Assembly: GCA_028707875.1 (NCBI GenBank)
Contig: JAQWAC010000004.1
Coordinates: 1 to 53,166, forward strand
Direction of reading: 5' to 3'
Origin: Candidatus Peribacteraceae bacterium
GTDB lineage: Bacteria; Patescibacteriota; Gracilibacteria; Peribacterales; Peribacteraceae
Length of the DNA: 53,166 bases
A program made the translations under genes and the position numbers. Numbering within the stretch: position 1 is the first letter of the stretch; each line of letters starts with the position of its first letter. Below are positions 1-53,166 of this stretch, piece after piece. The notes beneath the pieces are model-generated. The model saw only the letters and a list, made by a program, of their open reading frames with translations, did no database searches and was not told where the DNA came from.

Positions 1-1
1 T

Positions 2-211
2 CCCAAATGCATCCTTGAACATGGACCACTGGAACAACTCACAAAAGAAGGAGAATTGGTTGCTTATAAGCACGAAGGATTCTGCTACTCCATGGATACA
101 TACCGCGACTTCGTACTCCTGAATGACCTCTGGCAGAAGAAGAAGGCGCCGTGGGCGGTATGGGAGAAGGGACGCAACAATTCCCACGGAAAAGTTCATG
201 TCTCCCTCTAA
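2..211 (+). CDS. rfbF: Glucose-1-phosphate cytidylyltransferase, C-terminal fragment (5' truncated by window edge)
   Basis: Open frame from base 2 translates [56 protein letters not shown], typical of the RfbF C-terminus; directly precedes rfbG and rfbH. Confidence 0.85.
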
Positions 212-1193
212 GAAACCAACCTTTTGGCGTGACCGCCCCGTGCTGGTTACTGGTGCCACCGGTCTGGTGGGTTCGTGGCTTGTGAAAGCACTCCTGAAAG
301 AGCATGCACAAGTTGTCTGCATCGTACGAGACTGGGTGCCGGGATCAGATCTGGTTCGCTCGCATGCAGTCGAGCAGGCAACAGTTGTCCGAGGAGACAT
401 CTGTGATCAAACATTCCTTGAGCGCGTTCTGGGGGAATACGAGATCGACACGGTTTTTCATCTTGCCGCCCAAACGATCGTCCCCATCGCCAATCGGAAT
501 GCCCTCTCCACGTTCGAGAGCAATGTTCGGGGAACATGGCTCCTCCTCGAAGCCTGCCATCGCAGCCCCTGCGTGAAGCAGATCGTGATGGCATCTTCGG
601 ACAAGGCGTACGGAGACCAGAAGGAGATGCCCTACAACGAAAAGACACCTCTGCAGGGACGGCATCCCTACGATGTCAGCAAGTCCTGCGCGGATCTGAT
701 CGCCCAGAGCTATGCCAAAACATTCGGTCTGCCGGTTATCGTCACCCGATGCGGTAATTTCTTCGGCGGAGGGGATTTGAATTGGAACCGTCTTATCCCC
801 GGAACGCTTCGTTCGCTCATCCATCACGAACGTCCGATTATTCGATCGGATGGCAAAATGGTGAGAGACTACTTCTATGTGGAGGACGGAGCGGCCGCTT
901 ACATGCTCGCTGCGGAGTATTTGGCTGCACATCCAAAAATGAAAGGCGAAGCATTCAATCTCTCCTACAACTCCCCCATGACCGTGCTTGAAATGACGAA
1001 GATGATCACTGAATTGATGAAATCAAACCTAAAGCCGATCGTGCGCAATGAGGCCGGAAATGAGATTGAAGAGCAATATCTCGACGCAAGCAAAGCACGG
1101 AAGGTTCTACACTGGACACCCAAGTTTGACCTTGAGGAAGGACTCCGGAAGACGATAGGATGGTACCGTGACTACTTCGCCCAAGGACGCTAA
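198..1193 (+). CDS. rfbG: CDP-glucose 4,6-dehydratase (SDR)
   Basis: Start [28 protein letters not shown]; Rossmann [18 protein letters not shown] catalytic YxxxK. Overlaps the rfbF end; the 123 start in the ORF track is too early. Confidence 0.92.
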
Positions 1194-2502
1194 AGCCCAA
1201 TTGCGATCGGAGATCCTCGCGCTCGTATCGAAATATTACGATGCAGCCTTTCCTCTGCAGCCTTTTGTCCCCGGAAAAACACCAATCCCCCCTTCCGGAA
1301 AGGTGTGTGATGCCAGAGAGATTGAGAATCTCGTGGAGGCCGCGCTCGACTGTTGGCTGACAACCGGACGATTCGCGGATTTGTTCGAGAAGCGTTTTGC
1401 GGAGTGGATTGGTGTCAAACACTGTTCTCTCGTCAATTCCGGTTCTTCGGCCAACCTTGTGGCCCTCACGGCACTCACATCGCATCTTCTTGGTGAAAAG
1501 CGGCTGAAGCCGGGAGATGAAGTGATTACGGTGGCCACCGGCTTTCCCACCACCGTCAATCCCATTGTCCAGAATCAGCTTGTTCCGGTATTCATCGATG
1601 CGCATATCCCCACCTACAATGCCGATGTCTCTCTTCTGGAAAAAGCTCTCTCACCAAAGACGCGGGCCATCATGATGGCGCACACGCTTGGCAACCCTTA
1701 CAACCTGAATGCGGTGATGGAATTTGCCCGCAAGCACGATCTCTGGATCGTGGAAGATAACTGCGATGCCGTAGGCAGCCAATATGAAGGGAAGAAAACC
1801 GGAACATTCGGGCACATTTCGACTGTGAGCTTCTACCCCGCCCATCACATGACCATGGGGGAGGGCGGAGCGGTTCTCACCAATGACAGTCTCCTGAAGC
1901 GCATCATCGAGTCCTTCCGCGATTGGGGGCGGGATTGCTGGTGCAAACCGGGAGCCTGCAATACCTGCGGGAAACGTTTTAGCTGGAAACTTGGTGACCT
2001 GCCATTCGGCTACGATCACAAGTACACATACTCCCATATCGGCTTCAGCATGAAAGTGACGGATATGCAGGCGGCAGTTGGGCTTGCCCAATTGGAAAAG
2101 TTGCCGGACTTTGTGAAGAAGCGCCGTGAAAATTTCGCCTATCTCTCCAAAGCACTCAAGCCTCTCGAGGAATTTTTCATTCTCCCTGAGGCGACACCAG
2201 GCAGCGAGCCCAGCTGGTTCGGATTTCTTCTGACCGTGCAGGAATCAAGTGGTATGAATCGCAATGAGCTGGTCCAGCATCTTGAAAGCAAAGGCATCGG
2301 GACGCGGCTGCTCTTTGCAGGAAATATCACCCGTCAGCCGGCGTACAAGAATGTCATCTGCCGAAAGATCGGCGACCTCGCGCAGGCCGACAGAATTATG
2401 AACAATACCTTCTGGGTGGGAATCTATCCGGGGCTCACGAAGGAGATGCTGAAGTACACCGCAGATACTATCCGGGATTATTGTCATTCATTAAAAAAAT
2501 AA
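1168..2502 (+). CDS. rfbH: CDP-4-dehydro-6-deoxyglucose 3-dehydratase (DegT/E1 family, PMP and [2Fe-2S] dependent)
   Basis: [14 protein letters not shown] (His in place of the aminotransferase PLP Lys) and C-x57-C-x-C-x7-C cysteine pattern. Confidence 0.93.
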
Positions 2503-3380
2503 TGAAGGCCGCCGTCATTGGAGCATCGGGGCTTGTGGGTTCTCATCTCATGAAAACATGTAAAGACCGAGGATGGGATGTAATGGGTACCTACAGTGAA
2601 CATGCGCAGAAGGGACTCATCCCTCTGCATATGGCCGACCCCGCATCGATCGAAGAGGCCATGCAAAAAATGAAACCGGAAGTCGTATTCCTCACCGCTT
2701 TCAACCCTAATGCGGATTATTGCGAAGAGCATCCGAAGGAAACGTGGGAGACGAATGTACAGGGAAATGCCAATGTGATTGAGGCTTCTCAGCGCATCGG
2801 AGCAAAGACTGTGTATTACTCCTCCGACTATATCTTCAACGGAAAGTCAGGACCCTATGAAGAGGATGCCACTCCCGATCCCATCTGTGAGTATGGGAAA
2901 CAGAAATTGGCTGTCGAACAAATGATCCGGCGTTTGACAAAGAATCATCTGATTATACGCACGACGGTTGTCTATGGCTGGGAAGAACAGGGAAAGAATT
3001 TTTTTTGCAACCTTCTCGCACACCTTGAACGCGGGGAAGAGATGAAAGTGCCTTCCGACCAGATCGGAACACCGACACTTGTAAATGATTTGGCCGAGGC
3101 GAGCTGCAGCCTAGTGGAAGTTGGAGCCTCCGGCATCGTGAATGTGGCCGGACCTGACCGAATGAGCCGATATGAATTCGCGCTGCATATCGCCCGCATC
3201 TTCGATCTCCCTGTGTCGAAGATCATTCCTGTGACAACAATGGAGCTGAAACAACCTGCACGCAGGCCGCTGAACGCAGGATTGCTCTATGACAGATTGT
3301 TCCAACTGGCAAATCTCCAAATGAAAGGAGTGGAGACGGGCATTCGATATTTGAAGGAAACCGAAAAGCAAACACCTTGA
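2502..3380 (+). CDS. NAD(P)-dependent sugar-nucleotide reductase/epimerase (RmlD-like SDR)
   Basis: [54 protein letters not shown] overlaps the rfbH stop (taATG). Confidence 0.85.
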   Translation: MKAAVIGASGLVGSHLMKTCKDRGWDVMGTYSEHAQKGLIPLHMADPASIEEAMQKMKPEVVFLTAFNPNADYCEEHPKETWETNVQGNANVIEASQRIGAKTVYYSSDYIFNGKSGPYEEDATPDPICEYGKQKLAVEQMIRRLTKNHLIIRTTVVYGWEEQGKNFFCNLLAHLERGEEMKVPSDQIGTPTLVNDLAEASCSLVEVGASGIVNVAGPDRMSRYEFALHIARIFDLPVSKIIPVTTMELKQPARRPLNAGLLYDRLFQLANLQMKGVETGIRYLKETEKQTP

Positions 3381-3401
3381 TCAACAACACATCACTGCAT
3401 C

Positions 3402-4685
3402 CTATTGATCGTTCATTATCATTCTTGCCGCCTCCATCCCTTCAATTACGGCACAATTCATTGATCGATCTTCCGGAAAAAGTTGTGAGAAGTTTGCAAG
3501 GTGCACATGAGGAAGCGGCGTCTTGTGTTGAGGAATGATTTTTTCATATCCAATCTCGGCAATATGCTGAGCAAAACGCGCCCGGAAGAGATGTGTCTCC
3601 GAAACTTTCCCTCTTTCGAACGCCGGAAATATCTTGGCCAGATAGGAAAGATATTTCTCGGTAATTTGTGCTTCATCTTGCGAAAAACGCCAGTCATCCC
3701 AGGGAACATACGTATTGAGGTAATACATATGCTCCCCTCCGTAGAAAGAAGAGGAGACGAGATTCGTGTGCTGGATACAGACAACAAATGGGGACTCCGC
3801 ATCTTGAATACTCGTCCAATAGAAAGGCCCGAGAGATTGCGGAGAGGAAAAAGCAAGACAGACTGCACCCAAGTTCCTTGGCCTTGAAAGACTGCTCACA
3901 TAGCCTGACGGCAGCGGGTTGCCTTCAATCATTCCGGCAAATACTGGAGAAGGGCTTGTGCAGAGAACTCGATCAAAGGAAAAACGTTCCGAACGTCCGC
4001 GAATGCTCAAATGAGCACCTGAATCATATGATGATATTCCGTCTATCAGAGTATTCAGATGAATGATGGCTCGATGATCTTCAAGAAACTTTTGCAGCGT
4101 CTCGAAGACAACCTGAAGGCTTCCTTGAACATATGCGACTCGATCCGATCTCGTGCGCAAGCGGTTCCAAAGCCATGCCATGGATATTTGTGAATAGTGC
4201 TCATGAAACATTCCCCTCAGAAGGGGCTCCCACACAACCTGATAGGCTTTATTGCCAACCCATCGGCGCATCCATTTCTGCGCAGAAATGGATGAAAGAT
4301 TACGCCACGATTTCTTATTCCGAAGAAATAGAACCGCAAGCCCCATGCGGACCCTGCTCAAAAAAGAAATGGGTGTGAATCGAAGTAAGTCCAATGGGGA
4401 TGTAAATGGATAGAGAACCCCTCCGATAAATATCCCTGTTGTGAGCCTACGCCAAACAACTCTCTCATTAAGATTCAGTGAAGAGAATAGGGAAAGAACT
4501 TCGTGTTCAGTTTCATATATATGATGATAGGTTTTCTCTAAATATGTTCCATGTGTTGGGAATGCCGATGCAAGACCACCGATATGATCCGATTCTTCAA
4601 AAATCTCAACCGTGTGGCCTTTTGATATGCATTCCAACGCAGCAGTGAGCCCTGTCATGCCGGCACCGACAATTGCAATTCTCAC
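3402..4685 (-). CDS. FAD/NAD(P)-dependent amine-oxidase / protoporphyrinogen-oxidase-like protein
   Basis: VRIAIVGAGMTGLTAALECISKGHTVEIFEESDHIGGLASAF dinucleotide-binding motif; GTG start proposed at 4685. Confidence 0.75.
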   Translation of the reverse strand: MRIAIVGAGMTGLTAALECISKGHTVEIFEESDHIGGLASAFPTHGTYLEKTYHHIYETEHEVLSLFSSLNLNERVVWRRLTTGIFIGGVLYPFTSPLDLLRFTPISFLSRVRMGLAVLFLRNKKSWRNLSSISAQKWMRRWVGNKAYQVVWEPLLRGMFHEHYSQISMAWLWNRLRTRSDRVAYVQGSLQVVFETLQKFLEDHRAIIHLNTLIDGISSYDSGAHLSIRGRSERFSFDRVLCTSPSPVFAGMIEGNPLPSGYVSSLSRPRNLGAVCLAFSSPQSLGPFYWTSIQDAESPFVVCIQHTNLVSSSFYGGEHMYYLNTYVPWDDWRFSQDEAQITEKYLSYLAKIFPAFERGKVSETHLFRARFAQHIAEIGYEKIIPQHKTPLPHVHLANFSQLFPEDRSMNCAVIEGMEAARMIMNDQ

Positions 4686-4729
4686 ATCAAAAGAATAACA
4701 TACTTGTGAATTTATCGAACCAAGATCAC

Positions 4730-6364
4730 ATGGAAGAAGCAATGATTCCAATCCTTGCTGTCCAATCCTCAGAGCGCAAAGTACGAATAATCGGACTCTT
4801 GTTAGTGATCATACTGCTTCTCTGCACAATTATTCCATTTTTCGGTGTTACTCCATTTTACGATGGAATCTCTTTCGTTAATTGCTTCAACAGTGGTGTA
4901 GAGCAACCAATATTTAACCCCTTGAATTTTCGCTGCGCGGGACACCCCTTTGGATTTCTGCTCCTTATTGGACTCACTCAATATATCGACTACCAAAATA
5001 TGATGCTGGTCCATCTTCTCAATCTTTGTATTGCTGTTGGCGGCATTATTGCATTTTATAAGTTGCTGAAACTGTTCCTGCCACATGACACAAGAATCGA
5101 GCAAATACTTCTCACGGCAATGTATGCCCTCGCACCATTGACAGTCATCCATATCATTCAACCCGCCTTTGATTTTGGGCTGATGGTATTTTTTGTGATT
5201 TTCCTCTACTTCCTGCTTACAGGAAAAAGATGGTGGGCCTCCCTTATTGCACTTGCCGTACTCTTCACCAAAGAAACCGGCATTGCCGTGTATATTGGAA
5301 CGCTTTCGATTTATGCACTCGTGTACATCCTGACAGAAGGAAAACCGTGGAAAGAGCGTGTACGCAGCCTCATTAACATGTGGCCACTCTGCATTCCGGG
5401 GCTCATTACAATCGCATATTATGCGATGCTCCCCTTTCTCCTTACAGAGAATGATGGAATATTTTTTCCAAACTGGAAGGGCGGCGAGACGGTCTCCCTC
5501 CGCAACATTCTTGATTTTGACATCTCCAATGTAAGCATGCAGGCATATCTGAAGTTTATTTTTGTTCTGAACTTTAATTGGCTATTGAGTATTTTCGTTT
5601 TGGCGTTCCTTCTTATTGCCTTTTTTCAAAGGAAAAAGGCCTCGGAACTGCTCGGCGGGAGAAACATTCTATTTACTCTTTTTCTGCTTCTCACAGCCGT
5701 CGTCATTGTCACCCGCTTCCGTCCATATTTTAACCCCCGCTATATTCTGCTGTCATACCCGGTATTACTTCTTTCCTTTGCCCAGGCTCTCTTGTTTTTC
5801 TTTCGCAAGAGATTCATGCGACTTTCTCTGCTGCTGATAATTTTTTCACTCATCTACTGTTCAAACTTCAGAACGATAGATCCTCTCTCACGATGGACAT
5901 TTGGTACATTTTCTGTCGGTGCAAAGAAGATGCTCAAAATCGCACCAAGCATTAACCAAAAAGATGCTCTTGTTTACAACTTGGAATCTACTGACATCTC
6001 CTATGCCCAGGAGAAACTGATAGACGATCTGAGTCCTGACCAAAATCATGTCCTATTCAATGATGTAAAATGGACTATTGTTGGTCCTGCACGTCCATTC
6101 CTACAGTTCCGAAGAAGGTTCCCTGCAAATATTCAAATAACATATGACCAGACGGAAATTACTATTGAAGGAAGTCGAAAATTCAAAGATCCCAAACTCC
6201 TGCACTATGTTGATTATCCCAACTTCCAAAAGGGAGAGGGATTTGAGTACATGAAAAGTCATTATGCCCTCGATAGTGTTAAAACGTATGAACATAATGG
6301 TTTCCAAATCACTCTCTATACGTTTTCTTTACCTTCGCCGGAAGCGTCAATAGCGCAGCCCTGA
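4730..6364 (+). CDS. Polytopic membrane protein, GT-C glycosyltransferase-like
   Basis: Many hydrophobic helices, early acidic/aromatic loop (FFGVTPFYDGISFVNC). Start at 4730 avoids overlap with the divergent gene. Confidence 0.65.
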   Translation: MEEAMIPILAVQSSERKVRIIGLLLVIILLLCTIIPFFGVTPFYDGISFVNCFNSGVEQPIFNPLNFRCAGHPFGFLLLIGLTQYIDYQNMMLVHLLNLCIAVGGIIAFYKLLKLFLPHDTRIEQILLTAMYALAPLTVIHIIQPAFDFGLMVFFVIFLYFLLTGKRWWASLIALAVLFTKETGIAVYIGTLSIYALVYILTEGKPWKERVRSLINMWPLCIPGLITIAYYAMLPFLLTENDGIFFPNWKGGETVSLRNILDFDISNVSMQAYLKFIFVLNFNWLLSIFVLAFLLIAFFQRKKASELLGGRNILFTLFLLLTAVVIVTRFRPYFNPRYILLSYPVLLLSFAQALLFFFRKRFMRLSLLLIIFSLIYCSNFRTIDPLSRWTFGTFSVGAKKMLKIAPSINQKDALVYNLESTDISYAQEKLIDDLSPDQNHVLFNDVKWTIVGPARPFLQFRRRFPANIQITYDQTEITIEGSRKFKDPKLLHYVDYPNFQKGEGFEYMKSHYALDSVKTYEHNGFQITLYTFSLPSPEASIAQP

Positions 6365-6377
6365 GCTGGAATACCCC

Positions 6378-9300
6378 TTATTTCTGCCAATGCAGTACCT
6401 TTCCCCTCAAAAGATAAATCGCTCTATATAAATTCCCTTTAGTCACCACTTGACTCTCGCCGGGCTTGATCCCGATCTTCTCCAGAATCTCCTCCTTTGT
6501 CCCCGCCACTCCGCCCGAAGAAAGCAGTGTAACCAACTGATCGGTTGTCATATGACCGCTGAGGCCTTTTCCGAAGATGCGATCAAACAGCTGAGTGTCG
6601 GATTCATCGGCTACTTCGTTCGTTCCAAGAGAAAAGTGAAAGATATTAACTAGTGTCTTGGGAAGATAAGGAACAAATTTCGGCGTAACCAAGCCATCAA
6701 TCATCAAATGCTGCACAGACTTCCTAAGCAATTCATCTGACATGAGTTCATCAATGGGGTACAGCACCATTCCGTCTTCAACTAAAGAATGCCGGAAAGA
6801 ACGTAAGGACCCGGAATTATTGAGTAACGAATAGGGACTTATCTTTTCGCTCGAGGAGTAGGATAAAAGACTCCCGACAGCCTGACCAATGGTCATTTCA
6901 TTCACATGCACTCTTGTGGCCGCATTGGCTATTTGCGTTACACCGATATTGAGCGAGGCAGGAAGCAGATTCGACCCGCTCATGGAAAGAAGGGCGCCCA
7001 AAGTGATAAAGGACGGATGAGGCAACGAAAGTTCTCTGCCCATTAAGATGTGATTGTCATTCGCAAGTAACCCCAGTTCCTTCATGTGATCCAGGAACGA
7101 TTTGATTCCGTCTTTCCCGAAATACTCCGACGAGGAGAAAAATGTATGGAAATCAATGTTGTACAAAAAGGGCACAACGGCATCTTGGGGAATGTGATAT
7201 TCCTGCTCTCGTTTAATGCAACTTTGCTTGTCGCCGGAAAATTGAATGCAGGACGCTTCATTGCATGGAGTGTTTTCTCCGGTGCAACTGAGATAATCAA
7301 GCATAATGTCATTCTCACCCAACGGAGTTGCTGCCCGGATTCTCCGTCCTTCTCTGTAATAGGGGGATTGTGCAAATATATCGGAAGTTCCCGGGAATAG
7401 ACCGACCTGAAGAAACGCCCTTTTTGGGGAACACGTGACATCTTCCGGCGAACATTGATCAATCGCTGCATTCGGACGCATGTCGTATCGCATCCAGTAG
7501 TAATACTGATAGGAACGACTTCGTGAGCGATCGACAATCTCACGCGAATCGATTGCATCGCCGAATACCGGTGCAAAATCATTGGAGGGCTCCGCAACAA
7601 GAGTCATTCCCATGGAATGAGACGCAATGTCTTTGATGAATTTGCTCGCGTAAAGACCGCTTTGTAGAGAGGCGGGGGAGACAATGTTTCTGAAAAGAAA
7701 GAGGGGCCGTGGGATTTCGCTCCAATTCATGCTGAAAAATGACCTTTGAAGAGCAAATGACCACGAATCCTTGAGATCCGGAATTTCTTCGTGTAACCAC
7801 ACTTCCGCATCTTTGTCTCCGGAAAGGGCCGGAAGCACCATTGTTGAATCCCCCTGATGAATGAAAGAACTTCTGTTGATGAGAGTGCTGTTGGCCGGAA
7901 ACAGCGGGATTTGCTGTTGTTGAACATGGCTGATTGAATCTTCAATGGAAAAGAAGAGATTGCCGGCCCTTTCGTTTTTTGTTTGATTCCCGATAACGGT
8001 AAACCACCTCCCGAGAGGAAGCCGGGAAAGTTCAACTTGGATCTTTGCATCTTTGGGTGAGACCGTGCGTACATAGGTATCCACTGCTGAATTCGGGATA
8101 GCTAACAGCTCCGTGCCCGGCGGCTCCGCGGAGAGGGCATACGAACGGTGCAGAAAGTACTTTCCCGCATACTGAAAAATATCTGCATTATCCACCGGTA
8201 CATCATTCCTGGACTGCTGCAAAAATGAATTGGTGGAAAGCACATTCACCAAAGACCCGGCCTTTCCCCGCACCCACACATCATAGACTCCGGAGACAGG
8301 AATTTGTGCAATACGCAGTCTGCCATCCGCTGCATGCGCCTTATTCATATAAAGCAAATTTGATTTCTGAAGAGGCTCAAGAATAAGGCGCGGGAAGGAT
8401 CGCATTCCCTTCTCCGTGGAGACATCCATGGAAATTTCGTACTCCCTTCCAGCCTTCAACGGAAGAACGGTCAGAGGAGATGCATTTCTCATGGAATACT
8501 TTTGTTTGAATGACAGAGATAATTTGATTCCCCCGCTTCCCGATTCTTTCAGAAAAATTTTGGACCATTCCGGATTGTTCCAATCCACACTCAACAGATA
8601 GTCACCATCATCATTCAAGGTGAACTTCCAAGTATTCGTTTCCGATTTCTTCGCAAGGTCTTTAACAGAACTGTTTGAATTCTTATCCCAGGAAAGCTCA
8701 ATCCGACGAGACGATAGCCGAGTTGGGACTATTACTATTTTCTTCAGGGATTGTGTATCCGCTTGAGACAGCTTCAGTGTGCCGCTGGCAGTCAGCTGTA
8801 CCCCATCAAGAAAATACGTCCCCTTCCCCGTCTTGTCGGCAAGATACTGAACATTGTCCACCTCAACCTGCAATGTTTCGGGTAGTGTCTGACTGTCTCC
8901 TGTAAGGAAATACATATCTGCATTCACCAGCGCATAGCCGCTCCTTTTCAGAGGGATATTCTCTTTGAAAGGGCCGGATAACACGATGGGCGATTGATGT
9001 AAATTTGCTTTCACGAACACCAATCCTTCGACGACCGAAGAGGCGTCCTTCGCTTTGAAACGAAAACTCGAGGCCTTGTCCTGTCCCACAAAAAACGTAC
9101 CTATTTTGATGAGTTGCTTATCTTTGAGGAGATCTCGCTGGAGAGATATCGGCGAAGACGAATAGGGAAATTGAATGTTGATATCAAGTTTCTCATTTCC
9201 ATGATTCACAAAATATACATCATACGTATCGCTGAATGCCGGCTGCACACGCACTTCCGCTTCACAACCCGCTTTCAGAGCCTTGAACACCTTTGAGCGA

Positions 9301-10169
9301 ATGATATATCCGTTCTGACCAGTACTTTTCCAGCATTCTGTGTCCGGAGTGTTCACGGAGTAAAAATCACCGGGATATCCCTTATCGAGGAGCGCAAAGG
9401 GCGAGGAAACGGCCTGAACCCGGTTCCCCCATCCCTGAAAATTCGTCACTCCCTCCTTAAAACCATCTATAAAGTAATCACGCACAAGCTTCGGCAGAGC
9501 GCTGCGTTCTTTGGTGTCTTCTTTTGCGTCAAAGCCAATGGAATAAGGCTCATTTGCCTGCTCAAGCAGACGCCCTGTTGTTGTGCCATCCACAATGTAT
9601 TTGAATTGAACGAGCAACTCCTCGCGAGTGGAAATATTCTGCAAGAGAGCTCCGTTCCATTGTTTGTTGGCGCCTTTCAGCTCAAGCAATCGATACCCCT
9701 TCAGGAGACGGAGATTGTTGTTCTGTGAAATTTTCGAAAGAAAGTATTCGGCGATATCTTGCGGAATACTGGCCACTTTGCCGACCGCTGCCAGACCTGA
9801 TCCATATTTTCCCTGCCCGTACTTCTTCTCCAGAAATCGTTGTAAATCGGCATACAAACCGTAATTCTCCCAGAGATTATCGGCATCATCGAAGGCGCTC
9901 ATCCCCGATTCAACCGCCTGCCCTCCCACAAGCTGGGAATCGGTCGCAAGAACAACGCTCCTGCCATGTTCCGCCAATGTGATAGCCGCACTTGTCCCTC
10001 CCAAACTTGATCCGAAGACAAGAACATCGACGCTGATTTCCTGCGTAGGATGCATTTTGTCAGCTCCCCAAAGAACCACCGAAGGTAAGGCGACACTCAA
10101 ACCGACCACCGACAGGAGAAGAATTGTCCTCCAGAATCCGGAAACCCGATCAATGCCGACCTTCATCAT
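6378..10169 (-). CDS. Giant exported FAD-dependent oxidoreductase (FAD_oxidored-like) with large inserted region
   Basis: N-terminal signal/TM, VDVLVFGSSLGGTSAAITLAEHGRSVVLATDSQLVGGQ FAD motif, C-terminal SPYYREGRRIRAATPLGENDIML motif separated by several hundred residues. Confidence 0.75.
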   Translation of the reverse strand: MMKVGIDRVSGFWRTILLLSVVGLSVALPSVVLWGADKMHPTQEISVDVLVFGSSLGGTSAAITLAEHGRSVVLATDSQLVGGQAVESGMSAFDDADNLWENYGLYADLQRFLEKKYGQGKYGSGLAAVGKVASIPQDIAEYFLSKISQNNNLRLLKGYRLLELKGANKQWNGALLQNISTREELLVQFKYIVDGTTTGRLLEQANEPYSIGFDAKEDTKERSALPKLVRDYFIDGFKEGVTNFQGWGNRVQAVSSPFALLDKGYPGDFYSVNTPDTECWKSTGQNGYIIRSKVFKALKAGCEAEVRVQPAFSDTYDVYFVNHGNEKLDINIQFPYSSSPISLQRDLLKDKQLIKIGTFFVGQDKASSFRFKAKDASSVVEGLVFVKANLHQSPIVLSGPFKENIPLKRSGYALVNADMYFLTGDSQTLPETLQVEVDNVQYLADKTGKGTYFLDGVQLTASGTLKLSQADTQSLKKIVIVPTRLSSRRIELSWDKNSNSSVKDLAKKSETNTWKFTLNDDGDYLLSVDWNNPEWSKIFLKESGSGGIKLSLSFKQKYSMRNASPLTVLPLKAGREYEISMDVSTEKGMRSFPRLILEPLQKSNLLYMNKAHAADGRLRIAQIPVSGVYDVWVRGKAGSLVNVLSTNSFLQQSRNDVPVDNADIFQYAGKYFLHRSYALSAEPPGTELLAIPNSAVDTYVRTVSPKDAKIQVELSRLPLGRWFTVIGNQTKNERAGNLFFSIEDSISHVQQQQIPLFPANSTLINRSSFIHQGDSTMVLPALSGDKDAEVWLHEEIPDLKDSWSFALQRSFFSMNWSEIPRPLFLFRNIVSPASLQSGLYASKFIKDIASHSMGMTLVAEPSNDFAPVFGDAIDSREIVDRSRSRSYQYYYWMRYDMRPNAAIDQCSPEDVTCSPKRAFLQVGLFPGTSDIFAQSPYYREGRRIRAATPLGENDIMLDYLSCTGENTPCNEASCIQFSGDKQSCIKREQEYHIPQDAVVPFLYNIDFHTFFSSSEYFGKDGIKSFLDHMKELGLLANDNHILMGRELSLPHPSFITLGALLSMSGSNLLPASLNIGVTQIANAATRVHVNEMTIGQAVGSLLSYSSSEKISPYSLLNNSGSLRSFRHSLVEDGMVLYPIDELMSDELLRKSVQHLMIDGLVTPKFVPYLPKTLVNIFHFSLGTNEVADESDTQLFDRIFGKGLSGHMTTDQLVTLLSSGGVAGTKEEILEKIGIKPGESQVVTKGNLYRAIYLLRGKVLHWQK

Positions 10170-10223
10170 ACGGTTATGATAGCGTCCTTTGCCATTACAT
10201 AATAATCGGTCATATCCATGTGA

Positions 10224-12044
10224 TTATTGATATCTCTTACAGAAGTATTCCCTCATAAAACTCTCGTAAGAAATATTGCCAATGACAACGGGGTTCCGCA
10301 AAAGGAAGTCATGTTTTGTATCGTAATTAACCAACTCTCCTGAATCGAGGGAATACACAAAATACTCATTCCCTTTTGCAAGAGCGATTTTTCCACCGCC
10401 ATATGGCTGCGTGAGTACCTGACAATCTTCATATTTCCCTGTCTTTCCCCTGAGGAAAGGAATGAATGAATTTTGATGATTCCCCCCTCCGAGAAGTTCA
10501 ATGACGGAAGGCAGGAGATCCGACTGGGAAAATCGCCTGAGAATTTCCCTGCCGATCGAAAATTCTTTTTTTCTGGAATCCGGAGGAATGTAGGTCATAG
10601 GAATGAGAAATTGTTCCGCATGCGCTCCGTAAGCATTCAGGGAACTTCCTCCAATCCCCACGGGCCAGGAGTTATCCGAGAGGACCAGGAGATGCATTTT
10701 CCCTTTACTATATTCTTTAAAAGCACCGTAGAACTTTTCGAAACAATAATCTTGCTCGAGGGATGAGTTGAGATAACGTTCGACAAAGTTTTTTGGGTTT
10801 TGAAACTTCCGGGGAACATCATAGCCGCGCTCGGTGAACGGATAGTGATTGTTGCTCACCTCAAGATACACAAAAAGGTTTTTTGAAGGATCGGGATATT
10901 TATTCTTCAAAAATTCAATAGACCTCTCATAGAAGAGACAGTCGTCGTAGCCGATTCCTCCGGTTTCGTTCTCATGCATTATGTCCTTTTGGTGCATTTC
11001 GGTAAAACCTACGGTGGTGAAAAAATCTCGAAAATTCGTGATCTCAAGATCATCGGCACGAAGAGCCACGGTGTTGTAACCCGCATCACGAAGAATGGCG
11101 GGAAGACACTGCGTCTTGATGGCGTCCGGCGTCACCGACAACCCACGACCGAGATTGTTTACAATGCCACAAAACATGGACTCCTGAGCCCTGTTCGTCT
11201 GAATGGAATTGCTCCAAAAATATGGAAAGAAGAATCCATTTTTTGAGATGATCTTCTCTTGCGGCATGAAGTCCCCGTTATAACTTCTGCCATCGACCTC
11301 GGCATCGCCATTGAGGGCAAGAGCATTCTGGGATTCCAATTGCACAATGAAGATGCTTTCGCCATTGGCAGGCTTGTAAATGCCGTTATCGGGAATAATG
11401 GCGTGAGCAATTTCAATAAAACTGTTCCGTTGCGTGTGAAAAAGCTGAAGCTCATTCAGAATGTGTGCATGCGCAAAAGACAACAGAACGATACAAAAGA
11501 GCACCGAAGGTATTGCCGTCGATCTTTTCGGCACATTTTCATCGAGCAACGCCCGGGTGAAGCGCAATAATTCCTTGAAACAAAAGGCAAATGCAGACGA
11601 ATAAACGATGACAAAAAGCAGGATGGATATACTCAAGCGAAAATCAATCGCTGCAAGGGCAAAGCGGTATGCATCGTGAATCGTATCCAAGAGAAAATAA
11701 ATATCTAAAGGTTCTTTGGTAATGCTCCAATATGCAAGAAGTGCATACAGTATGAGGTAATACACCCATGCGATAGCGGAGAAGAATACGCCAATGAAAA
11801 TCTTTCTGGTGAAGATATTGGCGAATATCGCCAACGCAACAAAAAAAAGAAGTGCGGCCAGAAAGCGCAACAAAAGACCGAGAATGACGATAAATGCCAT
11901 CGGCTTGAGCAAAGCAATCCACACGACAGGCAGGACAACAAACATGATCACGGCCAGTGCCCAAGCAATAATCCTTCTCCATGAATACAAGCCTATCGGC
12001 GTTTTTTCTCCGGGCGGTGAAACGATGGAATTCTCTTCTGCCAT
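10224..12044 (-). CDS. LTA-synthase-like / phosphoglycerol transferase-type sulfatase-fold membrane protein
   Basis: N-terminal TM bundle, then SIFIVQLESQNALALNGD, SNSIQTNRAQESMFCGI, LFVYLEVSNNHYPF. Confidence 0.8.
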   Translation of the reverse strand: MAEENSIVSPPGEKTPIGLYSWRRIIAWALAVIMFVVLPVVWIALLKPMAFIVILGLLLRFLAALLFFVALAIFANIFTRKIFIGVFFSAIAWVYYLILYALLAYWSITKEPLDIYFLLDTIHDAYRFALAAIDFRLSISILLFVIVYSSAFAFCFKELLRFTRALLDENVPKRSTAIPSVLFCIVLLSFAHAHILNELQLFHTQRNSFIEIAHAIIPDNGIYKPANGESIFIVQLESQNALALNGDAEVDGRSYNGDFMPQEKIISKNGFFFPYFWSNSIQTNRAQESMFCGIVNNLGRGLSVTPDAIKTQCLPAILRDAGYNTVALRADDLEITNFRDFFTTVGFTEMHQKDIMHENETGGIGYDDCLFYERSIEFLKNKYPDPSKNLFVYLEVSNNHYPFTERGYDVPRKFQNPKNFVERYLNSSLEQDYCFEKFYGAFKEYSKGKMHLLVLSDNSWPVGIGGSSLNAYGAHAEQFLIPMTYIPPDSRKKEFSIGREILRRFSQSDLLPSVIELLGGGNHQNSFIPFLRGKTGKYEDCQVLTQPYGGGKIALAKGNEYFVYSLDSGELVNYDTKHDFLLRNPVVIGNISYESFMREYFCKRYQ

Positions 12045-12116
12045 GCGGACGACATCTTAGCACCACATGGCTTTCCTCCCCTCATGTATATTTCCATCTG
12101 TTCAGACAAATATGGT

Positions 12117-12989
12117 TCATGAAAGAGAGGCGATCTTCGGAACGGAATAATGTGATGTAATATCCACATTGCATGTCACAATTTCATACAACATCAGAGT
12201 GATTGCAAGAAGCATCCAACTCAACGGATACAGCACAATATGACGCAGAGATAACCACGACCATCGTTTATGAGCGCTATGAACTCCCATTCTTCGCTGC
12301 ATTCTCATCTGATAAATACGCAGTGTCTCAATGAGCATAATCACCATCGATTTGAAGGACATGCTGCTGTAATCGCCGTAGTCCTGTTTGACGGGCAGCT
12401 CGTGAACACGCAATGACTTATCACATGCTGCTGAAAGAATCTCCACATCGAATGCATATTCACGCGTTCTCATCCCGGAAAACAATTTATGAGCGACCGG
12501 AACGCGAAACATCTTGAGTCCAACTTGCGTATCCCAAAACGGGAAATCAAAGAGGAGAGTATTCATCCATTTGAAGACATCGTGCAGCATTGTCCGGAAC
12601 CAAGCGGTCTCGTAAACGGTACGATGGCCGATCACCATATCCAACGAACGATCAGTATTCAGGATCGTAAACATCATCCGGAGATATTTTGGATGAAATA
12701 CCATATCCGCATCGGTAAATGCGACAAGCGCACCTTTCGCGGCAAGCATGCCATCCCTCACCGAAACTCCTTTGCCTTTGCGGCGGGAATGATAGATTGC
12801 ACGCACATGTGCGTGACGTCTGCAAAGCGCACGGATGATTTCAGCACTTCCGTCGTCACTGCCGTCCACCACCACAATGATTTCCGTGCCACGGGGGCAC
12901 ACACTCAAAATACGCCGGACCGTATGTGGAACCACTTTCCCGTCATTATGGGATGGAAGAACGACGGTTAGAGGGGGGGTGTGTTTCAT
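12117..12989 (-). CDS. Glycosyltransferase family 2 (dolichyl-phosphate sugar synthase-like) with C-terminal TM
   Basis: LTVVLPSHNDGKVVPHTVRRI, EIIVVVDGSDDGSAEI, VAFTDADMVFHPKYL. Confidence 0.88.
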   Translation of the reverse strand: MKHTPPLTVVLPSHNDGKVVPHTVRRILSVCPRGTEIIVVVDGSDDGSAEIIRALCRRHAHVRAIYHSRRKGKGVSVRDGMLAAKGALVAFTDADMVFHPKYLRMMFTILNTDRSLDMVIGHRTVYETAWFRTMLHDVFKWMNTLLFDFPFWDTQVGLKMFRVPVAHKLFSGMRTREYAFDVEILSAACDKSLRVHELPVKQDYGDYSSMSFKSMVIMLIETLRIYQMRMQRRMGVHSAHKRWSWLSLRHIVLYPLSWMLLAITLMLYEIVTCNVDITSHYSVPKIASLS

Positions 12990-13029
12990 TTTTTTACATT
13001 ATATAACTTTTTAACATATAAGTAAACTG

Positions 13030-13058
13030 TTGTTACTAATCATGTTTTAATGTAAAAT
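13030..13058 (+). promoter_or_regulatory. Putative sigma70-type promoter for the GT4-pyruvyltransferase gene
   Basis: TTGTTA-N17-TAAAAT in an AT-rich divergent intergenic region upstream of 13092. Confidence 0.5.
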
Positions 13059-13091
13059 ACTCAATAGAAAGGCTTCGGCCTCAAAACAAAA

Positions 13092-15599
13092 ATGCATATC
13101 GCTCTCATCACCCCCTTCCCGTGCGAGTCGACTGACATTCCCAACACTAACGGGGTCCCTTTGTATGCCTATCATCTGGCATCCGGACTGATTGCGCACA
13201 GGCAGCCGGGAGACCGCATCGATGTCTTCGCCCCCTACGAACAGGAGTCGAACACAGCCCGCTGCAGTATGCATGTGCAGACCGAAGGAAAGACGAACGG
13301 GAATGTCCGCGTACACCGGTGCTTCGGACGTAATGTGTGGGGATTCTTGCGACTTATTTTCGTTCTGCGCAAGCATCCGTACGATGTCATTCACTTCCAG
13401 CACGAAACCTTTCTCTTCGGCGGGCCTCTCACCATCTTCGCTTTTCCGTTCCTCGTCTGGCTGCTGAAGAGAAAGACTTCCGTCGTCGTCACACTGCACC
13501 ACGTCGTCAGTCAGAAAAGCATCACAGATGATTTTCTGCAATTGCACCATTCGCCTCTCCCGCCTCGCATCATCCGGTGGGGATATGAATTCTTTTACCG
13601 TGCACTCGGAAAGGCCGCCCCTCAGATGATCGTACACAATACCTTCTTCCGCGACATCCTGATGCAGGAATACGGAGTATCTCCTCTTCAAGTCACAGTG
13701 ATTCCCCATGGCGTGGAGGACCCGACCCGACTGACGACCATGGATGCTGCGGCTCTGAAAAAGTATTTTGGCATTCCCGCCGGTACCCGCACGGTCTTCG
13801 GATATTTCGGATTCATTGCAGGATACAAAGGCGTGGATTATCTGTTGGACGAATATGCGCGTCATGCACAAAAAAACGAGGGGGATGTGCTGCTTTTTTG
13901 CGGAGGAGATCACCCGCACTACAAAAAGGACGCCTCCTACCGCGCATATGTGCGCACACTCAAAGAAAAGGCTGATTCCATCCCCGGGAATCGCGTGATC
14001 TGGCTCGGCTTCCTCGATGGATCCAAAGTGGATGAATTCTATTCGGTGATCGATTGCATCGTCCTCCCCTATCGATCGAATTTCGGGGCAAGCGGGCCGT
14101 TGGCCCTTGCAATCGGCAGTGGAAAACCGATTCTTGCCTCCGAGCAGCTCCGCTGCTTTTTGCCGGAACCGGCCGGAGTCTTTCCGCTGCAGGAAGGGGC
14201 GCTTGCGGGAAAACTCACCGCATTTCACAACCTCTCCCAACAGGAACGACAGGAAATGGCGAGCGAAATCAATGCAGAGAAGGGGTACTACCACTGGAAT
14301 CACATCGGACAATTGACCTATGAATTCTATCAATCTGTCTCAGAAAAACAGACACCGGGAAAGCTCCTGCTTCTGGGCGCCTACGGCCAGCAGAATCTGG
14401 GAGACGAACTCCTGTTAAAGAACTGTCTTTCATTCTTAAATAAGAACGATTGCGTTGTGGCTTCCGCACAACCTTCTCTCACGCAGGAAAGCAATGGCGT
14501 TGCGACTGTCGACAGTCAGCGCCACCCGCTGCGGAAGCTCCTCGCCTTCCTCCGCGCGAAGACCGTCGTGGTGGGGGGCGGAGACCAGTTCAAATTATTC
14601 AAGAAATCCGTCGGAAGGTTCCGGTATGCACTCGTCGCGCAGTATTTTCTGATTGCGCTCCTGTCGCGCATGCTCGGCAAGAACCTCTATTTTGTCGGCA
14701 TCGGCATCGGAGACGTCTACACCGCACTCGCACGGCTCCTCACACGATGGACGCTGCGACTGGCGACATTCTCGACTTTCCGCGATGCCCGGAGTTTCGC
14801 CTTCGCCGAGAAGTACGCCCCGCGCGCACCTATGGCACTTGCCTCCGATTTGGCATTTCTGGAAGAAACGAAGGAACAGGAATGTGCAAGACCCCGCCGG
14901 TCCGATACGGCGCACACATTGGGCATCGCCCCCGTGTTCAATATCGACCATGCCGAGGCCTTCCCTCTTGTGACGAAAAGACTCGGCGCCGCAATCGACG
15001 GATTTCTGGGCGAGGGCCCACGGAACAGGGCGGTCTTCCTTCCCTTCCAGACAGGCTTCAATGCACATCACGACATCATGACAAGCGGGGAAATTCTGAA
15101 TCACACGCAGCAAAATCACCGCTGCACCGTCGATGAGGGCCTGAACACGCAATCCGTCACACAAGCCTACCAATCGCTCGATTTCCTCTGGGGCATGCGT
15201 CTGCACTCGCTGATTCTGGCCTGCATGCATGCAGTCCCGTTCATTGCACTGATCTATGACGTGAAGGTCAGGAATTTCCTGAAGGAGATCGACTACACCG
15301 ACTGGAGCATTTCTCTTGATGCCTCTTTCTCCGCAGAGAAGCTCCTTGCACTCCAGAAAGGTCTGGAGGAGCACACCGATGAAATCCGGCACCATCTGGC
15401 CTCACAAGCTCAAAAACTCCGCAGAAAGGCCCGAATCAACGCCGAAGTTCTCCAGTGCATCGATGAAGGAAGACCGGTGTCCTGTCTTTCGGGAGACGAC
15501 ATGATCGTCGCCATCGCCCAGTCAGGGTACGACATGCCGATCGCCTGTTCGCCCCTCCCCCGCCATCACGCCCTCATGCAATCGCAATGGAAGAAATAA
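13092..15599 (+). CDS. Two-domain protein: GT4 glycosyltransferase fused to polysaccharide pyruvyl transferase (CsaB-like)
   Basis: N half: MHIALITPFPCESTDIPNTNGVPLYAYHLASGL, VTVIPHGVEDPTRL, NFGASGPLALAIGSGKPILAS. C half: KLLLLGAYGQQNLGDELLLKN, KTVVVGGGDQFKLF, GMRLHSLILACMHAVPFIALIYDVKV. Confidence 0.85.
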   Translation: MHIALITPFPCESTDIPNTNGVPLYAYHLASGLIAHRQPGDRIDVFAPYEQESNTARCSMHVQTEGKTNGNVRVHRCFGRNVWGFLRLIFVLRKHPYDVIHFQHETFLFGGPLTIFAFPFLVWLLKRKTSVVVTLHHVVSQKSITDDFLQLHHSPLPPRIIRWGYEFFYRALGKAAPQMIVHNTFFRDILMQEYGVSPLQVTVIPHGVEDPTRLTTMDAAALKKYFGIPAGTRTVFGYFGFIAGYKGVDYLLDEYARHAQKNEGDVLLFCGGDHPHYKKDASYRAYVRTLKEKADSIPGNRVIWLGFLDGSKVDEFYSVIDCIVLPYRSNFGASGPLALAIGSGKPILASEQLRCFLPEPAGVFPLQEGALAGKLTAFHNLSQQERQEMASEINAEKGYYHWNHIGQLTYEFYQSVSEKQTPGKLLLLGAYGQQNLGDELLLKNCLSFLNKNDCVVASAQPSLTQESNGVATVDSQRHPLRKLLAFLRAKTVVVGGGDQFKLFKKSVGRFRYALVAQYFLIALLSRMLGKNLYFVGIGIGDVYTALARLLTRWTLRLATFSTFRDARSFAFAEKYAPRAPMALASDLAFLEETKEQECARPRRSDTAHTLGIAPVFNIDHAEAFPLVTKRLGAAIDGFLGEGPRNRAVFLPFQTGFNAHHDIMTSGEILNHTQQNHRCTVDEGLNTQSVTQAYQSLDFLWGMRLHSLILACMHAVPFIALIYDVKVRNFLKEIDYTDWSISLDASFSAEKLLALQKGLEEHTDEIRHHLASQAQKLRRKARINAEVLQCIDEGRPVSCLSGDDMIVAIAQSGYDMPIACSPLPRHHALMQSQWKK

Positions 15600-18500
15600 A
15601 CTCCACGAACGGCCAGACGCCACTTCCGTCCAATCCGCCGGAAGCGCCGGATGCGGTGCATAATGTGCCTCCCGTTCCGGCCTCACCACCTGCGACGGAA
15701 ACGCAAGATTCAACGACCATCGGTCCCCCAATACTGATTGCGTCCGTTCCATCCGTTGTTTCTCCGCCCATTCCCGTCCCCCCGCTTTCCCCGTCTGCTC
15801 CTCAATTGCAGGAAGGAATCCCAACACCTTCCCTTCCGTCTGCACCTCCCAACCCCGTTCTTCCCGCACCAAAGAAGCGCATCGGACAATTCATCGGAAA
15901 CGGCCTGCGGAAGGCATTAGTCCTCTTACACGTCATCGCAAGCTGGACACGCACACGTATATCGACGCTGTTCACACGGATTTCGACTCCGCCTTCCCCC
16001 TCCGCCCAACCTGCGATCGGACAACAGGAAAGCCCGCTGAGTCTCCGTACACACTGGAAGTCCTTTGCACTCGTTTTCCTCCTCTTCACACTTGTCTACC
16101 TCTTCATCTTCCGTGGAGTCATCTGGTCCATCCCCTCCATTCTGCGGGGAGACTCCGTCCTCAATACGAGTGAACTTGTGCCGATCTTCGACTGGCATTC
16201 GCAATTCCTTGACCAACTCATCAGGGACTTCAGTGAACTGACGAATGGTTTCGAATTCCGGCTTCGCTACTCGGTCCTGACGACATGGATGCGCTATTAC
16301 ACGATATTGCCATTCGCCGTTGTTCTCGCCCCGCTGCTCTTCGGTTACCTCTCCTTCCTCACCGTCAGCCTCTTCCTTGGAAAGATCGATCCCGACGCCA
16401 AACCGCGCACTCTCATCCGGGCATCCGCCCTGAGCGTGCTCCTGATCAACCTTATTTTACTGCAGGCGAAAATCACAAACTTCTATACTCTCGTACTCGG
16501 ATTCGATCTCTTTGCGATTGCACTTGTCTTCCTTCTGTGCGGCATTTTCTCCCCCAAAGAACATTGCCCCCGTTCTTTGCTGGTCGCAAGCATCCTCATC
16601 CTCCTCAATCCCGCAGTTCATTTCCTCGTTCTCTATGTCATTGCTCTCGCCTTCATCTCCTGCGGAGCACTCGTGTTCCACTTCATGAAAAAGGGCACCG
16701 ATGAAAACTTCATCCCGAAAAGAGTGGTGCAGGCAGTCATCTTCACCATTTTCTTCGCTCTTCTTCCGTATGCGCTCTTCGTAAAATTCTTCGTGCTTCA
16801 TGGCGTTTCCAATCTCAACGATGTTGTGCCCGACGCCTTCAAATCCATTCAGGACAACTCCCCTTCCTTTTTCTCTCAAATCGCTCTCGAGGTTAATTCC
16901 GTGACGGATAACTATATCCGCGGCAGTTATACATCAAGTGTGCTGCGATTCTCCAAGGCATTCTATTTTTTCCTTGCCATTCTGCCACTGGTTATTCTTT
17001 CCGGAAAAACCGCCGATACCGACCGCAGGAAAAAACAGGTGTTCGCCGTTCTCGGAGGTTTGCTTGTCTTCTCTTTGTGGTGCGGCCTCGGTTACCCGAA
17101 GCAATCATCCGTCCCGACATTTCACGGCACTCTTGCTTTTCTGCTCAACAGTTTCTATGCACTGCATATTTCCCTTGCAGATCTTGGAATCACCGCCATT
17201 GCAACACTTATCCAGATTCTGCGATTCCCGGACAGATTCCAGTTCATCTCACTTGCAGTGATCATGCTCCTTCTGCCGTTCGGCATCATCTCCTTCGAAA
17301 AACTGATGCTGCGCGTCATTCCCGCACGCATCAAGAATAGGTTTGGAACCCGGTTGTGGGCACAGACCACGCTCGTACTGATAAGCGCAGGAATATTCTT
17401 CCTCCCGCTTGTTTCTCTCTGGGAATACCGAATTTCCATGTTCTCAGGAGACTTTGGCGGATTTTTGAAGCCCTATCCGGTTTCCGGTTTCCGCACGATC
17501 AAAGAGTCTCTGGATGCTCTGCCCTCCGGCAAAACAGTCACGCTTCCTTCCGCAGAAACCGCCAGACTCGTTCTGGATTCCGCAGGAACCACACACAAAT
17601 TCATCGATAAATTCTATATCTACTACCTCAACCGACCCGGCTTCCAGTATGGGAATTCCGGAGATATCGCGAACAAGGATGTATTTTTCCTCGTCTATCA
17701 GTCGCTCAATGATAACCAGCATTGGTGGATCAACATCCTGCGTTCGCTCGGAATCCGCTATGTGGTGCTGAACCGTGAGCTCGTGCCGGCTCCCACCGGA
17801 GGCCCCGCCTATCTCACGGCGATCGAACAGGCGCTCAATCATCAATTGCCGAGCATGCCCGGACTCTTCAAGAAAATTGTTGAAAACAAGAGTTTCGCTC
17901 TGTATGAGTTCATCGATCAACAGAAAGCTTCCGCGCCCAACCTGCTCATCGACCTCGATTGGAAATCCTACACCTGCCTTCTGGAAAACAACCTTTCCCT
18001 CACAAAGAACTTCAACTTCATCCATTTGAATGCGCCGGATCTCGATCTCTCGAAGGAGAAAATGCAAATCCTTACCAACGACAAAGAAAAAACTTCGCTC
18101 GACCTCTTTGCCAGAATCCATCCGGAATCGTTCTCGCGGCCGGATCAATCGAGCTTTGCATTCAATCCGGACCACATCCCCAGCTCCCAGTATTTCAACA
18201 CGATCTTCCCGATGCTGAATCTCCTCCAGCCCACAAAGTACAACATCATGAAAATCATGATGCCCGGCCCCTTCGACACGCTCACATCAACCTTTGTCGG
18301 CCTTCCGACACAAACGACGATCCGGTTCCCCGTCGATATTCCAGAAGACGGAACGTACGTCGTTTTCCTCCGCGGCGTCTTCACCAAGAACTCGCTTGCG
18401 ATGCAATGGGGCGGATCTGATGATATCAAGAGAACGATCGACGAGAAGGACACGCGCACGCTCTATGCCAATGCGGAAAGCTTTGCCAGCGGAAATCCGA

Positions 18501-18766
18501 CATACGTGAACCCCTCCAAGTACTCTCAGAAAGATCTGGAAGGCCTTATCCCTCAGAAAATCATGCCTGTGAGCAATCAATTCGGTTTCGTCCGCCTCGG
18601 AACCATCCAAGCCAAGCACGGGAAGGATTGGCTGTATCTGAAGAAAACAGACAAGAATCCCATGGTGGCGGAGGGAATTCTGTTCATCAAGCTTCAAAAC
18701 GAACATAAGGCCTTCACGCCCCCGTCCAATATCCGATTCATCACTCCCGATGAATTCATCCCATGA
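15587..18766 (+). CDS. Large polytopic membrane protein with Pro-rich N-terminus (GT-C/YfhO-like)
   Basis: About 100-residue Pro/Ser-rich N-terminus, multiple TMs, soluble C-terminus; 13-bp overlap with upstream gene. Confidence 0.7.
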   Translation: MEEINSTNGQTPLPSNPPEAPDAVHNVPPVPASPPATETQDSTTIGPPILIASVPSVVSPPIPVPPLSPSAPQLQEGIPTPSLPSAPPNPVLPAPKKRIGQFIGNGLRKALVLLHVIASWTRTRISTLFTRISTPPSPSAQPAIGQQESPLSLRTHWKSFALVFLLFTLVYLFIFRGVIWSIPSILRGDSVLNTSELVPIFDWHSQFLDQLIRDFSELTNGFEFRLRYSVLTTWMRYYTILPFAVVLAPLLFGYLSFLTVSLFLGKIDPDAKPRTLIRASALSVLLINLILLQAKITNFYTLVLGFDLFAIALVFLLCGIFSPKEHCPRSLLVASILILLNPAVHFLVLYVIALAFISCGALVFHFMKKGTDENFIPKRVVQAVIFTIFFALLPYALFVKFFVLHGVSNLNDVVPDAFKSIQDNSPSFFSQIALEVNSVTDNYIRGSYTSSVLRFSKAFYFFLAILPLVILSGKTADTDRRKKQVFAVLGGLLVFSLWCGLGYPKQSSVPTFHGTLAFLLNSFYALHISLADLGITAIATLIQILRFPDRFQFISLAVIMLLLPFGIISFEKLMLRVIPARIKNRFGTRLWAQTTLVLISAGIFFLPLVSLWEYRISMFSGDFGGFLKPYPVSGFRTIKESLDALPSGKTVTLPSAETARLVLDSAGTTHKFIDKFYIYYLNRPGFQYGNSGDIANKDVFFLVYQSLNDNQHWWINILRSLGIRYVVLNRELVPAPTGGPAYLTAIEQALNHQLPSMPGLFKKIVENKSFALYEFIDQQKASAPNLLIDLDWKSYTCLLENNLSLTKNFNFIHLNAPDLDLSKEKMQILTNDKEKTSLDLFARIHPESFSRPDQSSFAFNPDHIPSSQYFNTIFPMLNLLQPTKYNIMKIMMPGPFDTLTSTFVGLPTQTTIRFPVDIPEDGTYVVFLRGVFTKNSLAMQWGGSDDIKRTIDEKDTRTLYANAESFASGNPTYVNPSKYSQKDLEGLIPQKIMPVSNQFGFVRLGTIQAKHGKDWLYLKKTDKNPMVAEGILFIKLQNEHKAFTPPSNIRFITPDEFIP

Positions 18767-20142
18767 CCGGACCATTCTTCGTCATCGGCAAATTGATGCG
18801 GTTCCTCAGGTGGGCAATCGGAATCATCCTGTGGATGCTGCTGATCATTGCTCTCTGGCATTCCGTCCGCCATTGGACCAAAGAACCCCTGAAGCCCGCT
18901 CCTGCGACGCAGCAAACGCAAGACAGTCCGCAACGGCTTCAGACCTTACTTATGAAAAACCGCGGGACCTATGATTTCTACCAACTCACGGGCAAAGGAA
19001 AGATGACTTCCGTCACAACGGGCACAGGAGTCACGTTTTCTTCGACTCGCATCATTGGCACGAACTCCTTCCTTGGCATCACAAACTCGGGAGCTTCCGT
19101 CTTCACGACCGGGAAAAAGAGCGGGGTGCCGCTCCCAATCAGCGGCCACCTTGTCACAGTCAGTAAGAACGGAGGTCTCATGTTTGCATCAACAACTGAT
19201 TTGGGTTGGTACCGTCTGACGCAGCAGACAAGGACATGCAATGAAATCGTCGACATCCCGATCACCAGAAAAATCCTCGGTTACGCACCGGAGCCCATGC
19301 TGACGTCCAACGATCTTCCTATCGAGCGCACGATGCGCATCTCCCCCTTCGAAACCCAACTCGTCATCGTCGATCATGCATTCTTCCCGCAAATCGCCCT
19401 CGTGAATCTCATCGAACGAAAAGCACGCCTGCTCACGGCGCCGGGATTCGGCCCGATGCAAATTCACTACTCCCCTCTCTTCCTTGATGACGGAAGACTC
19501 CTCTTCAGCGTCACGGACGGAGCCAAATGGGGAACGGTCCTGTACGACATTCGCAAAAACACGTACGACACCTTCTCCAAAAACTTCACCGACCAATCAT
19601 TCCTCTCCATGAACGGCAAAGTCGTGCTCCTCCAGAGTTTCTACGGGAGCGGCTCCCTGAATATCCCCTTCGGATCGGTCACGATCTACGGGCAGAAGAA
19701 CGGCATCAGGCGTTCCGAGATCGATGCTCTGATCGGGACGAAGAGGAGGGCGGAACGCATCCGCGTATTACTCTTTGAGGATCCGAAGGCGCAGATACTC
19801 CGCTTCAGGAAAACAATCGAAGCCGCTGATTTCTGGAAAGTCGGCGGCAGAGTGATGCGCACGGGTCTCCAGAAACTCTGGGGCGAACAGAAGTACCCCA
19901 CAACCATCCCGAACGGAACGATTCAGATTCTGCGCGGCACGAACGCCAAAGACATGAAGACCGTCAAAACCGTGCCCCTCGGAGCCGATCCGCTCACACG
20001 CTCCTTCCACTATGAACGGAAACCCGGCCCGCTCCTGGAGGCGCTGGAAATCCCTCTGACTCTCGTGGGAGACATTGAGAGAAACCGAACCAATGCGGAG
20101 AAGAAAGGCGCGACGTATGAGATTGTTGATTTGTGGTGGTAG
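18763..20142 (+). CDS. Membrane-anchored protein, possible beta-propeller ectodomain
   Basis: N-terminal TM (LRWAIGIILWMLLIIALWHSV); repeated short beta-rich segments; ATGA overlap with upstream gene. Confidence 0.55.
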   Translation: MTGPFFVIGKLMRFLRWAIGIILWMLLIIALWHSVRHWTKEPLKPAPATQQTQDSPQRLQTLLMKNRGTYDFYQLTGKGKMTSVTTGTGVTFSSTRIIGTNSFLGITNSGASVFTTGKKSGVPLPISGHLVTVSKNGGLMFASTTDLGWYRLTQQTRTCNEIVDIPITRKILGYAPEPMLTSNDLPIERTMRISPFETQLVIVDHAFFPQIALVNLIERKARLLTAPGFGPMQIHYSPLFLDDGRLLFSVTDGAKWGTVLYDIRKNTYDTFSKNFTDQSFLSMNGKVVLLQSFYGSGSLNIPFGSVTIYGQKNGIRRSEIDALIGTKRRAERIRVLLFEDPKAQILRFRKTIEAADFWKVGGRVMRTGLQKLWGEQKYPTTIPNGTIQILRGTNAKDMKTVKTVPLGADPLTRSFHYERKPGPLLEALEIPLTLVGDIERNRTNAEKKGATYEIVDLWW

Positions 20143-20242
20143 CCCCCTCTGGGACAGTCAGTGCAATAGAGACGCGCCAAGACAGGGAAGAACGACTCAG
20201 GCACCGAAGTTCTCTAATACCCTGATGACAGACACGACAAAA

Positions 20243-20277
20243 CCACGGCGTAGCCCTGAAGGGGCGAAGCCGGGTGG
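20243..20277 (-). repeat. GTAG/GCGAA internal-loop hairpin abutting the tRNA-Leu 3' end
   Basis: ccac-ggc-GTAG-ccc-tgaa-ggg-GCGAA-gcc-gg-gtgg. Confidence 0.6.
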
Positions 20278-20361
20278 TGCCGACGGGGAGACTCGAACTC
20301 CCATGTCCTTGCGAACGCTAGCCCCTCAAGCTAGTGCGTCTACCAATTCCGCCACGTCGGC
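20275..20361 (-). tRNA. tRNA-Leu (anticodon GAG), CCA encoded
   Basis: Reverse complement GCCGACGTGGCGGAATTGGTAGACGCACTAGCTTGAGGGGCTAGC...GGGAGTTCGAGTCTCCCCGTCGGCACCA; 7-bp acceptor, T arm, long variable arm, loop TTGAGGG. Confidence 0.95.
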
Positions 20362-20763
20362 ACGAAGCGAGAAGAAGCATACCAACCCCTCTGCGAAGGG
20401 CAACCGCCAAAGGCAGTTTTCCGTCACTTCATCCCACGCTGTCCTCAGCCTGTTCTTGCTGAGCAAGACCTGCCATCCACTCCCGTACGGTGGGATCACG
20501 CATCGGATCACCTTCCCCAACCACTTCACGTGCAAGCCCCTTCCGGCCTCGGGTTGCAGGAAGCCTATCCTCTGTCGGCACAAACGATGCTGATGCAGCA
20601 CATTCGAGATGGCCAAGTCCGCGAAGTCCAGTCATGGGAAAGTGGGAAAGATAACGACACTATATTCGTACTTTCCTGTACAGGAAGCACGAAGTCATGA
20701 AAAAACACGGAATATCTTAAAGAGGCCTTCGCGAAGAGGAAAAAAGCATCTTCCGGAAGTCCG

Positions 20764-22077
20764 TTACGCGAGCGGCCAGCGACGCAACCTCTCCTTCTCC
20801 GCCTTGGACAGAGGAAGGCTCTCCGCAAACTTCAGCATGTTCTCATGCGTCACCTTTGCCCCGCGCGTAAGCTTCTTCAGTTGTTCATAGGCGCCCTCCA
20901 CCCCGTGCTTCCGCAGCAACATCTGAATTCCCTCTGCGAGCACCTCAGGGTGATCAGCGAGCTCCCGCTTCACCGTCGCACGATCGAGAGAGAGCTTCCC
21001 GAGCCCCTTCCGGAGCGACGCAACCGCGAGGAGGTGATACCCGAAGGCGATCCCGATGTTGCGCTGCACCGTGGAATCGGAGAGATCACGCTGGAGCCTG
21101 CTCACGGGCAGCTTCTCCGCAAAGTGGGAGAAGAGCGCCGTGGAAATCCCCAGATTGCCCTCCGCGTTCTCGAAGTCGATGGGATTCACCTTGTGCGGCA
21201 TCGTGGAGGACCCCACTTCGCCCGCGATGACCTTCTGCCGGAAGACGCCGCGCGAGATGTAGAGCCAGAGATCGCGCGAGAGATCGAGGAGAATGGCGTT
21301 GGCGCGACTCACGATGTGACTCATCTCCGCGAGGTCGTCGTGCGGATTGATCTGCGTGGTATGTGCCAGAGGATCGAGACGGAGCGACCGGATGAACTTG
21401 CGGCCGAAGATCTCCCACCTGACGTCCGGATACGCGATGCGCTGCGCGGCATACGTTCCCACCGCCCCGCCGAACTTCCCCTGCATGCGGAACGACTGCA
21501 GCTGACGGATCTGGCGCTCCAGACGATCGGCGAAGACCGCGCACTCCTTCCCGACGGTCGTGGGCGTGGCGGGCTGGCCGTGCGTCAGACTGAGCATCGG
21601 GGTCTTCCGCCACCGACGCGCCATGCCCTGCAACTCATGGAGAGTGCCTCGGAGTGAGGGCAGAACAACCTGCTTCAGTGCACGCTGGATGAGAATGCCG
21701 TAGGCGAGGTTGTTCACGTCCTCGCTCGTGAGTCCGAAGTGCAGGAAGTGCGTGGTGTGCTTCAGTCCGCCGATGCGCTCGAACTTCCGGCGCAGGAAAT
21801 ATTCCACCGCCTTCACATCGTGATTGGTCTTGCGTTCGATTTCGTGAATCTCCAGCGCATCCTTCAGACCGAACTTGTAAATGATGTCCTGCAGCGCCCT
21901 GATCTGCTTCGCCTTCAGCTTCTTCAGCTCCCGAATGCCGGGATCGTGCGCCAGCGCCATGAAGTATTTCAATTCCACTTCCACGCGCGCCCGCATGAGC
22001 GCTTCTTCACTGAAAAAAGGCCGCAGCGCTTCGGTTTTGGACCGGTAGCGCCCGTCGAGAGGAGAGAGATGCTGCAT
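20764..22077 (-). CDS. purB: Adenylosuccinate lyase
   Basis: MQHLSPLDGRYRSKTEALRPFF; signature GSSTMPHKVNPIDFENAEGN. Confidence 0.96.
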   Translation of the reverse strand: MQHLSPLDGRYRSKTEALRPFFSEEALMRARVEVELKYFMALAHDPGIRELKKLKAKQIRALQDIIYKFGLKDALEIHEIERKTNHDVKAVEYFLRRKFERIGGLKHTTHFLHFGLTSEDVNNLAYGILIQRALKQVVLPSLRGTLHELQGMARRWRKTPMLSLTHGQPATPTTVGKECAVFADRLERQIRQLQSFRMQGKFGGAVGTYAAQRIAYPDVRWEIFGRKFIRSLRLDPLAHTTQINPHDDLAEMSHIVSRANAILLDLSRDLWLYISRGVFRQKVIAGEVGSSTMPHKVNPIDFENAEGNLGISTALFSHFAEKLPVSRLQRDLSDSTVQRNIGIAFGYHLLAVASLRKGLGKLSLDRATVKRELADHPEVLAEGIQMLLRKHGVEGAYEQLKKLTRGAKVTHENMLKFAESLPLSKAEKERLRRWPLA

Positions 22078-22134
22078 GGACCGGCAGTATAGCAAAAGGA
22101 CAGCGGAATCTGAAGCGGAAATGGCCTTCTTTGC

Positions 22135-24039
22135 TCATTCATCCGTCACCTCCTCCGCATCCTCATCCGCAATTTCCTCCTTCGCTTTGACTTCGGGCTT
22201 CGTTCCGTCGAAGGTCTCCAGAAACTCGTCGATGCTCATCGTTTCTTTCTTGAGGAGAATCTGTGAGAGCTCATCGAGCTTGGTTCGGTGCGTGCGCAGC
22301 ATGCCGATGGCACGCTGGTACTGCGCACCGATCGTCCTCTGCACGAAGTCATCGATCTGCCTGGCTTTCTCCTCCGAGTAATTGCGCGACATCGAGGGAT
22401 CGACGCCGAGGAACATCGTTCCTTGACGCTCCCCGTAGGCGACGGGCCCGAGCTCGGCGTCGCCCATGCCGTAGCGCATCGCCATCATGCGGGCGATCTG
22501 CGAGGCACGTTCAATATCGTTGCTTGCACCCGTCGTGAACTCGCCGAAAACGAGCTCCTCCGCCGCACGCCCGCCGAGCAGGCCGCAGATCTCGTCGAGG
22601 AACTTGCTCTTGCTGGTCGTGTAGGTGTCTTCCTGCGGGAGGAACCACGTGATACCCAGCGCCGATCCGCGCGACACGATGGAGATTTTATGAAGCTGAT
22701 CACTCTCCGGACAGAGGTGACCGACGATCGCATGACCGAGTTCGTGGAACGCAGTAATTTCCTTCTCGTGCTGTGTGAGCTTGCGGGAACGCTTCTCGGG
22801 CCCCACGGTCACCTTTTCGGTGGCATCGATCAGGTCGCGCTGCGTGAGCGTGGAATGGCGGCGCTTGGCGGCGAAGATCGCGGCTTCGTTCATGATATTT
22901 TCCAGATCCGCACCGGTGAGCCCCACCGTCTGCTTGGCGATATCGGCGAGCTTGGTGCCCTTCGCGAGCTTTTTGTTGCCGGAGTGAACCTTCAGGATCT
23001 GTTCGCGCGCGACGAGATCCGGCTTGTCGATGAAGATGCGCCGGTCAAAGCGGCCGGGGCGCAGGAGGGCGATATCGAGCACATCGGGGCGGTTGGTGGC
23101 GGCCATGACGATCACATTCGTCCCCTGCTCGAATCCGTCCATCTCCGTGAGGATCTGATTGAGCGTCTGCTCACGTTCATCGTGTCCGCCGCCGAACCCC
23201 GCTCCGCCGCGCTGACGCCCGACGGCGTCGATCTCATCGATGAAAATGATGCTCGGTGCATTGCGCTTGGCACGCAGGAAGAGATCACGGACGCGGCTGG
23301 CACCCACGCCCACAAACATCTCGACGAATTCGGAACCCGCAATGGAGAAGAATGGCACACCCGCCTCCCCCGCGACGGCACGCGAGAGGAGCGTCTTGCC
23401 CGTTCCGGGGGCTCCGACCAGCAACACGCCCTTCGGGATCTTGGCTCCGAGGTTGATGTATTTCTTGGGATTCTTGAGGAAATCCACCACCTCCACCAGA
23501 TCTTCCTTGGCCTCATCCGCTCCGGCGACATCCGCGAAGCGCGTCTTCACCTGCGCAGCATCCGCCACGCGCGCTTTTGATTTGCCAAAGGAAAGGGCGG
23601 TGCTTTGGCTCTTCGCGATTCCCCGGAAGAGCCACATAACTCCTCCGATCACGAGGGCGAAGAAGAGGAGATCGGGGAGGATGCTGAGAAGGATATTGGT
23701 CGCCTCGCGGTTCTCCACCTCGACGACCGTGGGGTTCTTCGGATCGTTCCACCCGAGCTGGCTCACCGTTTCCGCCGCCTCCTTATAAGAACTCAGAACC
23801 ATCCCCGATGAAGTCGTGGCGTAGACCACGTTATCCTTCAAAACGATCTTCGTGTATTTCTTCTGCGCATAGCCGCGCGTGATCTCACTCAACGGAACCT
23901 CCTTCGCATCGGCGAACTGCTTGCTCGTATCCTGTGCCGGCTGCAGAACGGTGTAGACCGAGAGCGCCAGCAACACCGCGAAGAGCAGGAGCCCGAGCCA
24001 CTGACGACTGCGCGGAGGACGGCCTTGTGCAAGGGACAT
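22135..24039 (-). CDS. ftsH: ATP-dependent zinc metalloprotease FtsH
   Basis: N-terminal TMs, [56 protein letters not shown] zinc motif. Confidence 0.98.
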
Positions 24040-24131
24040 GGCTCCATCTTAGCGAACGTGGAAATGAATTCCACCGATCCGACCACAATCTGCCCTTTTC
24101 AGAATCCGGATCTGCGGTACACTTTGCCACC

Positions 24132-25637
24132 GTGACGAGCACCCCCCTCAAGAAAACCCTTCTTCATCCGGCTTTCCTCCTCGGAATTTTTGTTCTGCTT
24201 CTGTCGTACCTCACGTACTTCCAGAACTACCAGAATCCCCCCGCGCTCTTCTGGGACGAGAACTACCACATCGCAAGTGCGCAGAAGTATCTCAACGGGG
24301 TGTACTTCATGGAACCGCATCCGCCCCTCGGCAAGCTCCTGATCGCACTGGGGGAGAAGCTCCTCAATGTCAATCCCACGCACAATGAATTCATCACGAC
24401 GGATTATGCACGTGAACTCCCTGCCGGCTTCTCCTTCGCGGGATACCGCCTCTTCCCCGCGCTCCTCGGCTGGCTCGCGGCCCCGCTCCTCTATCTGATC
24501 TTCCTGCTCCTCACCCGTAACCCGCAAGCATCCGCCATCTTCAGCTTCCTCTATATCTTCGATAACGCCCTCGTCGTACATTCCAGAGGGGCGATGCTGG
24601 ATTCCACGCTCATCTTCTTCTGTGTGGTTGCGATTCTTGCCTTCCTTCTCCAACTGGAATGGAAGAAAGATCCGAAGAAATTCCTCGCCGCCTCCGCCCT
24701 CTACGGCATCGGTCTCGGAGCCGTCGTCACGACGAAGGAAACGGGGCTCATTGTCGTGCTGCTCCTGCCCTTCCTCGCCTGGAAACTCCGTAAGCATCTC
24801 CGCCTGTTCGCTCAGGGATTCGTCGCCTCCCTTGTCGCGTTCCTCGTCGTCTTTCTGGGCGTCTGGTACATCCACTTCGCTCTCGGTTCCACTGTCGTGC
24901 CGCAGCTCCCCGATAACGGATACTATCAGGCATCGGAAGAATACAAGACCATCCTCACCTACGGCGCGAACCGCTCACTGCTCTCCTTCCCCGTGATGCT
25001 CAAGGATTCTTTCCACTTCATGGGACATTACGCAGGAGGCGTCCCGCGCCTGGATCTCTGCAAGAAGGATGAGAACGGCAGTCCGTTCTTCGTGTGGCCG
25101 CTCGGCGCCCGCTCCATCAATTACCGATGGGAAACACCGGACGGGAACGCCTACAGCTACCTCTACCTGCAATCGAATCCCGTCGTGTGGTGGGTGAGCT
25201 TCGCGTCCATCCTTCTCGGGATCGCCCTGCTCGTCGCCTCGGTTTTTCTCCCGCTCAAGAAACCCCTGCAGTACGGCTTCCCTCTCTTTGTTTTTGTCTC
25301 GCTCTACGTGTGTTACATGGTGGCGATCAGCCAGCTCAATCGCGTCATGTACCTCTATCACTATTTCCCGCCGCTCCTCTTCAGCTTCATCGTGGCCGCA
25401 CTGGTGTATCTGGAAATCCAGAGTTTCCTGAAGTGGCGCTTCACGGAACAGGGGAGAAAGGTGGGGCTCCTGATCTTCGGGCTCCTGATCTTCGGAGCTT
25501 TCCAGTTCTACCGCCCCTTCACGTACTACCAGCCGCTCACGGATGCACAATTCGCCCGACGCGCCTTCTTCCCCATGTGGGAACTCACCTGTGTTCATTG
25601 CGAAAAAATGGGCTCGTTGGCGATACCTTGCAAGTAG
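24132..25637 (+). CDS. Dolichyl-phosphate-mannose--protein mannosyltransferase family (PMT, GT39-like)
   Basis: FWDENYHIASAQKYLNGVYFMEPHPPLGKLLIALGEKLL, many TMs, MYLYHYFPPLLFSF; GTG start after the ftsH divergent region. Confidence 0.85.
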   Translation: MTSTPLKKTLLHPAFLLGIFVLLLSYLTYFQNYQNPPALFWDENYHIASAQKYLNGVYFMEPHPPLGKLLIALGEKLLNVNPTHNEFITTDYARELPAGFSFAGYRLFPALLGWLAAPLLYLIFLLLTRNPQASAIFSFLYIFDNALVVHSRGAMLDSTLIFFCVVAILAFLLQLEWKKDPKKFLAASALYGIGLGAVVTTKETGLIVVLLLPFLAWKLRKHLRLFAQGFVASLVAFLVVFLGVWYIHFALGSTVVPQLPDNGYYQASEEYKTILTYGANRSLLSFPVMLKDSFHFMGHYAGGVPRLDLCKKDENGSPFFVWPLGARSINYRWETPDGNAYSYLYLQSNPVVWWVSFASILLGIALLVASVFLPLKKPLQYGFPLFVFVSLYVCYMVAISQLNRVMYLYHYFPPLLFSFIVAALVYLEIQSFLKWRFTEQGRKVGLLIFGLLIFGAFQFYRPFTYYQPLTDAQFARRAFFPMWELTCVHCEKMGSLAIPCK

Positions 25638-25708
25638 GAGTGGCTGAGAACCCCCCCCGTGAGGAGATAGGGTGGGATGGAAGAGGGTGAGGATGAGGTC
25701 GTAAACCT

Positions 25709-26407
25709 TCAATTTCCCTCCCTCAGGACCGTCTTCTTGAGGGCGAACAGGTCCCGGAACATTTTGAGAATCACCCGGATATTCGCTCCCGTCTGTTTCC
25801 CGAGCAACCGGGGATAGTGGTGCACCGGAATCTGCTTCCAGGGAATATGATGGCGATGGAGACGGTAGAATATCTCCCCGTTGATGAGAGCACCGGTGGA
25901 ATGAATCGGTCGGATCATCGGCCAGAGTGAGGCCTTCCAGACCTTCATGGCACAGTTCACGTCACGCACCCAGACACCGAGCGCCACCCAGACGAGGAAG
26001 CCATAGAGTTTTGCATTCACCATACGGATGAAAGGATCGGCACGCTTGATCCTCCTGCCCGTTACAAACTCATATTCCTGAAGAAACGGCAGCAACTGGC
26101 CGAAATCCTCCACATTGAACTGACCGTCGCTATCCATATAACCCATGAATTCCTTCGCCGCCGCATCACACCCCGAACGAACGGCGCTGCCGTACCCCTG
26201 ATTTTTGGGATGAGTGACGATTTTCAGGAGAGGCATCTGGGCAGCCATTCGTGCGAGAACCTTCGCCGTGCCGTCCGTGGATCCGTCATCGACGACCACG
26301 ATCTCGCCATCGATCTTTTCCCGCCCGAACCACTGTGCCACGTCCGTCACGGTGCGCTCGATGTTCTGCTCTTCATTAAAACATGGAAGGACAATGGAGA
26401 GTTGCAT
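25709..26407 (-). CDS. Glycosyltransferase family 2
   Basis: MQLSIVLPCFNEEQNIERTV, EIVVVDDGSTDGTAKVLARM, GYMDSDGQFNVEDF. Confidence 0.92.
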   Translation of the reverse strand: MQLSIVLPCFNEEQNIERTVTDVAQWFGREKIDGEIVVVDDGSTDGTAKVLARMAAQMPLLKIVTHPKNQGYGSAVRSGCDAAAKEFMGYMDSDGQFNVEDFGQLLPFLQEYEFVTGRRIKRADPFIRMVNAKLYGFLVWVALGVWVRDVNCAMKVWKASLWPMIRPIHSTGALINGEIFYRLHRHHIPWKQIPVHHYPRLLGKQTGANIRVILKMFRDLFALKKTVLREGN

Positions 26408-26517
26408 GGATAGAAGTATTGAACGGCAGAACTGTACCGCACAATCGACGAACCGTACACCTTCGCGTGCAATATGAGTCCTCTCTCCTGTATGATAATC
26501 CCCGATCTTTGTTCTTG

Positions 26518-28302
26518 ATGAGACAATTCCTTTCGCGCGGCACGGCACTCGCAGGGAGCTTCACATTCCTCGCATTCGTGATCGTCCTCTACGGACTCTC
26601 CGTGCATTCACTCGCACCGGAGTTTCATGACGGACAATACCGCTTCACGGATGAACGGAACTGGAAATCCTTCTCCATGCCTCTCTCCTTCACATCCAAT
26701 GAAAAGGAGGTGGAGGCGCGCTTTTCCATGAATGTTCAGGATTTTCACGCGACGTCCTTCTCCCTCAGGGCCGATGATTGCGTGCAAAGAGTCTGGGTCA
26801 ATGGAACCGAACTGATTGACCGGAGAATCCCGTTCTGCGACTACACGAACGGACAAACATTCTCTTTCGCGCGTTTCCTCCGACCGGGAGAGAACCAGAT
26901 CCGCGTGATCGTGAAAAATAGCGGCGGACCGGGCGGATTCGATATTTCCGTTGCAGGGAGCGATCCGCTACTTTTTTTCCTCCGCATCCTGCTCCTGACG
27001 AGCATCACCTGCTCCGCAATTCTCGCCATGGTGGCCCTGCGTCTCACGAAATGGGAGGCATCGCTCTGGAGCGGATTCACCGCGGGCATGATCATGCGGC
27101 TGATCTATCTCTTCGGAACTTCTCACGCAACCCGGGGGCATGATGTGGACGGACACATCGAATACATCCAATACATCGCGCAGCATCTGAGTCTGCCCGG
27201 CATCAGGGATGGATGGGAGTTCTACCAACCCCCGCTCTATTACATTTTCTCCGGTTTATGGGTTCGGGCCGGTCTCGCACTGGGCCGCGACCTCCCCTCT
27301 CTTCTCCGGGATCTCCAGTGGCATGGACTTCTCCTCTCCGTCGCAACACTCGGCATCTGTGTGTGGATCGCATCGATGATCTTCAGCCGGAAGGGGGAAG
27401 AACCCCTCCGCGCCTTTTTTGTCTGGATAATGGCCTTCTTCCCCGGCCTCGTCTTCTTCTCCGCCCGCATCAACAACGACAACTTCCTCCAGTTCTGGGA
27501 ATTTCTGGCATTCGCCCTGATTCTCCGATGGTGGCAGAAGGGACGCGTGGAGGATTGGCTGCTCGCAATCACGGCGATCATTCTTGCCATGCTCTCCAAG
27601 AGCAATGCGATCCTGCTTCTTCCCGTCGCCTTCATGGCCCTCCTTCTCAAGGAAGGATGGACGATGCGCAAAAAAGTCATCACCGGCATCCTGAGCCTCA
27701 TGGTGATCCTCGCATGCACCACCTGGAACTTCACGCTTCGGAAGGGCGCGACGGGCGACCACCCCCTCATGCCGAACGTGAGCAATCTGAATTCCTCTCT
27801 GAAAGTGGATTCCTCACCGGAGTCGCTCACGGAATTCAACCCCGTTCGCCTCGTGCTGCATCCGTACAACAACGCGTGGGTGAACGAACTGGGAAGGAAC
27901 AACTTCTGGGAATATTTCTACAAATCCGCGTTTTCCGGTGAATTCGATCTCGGTCCGCGACTGCAGATGCTCTCTTCGGTCCTGCTCTTCTTCTCGCTCC
28001 TTCTCTTTCCGGCGATCCTGACAGGTCTGTGGTCAGCGATGATTGGGCAATGGAAACGAACGTTTCTCCTTTGGTTTTCATTTTTCATTCTGGTGGGCGG
28101 CCATATCGGATTCCGGCAGATGAACCCGTACAGTTCCTGTCAGGATTTCCGCTATTCCATCCTGCTGTTGATTCCGCTCACGGCATTTCTGCTCATCACG
28201 CTGAATCGCTTTTCCCGCACCCCCCGCATCCTCTTTGAGAGTCTTCTCTTCACCTTCATCGGACTCTGCGGCGTCTTCCTCCTCTCTCTTGTTTTGATGT
28301 AA
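26518..28302 (+). CDS. Membrane glycosyltransferase (GT39/GT-C-like) with N-terminal beta-sandwich-like ectodomain
   Basis: HVDGHIEYIQYIAQHLSLPGIRDGWEFYQPPLYY plus multiple TMs; N-terminal DCVQRVWVNGTELIDRR...GENQIRVIVKNSGG. Confidence 0.7.
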   Translation: MRQFLSRGTALAGSFTFLAFVIVLYGLSVHSLAPEFHDGQYRFTDERNWKSFSMPLSFTSNEKEVEARFSMNVQDFHATSFSLRADDCVQRVWVNGTELIDRRIPFCDYTNGQTFSFARFLRPGENQIRVIVKNSGGPGGFDISVAGSDPLLFFLRILLLTSITCSAILAMVALRLTKWEASLWSGFTAGMIMRLIYLFGTSHATRGHDVDGHIEYIQYIAQHLSLPGIRDGWEFYQPPLYYIFSGLWVRAGLALGRDLPSLLRDLQWHGLLLSVATLGICVWIASMIFSRKGEEPLRAFFVWIMAFFPGLVFFSARINNDNFLQFWEFLAFALILRWWQKGRVEDWLLAITAIILAMLSKSNAILLLPVAFMALLLKEGWTMRKKVITGILSLMVILACTTWNFTLRKGATGDHPLMPNVSNLNSSLKVDSSPESLTEFNPVRLVLHPYNNAWVNELGRNNFWEYFYKSAFSGEFDLGPRLQMLSSVLLFFSLLLFPAILTGLWSAMIGQWKRTFLLWFSFFILVGGHIGFRQMNPYSSCQDFRYSILLLIPLTAFLLITLNRFSRTPRILFESLLFTFIGLCGVFLLSLVLM

Positions 28303-28369
28303 TACGAAGGGAAAACTTGAAAAATCCCGTCCGAACCACTACAAGGATGCGTGCACCTTCAGATTACGG

Positions 28370-29824
28370 ATGTCTTCTCCCGATACGTTGATCCTCGGCG
28401 CCGGGCCGGCCGGAATGGCCGCCTCGTTCGAACTTGCACGCGCCGGAAAGCGCGTGGCTGTCGTCGAACGCGCATCACAGGTGGGAGGACTCGCAAAGAC
28501 ACTCCGCTTTGAGCGGCCGGAGGGGACGTACCTCACCGATATCGGACCTCACCGCTTCTTCAGCAAGAACGCCTACCTGTACCAGCTCATCGGGAACATT
28601 CTTCAGGAACAGTGGAAATCGGTACCGCGCCACACGCGCTTCTTCGTCGGCGGAAAGTACTACGCCTACCCCATCAAGCTCGGAAACGTCCTCTCGCAAA
28701 TGCCGAAAACCAAAATTCTCGGAATGCTGTGGGATTATTCGTTCGAGCGTGTGCGTTCCGTCATCCGGCCCCGCCCCATCCGCACCTTCGAGGATTATGC
28801 GCTCTCCTGCTTCGGCCGCACGCTCGCCGAGTTCAACATCCTGAATTACACGGAGAAGATCTGGGGGATCCCCTGCAACCAGATCAACGTGGACTGGGCT
28901 TCGCAGCGGATCGCCGGCCTGAGCCCCCTTGCAACCGTTGCCGCCATCTTCTTCAAGAAGAGAAGCGCCAAGAGTCTCGTGGATTCGTTCTATTACCCCG
29001 CGAAGGGAAGCGGCCTGATCTATGAAACCATGCGTGCGCACGTGGAACAGCGCGGCGGGACGGTCGCGACCGACACGCATCCCGTGAAGTACATATGCGA
29101 AGGCAACCGCGTCGTGAGCGTGGATATCGAGGGACCGCAGGGAATTACCACCGTCTCGCCCTCGTCCGTCGTGAGTTCCGTTCCTCTGATGGAGAGCGTG
29201 AGACTCTTCGGCAATCATGCGCCCGCAGAAGTGCGGGAGGCGGCCAAAAACCTCCGCTTCCGCGCACAGGTCTACCTCTTCCTCACGGTTGCCAGAGAAC
29301 ACATGGCACCGGATAACTGGATCTACTTCCCCAACAAGGACATTCCTTTCGGCCGCATCTCCGAGATGAAGAATTTTTCGACATCCATGTGTCCGCCGGG
29401 AAAAACCTCCCTCTTCATCGAGTTCTTCTGCTTTGAAGGTGATGAAATCTGGACCGCCACCGCGGAACGTTTGCTCGCTCTCGCGGCGGAGTGGCTGGAA
29501 CGGCTCAAGCTTCTGAAGCGCGAAGAGATTCTCTCCTACCATCATCTGCGCGAGCCGAACGCGTATCCCCTGTATGACCTCACCTACCGGCAGCATACGG
29601 CGACCATTCTCTCGTGGATGGACCGGCTCGAGAACTTCTATACGATCGGGCGTCCCGGCCGCTTCCGCTACACGAATCAGGATCACTCACTGGAAATGGG
29701 CATTCTCACTGCCCGCAGCATCATTGAGGGAAAGAGGCACAACGTGGATACCATCGGCGATTCCCGCGAGTACTTCGAACGTGGTTTCCTGCCGGATGAG
29801 CAGATGAAAACTTCGTCACGGTGA
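28370..29824 (+). CDS. NAD(P)/FAD-dependent oxidoreductase (UDP-galactopyranose mutase / amine oxidase-like)
   Basis: DTLILGAGPAGMAASFELARAGKRVAVVERASQVGGLAKTLRFE; HRFFSKNAYLYQLIGNIL. Confidence 0.82.
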   Translation: MSSPDTLILGAGPAGMAASFELARAGKRVAVVERASQVGGLAKTLRFERPEGTYLTDIGPHRFFSKNAYLYQLIGNILQEQWKSVPRHTRFFVGGKYYAYPIKLGNVLSQMPKTKILGMLWDYSFERVRSVIRPRPIRTFEDYALSCFGRTLAEFNILNYTEKIWGIPCNQINVDWASQRIAGLSPLATVAAIFFKKRSAKSLVDSFYYPAKGSGLIYETMRAHVEQRGGTVATDTHPVKYICEGNRVVSVDIEGPQGITTVSPSSVVSSVPLMESVRLFGNHAPAEVREAAKNLRFRAQVYLFLTVAREHMAPDNWIYFPNKDIPFGRISEMKNFSTSMCPPGKTSLFIEFFCFEGDEIWTATAERLLALAAEWLERLKLLKREEILSYHHLREPNAYPLYDLTYRQHTATILSWMDRLENFYTIGRPGRFRYTNQDHSLEMGILTARSIIEGKRHNVDTIGDSREYFERGFLPDEQMKTSSR

Positions 29825-29840
29825 GCCTGTCGAACCGTGA
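29816..29840. repeat. Short palindrome overlapping the stop codon of the upstream CDS
   Basis: tcacggt gagcctgtcga accgtga; lies between convergent genes. Confidence 0.6.
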
Positions 29841-29855
29841 TGAATGCCATCGTCG

Positions 29856-30311
29856 TCATTTCTGATACCCCGCCTGCTCCGCCGCCTCCGCCGTACGGAA
29901 GTAGATGCGATTGATCGGCGCGATTTGCGCGGCACTCGCGGAACCCACGGCGTAATACTTCTTCCCGTTCTTTGATGCGACAAACTTCATCCCCTCCGGC
30001 ACGGTAACAGTGATCATATTCGTGAGGAGAGGGGCGGCCGGAACGCGGAACGCGCCGGAATGGTCGGTGACCACGGCATGTCCGCCCAGAACGAACCGTC
30101 CATCCCCCACAACTGAACCTTCCAGATAGCCGTTGCGGATGCCGTCAACGCGGATGGTGGGCACGAGAGGGCGTATGTCCTCCGTAAGAGCAATGGGCGT
30201 CTGCGGAAGGGCGAGCCGGCAGGTGACGATGCGACCGATAAGGTATCCGAGCAGGCAGGCGAGCAGGAGTGCACCGACGGCCGGAACGTAGTCGAGATAC
30301 TTGGAAAACAT
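29856..30311 (-). CDS. Small membrane-anchored protein with C-terminal KKYY...INRIYFRTAEAAEQAGYQ motif
   Basis: N-terminal TM VPAVGALLLACLLGYLIGRIV; C-terminal motif resembling the short domain appended to many CPR exported proteins. Confidence 0.6.
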   Translation of the reverse strand: MFSKYLDYVPAVGALLLACLLGYLIGRIVTCRLALPQTPIALTEDIRPLVPTIRVDGIRNGYLEGSVVGDGRFVLGGHAVVTDHSGAFRVPAAPLLTNMITVTVPEGMKFVASKNGKKYYAVGSASAAQIAPINRIYFRTAEAAEQAGYQK

Positions 30312-30374
30312 GGATGACCAGTATGTCAAGAATAGTAAACATACGCAATGGTTTACAGCTTCCTAAAATATTCC

Positions 30375-30472
30375 GCGGCGAAGCGCGGGTCTCGCGGGTT
30401 CCCGCGCTGGAGCCGCACCTTTCAGGGAAAAGATGGCTCGTGGAAGAAAAACCGCAGGTTTGTCTTTCACGA
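30375..30472 (+). repeat. Structured intergenic repeat, copy C
   Basis: gcgg-CGAAG-cgcggg..cccgcg-cTGGAG-ccgc ... ctCGTGgaagaaaaaCCgcaGGtttgtctttCACG; aligns with copies A and B by structure. Confidence 0.65.
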
Positions 30473-30473
30473 T

Positions 30474-30505
30474 TAAAAAGACCCCATCCTTCGCGGATAG
30501 GGTCT
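30474..30505 (-). terminator. Rho-independent terminator for the 30550-31671 gene
   Basis: Minus strand AAGACCCTATCCGCGAAGGATGGGGTCTTTTT: stem plus T run. Confidence 0.75.
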
Positions 30506-30549
30506 TGGCGTGCTTTCTCACGCGGCAGGTTTTGAATCAATAAGCGAAC

Positions 30550-31671
30550 TCAAGCTCCGAGCTTGAGCTCCCACGTAGATGTGTCGTCGATGCGTTCCCA
30601 GCGCGCATCGGCTTTCTCGGGCTTCACACCCAGAAGTTCCGCCAACCGAAGGAGGGCGGGCGTGAGCTTCTCGGGGAAGCCAGCGTCATAGAAGGTGACC
30701 CGGAGGGCATCCTTCCCAATTTGGAGGGCCACCACGCGACCCGTCAAGTCGGTGAGAACCGTCGGTTCCACCGAGCAAGCCGAGTAGCTGAGGTGCCGAC
30801 CCATGACGCGCGGGTTGAAAACCGCGCCCCACTGGTGAACTTCCGCTCCGGGCTTCTCATGGGGCGGTGGCATGAGAATCCCGTTTCCGAACTCCCCGTT
30901 CGGAACGTAATAATCATGGCCGCCTGCCACGAGGACCTGGATGAGTGCCCCGGAGAATTCCGAATGGCGCTCATTGGGGTTGAATCCTTTGCAGTTGGCA
31001 GCGTAACCATGCTGCCCACTGCCCAGGACTTCGACGAGACGGAGCGCGAGGATGGCCCCCTCCACCATGGGCACCTTCACGGCGACCTCTTTGACTTTCC
31101 CGACGAGGCTGTCGTTGAGACGGTGCCCCATCGTGTCGAGCCATCGCAGCTCGCGATGGTCGATCCGAAGGTACTCCTCGTAGGAAACCTCGGAACGGTC
31201 CCGCTGCTTGCAGTAGATCTCACGGTGCTTCGCGAAGAATGCAGCGACCCGCCGCTGGTATTCCTCGCGGGAAGGAAGGGGCTCATCCTTGAAGGTGATT
31301 CCTCGGTCACGCAAACCGGGGACGATCTCGAGAAGCTCCGGGTGGAACTTCCCTCTGCCCTCGCTGCGGCTATCGCGCAAGTCCGGACGAACCTGCTCGG
31401 TAGCGGATCTCAGCATGTCCCGGGCCAGTGTGCTGAGCGAGCCAAGCGGTCGCTTGCCCGCCACGAACTCCCGCACCTCCGAGAGGAGCTCCTGCTTCCG
31501 AACTTCCATCTCGGCCTGGGCCTTGGCAATCTGGGCATCACGCTGCCACTTCTCCTTGAAGTGGCTCTCATACGCGCCCCACCAGACGCATCCGGCAAGG
31601 GCGACGAGCAAGACACCGAAGATGGCCAGAATGGACCACTCTTCCCTGAAGAACGAAACCACACGCTTCAT
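30550..31671 (-). CDS. Hypothetical membrane-anchored protein
   Basis: MKRVVSFFREEWSILAIFGVLLVALAGCVWWGAYE TM anchor followed by coiled-coil-like KAQAEMEVRKQELLSEVRE. Confidence 0.55.
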   Translation of the reverse strand: MKRVVSFFREEWSILAIFGVLLVALAGCVWWGAYESHFKEKWQRDAQIAKAQAEMEVRKQELLSEVREFVAGKRPLGSLSTLARDMLRSATEQVRPDLRDSRSEGRGKFHPELLEIVPGLRDRGITFKDEPLPSREEYQRRVAAFFAKHREIYCKQRDRSEVSYEEYLRIDHRELRWLDTMGHRLNDSLVGKVKEVAVKVPMVEGAILALRLVEVLGSGQHGYAANCKGFNPNERHSEFSGALIQVLVAGGHDYYVPNGEFGNGILMPPPHEKPGAEVHQWGAVFNPRVMGRHLSYSACSVEPTVLTDLTGRVVALQIGKDALRVTFYDAGFPEKLTPALLRLAELLGVKPEKADARWERIDDTSTWELKLGA

Positions 31672-31863
31672 GACACGACTCCTTGTAAAACTACCTGCCG
31701 ACGATGTGAAGAAACACTCTTGGGAGCCAAAGAAAGGCACTTTCCCAAGTTAATGAAAAATACAATATTATTCATGTTTTGTCAATGACCACTGACTTCA
31801 GGAAATGCATTCCATTGCCATTTCTCTTAATTCCACGTCCTCCACCCCCATAGATGAAATGGT

Positions 31864-32640
31864 ATGCTCCCCTCCGTGCTCTCTCCGTTGATCTCCATCA
31901 TCGTGCCGGTCTTCAATGAGGCGGAGAGTCTCCCGCTCCTCTGCAAAGAAATCGTCGGGGTGATGGGAACACGCTCTTTCGAAGTGATTGTGGTCGATGA
32001 CGGGAGCACAGATGCAACCGCACGCGTCATTACGGAACTCTGCACATCGGATACGCGCATCCTCGGCTTCAGGATGAACAAGAACACGGGGAAAGGCGGA
32101 GCACTCTCCGTCGGCATGCAGCACGCACGTGGCGACCCCCTCATCACCATTGACGGCGACCTGCAGAATGACCCGAAAGATATTCCCCTGCTCCTCGCCG
32201 CACTCGCCGGAGGCGCGGACGTGGCACTCGGCTGGCGACAGGAGCGGGCGGACACGTCCGGCAAGCGCTGGGCATCCGCTCTTTTCAATACTCTCTGCTC
32301 CTTCACCTTCGGAAAGAAACTCCATGATGCAAATACGGGCTTCAAGGCACTGAGACGCCGGGCCGCAGGGAGCCTGCCGATTTCCGGGAGCCTGTTCCGC
32401 TTCCTTCCGCATCTCCTCGCCAAAAAAGGATGGTCCGTCGTCGAGGTTCCCGTGCACCATCACCCGAGAAAATTCGGTCAAACGAAATTCTCCCTCTCTC
32501 ATCGTCTCCGTGGCCTGCCGGATCTTCTTCTGGCCCTCACCGTCGCGCGGAGCGGCATCGAGACCGTCCTGCCGCCCTATCAACGACTCTCGCCGAAGGT
32601 ATCTCCCCTGCCGGAGCGTTCTGGTATGATTCGGGCATGA
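31864..32640 (+). CDS. Glycosyltransferase family 2 (DPM1-like)
   Basis: LISIIVPVFNEAESLPLLCKE, EVIVVDDGSTDATARV, LITIDGDLQNDPKDIP. Confidence 0.92.
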   Translation: MLPSVLSPLISIIVPVFNEAESLPLLCKEIVGVMGTRSFEVIVVDDGSTDATARVITELCTSDTRILGFRMNKNTGKGGALSVGMQHARGDPLITIDGDLQNDPKDIPLLLAALAGGADVALGWRQERADTSGKRWASALFNTLCSFTFGKKLHDANTGFKALRRRAAGSLPISGSLFRFLPHLLAKKGWSVVEVPVHHHPRKFGQTKFSLSHRLRGLPDLLLALTVARSGIETVLPPYQRLSPKVSPLPERSGMIRA

Positions 32641-33605
32641 TTTCCACCGACATCATCCGCCCCTTCCTCTTGACCGCACTCGAGGCGACAGATTTCAAGG
32701 GGCTCGGGGAAAAGTACAGCGGCAAGGTCCGCGATGTGTACACGCAGAAAGCGGCCAAGCGCGCGATCCTCATCGCCACAGACCGCCAGTCCGCCTTCGA
32801 TATTAAGTGGTGCACGATCCCGCTCAAGGGACAGGCTCTGAACCAGATCAGTGCGTGGTGGTTCGAGAAGATCAAAGGTGTCATGCCGACGCACGTGATC
32901 GACGTGCCGGATCCCAACGCCATGGTGGTGAAAGATCTCACGATGCTCCGCGTGGAGATCGTCGTCCGCGGCTACCTCACGGGATCCACGGGGACATCGG
33001 CGTGGGTGAATTACAACAAGGGCGTGCGGAACTTCTGTGGCAACGTGCTGCCGGAAGGCATGGTAAAGAATCAGAAATTCGCCGCCCCCATCATCACTCC
33101 GACCACCAAAGGCGAGGACGACGAGCTCATCGACCCCAAAGGCATTGTCGAACACGGTTTTGCGACCAAGGCGCAGTGGGAGGAAATTTCCTCCAAGGCC
33201 ATCGAGCTCTTCGTCACGGGACAGAAAATCGCCGCGGAACGCGGGCTCATCCTCGTGGATACCAAGTATGAGATGGGCTACGACTCCGAGGGGAAACTCA
33301 CGATCGCCGATGAGGTGCACACGCCCGATTCCTCGCGCTACTGGGTGGCCGCCACCTACGAGGAACGCTTCGCAAGGAAGGACGAACCGGAGAGTCTGGA
33401 CAAGGAGTTTTTCCGCTTGTGGCTGCGATCACAGGGATTCGAGTATGGCGGAAAGCACCCGGAAATCACGGATGACGTGCGATTGATGCTCGCGAGCAAG
33501 TACATCGACCTCTACGAGCGCATCACGGGAGAAATGTTCGTGCTCCCGAAGGATGCGAAGGTGGCGGAGAGGATTGAGAGGAATCTGCAGAAGTACCGGA
33601 TATAA
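32637..33605 (+). CDS. purC: Phosphoribosylaminoimidazole-succinocarboxamide synthase
   Basis: GLGEKYSGKVRDVYTQKAAKRAILIATDRQSAFD; VRGYLTGSTGTSAWVNY; ATGA overlap with upstream GT2. Confidence 0.96.
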   Translation: MISTDIIRPFLLTALEATDFKGLGEKYSGKVRDVYTQKAAKRAILIATDRQSAFDIKWCTIPLKGQALNQISAWWFEKIKGVMPTHVIDVPDPNAMVVKDLTMLRVEIVVRGYLTGSTGTSAWVNYNKGVRNFCGNVLPEGMVKNQKFAAPIITPTTKGEDDELIDPKGIVEHGFATKAQWEEISSKAIELFVTGQKIAAERGLILVDTKYEMGYDSEGKLTIADEVHTPDSSRYWVAATYEERFARKDEPESLDKEFFRLWLRSQGFEYGGKHPEITDDVRLMLASKYIDLYERITGEMFVLPKDAKVAERIERNLQKYRI

Positions 33606-33625
33606 ACCGCTGAACTTCTCATAAA

Positions 33626-33764
33626 TGCGCGAAGGCAGGCGAGTTTATCCCGAGCGTAGTCGAGGGGCCTGCCTGGAGCGCAACCTTGAAGGGAAAGAGA
33701 GCTCATGGCACGTCGTTCGCGAACGACAGTGTCATGAGAGGAAACCGACAAGGTTTCCTTTCAT
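33626..33764 (+). repeat. Structured intergenic repeat, copy A
   Basis: tgcg-CGAAG-gcaggc...gcctgc-cTGGAG-cgca; ctcatggcac-gtcgttcgcgaacgac-gtgtcatgag; aggaaacc-gacaa-ggtttcct. Confidence 0.7.
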
Positions 33765-33765
33765 A

Positions 33766-35022
33766 CTAAAAAAACACCCACAAACAAATCACCAGGTTCC
33801 ACCCGAATTGCAGCACCTCCTGCCGCCACGTCTGCTTCTCGCGAAAGAGAAGAAAGAGTGCGAGCGGAACAATCGCGTAGCGTGTCTCAATGAACCAGCT
33901 CGCGCTGAGATAGACGAACGCGAGCGGATAGAAGAAGTACATGACTGGCCGCGGGAATCGCACGGAGCTCGCCGTGAGGAGCGCAAGAGCGACGGGAACG
34001 AAGAAGACGGCCTTCCGGACCGCACCCGATTCCGCAAAGGAAAGGATCTGATTCTTCACGGATTGCAGGTTCAGATTGAGCGGATGATCCGCACGGAAAG
34101 TGCCCCAGAGGACAAGGAGCAGGAGAACGAGAAGAAGCTGCACCCGTTGCTCCCTGAGGATGTGACGCCACTGGCCCCAAGCCTGTTCAATGACGAGCGG
34201 AAAGAAGAGTGCGGAAAACAGGAGAAGAGTGAAGGAGACATTCCCCGTGAACATGCCGGGGAAGGGATGCAGATCCGACCGGTTGAGAACCGGACTCCCG
34301 TTCAGGACGATGAACACGAGAAAACCGGTGATGGGAATCACGAACGGAAGCAGTGATTTCGTGGCTTCTATGAGAGATTTTCTCCGCTTCAGGCGATCGC
34401 ATATCGTTTTCCGGAAATGTGACCTCAACTCGGAGCCGGTGAGCGCCCAGGACGGTTCGCGACTCAGAACGATGAGGGCGAGGAGCGGGACCCACACAAT
34501 GTTGTTCTGACGCACGAGAACGCCCGCGCAGGAGGAGAGAGCGGAGGAAAGCGACATGCGCCTGAACGCGAAGAAGAACGCAAGGAGCACGAAGAGAAGC
34601 GATGCGGTGTCGGTGTAGAGGAGCGGGAAGAACGGGAGGAGGATCGGTAATGTGGCGTACTGCAGCGTGCGGAGAAACGCGGTTTCATGATCGAGGGTGC
34701 GCGCCACGAGGTACGCGGCCCCGCAGGAAAGGAGGCTGATCACAAGCGTGACCAAACGGGCGGCGGCGGCGGAGCCGGTACCCGAAAGGATCAGCAGACC
34801 GCTCACAAGGTAGTGATAGCCCGGAAGCATCGCCCCGAACTTCGCCCGGGAGAACGTTCCGTTGAGAATTTCCGTGATCCGTTCAAAATGAGAAATTTCA
34901 TCGAACACAAGCGGGGAAGTCCGGACCATGGCAAACATCTGAAAGATGATTGCCAGTGTCAGTAAAGAAAGAAGTATTCCGACACTATTTCGGAAATTTC
35001 CATGGCGATTGATGGCAGGCAC
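33766..35022 (-). CDS. ALG10/DIE2-like alpha-1,2-glucosyltransferase family membrane protein
   Basis: FDEISHFERITEILNG, LPGYHYLVSGLL, LLYTDTASLLFVLLAFFFAFRRMSLSSALSSCAGVLVRQNNIVWVPLLALIVL. Confidence 0.65.
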   Translation of the reverse strand: MPAINRHGNFRNSVGILLSLLTLAIIFQMFAMVRTSPLVFDEISHFERITEILNGTFSRAKFGAMLPGYHYLVSGLLILSGTGSAAAARLVTLVISLLSCGAAYLVARTLDHETAFLRTLQYATLPILLPFFPLLYTDTASLLFVLLAFFFAFRRMSLSSALSSCAGVLVRQNNIVWVPLLALIVLSREPSWALTGSELRSHFRKTICDRLKRRKSLIEATKSLLPFVIPITGFLVFIVLNGSPVLNRSDLHPFPGMFTGNVSFTLLLFSALFFPLVIEQAWGQWRHILREQRVQLLLVLLLLVLWGTFRADHPLNLNLQSVKNQILSFAESGAVRKAVFFVPVALALLTASSVRFPRPVMYFFYPLAFVYLSASWFIETRYAIVPLALFLLFREKQTWRQEVLQFGWNLVICLWVFF

Positions 35023-35050
35023 GCAACATAGTGTAGCCGTAATAAATTAT

Positions 35051-35194
35051 CGCGCGAAGACGGGCGAGTTTATCCCGAGCGTAGTCGAGGGGCCCGCCTG
35101 GAGCGCAACCGCTCAAGGGAGGAGTGAGCTCGTGGCACGTCGTTCTCGAACGACGGTGCCGTGAGAGAGGGGCACCGCAGGTGACCCTTTCACG
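35051..35194 (+). repeat. Structured intergenic repeat, copy B
   Basis: cgcgCGAAGacgggcgagtttatcccgagcgtagtcgaggggcccgccTGGAGcgcaacc...ctcgtggcac-gtcgttctcgaacgac-gtgccgtgag...gggcaccgcaggtgaccc. Shares 28-nt runs with copy A. Confidence 0.7.
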
Positions 35195-35207
35195 TTTCCC
35201 TAGTGCT

Positions 35208-35672
35208 TCACCATTGGCCAAGCGCCAGTTTCCAGTCCCGCTCAACTTGATGACGTGCAATGAACCCCGCCGGTACTTCCAGAGCGAACTTCGCCGATCC
35301 CTCGGAAAAATAGGGGGGACAGACGGGAGTGGTGCACGGCTGCATCGTGGTCATGGAAACGAATTCGCCGGTATCTTTGAAAAACAGAATATCGAGGGGA
35401 ATCAACGTATTCTTCATCCAAAAACCAAGTCTCCGGTTATCGGGGAAGGTAAAGAGCATTCCCTCATCCGGCTTCAAAGATTCTCTCCCCATCAGTCCTC
35501 TTTCCTGCGACTTGTTATCAGCGGCAATCTCGACGGAAACAGGAACCTGCAATCCCCCCGATGACACAAGATGAATGGTGACTTGCGCATCGGCTTTCTG
35601 TCCTCCTGCGGGTGAACAGGCGGCAAGCGCAAGAGCCGAAAGGAGAAGGCCGACGGGAATGAATCTCCTCAT
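35208..35672 (-). CDS. DUF192-family lipoprotein
   Basis: Lipobox LLSALALAAC; QERGLMGRESLKPDEGMLFTFPDNRRLGFWMKNTLIPLDILFF. Confidence 0.88.
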   Translation of the reverse strand: MRRFIPVGLLLSALALAACSPAGGQKADAQVTIHLVSSGGLQVPVSVEIAADNKSQERGLMGRESLKPDEGMLFTFPDNRRLGFWMKNTLIPLDILFFKDTGEFVSMTTMQPCTTPVCPPYFSEGSAKFALEVPAGFIARHQVERDWKLALGQW

Positions 35673-35673
35673 A

Positions 35674-36315
35674 TCATCCGCGGAGAGAGGCAATGGCATG
35701 TGTGCGATCTTTCGAACGGAAAATGTAACTCCCTGCGACAAGATTATCGGCGCCGGCTTTGATGCAGAGCGGTGCCGTCTTGTCGTCCACTCCTCCGTCC
35801 ATCTGAATCATAAGCTTCGGAAACCTTTTCCGTGCTTCAGTGACTTTGGGAAGAACGGATCCTATGAAGCTCTGTCCGCCGAATCCCGGATTCACGGACA
35901 TCACAAGGAGTACATCCACTCCCCCGAGAACATCGTCAACGGCCGAGAGCGGCGTGGGAGGATTGATGGCGATCCCCGCCAGCGCACCGCCTCTGTGAAT
36001 GGCTTCAATCAGGGCTCTCCGTGAATCGGTATCTTTGACCGCCTCCGCATGAAAGGTGACATTCATGGGTCGAAGGGTGAGGAACTCGCGCGCATAGGTT
36101 GCCGGATCCCGCACCATGAGGTGAATATCAAGCGGGAGCTTGGTTTTTATTGTTTGTGCCAATGAAAAAGGAAAGGCGGTGTTCGGCACGAACTTCCCGT
36201 CCATCACATCAAGCTGGAGCCAGTCCGCGGAATCTTCAATGCTCTCCACTTCCTCCTGCAAATGCGCCATATCCGCCGAGAGGATGGAAGGGGCGATGAT
36301 GATCGGGGACGGCAT
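35674..36315 (-). CDS. rpe: Ribulose-phosphate 3-epimerase
   Basis: IIIAPSILSADMAHLQEEVE, WLQLDVMDGKFVPN, VLLVMSVNPGFGGQSFI. Confidence 0.95.
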   Translation of the reverse strand: MPSPIIIAPSILSADMAHLQEEVESIEDSADWLQLDVMDGKFVPNTAFPFSLAQTIKTKLPLDIHLMVRDPATYAREFLTLRPMNVTFHAEAVKDTDSRRALIEAIHRGGALAGIAINPPTPLSAVDDVLGGVDVLLVMSVNPGFGGQSFIGSVLPKVTEARKRFPKLMIQMDGGVDDKTAPLCIKAGADNLVAGSYIFRSKDRTHAIASLRG

Positions 36316-36354
36316 ACGGGGGCATCGTAGCACAGAGAGAGGCTTCGGAAATGC

Positions 36355-37278
36355 TCAGAGGAAGAGGACCGACAGGGCCGGAATCATGAAGAGAGCAAGA
36401 AGAGTGGAAACCATCACGGCGACTGCCGCCTTCTCCGGATGCACTTTGAGCACCGACGAATACACGACGGTGTTGACCGCCAGAGGCACCATCGCCATGA
36501 GGAGCATGACTCCATGAACATCTTCCCCGAAAAAATGGAGCGCCTGCCGATCCACCATGATGATGATCATCATCAGCGTCGGCCAAATGACGCATTTGGC
36601 GACCGTGGTGAAGCCGAGGAGTCTGGAATCCACTGCTGAGAATTTCTCTCCGGCCAGTCCCAAACCGATGAGCATCATGCCGAGTACGCTGTAGGCGCCG
36701 CGCACATCATGAAGAAATCCGAACACGGCGGGTGAAGGAGAAAAATGCAGCATATTCAGAATCACTCCCAACGCGAATGCGTACAAGAGCGGGAGCTTCA
36801 GCAGCTTGCCGACGCTCTCGCGGAATGTGTAATTCCCCCGCGCAAGCACGAAGAATCCGACGGAGGATTCGTAGAGCAGGAACCCGAGCGAGCAGAGAAC
36901 GACGAGCCCCAGCACATCGGACGGGAAGAGTGCCATGGCGGCGGGAATGCCGAAATAACCCGTGTTGCCGTTGGCGGAGGCAAAGGCCGCCAGGTTGCGC
37001 ATGGAATCATTCTTCCTCCATACGAGTGAACTTGCAGCGAGAAAAATCAGGCACAGTGCGCTGCAGAGAAAGAGGAAGATGAGCGGAAGCAAAAGTGTCG
37101 CACGCGTCAGATGAGCCGTAAGCCCTCCCTCCAGCACCACAAGCGGCGAGAGGACGTAAAGAAGAATCAGAGCAACAACCTGCCGCTTGAGGTGAAAGAG
37201 CGCCCCCACGATGTAGCCGGCGCCGATGAGCAAATAAAGCGGGAGAAGTTTCCCGAGAAGGACGAAAAAGAGACTCAT
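36355..37278 (-). CDS. Auxin efflux carrier (AEC) family transporter
   Basis: About 10 TMs; FASANGNTGYFGIPAAMALF motif. Confidence 0.82.
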   Translation of the reverse strand: MSLFFVLLGKLLPLYLLIGAGYIVGALFHLKRQVVALILLYVLSPLVVLEGGLTAHLTRATLLLPLIFLFLCSALCLIFLAASSLVWRKNDSMRNLAAFASANGNTGYFGIPAAMALFPSDVLGLVVLCSLGFLLYESSVGFFVLARGNYTFRESVGKLLKLPLLYAFALGVILNMLHFSPSPAVFGFLHDVRGAYSVLGMMLIGLGLAGEKFSAVDSRLLGFTTVAKCVIWPTLMMIIIMVDRQALHFFGEDVHGVMLLMAMVPLAVNTVVYSSVLKVHPEKAAVAVMVSTLLALFMIPALSVLFL

Positions 37279-37280
37279 AA

Positions 37281-37718
37281 CTACGGCTCCAGATCCTTCA
37301 CCCTGCGCTCATGCCGGCCTCCCTCGAAGTCCGTTGTGAGGAAGATGTCCGTGAATCGCTCGGCATCCGATACTTTCGTGAGACGTCCGCCCATACTCAT
37401 GACATTCGCGTCGTTGTGCTGCCGCGCAAGCTTCGCGGTCTCATCGCTGTAGACCAGGGCAGCACGAATGCCGCGCACTTTATTGGCCGCCATCGCCTCG
37501 CCATTGCCGCTCCCGCCGAAGATGATGCCGAAGCAATGTTGTTCCAGGACCGCCGCACACCCCTTGCGGATGATCGCAGGATAATCCACGGACTCCTCGG
37601 AGAATGTCCCGACATCGATCACGTCGATTTTCTGTGCGCTCAAATGCTTCTTGATCGCTTCTTTGAGCGTAAATCCGGCATGATCTGAAGCGAGGACAAC
37701 ACGTGCTGGGGGATGCAT
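37281..37718 (-). CDS. rpiB: Ribose-5-phosphate isomerase B
   Basis: VVLASDHAGFTLKEAIKKHL, IIFGGSGNGEAMAANKVRGIRAAL. Confidence 0.94.
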   Translation of the reverse strand: MHPPARVVLASDHAGFTLKEAIKKHLSAQKIDVIDVGTFSEESVDYPAIIRKGCAAVLEQHCFGIIFGGSGNGEAMAANKVRGIRAALVYSDETAKLARQHNDANVMSMGGRLTKVSDAERFTDIFLTTDFEGGRHERRVKDLEP

Positions 37719-37747
37719 GTGGAAAGAATAGCACGACTTAGACACCA

Positions 37748-37818
37748 AATGGATAATGGACAATGGATATGGATAATGAAAATGCGTACGAAGCATTATC
37801 ATTTTGCCATTATCCATT
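37748..37818. repeat. Long imperfect inverted repeat in the rpiB/tpiA divergent intergenic region
   Basis: aatggataatgg ... ccattatccatt (12 bp perfect arms), inner aatga-a-aatgc/gcatt-a-tcatt. Confidence 0.7.
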
Positions 37819-37882
37819 ACCTCCTCTGGACGCTCAAACAAAGTGAAGTCTTGAACTTCCATTCTCTGTTATACTCCGGTCA

Positions 37883-38599
37883 ATGGCACGCACCCCTTTC
37901 CTCGCTGCGAACTGGAAGATGTATCCGATTCCCGCGGGAGCGCTGGAAGCGGATTCACCGTACCGGCCGCAATCCGGCATCGATACGGCCGTATTTCCGA
38001 CCTTTCTGGATCTGAAAGCCTGTATCGACGCGGGACTCCCAACGGGAGCGCAGTACGGCCACCCCGACTCCGAAGGGGCACACACCGGTGACGTCAGCAT
38101 GGTCATGCTGAAGAAGCTCGGCTGCAATTTTGTCCTCTGCGGCCACTCGGATCGTCGCCATGACCATCACGAAGAGGACACGGACGTCGCCGCACAGGCA
38201 AATGCCGCCCTGCGATCCGGCCTTCATCCCATCGTCTGCGTGGGGGAAACCAAAGTGGAGCGTGATTCCAGGCGCCAAAAGAAAGTGGTGGAGCGGCAGG
38301 TGAAATGCCTCCCGCTCACGCAGAACATCACGATCGCCTACGAGCCCGTCTGGGCCATCGGAACAGGCGTGACGCCCACTCCCGAGCAGGCACAGGACAT
38401 GCACGCATTTATCCGCTCCCTGCTCCCGGACACACGACGGGAATCAACGCGCATTCTCTACGGCGGATCACTGAAGCCCGATAACGCCGAAGGACTCCTG
38501 ATGCAACCGGATATCGACGGGGGGCTTGTGGGAGGCGCATCCCTGAAAGCACAAACCTTCCGGGAGCTCACAACCATCGCTCTGAGAATCAAGGCCTAA
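37883..38599 (+). CDS. tpiA: Triosephosphate isomerase (divergent, compact)
   Basis: FLAANWKMYP, CGHSDRRHDH, IAYEPVWAIGTG, ILYGGSLKPDNA, GGLVGGASLK. Confidence 0.92.
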   Translation: MARTPFLAANWKMYPIPAGALEADSPYRPQSGIDTAVFPTFLDLKACIDAGLPTGAQYGHPDSEGAHTGDVSMVMLKKLGCNFVLCGHSDRRHDHHEEDTDVAAQANAALRSGLHPIVCVGETKVERDSRRQKKVVERQVKCLPLTQNITIAYEPVWAIGTGVTPTPEQAQDMHAFIRSLLPDTRRESTRILYGGSLKPDNAEGLLMQPDIDGGLVGGASLKAQTFRELTTIALRIKA

Positions 38600-38658
38600 T
38601 GAAGCCCTGATTAACAGTCACTTTTGTCATGGTGTGCGGAGTCGAACCATACACAAAA

Positions 38659-38703
38659 GCCAAAATGTCGACCCTTCGACTCCGCTCAGGATGACATTTT
38701 GGC
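38659..38703. repeat. Palindromic element / possible bidirectional terminator between convergent genes
   Basis: gccaaaatgtc...cccttcgactccgctcagg...gacattttggc; 11-bp perfect outer arms. Confidence 0.7.
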
Positions 38704-38720
38704 CATTAATCAGAGGTTCC

Positions 38721-39560
38721 CTAAGCACGGGCCATTACGGCTTGCGAGAGTTTGAAGATGAAGATCACATTGAACGCAACCCCCATCATGTTGAAAATCG
38801 ATTTCAGGAGCGTTCCGATCGTCGGGCCACCGATGGAGAGAATAATTCCGGCAACAATCAGAACGATCGCCACCAGCAGACCTGCGAGGAAAGAATTCCC
38901 GATGATTTTTCCCCAGTATCCCTGTGAACGCGTGTAGCTGAGGCTCGCACTTTCAAAGACGCCCTTCTTCTCCGTGAGCATGATGACGGGGGCAAGCGCG
39001 AGGCGCGGTCCGACGATGATCGCGATAATGATACCGATGAGAGGAATCCAGATGAAAGAACGCACCATGACCCACAGTGAGAGACCCAGAAACGGGAAAA
39101 ATCGCACCGCTGTCTGTTTTATAAGAACAACAGGATCCTGCACTCCTGTGACCGCGAGAAGGAGAAAGAAGAGGAAAGAGAAAATGGAAATGACGAGCAT
39201 GAGCGGCGCGAACCATGTCATGCCGGCGAAGGTCGAAAGTGTAGATTGCACCATCATGCGTGCGAAAACCTCCTCGCCCAATTGATCCTTCTTCTCTTGA
39301 ACATTTTTCATCGCATCGGTGAATTCCTGCACCGCCTGCTCATCACCGAGCGCGACTCTTCTCTGCAATTCCTGCATGCGCTGAGCATCCAAACCAAACA
39401 CCCCAAGCGTCTTGTTGATTTCCAGTGTGGTATTCCGCTCCAACGACATCTGAGCAACGCCCATCACCGTACCAAAGACCACAGCTCCGATCAGAATGGG
39501 CCTGATGAATTTTTTAAAGGTAACCCAGCTTTCGGAGAAGAGGTTGGAAAATGTTTTCAT
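38721..39560 (-). CDS. Integral membrane protein, unknown function
   Basis: Several TMs (ILIGAVVFGTVMGVAQ; WFAPLMLVISIFSFLFFLLLAVTG; IIGNSFLAGLLVAIVLIVAGIILSIGG). Confidence 0.65.
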   Translation of the reverse strand: MKTFSNLFSESWVTFKKFIRPILIGAVVFGTVMGVAQMSLERNTTLEINKTLGVFGLDAQRMQELQRRVALGDEQAVQEFTDAMKNVQEKKDQLGEEVFARMMVQSTLSTFAGMTWFAPLMLVISIFSFLFFLLLAVTGVQDPVVLIKQTAVRFFPFLGLSLWVMVRSFIWIPLIGIIIAIIVGPRLALAPVIMLTEKKGVFESASLSYTRSQGYWGKIIGNSFLAGLLVAIVLIVAGIILSIGGPTIGTLLKSIFNMMGVAFNVIFIFKLSQAVMARA

Positions 39561-39623
39561 GGAAAATATGGGGAAATATCAGAGGAAACGTACCGCTTTG
39601 GCAATCCGGATGCAATGTCGTCT

Positions 39624-40706
39624 TCAGCGGCGGACCCACCGGCCGTCACCCAAATTTTTCGCCACACCCGCAAGCTCCATCATCGTCAATGTTGAGCCCG
39701 TTGTGGCTGCGGGAAGCCCGGACCGCTCCACAAGATCATTGACCGACTGCGGCATGGCGGTGAGTGCTTTCCAGAGGACTTGCTCCTCCCTGGACTCAGG
39801 TTCAAAGAGTGTTTGCTTTCCGGCATCGCGCGTCACGACTCCGAGTTCCTGCAACACCGCATTTGCCGAGGTCACCAGCTTCGCCTGCCCGCGGGAGAGG
39901 ATCTGATGACAACCGACATAATTCGGATCAAAGATCTGCCCCGGAACCGCGAAGACCTCCCGCCCGTAGTCCAGCGCAAGATCGGCGGTGATGAGTGCGC
40001 CGCTCCCTTCGCCCGCCTCCAGCACCACCGTCCCGAGCGAGAGCCCCGCGATGATGCGGTTCCGCGACGGAAAGGTGAACTTGTCCGGTCTGGTATCGAT
40101 CGGGAATTCCGAGAGGACCAGCCCGCCGGTCGCAACGATCTTATCGGCCAGACGCGCATTGATCACCGGAGACACCGTCGCGAGACCGTTGCCCAGCACC
40201 GCGACCGTTTTGCCGCCGGCACGGAGCGTCTCCTCCGCGACTTTCGCATCGATCCCCAGCGCCAACCCGCTCACCGTGACGAACCCCGCCCGAACGAACG
40301 GCGGAACGAACTCTTCGACCACCCGTTGTCCGTACGGACTGATCTCCCGCTTGCCGACGAGGCCGATGCAGGATTCATCAAGAATGGAAAGATCCCCGCG
40401 GAAGTAGAGGAAGGGCGGCGGATCGCCGATCTCTTTGAGCCTCGCGGGATAGTCGCCGTCCTCAATGCAGAGAAATCGAATCGATCGCTTCTTCAATTCC
40501 TGTTCATAGACATCCGGATCGAATTCCTCCAGACGCGTGAGCACGATATAAATCGTCTCCTGCCGGCACCCGAGCCCCCGCAGCAGTTCTTCATCCACCG
40601 CCTCAAGCGCCTTGTCGAGGCTGCCGTAGACCCCGCGGAGAGCGTCGTAGCGCTTCTTCGTGAGGATATTGAGCCAGGACCAGATCAGGGCCGTGCGGCG
40701 ATCCAT
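39624..40706 (-). CDS. dprA: DNA processing protein DprA
   Basis: YPARLKEIGDPPPFLYFRGDL, VGKREISPYGQRVVEEFV, SGLALGIDAKVAEETLRAGGKTVAVLGNGL, FTFPSRNRIIAGLSLGTVVLEAGEGSGALITADLALDYGREVFAVPG. Confidence 0.95.
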   Translation of the reverse strand: MDRRTALIWSWLNILTKKRYDALRGVYGSLDKALEAVDEELLRGLGCRQETIYIVLTRLEEFDPDVYEQELKKRSIRFLCIEDGDYPARLKEIGDPPPFLYFRGDLSILDESCIGLVGKREISPYGQRVVEEFVPPFVRAGFVTVSGLALGIDAKVAEETLRAGGKTVAVLGNGLATVSPVINARLADKIVATGGLVLSEFPIDTRPDKFTFPSRNRIIAGLSLGTVVLEAGEGSGALITADLALDYGREVFAVPGQIFDPNYVGCHQILSRGQAKLVTSANAVLQELGVVTRDAGKQTLFEPESREEQVLWKALTAMPQSVNDLVERSGLPAATTGSTLTMMELAGVAKNLGDGRWVRR

Positions 40707-40773
40707 GGGAGCGGGAGCATACAGCAAAGATCCATTCATGACGACAAAGAGATGCCACCGGATCACCACGGGC

Positions 40774-42069
40774 CTATAGGGCCTTTTTCGCTTCAATTTG
40801 ATTATTCCAATTCCCGTGACCGATATAGACCGTTTGTTTCTCAACAATGCCGGAGGTTCTGGGAATGAATTCGCCATACGGCGCCGCCGTGTCATACCGG
40901 ACACAACACACATTCATATAATTCATTTCCCGCGCCAATCGCGCCGCCGCAGAGATGCCCGCCGCGGAAGATCTTCCCATGGAATGACCGACAGTCTGAC
41001 CATGATTCAACGACTCAAATATCTCCTCACATTCCCGACGACTGACGAGAATGATATCCCGCAACGCGCCCTCATGGATCAGCTCCTGCACGAAACGGAA
41101 ATCCATTCCGACATTGCCCGTTCCATCGACTCCATACATCCACACACGATCCTCCCGTTCGCTCTCGTGAAGAGGACCATGGAGCCGCTGCCACATGCCC
41201 GGATCATGCTTCCCCTCGTAGCCGAAGAGCGCAGGGGAAGTGCCGAATTTTTTCCCGAGCGCCTGTTTCATCGCCTCCGCAGAGGTTCCGTTCCCGATGC
41301 CGACAACCGCGGCATCCATCGGCACTGTGATCTCCTGCATCGCACCGAGGAACAGCGCCGAACACGCCTCCACTGTTTCCGCTCGCATCGAGTGATTGGG
41401 CAATGCGAAGCGCCCTTCCCGCTGACCTCTGCCTCCCCCCAATTCCCCGATACGCTCACGGAACATGCGGATCGCCGATGCCAGGAATTGGCCCCCCTCA
41501 GCGGCAATCAGCTTCCCGCCGCAGACATCGTTCCCCTCGACCGCCTCCCGCATCAACGCCCAACGCGCAGGATCGTTCTCGCGGATCTCTGCCGGAGCGA
41601 AGAGCTCGCGCGGATATCCCGTCAGTTGCCCGACGTGCCCGAACGCGATGCCAGCACTCCCCGTCGTCACTTCCAACATGGTTGTTTTTCCCGGTTTGAT
41701 CTGCGGTTGCATCTCTTCCATTTTCTGCAGGAGATGTTGATAGGTCGGAAGATAGTGATTGCCCGAAAAATTATTCGTGACATCGATTTGCCAGATTTTC
41801 GGCCGACCGAAATCCGTATCCCGGTGCGCCCGATCGAGCGGCACCACATGATCGTTTTCCACAAGATAGCAGTGCGTGTACTCCCCTCCTTTGACCCAGC
41901 TTCTGAGTGACTCCTGCAACTTTCGCCGTTGCTCGCCGGCAATTTTCTCCGGATGGGGATAGGTCGTTTGAAATGTATCCGCTATCCCTTCAAATTGTCG
42001 CTGGGGACCGGTCCTCTGGAAATCGTCCATCAATCCCTTAACCCTATGATGCGGAGAGCCGATATTCAT
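40774..42069 (-). CDS. PLP fold-type II (cysteine synthase-like) family protein, possibly non-canonical
   Basis: DVTNNFSGNHYLPTYQHLL, TMLEVTTGSAGIAFGHVGQLTGY, AAVVGIGNGTSAEAMKQAL, MGRSSAAGISAAARLA. Confidence 0.65.
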   Translation of the reverse strand: MNIGSPHHRVKGLMDDFQRTGPQRQFEGIADTFQTTYPHPEKIAGEQRRKLQESLRSWVKGGEYTHCYLVENDHVVPLDRAHRDTDFGRPKIWQIDVTNNFSGNHYLPTYQHLLQKMEEMQPQIKPGKTTMLEVTTGSAGIAFGHVGQLTGYPRELFAPAEIRENDPARWALMREAVEGNDVCGGKLIAAEGGQFLASAIRMFRERIGELGGGRGQREGRFALPNHSMRAETVEACSALFLGAMQEITVPMDAAVVGIGNGTSAEAMKQALGKKFGTSPALFGYEGKHDPGMWQRLHGPLHESEREDRVWMYGVDGTGNVGMDFRFVQELIHEGALRDIILVSRRECEEIFESLNHGQTVGHSMGRSSAAGISAAARLAREMNYMNVCCVRYDTAAPYGEFIPRTSGIVEKQTVYIGHGNWNNQIEAKKAL

Positions 42070-42177
42070 GTTACTAATTTGTGTTATAATACTTTTTTTG
42101 TCAAACTATAGATAACACCTAATTACATTTATTTTCATCCAAATATGCAAACGCTGTATAAATTCTTCAAAATCACG

Positions 42178-42202
42178 TATAATGTAGATGATTTTCTACA
42201 TT
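42178..42202 (+). promoter_or_regulatory. -10 element overlapping a palindromic operator candidate upstream of the TrmB-like gene
   Basis: TATAAT (42178-42183) overlapping aatgtaga-tgattt-tctacatt (42181-42202), 5 nt before the ATG. Confidence 0.55.
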
Positions 42203-42207
42203 TCTCT

Positions 42208-42984
42208 ATGATTCCTGAACTGGAGCAATTCGGGTTCACCCGCAACGAAGCGAATGTGTATCTGGCCGCACTGAAACTCGGAACATGTTCGGTACAACAG
42301 CTCGCGAACACAACGGGGCTCAACAGGATCACGGTACACAGCATAGTGGAGAAATATGAAGGTCTCCGGATCTTTTCGCGAAGCTACGAAGGAAAGCGGC
42401 GACGTGTTTCCCCCGCAACACCTGAGCGCCTCACGTTGCTTCTGGAACAGAAAGAGGAAGAGCTCACTCGAAAAAAGAAGGTACTCTCGCATCTCATGCC
42501 TTCGCTGGAAGATCTCTTCCGCCAAACAAAAAGAGGGCTACAGGTTCTGACGTTTCACGGAGAGAAGGGGTATGAACAGATGTGCGAAGATATTCTCACC
42601 ACCAAAACGGAAACTCTGGAGTATGCGAACATTGACGCGCTCAACGCGGTGATCGGACCCTACATCGCCGCAGGATATCTCCCCGCCAAATTCAAGCTGC
42701 AGATCCGGACGAAATTCCTCTACCTCGATACGCCCAACTCCAGACAGTACATTCAACAGAGCTACATGGATGCTCCGGATGCCTCCCCGATGGAAGTAAA
42801 ATTTGTCCCTCCCGAAGAATTTCCCATCGATACCTTCTTCGTCATCTATGATGACAAATTGGCCATTTTCACGCCTTCGACCATGGATGGTGTCATCATT
42901 CAGGATAAGGCGATCAACGCCGCCATGCGTCCGTTTTTCTCGTTTGTGTGGAGCAGGGCCGGCACGGCACTGTCGAACCACTGA
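42208..42984 (+). CDS. TrmB-family transcriptional regulator
   Basis: MIPELEQFGFTRNEANVYLAALKLGTCSVQQLANTTGLNRITVHSIVEKYEGL winged helix; C-terminal effector-like domain. Confidence 0.82.
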   Translation: MIPELEQFGFTRNEANVYLAALKLGTCSVQQLANTTGLNRITVHSIVEKYEGLRIFSRSYEGKRRRVSPATPERLTLLLEQKEEELTRKKKVLSHLMPSLEDLFRQTKRGLQVLTFHGEKGYEQMCEDILTTKTETLEYANIDALNAVIGPYIAAGYLPAKFKLQIRTKFLYLDTPNSRQYIQQSYMDAPDASPMEVKFVPPEEFPIDTFFVIYDDKLAIFTPSTMDGVIIQDKAINAAMRPFFSFVWSRAGTALSNH

Positions 42985-43004
42985 AAGGAATTGATCATGA
43001 CAAA

Positions 43005-43053
43005 ATCCCGGCGTAGTCCCGAAGGAACGAAGTCGGATGGAGCCGCCCATGGG
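43005..43053 (-). repeat. Truncated tRNA-Thr 3' end plus GTAG/ACGAA hairpin
   Basis: gatggagccgcccatgggactcg duplicates 43171-43193; hairpin atcccggcGTAGtcccgaaggaACGAAgtcggat. Confidence 0.7.
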
Positions 43054-43126
43054 ACTCGCCCGTCTCCGTTTCTCGCCATTCTCGAAACTTCGCCGTGGCA
43101 TCGATTGGAATGCGCCTCTTGGCGAA

Positions 43127-43173
43127 ATCTCGGCGCAGTCTCGTTCGCCGAAGGCGAACGGACGAAGACGGAT
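43127..43173 (-). repeat. GCAG/CGAA internal-loop hairpin abutting tRNA-Thr 3' end
   Basis: atctcggcGCAGtctcgttcgccgaaggcgaacggaCGAAgacggat with 8-bp perfect inner stem cgttcgcc/ggcgaacg. Confidence 0.6.
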
Positions 43174-43248
43174 GGAGCCGCCCATGGGACTCGAACCCAC
43201 GACCCTCGGTTTACGATACCGATGCTCTACCAGCTGAGCTAGGGCGGC
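43173..43248 (-). tRNA. tRNA-Thr (anticodon CGT), CCA encoded
   Basis: GCCGCCCTAGCTCAGCTGGTAGAGCATCGGTATCGTAAACCGAGGGTCGTGGGTTCGAGTCCCATGGGCGGCTCCA; full cloverleaf. Confidence 0.95.
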
Positions 43249-43362
43249 TTATTGCGTCGAAGGCGAACGAAATCGATTCCCCCTTCACGCGGCATTTTAG
43301 GAGAAATTTGGCCGGAAAACTAGAAACAAACCGCCTCTTTCAGAAGTGATCTCCCCTGACGA

Positions 43363-44550
43363 TTACCCTGCAACATTCACCGTGAACGTCGTCCCTTTGC
43401 CCTCTTCACTCTGCACGGCAATGGTCCAACCGTGCAATTCGACGATGCGCTTCGCGAGTGCCAGTCCGAGTCCGATGCCTCCTTTGGCTCTGGAAGGCTC
43501 CGCCTGATAGAAACGATCGAAAATATTCGGGAGATCTTTCTCCGGGATCCCGATGCCGGCATCCTGCACGGTGAGTGCATGCTTCGAGAGATTTACATGA
43601 ATCATGCCTCCGGCCGGCTTGCTGTACTTGATCGCATTGGAGATGAGATTGCCGATGAGCTGAGTCAGAAGCGCCGCATCACCTTGCACCGAGACCCCCT
43701 GCGCAATGGCTCCCTCGATCTGAATCTTCTTCTCCGCGGCGAGAGGGCGATGACGCTGAATGGAATCTTCGATGAGACCGGATAAATCGATCGTATCGGT
43801 TTCGATGACAAACTTGTCCAGCCGCGCGAGTTCCAGCAGCCGGTCCACGAGCACAACCGCCTTCTTCAGATCCTCCTTGGCCGAGAGAATCCCCTCCCGG
43901 TGCTTCTCCGTCCTGAGCGCAAGATCGAGAGAAGAGGAAAGTGCGGCGAGCGGCGTGCGTAATTCATGACTCGCGTCCTGCGTGAATTGTTCCAGACGCT
44001 CCATCATCTCTTCCGCCGGCTTCAGGCTTCTGCGTGCAAAGAAGAGGCCTACAAAATACACGAGAATGGAAATGATGACGCTGATAAGCAGATAGAGCAC
44101 AATGCGCATCGGAAGGTCCCGGCGCTGGAATTTTTCGGACGTGGCCACCTGCACATATCCCACAGTCTGCCCCTCATCGATGACCGACATCGTGAAGACC
44201 GCAAGCTGCTCGTCATCCACCTCAATCCGCCGCAATCCCCCTTCCGACTCAAACGGAATCGAGGAGAAAATGTCCCCTTCTCTGATCGTCTTCCCTTGTG
44301 CATCCGTGATGCGGATGCGGTCACGCATCATGGGGAATGAAGGCGGTCTGGGAAGTTGTGTGGGCTGGGAAGCATCCGATTTGATCTGTTGTGCGATAAG
44401 ACGGGCCTGCTCCTCCAGCCTGCGTCCCGCCTGCCGGCGTCCGTTCTCCACTTCCACCACAAGGAACACTGTTCCGTTGAAGAGGAACAGCAGAAAAACA
44501 AAGGCCGTGAACTGTAGTGCGATGTGATGGCTGATTTTCCGGAAGATCAT
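43363..44550 (-). CDS. Two-component sensor histidine kinase
   Basis: Two TMs, QFTQDASHELRTPLAALSSSLDLA H-box, NLISNAIKYSKPAGG N-box, GIGLGLALAKRIVELHGW. Confidence 0.93.
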   Translation of the reverse strand: MIFRKISHHIALQFTAFVFLLFLFNGTVFLVVEVENGRRQAGRRLEEQARLIAQQIKSDASQPTQLPRPPSFPMMRDRIRITDAQGKTIREGDIFSSIPFESEGGLRRIEVDDEQLAVFTMSVIDEGQTVGYVQVATSEKFQRRDLPMRIVLYLLISVIISILVYFVGLFFARRSLKPAEEMMERLEQFTQDASHELRTPLAALSSSLDLALRTEKHREGILSAKEDLKKAVVLVDRLLELARLDKFVIETDTIDLSGLIEDSIQRHRPLAAEKKIQIEGAIAQGVSVQGDAALLTQLIGNLISNAIKYSKPAGGMIHVNLSKHALTVQDAGIGIPEKDLPNIFDRFYQAEPSRAKGGIGLGLALAKRIVELHGWTIAVQSEEGKGTTFTVNVAG

Positions 44551-45218
44551 GCGTGCACTTCGGTAGGAATGAGATACCCCTTGCCGGGGACGGTCTCGAT
44601 CACGTTCTTCCCCAGTTTACGCCTCAGGTAGGCGATATGAACATCCACGGTTTGGGAAAACATCAGTTCCTCCCTGCCGCCCCACACGTGCTCGATGATG
44701 CAGGTCCGCTCCTGCGCCACGCCTTTGTTCCTGAGCAGGAATTCAAACAGCCCGTACTCCTTGGGGGAGAGCCCGATTTTTTTGCCGTCTTTGCGCACCT
44801 CGTGCGTGTTCGTATCGAGGGTGATATCCCCCGTCGTCAGGAGAGGACTCTTGTCCTCGCTTTTGCGTCGCAGGAGCGATCGCACGCGCGCGAGAAGTTC
44901 ATCAAGATCGAAGGGCTTGGCCAGATAATCATCCGCGCCGATGTTAAGCCCGTGCACGATCTCCTGCTGCTTGGTGCGCGCGGTGAGCATGAGAATCGGC
45001 ATGTTCTTCTTCTGCTGCCGCAACATGGTGCAGATCAGGTAGCCGTCCATGCCGGGGAGATTGATATCGAGGATGATGAGATCCGTCTCCTGTGTCATCG
45101 CTTTTTCGAAACCTTCTTTCCCGTCGTGAGCCACGGTCACGGCGTAGTGCTCCAACTCCAAAAACTGTCTGATGTTATCCGCGAGCTTCTCCTGATCTTC
45201 GATAATGAGAATATGCAT
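44547..45218 (-). CDS. OmpR/PhoB-family response regulator
   Basis: MHILIIEDQEKLADNIRQFL, DLIILDINLPGMDGY, winged-helix C-terminus; ATGA overlap with the kinase. Confidence 0.95.
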   Translation of the reverse strand: MHILIIEDQEKLADNIRQFLELEHYAVTVAHDGKEGFEKAMTQETDLIILDINLPGMDGYLICTMLRQQKKNMPILMLTARTKQQEIVHGLNIGADDYLAKPFDLDELLARVRSLLRRKSEDKSPLLTTGDITLDTNTHEVRKDGKKIGLSPKEYGLFEFLLRNKGVAQERTCIIEHVWGGREELMFSQTVDVHIAYLRRKLGKNVIETVPGKGYLIPTEVHA

Positions 45219-45258
45219 AAGAAAGAAGGTATGAGGACATCACAATAGAATCAGGTGA

Positions 45259-45274
45259 TTAAGGGGAGGTTAAG
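45259..45274 (+). promoter_or_regulatory. Putative response-regulator operator 1 (11-bp direct repeat)
   Basis: TTAAGgggaggTTAAG. Confidence 0.55.
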
Positions 45275-45311
45275 AAACAGTGAATATATCGTAACAACGG
45301 ACAGTCTATGC

Positions 45312-45327
45312 CTTAATCCCCCCTTAA
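45312..45327 (-). promoter_or_regulatory. Putative response-regulator operator 2 (11-bp direct repeat)
   Basis: Minus strand TTAAGggggaTTAAG-type repeat (plus: cttaatcccccCTTAA), upstream of TACAAT at 45354. Confidence 0.55.
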
Positions 45328-45381
45328 CCATCGCCCTATAAACTCATTCATGGTACAATGTTTTACTTATATGACAACTCT

Positions 45382-45771
45382 ATGAAAAATTTTCACCTTT
45401 CCTCATTCATCCTCGGTCTGATCTCGGGCGCTCTCGTCCTCTTCCTCATCGTCGGGGGTAAGCAGCTTCTATGGCCGTCACAAACCGTCACCACAAATGC
45501 CGGTACATGGCAACAGCAGCAGGGAAACTCCGGACAAAACACCGCTCGTATGGCACAGCGACTCGGCATGACGCAGGATGAGCTGCAGAAGGCGCTCGCA
45601 AGCGGAAAGACAATTCAGGAGATCGCAAAGGAAAAGCGCATCGAATTGCCGGCGGGAGGATTCGGACAACGCAACGGAACCGCAAGCGGCGGCACTCTCC
45701 CGCGGAGTTCGAGCGGATCGTCTTTTTCCTCCGCTACTTCTTCGACTCAGGCTTCCTCCGTTCACCCATGA
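45382..45771 (+). CDS. Small membrane-anchored protein of the efflux operon
   Basis: MKNFHLSSFILGLISGALVLFLIVGG TM then RLGMTQDELQKALASGKTIQEIAKEKRIEL; ATGA overlap with the next gene. Confidence 0.65.
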   Translation: MKNFHLSSFILGLISGALVLFLIVGGKQLLWPSQTVTTNAGTWQQQQGNSGQNTARMAQRLGMTQDELQKALASGKTIQEIAKEKRIELPAGGFGQRNGTASGGTLPRSSSGSSFSSATSSTQASSVHP

Positions 45772-47603
45772 CGATTTCCTCGCTGTCCTCATCCGTTCGC
45801 GCCCGTCTCGCAACTTCCCCGCGACTGCAGGCCTTCCTGCAAAAAATATCGCTCCGAAGTTACATCATCGGTCTCGTAACCTCCCTCTTCCTCGGAGGCG
45901 GCTACCTCGCATTCGCCCAGGGAAGCGGCTCGCAAGTCGCCGCACAAACCTACGTCGGCGTGGAGAAGAGAACGATTGTAACGGGCGTAAAAGCCGTCGG
46001 AAAAGTGACGTTCGCAAGCGAGCAGCAGCTTAAGTTCAACCAGAAAGGCACGGTCGCAAAAGTGAACTTCAAGGAGGGGGACGCGGTGAAGCAGGGGCAG
46101 GTCATCGCGGAGCTTGATAAAGTCTCGGCCTCCGCGGACGTGCGGTCGGCACGGCTCGGCATCGGTGCGAGTCAATTGCAATTGCAGCAGCTGGAAGCGG
46201 ACCGCGAGAAACAGGTGCTGTCCGCGCAGAACGCCGTTGCCTCCGCGTCGCGTCAGGTCGTTCAATCGATGCAGGATCTGACGAAAACACGCGAAACGGA
46301 ATTGCAGTCGCTGGCTTCCACGGCGCAGGACACCCTCGTCTCCGGAGAGAAGCTTCTGGACTCGTACTACAGCACCCTCACGCGTGATTCTTCCGCCCGC
46401 CCGCCCAATTACGACACCACGTTTGAAATCAATCGCCTGCTCTACAGGGACTGGATGGTGAAGGAGCAAGTGGATTTGTCCTACCGTGACGCCGTCAATC
46501 AGGCGGAGACCATGCACGGCAAATACGGAACGAGCCTGAACTCGGAACGGAACCCGCAGGTCATTCTCCAGGCACTCAATGACGCCCAGTCACTCGCGAA
46601 AACTCTTCAGAACCTCGGAGAACAGGCGTATTCCCTGATGCAGGGGGCGTCGACGGATTCCATCACCTTCACGGTCGATGATCTCAATACGCTCAGAGGC
46701 ACAATCAATACCGACAGAGCCACCGCTGCGGGACTCGTGAATGATGTGCTCACGGCGAAGGCGAACCTCGCCGCGCTCACCGAGAAGGGTAACAGCATCC
46801 CCAGCGTGACCCTGCAGGTGAAGGAGAACACGGTGGCATCGAATGAGGAGGACAGAAAAGTGAAGGAGGCCACCCTCAAGAGCACACTGGCCGATCTCGA
46901 CATTGCGATTCAGCTCAAGCAAAACGATATCGCCCAGAAGTCGGCCTCGCTCACCAAGCTCAATAAAACACTGGATGATTATCGCCTCGTTGCTCCGTTC
47001 GACGGCGTGATTACGCATCTGGACTACAAGGTCGGTGATAACCTGCTCGATACGGGGGATACGGAATCCCTCACGTTGCAGAATCTGGATTTCCTCCTGA
47101 TCACGATCCCTCTCGATCAGGTGGATGTCGTTCGCATCCGTAAGGACATGCCTGCGAGCATCGTGTTCGACGCCGTCCCCGGACAGACGTTCCAGGGCGT
47201 GATCGACAAAATCGATTCCACGGCCATCACGACATCGGGTGTCGTGTCCTACAACGTCTCCATCCGCATGCCGACTCCCGCGGGACTCAATATCCTCTCG
47301 GGCATGACGGCAACGGTGCAGATTGAAACAGCAAGGAAGGAGGGCGTTCTCGCCGTTCCGAATCTCGCTCTGCGAACTCAAAAAGGAAGTACGTCCGTGC
47401 AGAAGTCCACTGGAGAGACCGTGCAGGTCACGACAGGCATCACGGACGGCCGCTACACGGAGATCGTTTCAGGATTGAGCGAGGGCGACAGCATTCTCTC
47501 GGTGAACCTGGGAACCTCCAACTCCTCCAGCAGTGCCAATGCGCAACAAGTAATGCGCGGCCTCGGCGGCCTCACCGGTGGCGGAGGCCCCCCCGGAAGA
47601 TAA
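45768..47603 (+). CDS. MacA/HlyD-like periplasmic-adaptor (membrane fusion) protein
   Basis: GTVAKVNFKEGDAVKQGQVIAELD biotinyl-like half motif, long coiled-coil, LVAPFDGVITHLDYKVGDNL. Confidence 0.9.
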   Translation: MTISSLSSSVRARLATSPRLQAFLQKISLRSYIIGLVTSLFLGGGYLAFAQGSGSQVAAQTYVGVEKRTIVTGVKAVGKVTFASEQQLKFNQKGTVAKVNFKEGDAVKQGQVIAELDKVSASADVRSARLGIGASQLQLQQLEADREKQVLSAQNAVASASRQVVQSMQDLTKTRETELQSLASTAQDTLVSGEKLLDSYYSTLTRDSSARPPNYDTTFEINRLLYRDWMVKEQVDLSYRDAVNQAETMHGKYGTSLNSERNPQVILQALNDAQSLAKTLQNLGEQAYSLMQGASTDSITFTVDDLNTLRGTINTDRATAAGLVNDVLTAKANLAALTEKGNSIPSVTLQVKENTVASNEEDRKVKEATLKSTLADLDIAIQLKQNDIAQKSASLTKLNKTLDDYRLVAPFDGVITHLDYKVGDNLLDTGDTESLTLQNLDFLLITIPLDQVDVVRIRKDMPASIVFDAVPGQTFQGVIDKIDSTAITTSGVVSYNVSIRMPTPAGLNILSGMTATVQIETARKEGVLAVPNLALRTQKGSTSVQKSTGETVQVTTGITDGRYTEIVSGLSEGDSILSVNLGTSNSSSSANAQQVMRGLGGLTGGGGPPGR

Positions 47604-47628
47604 AGATGATCGGATTGAAAGAAAGCCT

Positions 47629-48393
47629 ATGATTCAGCTCAAGAACATCTTCAAGGCCTATCCCCTCGGACACGAAAGCCTCGTGGTACTCAAGGGGATC
47701 TCCCTCTCGATCAATGTGGGGGAATTCGTCGCGATCATGGGCCCTTCCGGATCCGGAAAATCCACACTTATGAACATCATCGGACTTCTGGATACCCCCA
47801 GCGACGGCTCTTACATGTTGGAAAAGAAAGAAGTGGCGAATCTGAGCGAGAATGAGCAGGCGGATGTCCGGAGCAAGCGCATCGGCTTCGTCTTCCAGCA
47901 ATTCAATCTTCTGCCGCGCATGGATGCCCTGCGCCAGGTCATGCAACCGCTCCTGTATCAAGGATGGTCGCGTGCGGAATCGGAAAAGAAGGCACGCGAG
48001 TCGCTCCACATCGTGGGGCTCTCGGAACGTATTTCACATAATCCGAATGAGCTCTCCGGCGGGCAGCAACAGCGCGTCGCCATCGCTAGGGCATTGGTCA
48101 CGAATCCCGCGATCATCCTCGCCGATGAGCCCACGGGGGCACTGGATACGCAGACGGGACATGAAGTCATGGATATCCTCACCGCTCTCAGCAATCAGGG
48201 GAAAACAATCGTCATGGTAACGCATGAGCCCAGAGTCGCGGCCTTCGCCCACAGAACCATCCGTATCGAAGACGGGCTTATTCAGCCAGCTTCGCCCCAT
48301 GATGGGCTTCGCCGTGCCGACCCTTCCATTCACCCCTCAGTGCCGGCTGCCACGGCGAAGCGCAGCGGAGCAGGGCAAGCTCAAAAATCATGA
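47629..48393 (+). CDS. ABC transporter ATP-binding protein (MacB-type / LolD-like)
   Basis: [19 protein letters not shown] Walker [16 protein letters not shown] signature, [12 protein letters not shown]. Confidence 0.95.
48306..48361. repeat. Inverted repeat within the 3' end of the ABC ATPase gene
   Basis: GCTTCGCCGTG (48306-48316) and CACGGCGAAGC (48351-48361). Confidence 0.7.
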
Positions 48394-49622
48394 ATATCCT
48401 TGAGAACATCCTCAACGCGCTCGGGGCGATCGGAAGCAATAAGATGCGATCCGCCCTCACCATGCTCGGCATCATCATCGGTGTCGCCTCGGTCGTCCTG
48501 ATGATCGCCATCGGACAGGGAGCGCAGCGCAGCGTCACCTCGCGCATTCAGAGTCTGGGAACCAATCTCCTCTCCATATCACCGGGAAGCCCCAACCAGA
48601 CCAATGTCCGCTTCGGAGGCGGGGGGAGCGGCGGAGCGGCGAGCACATCTCTCAACGAATCGGATGTCGCCGCCATCCAGGAATTTGTGACGGGGCTCAA
48701 CGGAATCGCCCCCGAACTTCGCGGCAGGAGTCAGGTGATCGTCGGGAATCTGAATGCCTCCACCTCGGTCGTAGGGACGACGCCCGACTATATGACAGTC
48801 CGCAACGCCCCGCTCTCCTACGGCAATTTCATTACGGATGATGATGTCACGAATGTCGCGGAAGTGGCCGTGCTCGGCCAGCAGGTCGTCACGAATCTCT
48901 TCCCCGGAGAAACGGATGTCGCGGGGAAGGACATCCGCATCGGAAACAACATTTTCACCGTCATCGGCGTCCTGCAGTCGAAGGGACAGCAGGCGGGTCA
49001 GAGTCAGGACGACATGATCATCATCCCGCTCTCGACGATGCAGCAGCGCATCACGGGACAGGACATTGTGACGTCGATCAACGTCTCCGTCACCGATGCA
49101 ACCGCCATGGACCGGGTCCAACAGGAAATCACTGCCGTCCTCCTGAACGCCCATCGCATCACCGACACTGCAAAACAGGACTTCACCGTTCTCAATCAGG
49201 CGGACGCGGTGCAGACGCTCAATCAGGTCACGCAAGTATTCACACTGCTGCTGGGCGGAATCGCGGCCATTTCGCTCCTCGTCGGCGGGATCGGCGTCAT
49301 GAACATCATGCTCGTCTCCGTCACGGAACGGACGCGTGAAATCGGCATCCGCAAGGCCATCGGTGCCAAGAAGCGCGATATCATGACGCAATTCCTCGTG
49401 GAATCGACCGTCCTGAGCTTCTTCGGGGGCGCCATTGGCATCCTGATCAGCTTCGGAGGATCATGGATCGTGAAAACCTACTTCAGTCTGGATGCCTCTA
49501 TTCTGTTTTCCTCCGTCCTGCTCGCCTTCGGATTCTCCGTGGCGGTAGGGATCTTCTTCGGCATGCTGCCGGCATGGAAAGCTGCCAAATTGCGACCTAT
49601 CGAAGCACTCCGGTATGAATGA
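48390..49622 (+). CDS. MacB-type ABC transporter permease
   Basis: ALTMLGIIIGVASVVLMIAIGQGAQ; GGIGVMNIMLVSVTERTREIGIRKAIGAKKRDI. Confidence 0.94.
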   Translation: MNILENILNALGAIGSNKMRSALTMLGIIIGVASVVLMIAIGQGAQRSVTSRIQSLGTNLLSISPGSPNQTNVRFGGGGSGGAASTSLNESDVAAIQEFVTGLNGIAPELRGRSQVIVGNLNASTSVVGTTPDYMTVRNAPLSYGNFITDDDVTNVAEVAVLGQQVVTNLFPGETDVAGKDIRIGNNIFTVIGVLQSKGQQAGQSQDDMIIIPLSTMQQRITGQDIVTSINVSVTDATAMDRVQQEITAVLLNAHRITDTAKQDFTVLNQADAVQTLNQVTQVFTLLLGGIAAISLLVGGIGVMNIMLVSVTERTREIGIRKAIGAKKRDIMTQFLVESTVLSFFGGAIGILISFGGSWIVKTYFSLDASILFSSVLLAFGFSVAVGIFFGMLPAWKAAKLRPIEALRYE

Positions 49623-49632
49623 CCGGCCGATT

Positions 49633-49713
49633 GCCTGCCCGCCGTAGCTCTGCAGGTGCAAGAACTGCAGCCGAAAATCGTTTGGCAAAACCTCAGAGGC
49701 GAAGGCGGGAGGC
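49633..49713. repeat. Large GTAG/GCGAA internal-loop hairpin
   Basis: gcct-g-cccgcc-GTAG-ctctg ... cagag-GCGAA-ggcggg-aggc. Confidence 0.65.
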
Positions 49714-49734
49714 ATTGCGCTATGAATAATCGCT

Positions 49735-49764
49735 TTGACATGGCGACTCCCGCAGTCCTAGCAT
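49735..49764 (+). promoter_or_regulatory. Putative promoter of the asd leader region
   Basis: TTGACA-N18-TAGCAT; predicted start lies at or just before the first leader ATG (49773). Confidence 0.55.
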
Positions 49765-49772
49765 GGTTGCAT

Positions 49773-49829
49773 ATGACCCGTGCCCGCATCACCACCGTGA
49801 CCACCAAGCGCGCCCCCGAGGCGAGCTGA
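49773..49829 (+). CDS. Putative threonine leader peptide 1 (MTRARITTVTTKRAPEAS)
   Basis: Short ORF with ATC ACC ACC GTG ACC ACC, followed by conserved gctgaggtttgcgt and a terminator. Confidence 0.65.
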   Translation: MTRARITTVTTKRAPEAS

Positions 49830-49852
49830 GGTTTGCGTGTGTGATCAGTCCA

Positions 49853-49878
49853 AGCAACCCCGGCAGGTTGCTTTTTTT
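49853..49878 (+). terminator. Attenuator terminator 1
   Basis: agcaacc-ccggca-ggttgct followed by a T7 run. Confidence 0.85.
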
Positions 49879-49901
49879 GTATTCCTTTTCCCCCTCTTCC
49901 G

Positions 49902-49952
49902 ATGGACGAGACCCGCACCACCGCGACGAAGACAACCACGAAGCCGCCCTGA
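49902..49952 (+). CDS. Putative threonine leader peptide 2 (MDETRTTATKTTTKPP)
   Basis: 7 of 16 codons Thr (ACC/ACG/ACA), followed by gctgaggtttgcgt and a second terminator. Confidence 0.7.
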   Translation: MDETRTTATKTTTKPP

Positions 49953-49983
49953 AGCATGGCTGAGGTTTGCGTACGTGATTCAC

Positions 49984-50008
49984 ACAACCTCAGCCGGGGT
50001 TGTTTTTT
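49984..50008 (+). terminator. Attenuator terminator 2
   Basis: acaacc-tcagccgg-ggttgt followed by a T6 run; 8-nt alternative pairing ctgaggtt (49960-49967) / aacctcag (49986-49993). Confidence 0.85.
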
Positions 50009-50029
50009 ATTTCCCTTTCCCTTCTTCCC

Positions 50030-51112
50030 ATGAGATACCGTCCTTCTTCCCCGCCCGATGGCGGGCGCATCCCCGTCACGATCCTCGGTGCCACGGGCGC
50101 CGTGGGGCAGCGCTTCGTTGAGCGTTTGGCCCGCCATCCGTGGTTCCGCATCGCTTCGCTCTGCGCATCGAATCGCTCGGCGGGCAACACCTATCAACAA
50201 GCAACCGATTGGATTATGGATTCCCCGATTCCGCCGAATATCGCCGGAATGCAGGTGCGGGAATGCACGCCCGATGTGCCCGGCTCCATCGCATTCTCCG
50301 CGCTGGATTCATCGGTTGCGGGAGAGCTGGAAGAGACCTTTGCGGAAAACGGCTACGCCGTCGTCTCCAACGCCCGCAATCATCGCATGGATCCGGATGT
50401 GCCGCTGCTCATCCCGGAAGTGAACAGCGATCACCTGCGTATCATCCGTCAGCAACGTTACGAAGCCGGCTGCATCATCACGAATCCCAACTGTTCCACC
50501 GTGGGCATCGTGATGGCCCTCAAGCCTCTTTTGGATAAATTCGGCATCGAGCTCGTGGATGTCACGACGCTGCAAGCCGCATCGGGCGCGGGCAATCCCG
50601 GCGTCTCCAGCAACCGCCTGATCGATAACACCATCCCGACGATCGACGGCGAAACGGCCAAAATAGAAACGGAACCCCTGAAGCTGCTCGGAGAATTCCG
50701 TGACGGCGCCATCCATCCGGCGGACATGCGGATCAGCGCGCAGGTGAACCGCGTTCCCGTGCGCGACGGCCACACCGCCAACATCAAGCTCAAACTGCGC
50801 GCCCACGCGTCTCCGGAGGACGTCCGGCAGGCTCTGGAGGCCTACGAGAGCCCTCTGGCCTCTCTGAACCTCCCCTCGGCGCCCGGAAGGCCTCTGAGAA
50901 CGTCCAGAGACCCCTCATTCCCCCAGCCGTACTTCCACCGCAATGCGGGCGGCGGCATGGCCGTGAGTGTCGGACCCGTGACCCCCTGCAACGTGCTGGA
51001 TTATAAATTCGCCGTCCTCTCGCACAACACCGTCCGTGGAGCGGCCGGAGCGGCCATCCTCAATGCGGAGCTGCTCGTCAGGAGCAAGCTGCTCTCACTT
51101 CTCAGACAGTGA
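50030..51112 (+). CDS. asd: Aspartate-semialdehyde dehydrogenase, archaeal/fungal-type
   Basis: VTILGATGAVGQRFVERLARHPWF, IITNPNCSTVGIVMALKPLLDKFG, LQAASGAGNPGVSS. Confidence 0.92.
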   Translation: MRYRPSSPPDGGRIPVTILGATGAVGQRFVERLARHPWFRIASLCASNRSAGNTYQQATDWIMDSPIPPNIAGMQVRECTPDVPGSIAFSALDSSVAGELEETFAENGYAVVSNARNHRMDPDVPLLIPEVNSDHLRIIRQQRYEAGCIITNPNCSTVGIVMALKPLLDKFGIELVDVTTLQAASGAGNPGVSSNRLIDNTIPTIDGETAKIETEPLKLLGEFRDGAIHPADMRISAQVNRVPVRDGHTANIKLKLRAHASPEDVRQALEAYESPLASLNLPSAPGRPLRTSRDPSFPQPYFHRNAGGGMAVSVGPVTPCNVLDYKFAVLSHNTVRGAAGAAILNAELLVRSKLLSLLRQ

Positions 51113-51121
51113 TGTCTTGAA

Positions 51122-51153
51122 AAAACCCCTCCCGATTCCTCGGAAGGGGTTTT
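51122..51153. terminator. Bidirectional terminator between asd and the convergent surface-protein gene
   Basis: aaaacccctcc-gattcctc-ggaaggggtttt. Confidence 0.85.
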
Positions 51154-51167
51154 GATGTGCGAAGAAA

Positions 51168-53166
51168 TTACCCCTGATACAGCGTCGAGTTCACAGCGGT
51201 ATCCGGATACTCGATCCACGTGAAGGTGGGCGAGCCGCCACCGTCCACATCCCTCCATTGAATGCGACTTTGGCCTGGCATGCGTCCAAATATGGACTTT
51301 CGTACATCAGTGAAATCATTGAGAGACACTTGCAGGATGCTCGATCCTCCAGTGGATGCTGCCGTATTGGCATTCGTCACATTCGCCGAAAGAACAAGAG
51401 TGGTGGAGGCTCCCTGATCGATCGAGGTATGCACCACGCCACTCGCCGCCACTCCTCTGCAGTCGACAAGGAACGTACCTGAAATATCTTCTGTGAAGGC
51501 GAACCCTTCCTTGGAATAAGGGATGCATCCATAGCTCTGCGAAGGACCGGCAGATCTGTTATAAATTTTGAATCCAGCTGGCGCCATCCTCACATTCGTT
51601 GCATTCACCATGAAGACAATATCCGAAAGGACAACCTGATTGAGGCCGTTCTTCGAGTTGCTGTTCGCAGCGGCACCGAACGTGAAGGAGCCGATGTCAT
51701 TTTCACCCATCGGCATGCTGCCCGTGGGAGAACCGCCGTTGGTGATGGAGGCGAATTTGGAGAGAACAGTCACATTGCGGGAACCCACGATGCGAACATT
51801 GGTTGCAGCAGGACTGCTCTGCCCGATGAACACCTCGCCGTCCGCGGCGGAATCTCCGTCATTGGCAAGAAGATTGTTGCTGGATGCGACGCCGCGGGCG
51901 CGGACGGATCCCGTTCCGGTTGCGTCATTGGAGGCGGCCGTATGATCGACGAAGAAGGCGATCTGTTCGCCGCTCCAAGCTCCCTGCGCATCCGATTTCA
52001 GACGCGGGCGAACGGTCACCTTCACGTCTGACCCCTTGGAAACCACAAGCTGCCTGCTATCCATGCCGAAACAGAAGGCCTGCGTTTTCGTCGTGGAAGA
52101 GCCGTTATTCACGGTCAACACATCGGCGCTGCCGCAACCGCCGCTCATTGCGATGGGTTGAACTCCGCCATCGAGCCAAAGCTCCAAAGAATCCACCGAA
52201 CCGGCCGCGCTTCCCGATGAATTGATCTGAAGATCCGTCACATCAATATCCTCATACTCCGCGTGGAATTTCAAGCGAAGAACGGAATCCGCATTCGTTC
52301 CGGCAAGGAGCTGCCGCGGGCCGATTGTCTGAGAATCTCGAGTCACATACAGATCACCCTGACTTCGAAGCGACCAGAGCGTGGAATCCGTCGTGGTGAC
52401 GGTGATATCGCACCCCGGCGTGATGGGACATGTTCCGACGCCATTCGTGATGATTCCTGTGAGAGCGGACCCGTCGGAAACACTCTCGGCTTCGATGTAA
52501 TTGGCTACACCGGTCGCAAATCCCAGACGAAGCTCATTGCCGGTGAGAGACGAGGCAACATCGCCATGCACTTCAAAGACGACCGTTTGATCCTTCGGTA
52601 TGACATATCCGCCATTCGTGATATTCGTAAAGTAGATCTGACCCGATTGCGATGCGACGCCGGACTGGAGAATGGTATCCACCGCACGGTCCCCGTTCGT
52701 ATCCACCCACAATGCGTAATTTGAGGCATTGGCGGGGGAACCTGTTTGAGCGATGAAGACAGCTTTTGTGAAGAGTGCATCTGCATTCTGCGCCCGCGTC
52801 TCAAACCTCAGGAAATTAACATTCCTCTGATTCGAAACCGCCGTATCGGTTGACGCCAATGCTTTCTGCGCAATGGTGAGCTTTGCGCCTGTGGCGGTTC
52901 CCCCCAGATGCCAGCGCGTGGCATCCGTGGTCTCCACGGCGATCTGGCACGGAACGTAGGATGAGCACCGTCCGTTCAGCTTCACACCGGAGAGTTTCAC
53001 ATTGTCCGCATACCGGTACGCCTGCATCATCGTGGACAGATTCGCCGTATCAAATCCGAGACGGAATGACTCGTTTGCGGGCTTCGCGGCAACATCGGCA
53101 CGAACCTCGAAGAGTGTTGATTTACCGGCGGTCAGCAGCCAGCCATCGCAGGGGCCGGGCCGCGGG
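51168..53166 (-). CDS. Large repeat-containing extracellular/surface protein (5' end beyond window)
   Basis: Frame stays open from 53030 to the window edge (PRPGPCDGWLLTAGKSTLFEVRADV...); Thr/Ser/Asn-rich beta repeats of about 178 aa. Confidence 0.75.
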   Translation of the reverse strand, partial: PRPGPCDGWLLTAGKSTLFEVRADVAAKPANESFRLGFDTANLSTMMQAYRYADNVKLSGVKLNGRCSSYVPCQIAVETTDATRWHLGGTATGAKLTIAQKALASTDTAVSNQRNVNFLRFETRAQNADALFTKAVFIAQTGSPANASNYALWVDTNGDRAVDTILQSGVASQSGQIYFTNITNGGYVIPKDQTVVFEVHGDVASSLTGNELRLGFATGVANYIEAESVSDGSALTGIITNGVGTCPITPGCDITVTTTDSTLWSLRSQGDLYVTRDSQTIGPRQLLAGTNADSVLRLKFHAEYEDIDVTDLQINSSGSAAGSVDSLELWLDGGVQPIAMSGGCGSADVLTVNNGSSTTKTQAFCFGMDSRQLVVSKGSDVKVTVRPRLKSDAQGAWSGEQIAFFVDHTAASNDATGTGSVRARGVASSNNLLANDGDSAADGEVFIGQSSPAATNVRIVGSRNVTVLSKFASITNGGSPTGSMPMGENDIGSFTFGAAANSNSKNGLNQVVLSDIVFMVNATNVRMAPAGFKIYNRSAGPSQSYGCIPYSKEGFAFTEDISGTFLVDCRGVAASGVVHTSIDQGASTTLVLSANVTNANTAASTGGSSILQVSLNDFTDVRKSIFGRMPGQSRIQWRDVDGGGSPTFTWIEYPDTAVNSTLYQG

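Follow-up and report, generated by a model that had tools for sequence, protein, structure and literature searches.

The window (the whole 53,166-nucleotide stretch analysed, from contig JAQWAC010000004.1) contains three intergenic sequences, copies C, A and B, all on the forward strand. All three represent a single dispersed, non-coding element of Peribacteria, which are tiny, uncultured bacteria; it spans about 100 bases, starting at an A-rich 5' edge and ending with its last helix (P3). A sequence-only reading had located the three copies and described an outer helix (P1), an internal loop CGAAG...TGGAG, an inner helix (P2), a linker and a final hairpin (P3). The positions were confirmed by checking the sequence and by matches to a covariance model, and all of these parts were found in the copies. 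The CGAAG...TGGAG motif is present, but the loop proper is only GA / GGA, between C-G and A-T pairs.

Copy C has the canonical form (P1-P2 hairpin, linker and P3; 30371..30473, + strand; 92.7 bits and E = 1.4e-17 with covariance model R1). Its A/T-rich 5' edge is at 30364..30371, from an information profile of 197 copies. The arms of P1 (30375..30379 and 30412..30416) pair with each other, as indicated by the sequence and by covariation in P1. Between P1 and P2 is the internal loop (GA at 30380-30381 and GGA at 30409-30411), and the P2 hairpin is at 30382..30408. The linker contains a predicted third strand, l1-l8 (AAAGATGG, 30429..30436). P3 (30439..30471) has a purine arm (30439-30453), a GCA loop and a pyrimidine arm (30457-30471). 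If AAAGATGG is placed as a third strand against 30442-30449, then 8/8 triads are legal (see below). Copy C adjoins the T-tract of a terminator-like hairpin (30475..30506, - strand), recognised from the sequence, of the opposite-strand gene at 30550-31740.

Copy A (33622..33765, +; covariance model match 33622-33738+) has P1 at 33626-33630/33678-33682, P2 at 33633-33674, and P3 at 33733-33746/33752-33765; the predicted third strand in its linker is at about 33695-33701. Immediately after it is the stop codon (TAG, 33766-33768) of a DIE2/ALG10-like gene (33766..35022, -). Copy B (35047..35194, +; match 35047-35165+) has P1 at 35052-35055/35103-35106, P2 at 35058-35099, the linker at 35121-35130, and P3 at 35160-35176/35180-35194; a DUF192 gene (35208..35741, -) has its stop 13 nt beyond it. 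Both copies carry an insert in the P2 loop that canonical copies lack (GAGTTTATCCCGAGCGTAGTCGAGGG, 33641..33666 in A; the same in B, 35066..35091). Both also have a "middle arm", which had been read as a regular module of the element. Compared with uninterrupted copies, it is a GCAC..GTGC palindrome inserted in CATG or CGTG at the foot of P3. In copy A this hairpin (33704..33732) was inserted at CATG, with the second CATG at 33733-33736, and in copy B (35131..35159) it is flanked by two CGTG copies. The same insertion is found in copies L025, L034 and L217. The middle arm is a secondary insertion and not a module of the family, so copy C represents the canonical element.

A covariance model search of the rest of the genome and of relatives, which the sequence-only reading had proposed, found 76 copies in the 1.32-Mb source genome. 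Many relatives have 3-35 copies each, and numbers range overall from 0 to 76; within one genus, one genome has 1 copy and another has 17. Strong matches all lie within Candidatus Peribacteria(ceae), and divergent copies occur in at least 8 other families. A pattern built from the motifs matched the genome 55 times, versus 5 times for the reversed pattern. The median nearest-neighbour identity among copies is 85%, and there are no near-identical copies, so there was no recent burst. The element had been suspected to be new to Rfam, and indeed a scan gave no match at the gathering score, nor even at E ≤ 5; we also found no earlier description of it in Peribacteria in the open literature searched. 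A phage or virus origin was rejected, as the motif pattern had no match in viral contigs. The P1-P2 and P3 domains are not independent modules: they nearly always co-occur in genome G027, where apparent solo-domain matches are mostly copies that missed our strict filter.

Covariation in P1, P2 and P3 is overwhelming. In an alignment of 42 copies, 20 of the 31 pairs have two-sided changes, and there are 217 cells with two-sided changes, compared to 69 ± 10 if columns are shuffled and 5-35 if they are slid. The expectation that the helices change letters while keeping their pairing, and would still do so with more copies, is thus borne out against both controls. P1 arms vary freely through compensatory change, and the GA/GGA loop is invariant across the 42 copies. 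Upstream, an A-rich stretch is seen at -12..-8 from CGAAG (197 copies). These comparisons show that the strand as read has a P1-P2 hairpin with a GA/GGA loop and a purine/pyrimidine hairpin, P3.

The linker had been described as single-stranded-like. Instead, each position of this purine segment covaries with one in the P3 purine arm, in antiparallel order, as a third strand in the major groove of P3 would. Strong mutual information between linker and P3 is confined to one diagonal, i+j=12: mirror offset 12 scores 1.75 and every other mirror or direct offset scores at most 0.66. (If the linker instead paired antiparallel with P3, by strand exchange, there would be a direct-offset diagonal, which is absent.) The triads along the diagonal are of the purine-motif (reverse-Hoogsteen) type, namely G·G-C, A·A-T or T·A-T, in 1089/1128 cells. 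Depending on the genome set, 74-80% of copies have all eight triads legal, versus 15-24% after permutation. Four diagonal pairs were testable. Between nearest neighbours, the two positions changed together in 16/16, 16/18 and 17/19 cases for three of these and in 8/21 cases for the fourth (l2-a10); off the diagonal, the rate was at most 7/22. When b6 is T, l6 is G in 43/43 copies with a6=G and is T or A in 36/37 copies with a6=A. As l6 changes with a6 while b6 is constant, it is the purine arm, not the pyrimidine arm, that the third strand tracks. A third-strand T is opposite A 78 times and opposite G once. The code also holds in distant families despite their different letters. The order of the segments is third strand, purine, pyrimidine (linker-a-b; class I) in 141 distinct copies with a standard linker. 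A pyrimidine-motif triplex on the complementary strand, which would be compatible with RNA, fits less well (class III, 38/141, versus class I, 129/141).

We think it probable that selection maintains a purine-motif triple helix in this bacterial lineage, with divergent forms across several families of the phylum, and that it acts as a single-stranded signal recognised by its structure, in DNA or, unexpectedly, in RNA. To our knowledge, this would be the first dispersed element with a third strand supported by covariation. Bacterial repeats that could form triplexes have been known for decades, and we know of no evidence that triplex formation matters in cells, nor of covariation evidence for the PIT, BoxC or TM_ECO elements. 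Here, third strand and purine strand change together in over 100 copies, which amounts to natural mutagenesis, so the cellular use of purine-motif triplexes could be tested with a series of natural variants. The non-coding genome of the CPR bacteria has been little explored, and it gains a class of high-copy element with conserved structure.

The PIT, BoxC and TM_ECO elements (Holder et al. 2015, PMC4666352) are similar in that they are dispersed, intergenic bacterial repeats in which a single strand can form an intrastrand purine-motif triplex with the identical triad code. However, those elements are conserved in sequence, G/C-rich and of class II (pyrimidine-purine-third strand), whereas the Peribacteria element is class I with a mixed A/G code. 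Unlike theirs, its sequence changes while the triads are kept, it has a second domain (P1-P2) with an invariant loop, and it adjoins gene ends. The term covariation is absent from PMC4666352, and a stable triplex in vivo was not supported for the E. coli motifs.

On the strand as read, G.U outnumbers A.C at interior pairs by 31:11 in P2 and 102:16 in P3. Together with the asymmetry of T·A, this implies that the strand as read is the functional one, and the wobble bias in P2 and P3 speaks against the opposite-strand hairpin as the conserved structure. The sequence-only reading had offered a structured RNA or structured mobile DNA, and helix covariation, many copies and turnover of positions agree with that description; of the two, we favour structured DNA. 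G.U is just 1.5% of pairs in P1+P2 (G.U:A.C 38:18), as compared to 5.0% (60:2) in the same organisms' tRNA stems, and RNA is reportedly excluded from purine-motif triplexes (PMC4666352, citing earlier work); both point to single-stranded DNA.

If the element were instead a functional RNA of the strand as read (a small RNA, or an mRNA or intron element), then G·G-C, A·A-U and U·A-U triples would form in the major groove of P3. The excess of G.U over A.C, the RNA-like GA/GGA loop and triloop, and the single A·A-U and G·G-C triples in tRNA cores make this conceivable. Copies of family f82 lie in sense within ribosomal-protein operons, so that the strand is transcribed and a role as RNA is possible; other copies are within 23S rRNA group I introns or immediately upstream of tRNA or tmRNA genes. 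Still, we consider an RNA function doubtful. G.U is rarer than in tRNA stems, the information profile of 197 copies has no promoter-like signal upstream, and no Rfam relative was found. The gene upstream of many copies is divergent, so sense transcription is not obvious, and eight consecutive purine-motif triples are reportedly impossible in RNA (PMC4666352, citing earlier work).

The positions of the element change between genera. Only 1 of 31 positions is shared between genera, which rules out vertical conservation of positions, and there are clean empty sites (such as L176, with flanks 91/96% identical). In the empty-site alignments that we inspected, whose flanks are mostly too diverged, no target duplication or terminal inverted repeats were apparent. 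We found no Y1 transposase in genome G012 (32 copies) and one weak match in G000, and no reverse transcriptase in G000, G027 or G006. As these are missing from high-copy genomes, neither is a universal mover.

In most copies, the 3' edge of the element, at the foot of P3, is flush with the next functional unit: it is at the stop codon of an opposite gene in 88/217 copies, at a tRNA end in 25, and at an A-run (a terminator T-tract) in 34, and tmRNA ends are also used. In genome G027 this placement was found for 10/33 copies, versus 1.9% expected (P = 4e-10), and it recurs in other families. The 5' side is unanchored. Such close alignment with the ends of functional units poses a puzzle. Enzymatic targeting of boundaries this varied is hard to picture. 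As a side observation, 23/33 copies in G027 are in the lagging sense relative to the replication fork (by hand count), which follows the orientation of the neighbouring gene.

We propose, at roughly even chances and from sequence comparisons, a strand-specific, single-stranded DNA triplex element that spreads as a non-autonomous mobile repeat and comes to lie flush at functional boundaries. The strand would be exposed during replication, recombination or transcription and would fold into a class I intrastrand purine-motif triplex. The fold may be kept because it is the recognition target of the spreading process, presumably host or recombination machinery. Insertion at functional boundaries, or trimming up to them as far as selection allows, could give the flush 3' edge. 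Such an element would resemble the RAYT-mobilised REP/BIME palindromes (high-copy intergenic hairpins with strand-specific structure), but it is a two-domain unit of about 100 nt that lacks a GTAG-type tetranucleotide hairpin or a consistent Y1 (TnpA_REP) transposase. Like MITEs and BOX or RUP-type repeats it is small and non-coding, has a patchy distribution and modular inserts, and turns over in position; unlike them, it has no terminal inverted repeats seen to span it and no target duplication seen, and it conserves structure over sequence. Integron attC sites are also folded single strands with a stem, an unpaired spacer and a variable terminal stem, just after stop codons, but our element lacks the conserved RYYYAAC/GTTRRRY boxes, is scattered rather than arrayed, and has the extra triplex domain.

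Could this instead be a boundary element, under selection where transcription units end, either because P1-P2 and a T-rich tail on the opposite strand terminate the neighbour's transcript or because folded DNA blocks polymerases? It is flush with stop codons and tRNA 3' ends, in other families too, and on the opposite strand its A-rich 5' edge would follow a GC hairpin as a T-rich tail. Triplex repeats arrest DNA polymerase in vitro (PMC4666352). A scan for intrinsic terminators calls one such site at copy C, but overall the scan did no better than shuffles. We think that selection as a boundary element is unlikely: the tail is only about 60% T, 34 copies lie beyond an apparent intrinsic terminator, orthologues without the element are common, and the strand-specific conservation is on the other strand. 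A role as + strand terminator is excluded for copies that lie in sense within essential operons and for those upstream of tRNAs, and the E. coli triplex elements have no terminator activity (PMC4666352).

Lastly, the mirror symmetry of linker and P3 might be a by-product of mutation (template switching, which can yield perfect arms with few wobble intermediates, or conversion) or might reflect double-stranded H-DNA, which a purine mirror repeat could form, with no intrastrand fold; this is highly improbable, as the restriction of third-strand T to A (78 versus 1 opposite G) is not expected from mirror copying, the arms of P3 also covary within one strand, and the triad rule is kept in other families with other letters.

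The three copies that the sequence-only reading had reported in the window lie where it placed them (copy C at 30371-30473, copy A at 33622-33765, and copy B at 35047-35194, all on the + strand), and we recovered the fold that it described. Across the genome (74 contigs, 1,323,417 bases), a motif pattern had 55 matches, versus 5 for the reversed pattern, and a covariance model of the kind that had been suggested, built from an alignment of 42 copies, found 76 copies (model E-values are rough). As had been suspected, Rfam held no match, even with E up to 5 included. Pairing is indeed kept while the helices vary: in the 42-copy alignment, 20 of the 31 pairs had both-sided changes, in 217 cells, whereas shuffling gave 69 +/- 10 and sliding the partners gave 5 to 35. 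On the comparison of these sequences, we consider it solid that this structural element is widespread, strand-specific, and composed of two domains, and that it has a predicted purine-motif triplex that is supported by covariation.

Copy C has the canonical form. From 5' to 3', this comprises an A-rich 5' edge; helix P1, with 5-6 pairs that vary freely; a GA/GGA internal loop that never varies, like the C-G, A-T, and G-C pairs that close it; a near-perfect hairpin of variable sequence (P2); a linker that contains CC....AGGGA and then the ten-base linker end; and a hairpin, P3, that has a purine arm, a pyrimidine arm, and a GYA-type loop. Relative to this canonical element, copies A and B each have two additional insertions: an identical 26-bp sequence (GAGTTTATCCCGAGCGTAGTCGAGGG) in the P2 loop (33641-33666 in A and 35066-35091 in B), and, at the foot of P3, a palindrome that interrupts the CATG/CGTG there and doubles that tetranucleotide (33704-33736 and 35131-35163). 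The palindrome had been described as the middle arm of a modular element, but because just a handful of copies carry it (L025, L034, L217, A, and B), it is not a regular module. Small palindromic repeats of other kinds nest inside the element's loops (for A and B in the P2 loop, and for copy L034 in the linker, which holds a TGAGCTTGTCGAACCA insert), and at positions 764145 and 969362 of C1 in the complete genome G027, the P3 loop is swapped for another repeat starting CCGGCTTGTCGGCCGTAGCC.

The linker had been described as single-stranded-like, but it covaries with the purine arm of P3, as its predicted third strand. Across the 141 distinct copies whose linker is standard, its positions l2-l7 and positions a5-a10 of the 5' (purine) arm covary strictly along the diagonal i+j=12. 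This is a mirror symmetry, with the linker antiparallel to the purine arm; it scores 1.75, and every other mirror or direct offset scores at most 0.66. Ordinary alternative base pairing of the linker is unable to yield a mirror diagonal. Judging from their letters (G with G in 571 cells, A with A in 440, and T with A in 78, the remainder being 39 of 1128), the combinations are the code of a predicted purine-motif triplex. All eight triads are legal in 74-80% of copies, versus 15-24% if permuted (each genome set taken separately), and copy C has 8/8 legal. Because l6 tracks a6 at constant b6=T (b being the pyrimidine arm), with l6=G in 43/43 copies with a6=G and l6=T or A in 36/37 with a6=A, the linker follows the purine arm and not the pyrimidine arm. 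If nearest-neighbor pairs differed at a P3 position, then the linker showed a legal co-change in 16/16, 16/18, and 17/19 cases at three positions and in 8/21 at the fourth diagonal position, with at most 7/22 off the diagonal. Since these pairs co-change on the diagonal, the relation reflects many independent changes.

The strand as read is the conserved strand, because interior G.U exceeds A.C (P2, 31 vs. 11; P3, 102 vs. 16) and because the class I code (third strand first, then purine, then pyrimidine) on this strand beats a class III reading of the opposite strand, 129 to 38. Single-stranded DNA is favored as the functional molecule, though not decisively, because wobble pairs are rarer in P1 and P2 (1.5%, G.U:A.C 38:18) than in the same organisms' tRNA stems (5.0%, 60:2), because no promoter-like signal was seen upstream of the element (just the A-rich edge), and because of the reported exclusion of RNA from purine-motif triplexes (Holder et al., PMC4666352, on E. 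coli intrastrand triplex repeats). The DNA reading is not decisive because family f82 has the element in sense orientation between ribosomal-protein genes and because some Peribacteria copies are located in 23S rRNA genes, within the parts that carry group I introns. The divergent f82 copies (L331, L332, L343, and L347) are between genes of the spc/alpha ribosomal-protein operon, immediately before start codons, where they could affect translation; judging only from their translated starts, we take the downstream genes to be rplF, infA, and rpoA. At L143, L170, L192, and L233, copies are within or adjoining the 23S introns, one of them near the 3' splice side. Of the original alternatives, structured RNA or structured mobile DNA, the structure stands on covariation, action at the DNA level is probable, and mobility is likely, given the turnover of positions.

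We examined placement for 217 distinct copies, with gene boundaries from our own simple gene caller; 14 overlap a called gene. Most copies sit flush against the next unit at their 3' edge. For 88 copies, this unit is a gene on the opposite strand, reached at its stop codon, in most cases 0-2 bases from where the model match ends; for 34, it is an opposite-strand terminator, reached at its A-run; and for the others, it is a tRNA, at its 3' end (15) or 5' end (10). One copy is immediately before a tmRNA gene, and 70 were assigned to none of these classes. In the window, copy A adjoins the TAG stop of the gene at 33766-35022, copy C adjoins the T-tract beyond the gene at 30550-31740, and copy B is 13 nt from the stop of a DUF192 gene. 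In G027, 10 of 33 copies have an opposite stop codon there, versus 1.9% expected (P ~4e-10). The 5' side shows no anchoring, and other families have the same flush placement. The flush edge might arise by targeted insertion, or else by polar loss of spacer that was halted by selection.

The element is likely a non-autonomous mobile repeat, whose fold would serve as its recognition signal. At the 31 anchored genes of the source genome that have a G027 orthologue, G027 has the element at one. Dozens of empty sites are visible, and some relatives have apparent decayed remnants. At the best empty site (L176), the flanks are 91 and 96% identical and the insertion is clean, including about ten A-rich bases 5' of the element. 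Within a single genus, copy number is 1 in G013 but 17 in G183, which makes these genomes a natural pair for studying gain or loss. We found no near-identical copies, and neither Y1 transposase nor reverse transcriptase goes with high copy number in the genomes examined. About 15 copies (such as L013, L033, and L054) are immediately preceded, 30-20 nt upstream, by an additional GCGAAG together with some 18 A-rich bases, and L013 has this unit two times in series; these look like 5' remnants of earlier elements that were replaced at the same site.

A pattern scan over 85,462 species genomes, which does not by itself bound the distribution, gave at least 83 stretches among the matches listed, all in Candidatus Peribacteria, Peribacteraceae, or Peregrinibacteria. 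Within the same family, 24 of 35 other genomes examined had covariance-model matches; weak matches (rough E of 1e-3 to 1e-8) occur in at least 8 further families within the class or phylum, with few distant matches. Divergent copies from other families retain the relation between P3 and linker with different letters: for example, L338, L333, L343, and L345 have 8/8 legal triads, with T opposite A only. The mean best triad score in divergent copies was 6.73, versus 6.05 with linkers swapped among loci, and the maximum over 500 swaps was 6.5.

Follow-up and report, generated by a model that had tools for sequence, protein, structure and literature searches.

Introduction

The E. coli thrL leader and the trp, his, and ilv leaders are ribosome-mediated attenuators of Proteobacteria, with thrL sensing both threonine and isoleucine. 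In other phyla, aspartate-family genes are under termination control by T-box and lysine riboswitches. According to a 2010 survey, Proteobacteria and Actinobacteria were, to its authors' knowledge, the only groups with leader-peptide systems demonstrated until then, and the survey added candidates from the Firmicutes (PMC2965389). Two described systems are closest to the one considered here. In Corynebacterium glutamicum ilvBNC the leader peptide is leaderless, transcription starting a single nucleotide away from its start codon (PMC11857589), and the Salmonella mgtCBR leader has tandem attenuators answering to ATP and to proline, which its authors call a “singular example” (PMC3641672). The Peribacteria, a symbiont-like lineage, are known from a description of one species to make few amino acids (PMC4736985). 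No report of attenuation or leader peptides in CPR bacteria was found in the open-access literature, which does not prove that there is none.

The asd Leader and Its Promoter

The window analyzed here is a 53,166-nt stretch from a Candidatus Peribacteraceae bacterium, contig C5 of a 1.32-Mb genome labeled G000. Two short ORFs and two terminators, with a promoter ahead of them, occupy the interval from the end of a permease gene (49622) to the start of asd (50030). These elements, asd, and the repeat after it are as follows:

49735..49764, + strand: sigma-70-like promoter TTGACA-N18-TAGCAT (TTGACA 49735-49740, TAGCAT 49759-49764)
49773..49829, + strand: leader peptide ORF 1, MTRARITTVTTKRAPEAS, probably leaderless; Thr 5/17, binomial p 2e-3
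49825..49838, + strand: module 1, segment 2 (5' strand of the antiterminator), GCTGAGGTTTGCGT; contains the ORF 1 stop codon
49852..49878 (hairpin 49852-49873), + strand: terminator 1, AAGCAACC-CCGGCA-GGTTGCTT plus T run
49902..49952, + strand: leader peptide ORF 2, MDETRTTATKTTTKPP; Thr 7/15, p 9e-6
49959..49972, + strand: module 2, segment 2 (5' strand of the antiterminator), GCTGAGGTTTGCGT; 49959-49967 pairs with 49986-49994
49984..50008 (hairpin 49984-50003), + strand: terminator 2, ACAACC-TCAGCCGG-GGTTGT plus T run; its 5' arm overlaps segment 3
50030..51112, + strand: asd, archaeal/eukaryotic-type aspartate-semialdehyde dehydrogenase, 360 aa
51124..51151, + strand: inverted repeat with T run 3' of asd, read by eye and unscored

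A sequence-only reading of this stretch had described the promoter and, behind it, two consecutive modules, each with a Thr-rich ORF, a copy of the same 14-nt repeat, and a hairpin followed by a T run; all of these elements are present. The promoter has 10/12 matches, where shuffled sequences are expected to give 0.1 such sites, and two intrinsic terminators with T runs precede asd vs. 0.4 expected in shuffles. The 14-nt GCTGAGGTTTGCGT occurs only twice in the 1.32-Mb genome, both times in the asd leader. The Lys codon of ORF 1, AAG, is at -22 from GAGG. The gene had been called an archaeal-type asd, and the protein indeed scores 405.6 bits against TIGR00978, above the curated cut-off of 301.2, and 437 bits against NF006416. 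It looks monocistronic, given the inverted repeat with T run on its 3' side and a next gene on the opposite strand.

An Rfam search at the locus gave no meaningful match, with no riboswitch, T-box, or lysine riboswitch, and the Thr_leader covariance model was absent among locus matches up to E 5. A search for CTGAGGTTTGC across the order was uninformative, since the reversed control turned up at about the same frequency; by eye, a third copy of CTGAGGTTTGC in G000 appears to lie within a coding region.

Proposed Mechanism

Ribosome-mediated (leader-peptide) transcription attenuation very probably controls asd, judging from the sequence. The computational evidence comprises the architecture of the leader and its conservation, the codon enrichment, the energetics of ribosome occlusion, and, for most modules, antiterminator and terminator pairings that exclude each other. 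Transcription would start at or a few nucleotides from the first AUG, and the leaderless ORF would be loaded with a ribosome. A shortage of charged tRNA-Thr, tRNA-Lys, or both would stall this ribosome on ACN/AAG codons 12-27 nt before GCTGAGG; the GCTGAGG segment, left free, could then pair with the oncoming 5' arm of the terminator, and polymerase would continue. With both tRNAs charged, the ribosome would reach the stop codon, which is within or 6-9 nt before the GCTGAGG segment, and would cover that segment, so that the terminator could form and transcription would end. Module 2 would repeat the decision of module 1, read-through into asd thus being the product of two decisions, and two modules in series may give a tighter off-state and a steeper response. 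Threonine plus lysine is the favored identity of the amino acids sensed.

Conservation among Relatives

Homologs of Asd were found at E 1e-10 in only 8/74 genomes of the order. The three closest, those of G000, G027, and G017, each have two tandem modules directly upstream; the G027 and G017 proteins are 66% and 61% identical to that of the window, and these genomes belong to two other genera, G027 being a member of the window's family. Their leader peptides are MVSTVPLTATTKRIP and MAHRQATKTTKHTP in G027, and MSATVTTTKTKTARKRG and MTTKTKTARKRG in G017, and the Thr codons are conserved. By eye, no such leader is present upstream of the other Asd homologs of the order (43-45% identical) or of the class.

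The six modules of these three genomes (W1 and W2 being modules 1 and 2 of the window, and P1, P2, Q1, and Q2 those of G027 and G017) were used to build a covariance model, R1, which recovers them at E 1e-16 to 1e-20. R1 also finds a seventh module in a fourth genome, G222 (E 3e-9; L241, about 3568, contig C3), in single copy, with leader peptide MTKARVTTKTAKRAHLQR and with antiterminator and terminator intact. It follows a tRNA-Thr(CGT) gene, recognized in G222 by sequence identity, as the leader in G027 also does. The next gene after it is not asd but a convergent one, surface-protein-like and with 49% identity to the downstream gene of the window. The arrangement suggests that asd and one module were lost and that the leader stayed.

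Sequence divergence among the modules is 21-45%. An origin by independent duplications, one per genome, was considered, but core identity is highest within a pair only in G017 (0.79) and is otherwise not decisive.

Antiterminator and Terminator Pairing

Each of the seven modules has a segment around GAGGTT, at or just past the leader stop codon and upstream of the terminator, whose sequence allows it to pair with the terminator's 5' arm. In an alignment of the seven, 95% of the antiterminator cells are standard pairs, vs. 30-45% in slid controls. Individual duplexes were compared with dinucleotide shuffles and are significant in W2, P1, P2, Q1, Q2, and the G222 module (z -2.9 to -5.0). The perfect complementarity noticed earlier in module 2, between CTGAGGTT and AACCTCAG, is exact and gives the strongest of these values (z -5.0, 0/500 shuffles). 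The pairing with one bulge suggested for module 1 is weak: the W1 duplex is no better than shuffles (z -0.15, 183/500).

Conservation of the antiterminator in related leaders, with compensatory changes, had been put forward as a check. The pairing is conserved, but changes on both sides of the helix are found at only one pair in the seven asd modules, which is not above chance (158/500 shuffles); the near-invariance of the helix leaves little covariation to see. In unrelated leaders built the same way the pairing persists with different sequences, and over 28 leaders the antiterminator duplexes beat shuffles with a mean z of -3.4. A MAFFT alignment of the aspartokinase leaders described below was also tried for covariation; it misaligned the terminator region, and the alignment-free shuffle test was used instead.

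Predicted Effect of Ribosome Position

The two alternative states were folded under an occlusion model in which the ribosome hides everything to 12 nt past the start of the A-site codon. The footprint is assumed, and the resulting figures are equilibrium calculations, real folding being co-transcriptional. In the seven modules, moving the modeled ribosome switches the terminator between a probability of 0.00-0.27, when it occupies Thr/Lys codons, and 0.89-0.99, when it has reached the stop codon. For terminator 1 the predicted values are 0.97 at the stop codon and 0.15 at the Lys codon; for terminator 2 they are 0.97 at the stop codon and 0.00 on Thr/Lys codons. Occlusion at Thr codons likewise disables the terminator in every module.

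The swing between states is 0.62-0.99, and it is equaled by at most 4/200 shuffles in five of the seven asd modules and in thrS (see below). Shuffles reach it more often for W1 (22/200) and Q1 (14/200); by these predictions, module 1 of the window is the weaker module. With no ribosome, module 2 is predicted to be non-terminating (P 0.03).

Probable Initiation without a Shine-Dalgarno Sequence

The sequence-only reading described the first leader as nearly leaderless, and neither ORF as having an obvious Shine-Dalgarno (SD) sequence; both points stand. No SD was seen before ORF 1 or ORF 2. The distance from the -10 element to the first ATG is 8 nt in the window, and this spacing is kept in the relatives (8, 7, and 8 nt in G027, G017, and G222), which implies leaderless or nearly leaderless translation. 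Across the leaders of the order, start codons are 7-11 nt past the -10.

The pattern TTGA-N19..21-TANNNT-N7..9-ATG occurs 22 times in G000, vs. 5 for its reverse, and by eye it is also found before apparent ribosomal protein genes. Among the long ORFs of the window, whose start codons are uncurated, SD-like motifs precede 4/39, as in the control (4/39). ORF 2 and asd both start after a pyrimidine-rich stretch without an SD; as the asd start is equally SD-less, the missing SD is no argument against translation of ORF 2.

Similar Leaders on Other Genes

A divergent aspartokinase-like gene, assigned (as are citramalate synthase and the partial thrS below) by best hits below curated cut-offs, is found in G000 and 17 other genomes of the order (E 1e-8; the weakest matches are partial). 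Most of those examined have a similar compact leader upstream, such as MQLVSSMKKTTKTSRSGKDGC in G000 or MQHVASMKKTTKKTSRTGKDGC in G222; the majority of these leaders have the antiterminator strand inside the ORF, where it again pairs with the terminator arm. Leaders of thrS have runs of Thr codons and a terminator, and Ile-rich leaders are found before citramalate-synthase-like genes:

L183 1891 (G000 contig C41), + strand: thrS leader, MSQLCTTSTTTTTFR
L240 12162 (G164), + strand: thrS leader, MHLLRTTTTTTTTPMRRS; gene recognized by eye
L126, L170 (G224, G111), minus strand: Ile-rich leaders MAQRAIISSIITPAQTA, MTSCQITSSIIITSTQKA before citramalate-synthase-like genes

The strongest sign that these ORFs act as translated leaders is that the amino acid matches the gene: Thr for thrS, and Ile for citramalate synthase. 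The complete design was defined as -35/-10 elements, an ATG 5-11 nt past the -10, a short ORF, a T-run hairpin, and a gene downstream. A scan of 0.8 Mb of loci from the order and class recognized 24 distinct leaders of this kind, vs. none in the reversed sequence; the loci had been chosen partly for such features, and the count shows how specific the design is rather than how common.

Further Ile- or Val-rich leaders precede small proteins at L130, L160, L151, and L152. These proteins have no family match (NCBIfam for L130, L160, and L151; Pfam for L130, L160, and L152). A Met-rich leader, MEFVQRTPAGSMMMHMMHTPLRGVRKT, with a terminator is found before a 345-aa protein (L137, + strand, 1464; G204) that has no NCBIfam match.

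In Anaerolineales/Chloroflexi, aspartate kinase genes at loci L019, L020, and L040 have upstream promoters, each leading into a near-leaderless ORF that contains a Thr run and then a strong terminator. Examples of the peptides are MTMTTTTSGTH and MTTTTSRLSV; the NCBIfam check covered the L019 protein. This may be the same control at work in a further phylum.

Amino Acids Probably Sensed

Relative to the long ORFs of the window (Thr 5.7%, Lys 4.7%), the asd leader peptides, which are not independent of one another, are enriched in both threonine (33% of residues, 5.8-fold, p 2e-17) and lysine (15%, 3.1-fold, p 1e-4). A joint threonine and lysine signal is most likely. The earlier proposal that threonine is sensed is partly supported, Thr codons being conserved, but threonine only is probably incomplete, given the invariant AAG.

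In the synthesis of threonine, aspartate semialdehyde is the substrate of homoserine dehydrogenase. This enzyme was found in 4/74 genomes, none of the matches being in G000, G017, or G027 (controls positive 14/14), and dapA was found only in G017 and G164 among 14 genomes searched. G000 is a genome in which the aspartokinase-like gene and asd were found, and homoserine dehydrogenase and dapA were not; G027 has asd and no match to the aspartokinase-like protein.

Sensing of threonine alone, with the invariant lysine codon a result of RNA pairing or descent, is a possibility to be held tentatively. Threonine is the dominant residue of the asd leaders, and the thrS leaders of G000 and G164, in the same order, are Thr runs. 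Lysine codons in the asd and tallied aspartokinase leaders are AAG in 63/63 cases and never AAA, compared to 56% AAG and 44% AAA in the long ORFs of the window, and this too could reflect a nucleotide constraint. Against threonine alone stands the fixed spacing between an AAG codon and segment 2: 7/7 modules have the codon 21-22 nt ahead of GAGG (for Q1 after a 6-nt shift of register by hand, the script having picked an earlier GAGG), with Thr immediately upstream in 6/7. The aspartokinase leaders, moreover, have 18% Lys and 16% Thr. Taken with this invariant AAG and these Lys-rich leaders, the failure to find homoserine dehydrogenase in the three genomes with tandem modules makes “threonine attenuator” too narrow a name.

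It is unlikely that lysine is the main signal and the Thr codons incidental. The invariance of AAG would fit, as would G017, where dapA (lysine/DAP branch) and aspartokinase are in one operon whose leader contains KTAKMTK. In the asd leaders, however, Thr residues outnumber Lys residues two to one, ribosomes modeled at Thr codons disable every terminator, and dapA was found in only 2/14 genomes. Both of these readings are alternatives inside ribosome-mediated attenuation, and their likelihoods are not exclusive of the one given above for attenuation itself.

Alternatives to Attenuation

Several results count against attenuation: the chance-level pairing of W1, the W1 and Q1 swings that shuffles match, the SD-less ORF 2, the predicted non-terminating state of module 2 without a ribosome, the single both-side pair change, and the two pathway genes not found in G000. 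The leaders could also be functionless remnants kept by recent common descent, a reading in line with a G222 leader that has no asd behind it, a decayed antiterminator in window module 1, and pathway partners that were not found. This is nonetheless improbable: at 21-45% divergence, pairing, frame, codon register, and tandem layout have all been kept in three genera. Control not coupled to translation, by a leader RNA that binds a metabolite or protein or by terminators accompanied by chance ORFs, would suit ORFs without an SD but is very improbable in view of the lack of an Rfam match, the Thr enrichment, the fixed codon-antiterminator spacing, the stop codons at segment 2, and the unrelated leaders on other genes with codons for the matching amino acid.

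Leader-peptide attenuation, by comparison, is well supported at the level of sequence by the recurrence of the design across the order, with start codons 7-11 nt past the -10. The original proposal of a tandem, near-leaderless attenuator in a CPR-like host is strongly supported by its conservation in three genera and by the similar leaders elsewhere.

Comparison with Known Systems

With moderate confidence, the wider picture is of an order-wide regulon of leaderless attenuators (aspartokinase, asd, thrS, and citramalate synthase) in the Peribacteria, reduced CPR bacteria thought to import most amino acids, including a tandem pair at asd that reads threonine and lysine charging. If true, leader-peptide attenuation extends to a bacterial branch for which it was undescribed, in the form of a natural two-stage attenuator. 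This class of control would then be present in CPR bacteria and on SD-less genes, and the two switches in series should have a measurable input-output curve. It also suggests that a symbiont-like lineage making few amino acids still regulates its remaining steps by tRNA charging.

The asd leader resembles thrL, trp, his, and ilv in its ORF of pathway codons, its mutually exclusive antiterminator and terminator, the stop codon near segment 2, and, for thrL, the sensing of two amino acids. It is unlike them in having two complete modules of ~130 nt in series, in lacking an SD, and in its near-leaderless first ORF, as well as in its CPR host, its combination of Thr and Lys codons, its single target asd, and the absence of an Rfam match. 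T-box and lysine riboswitches are set apart from it, neither kind giving a match in the asd leader region. C. glutamicum ilvBNC shares the leaderless ORF, the amino-acid codons, and the alternative hairpins, but is a single module in an actinobacterium, with a 292-nt leader and branched-chain amino acids as signals (PMC11857589). Salmonella mgtCBR likewise has two short ORFs in one leader, each in an attenuator; these respond to different signals, whereas the asd modules share codon type and segment 2 (PMC3641672). The principle is thus already known; what is new is the host lineage, the leaderless SD-free form, the tandem layout with the same signal, and the breadth of genes with such leaders.
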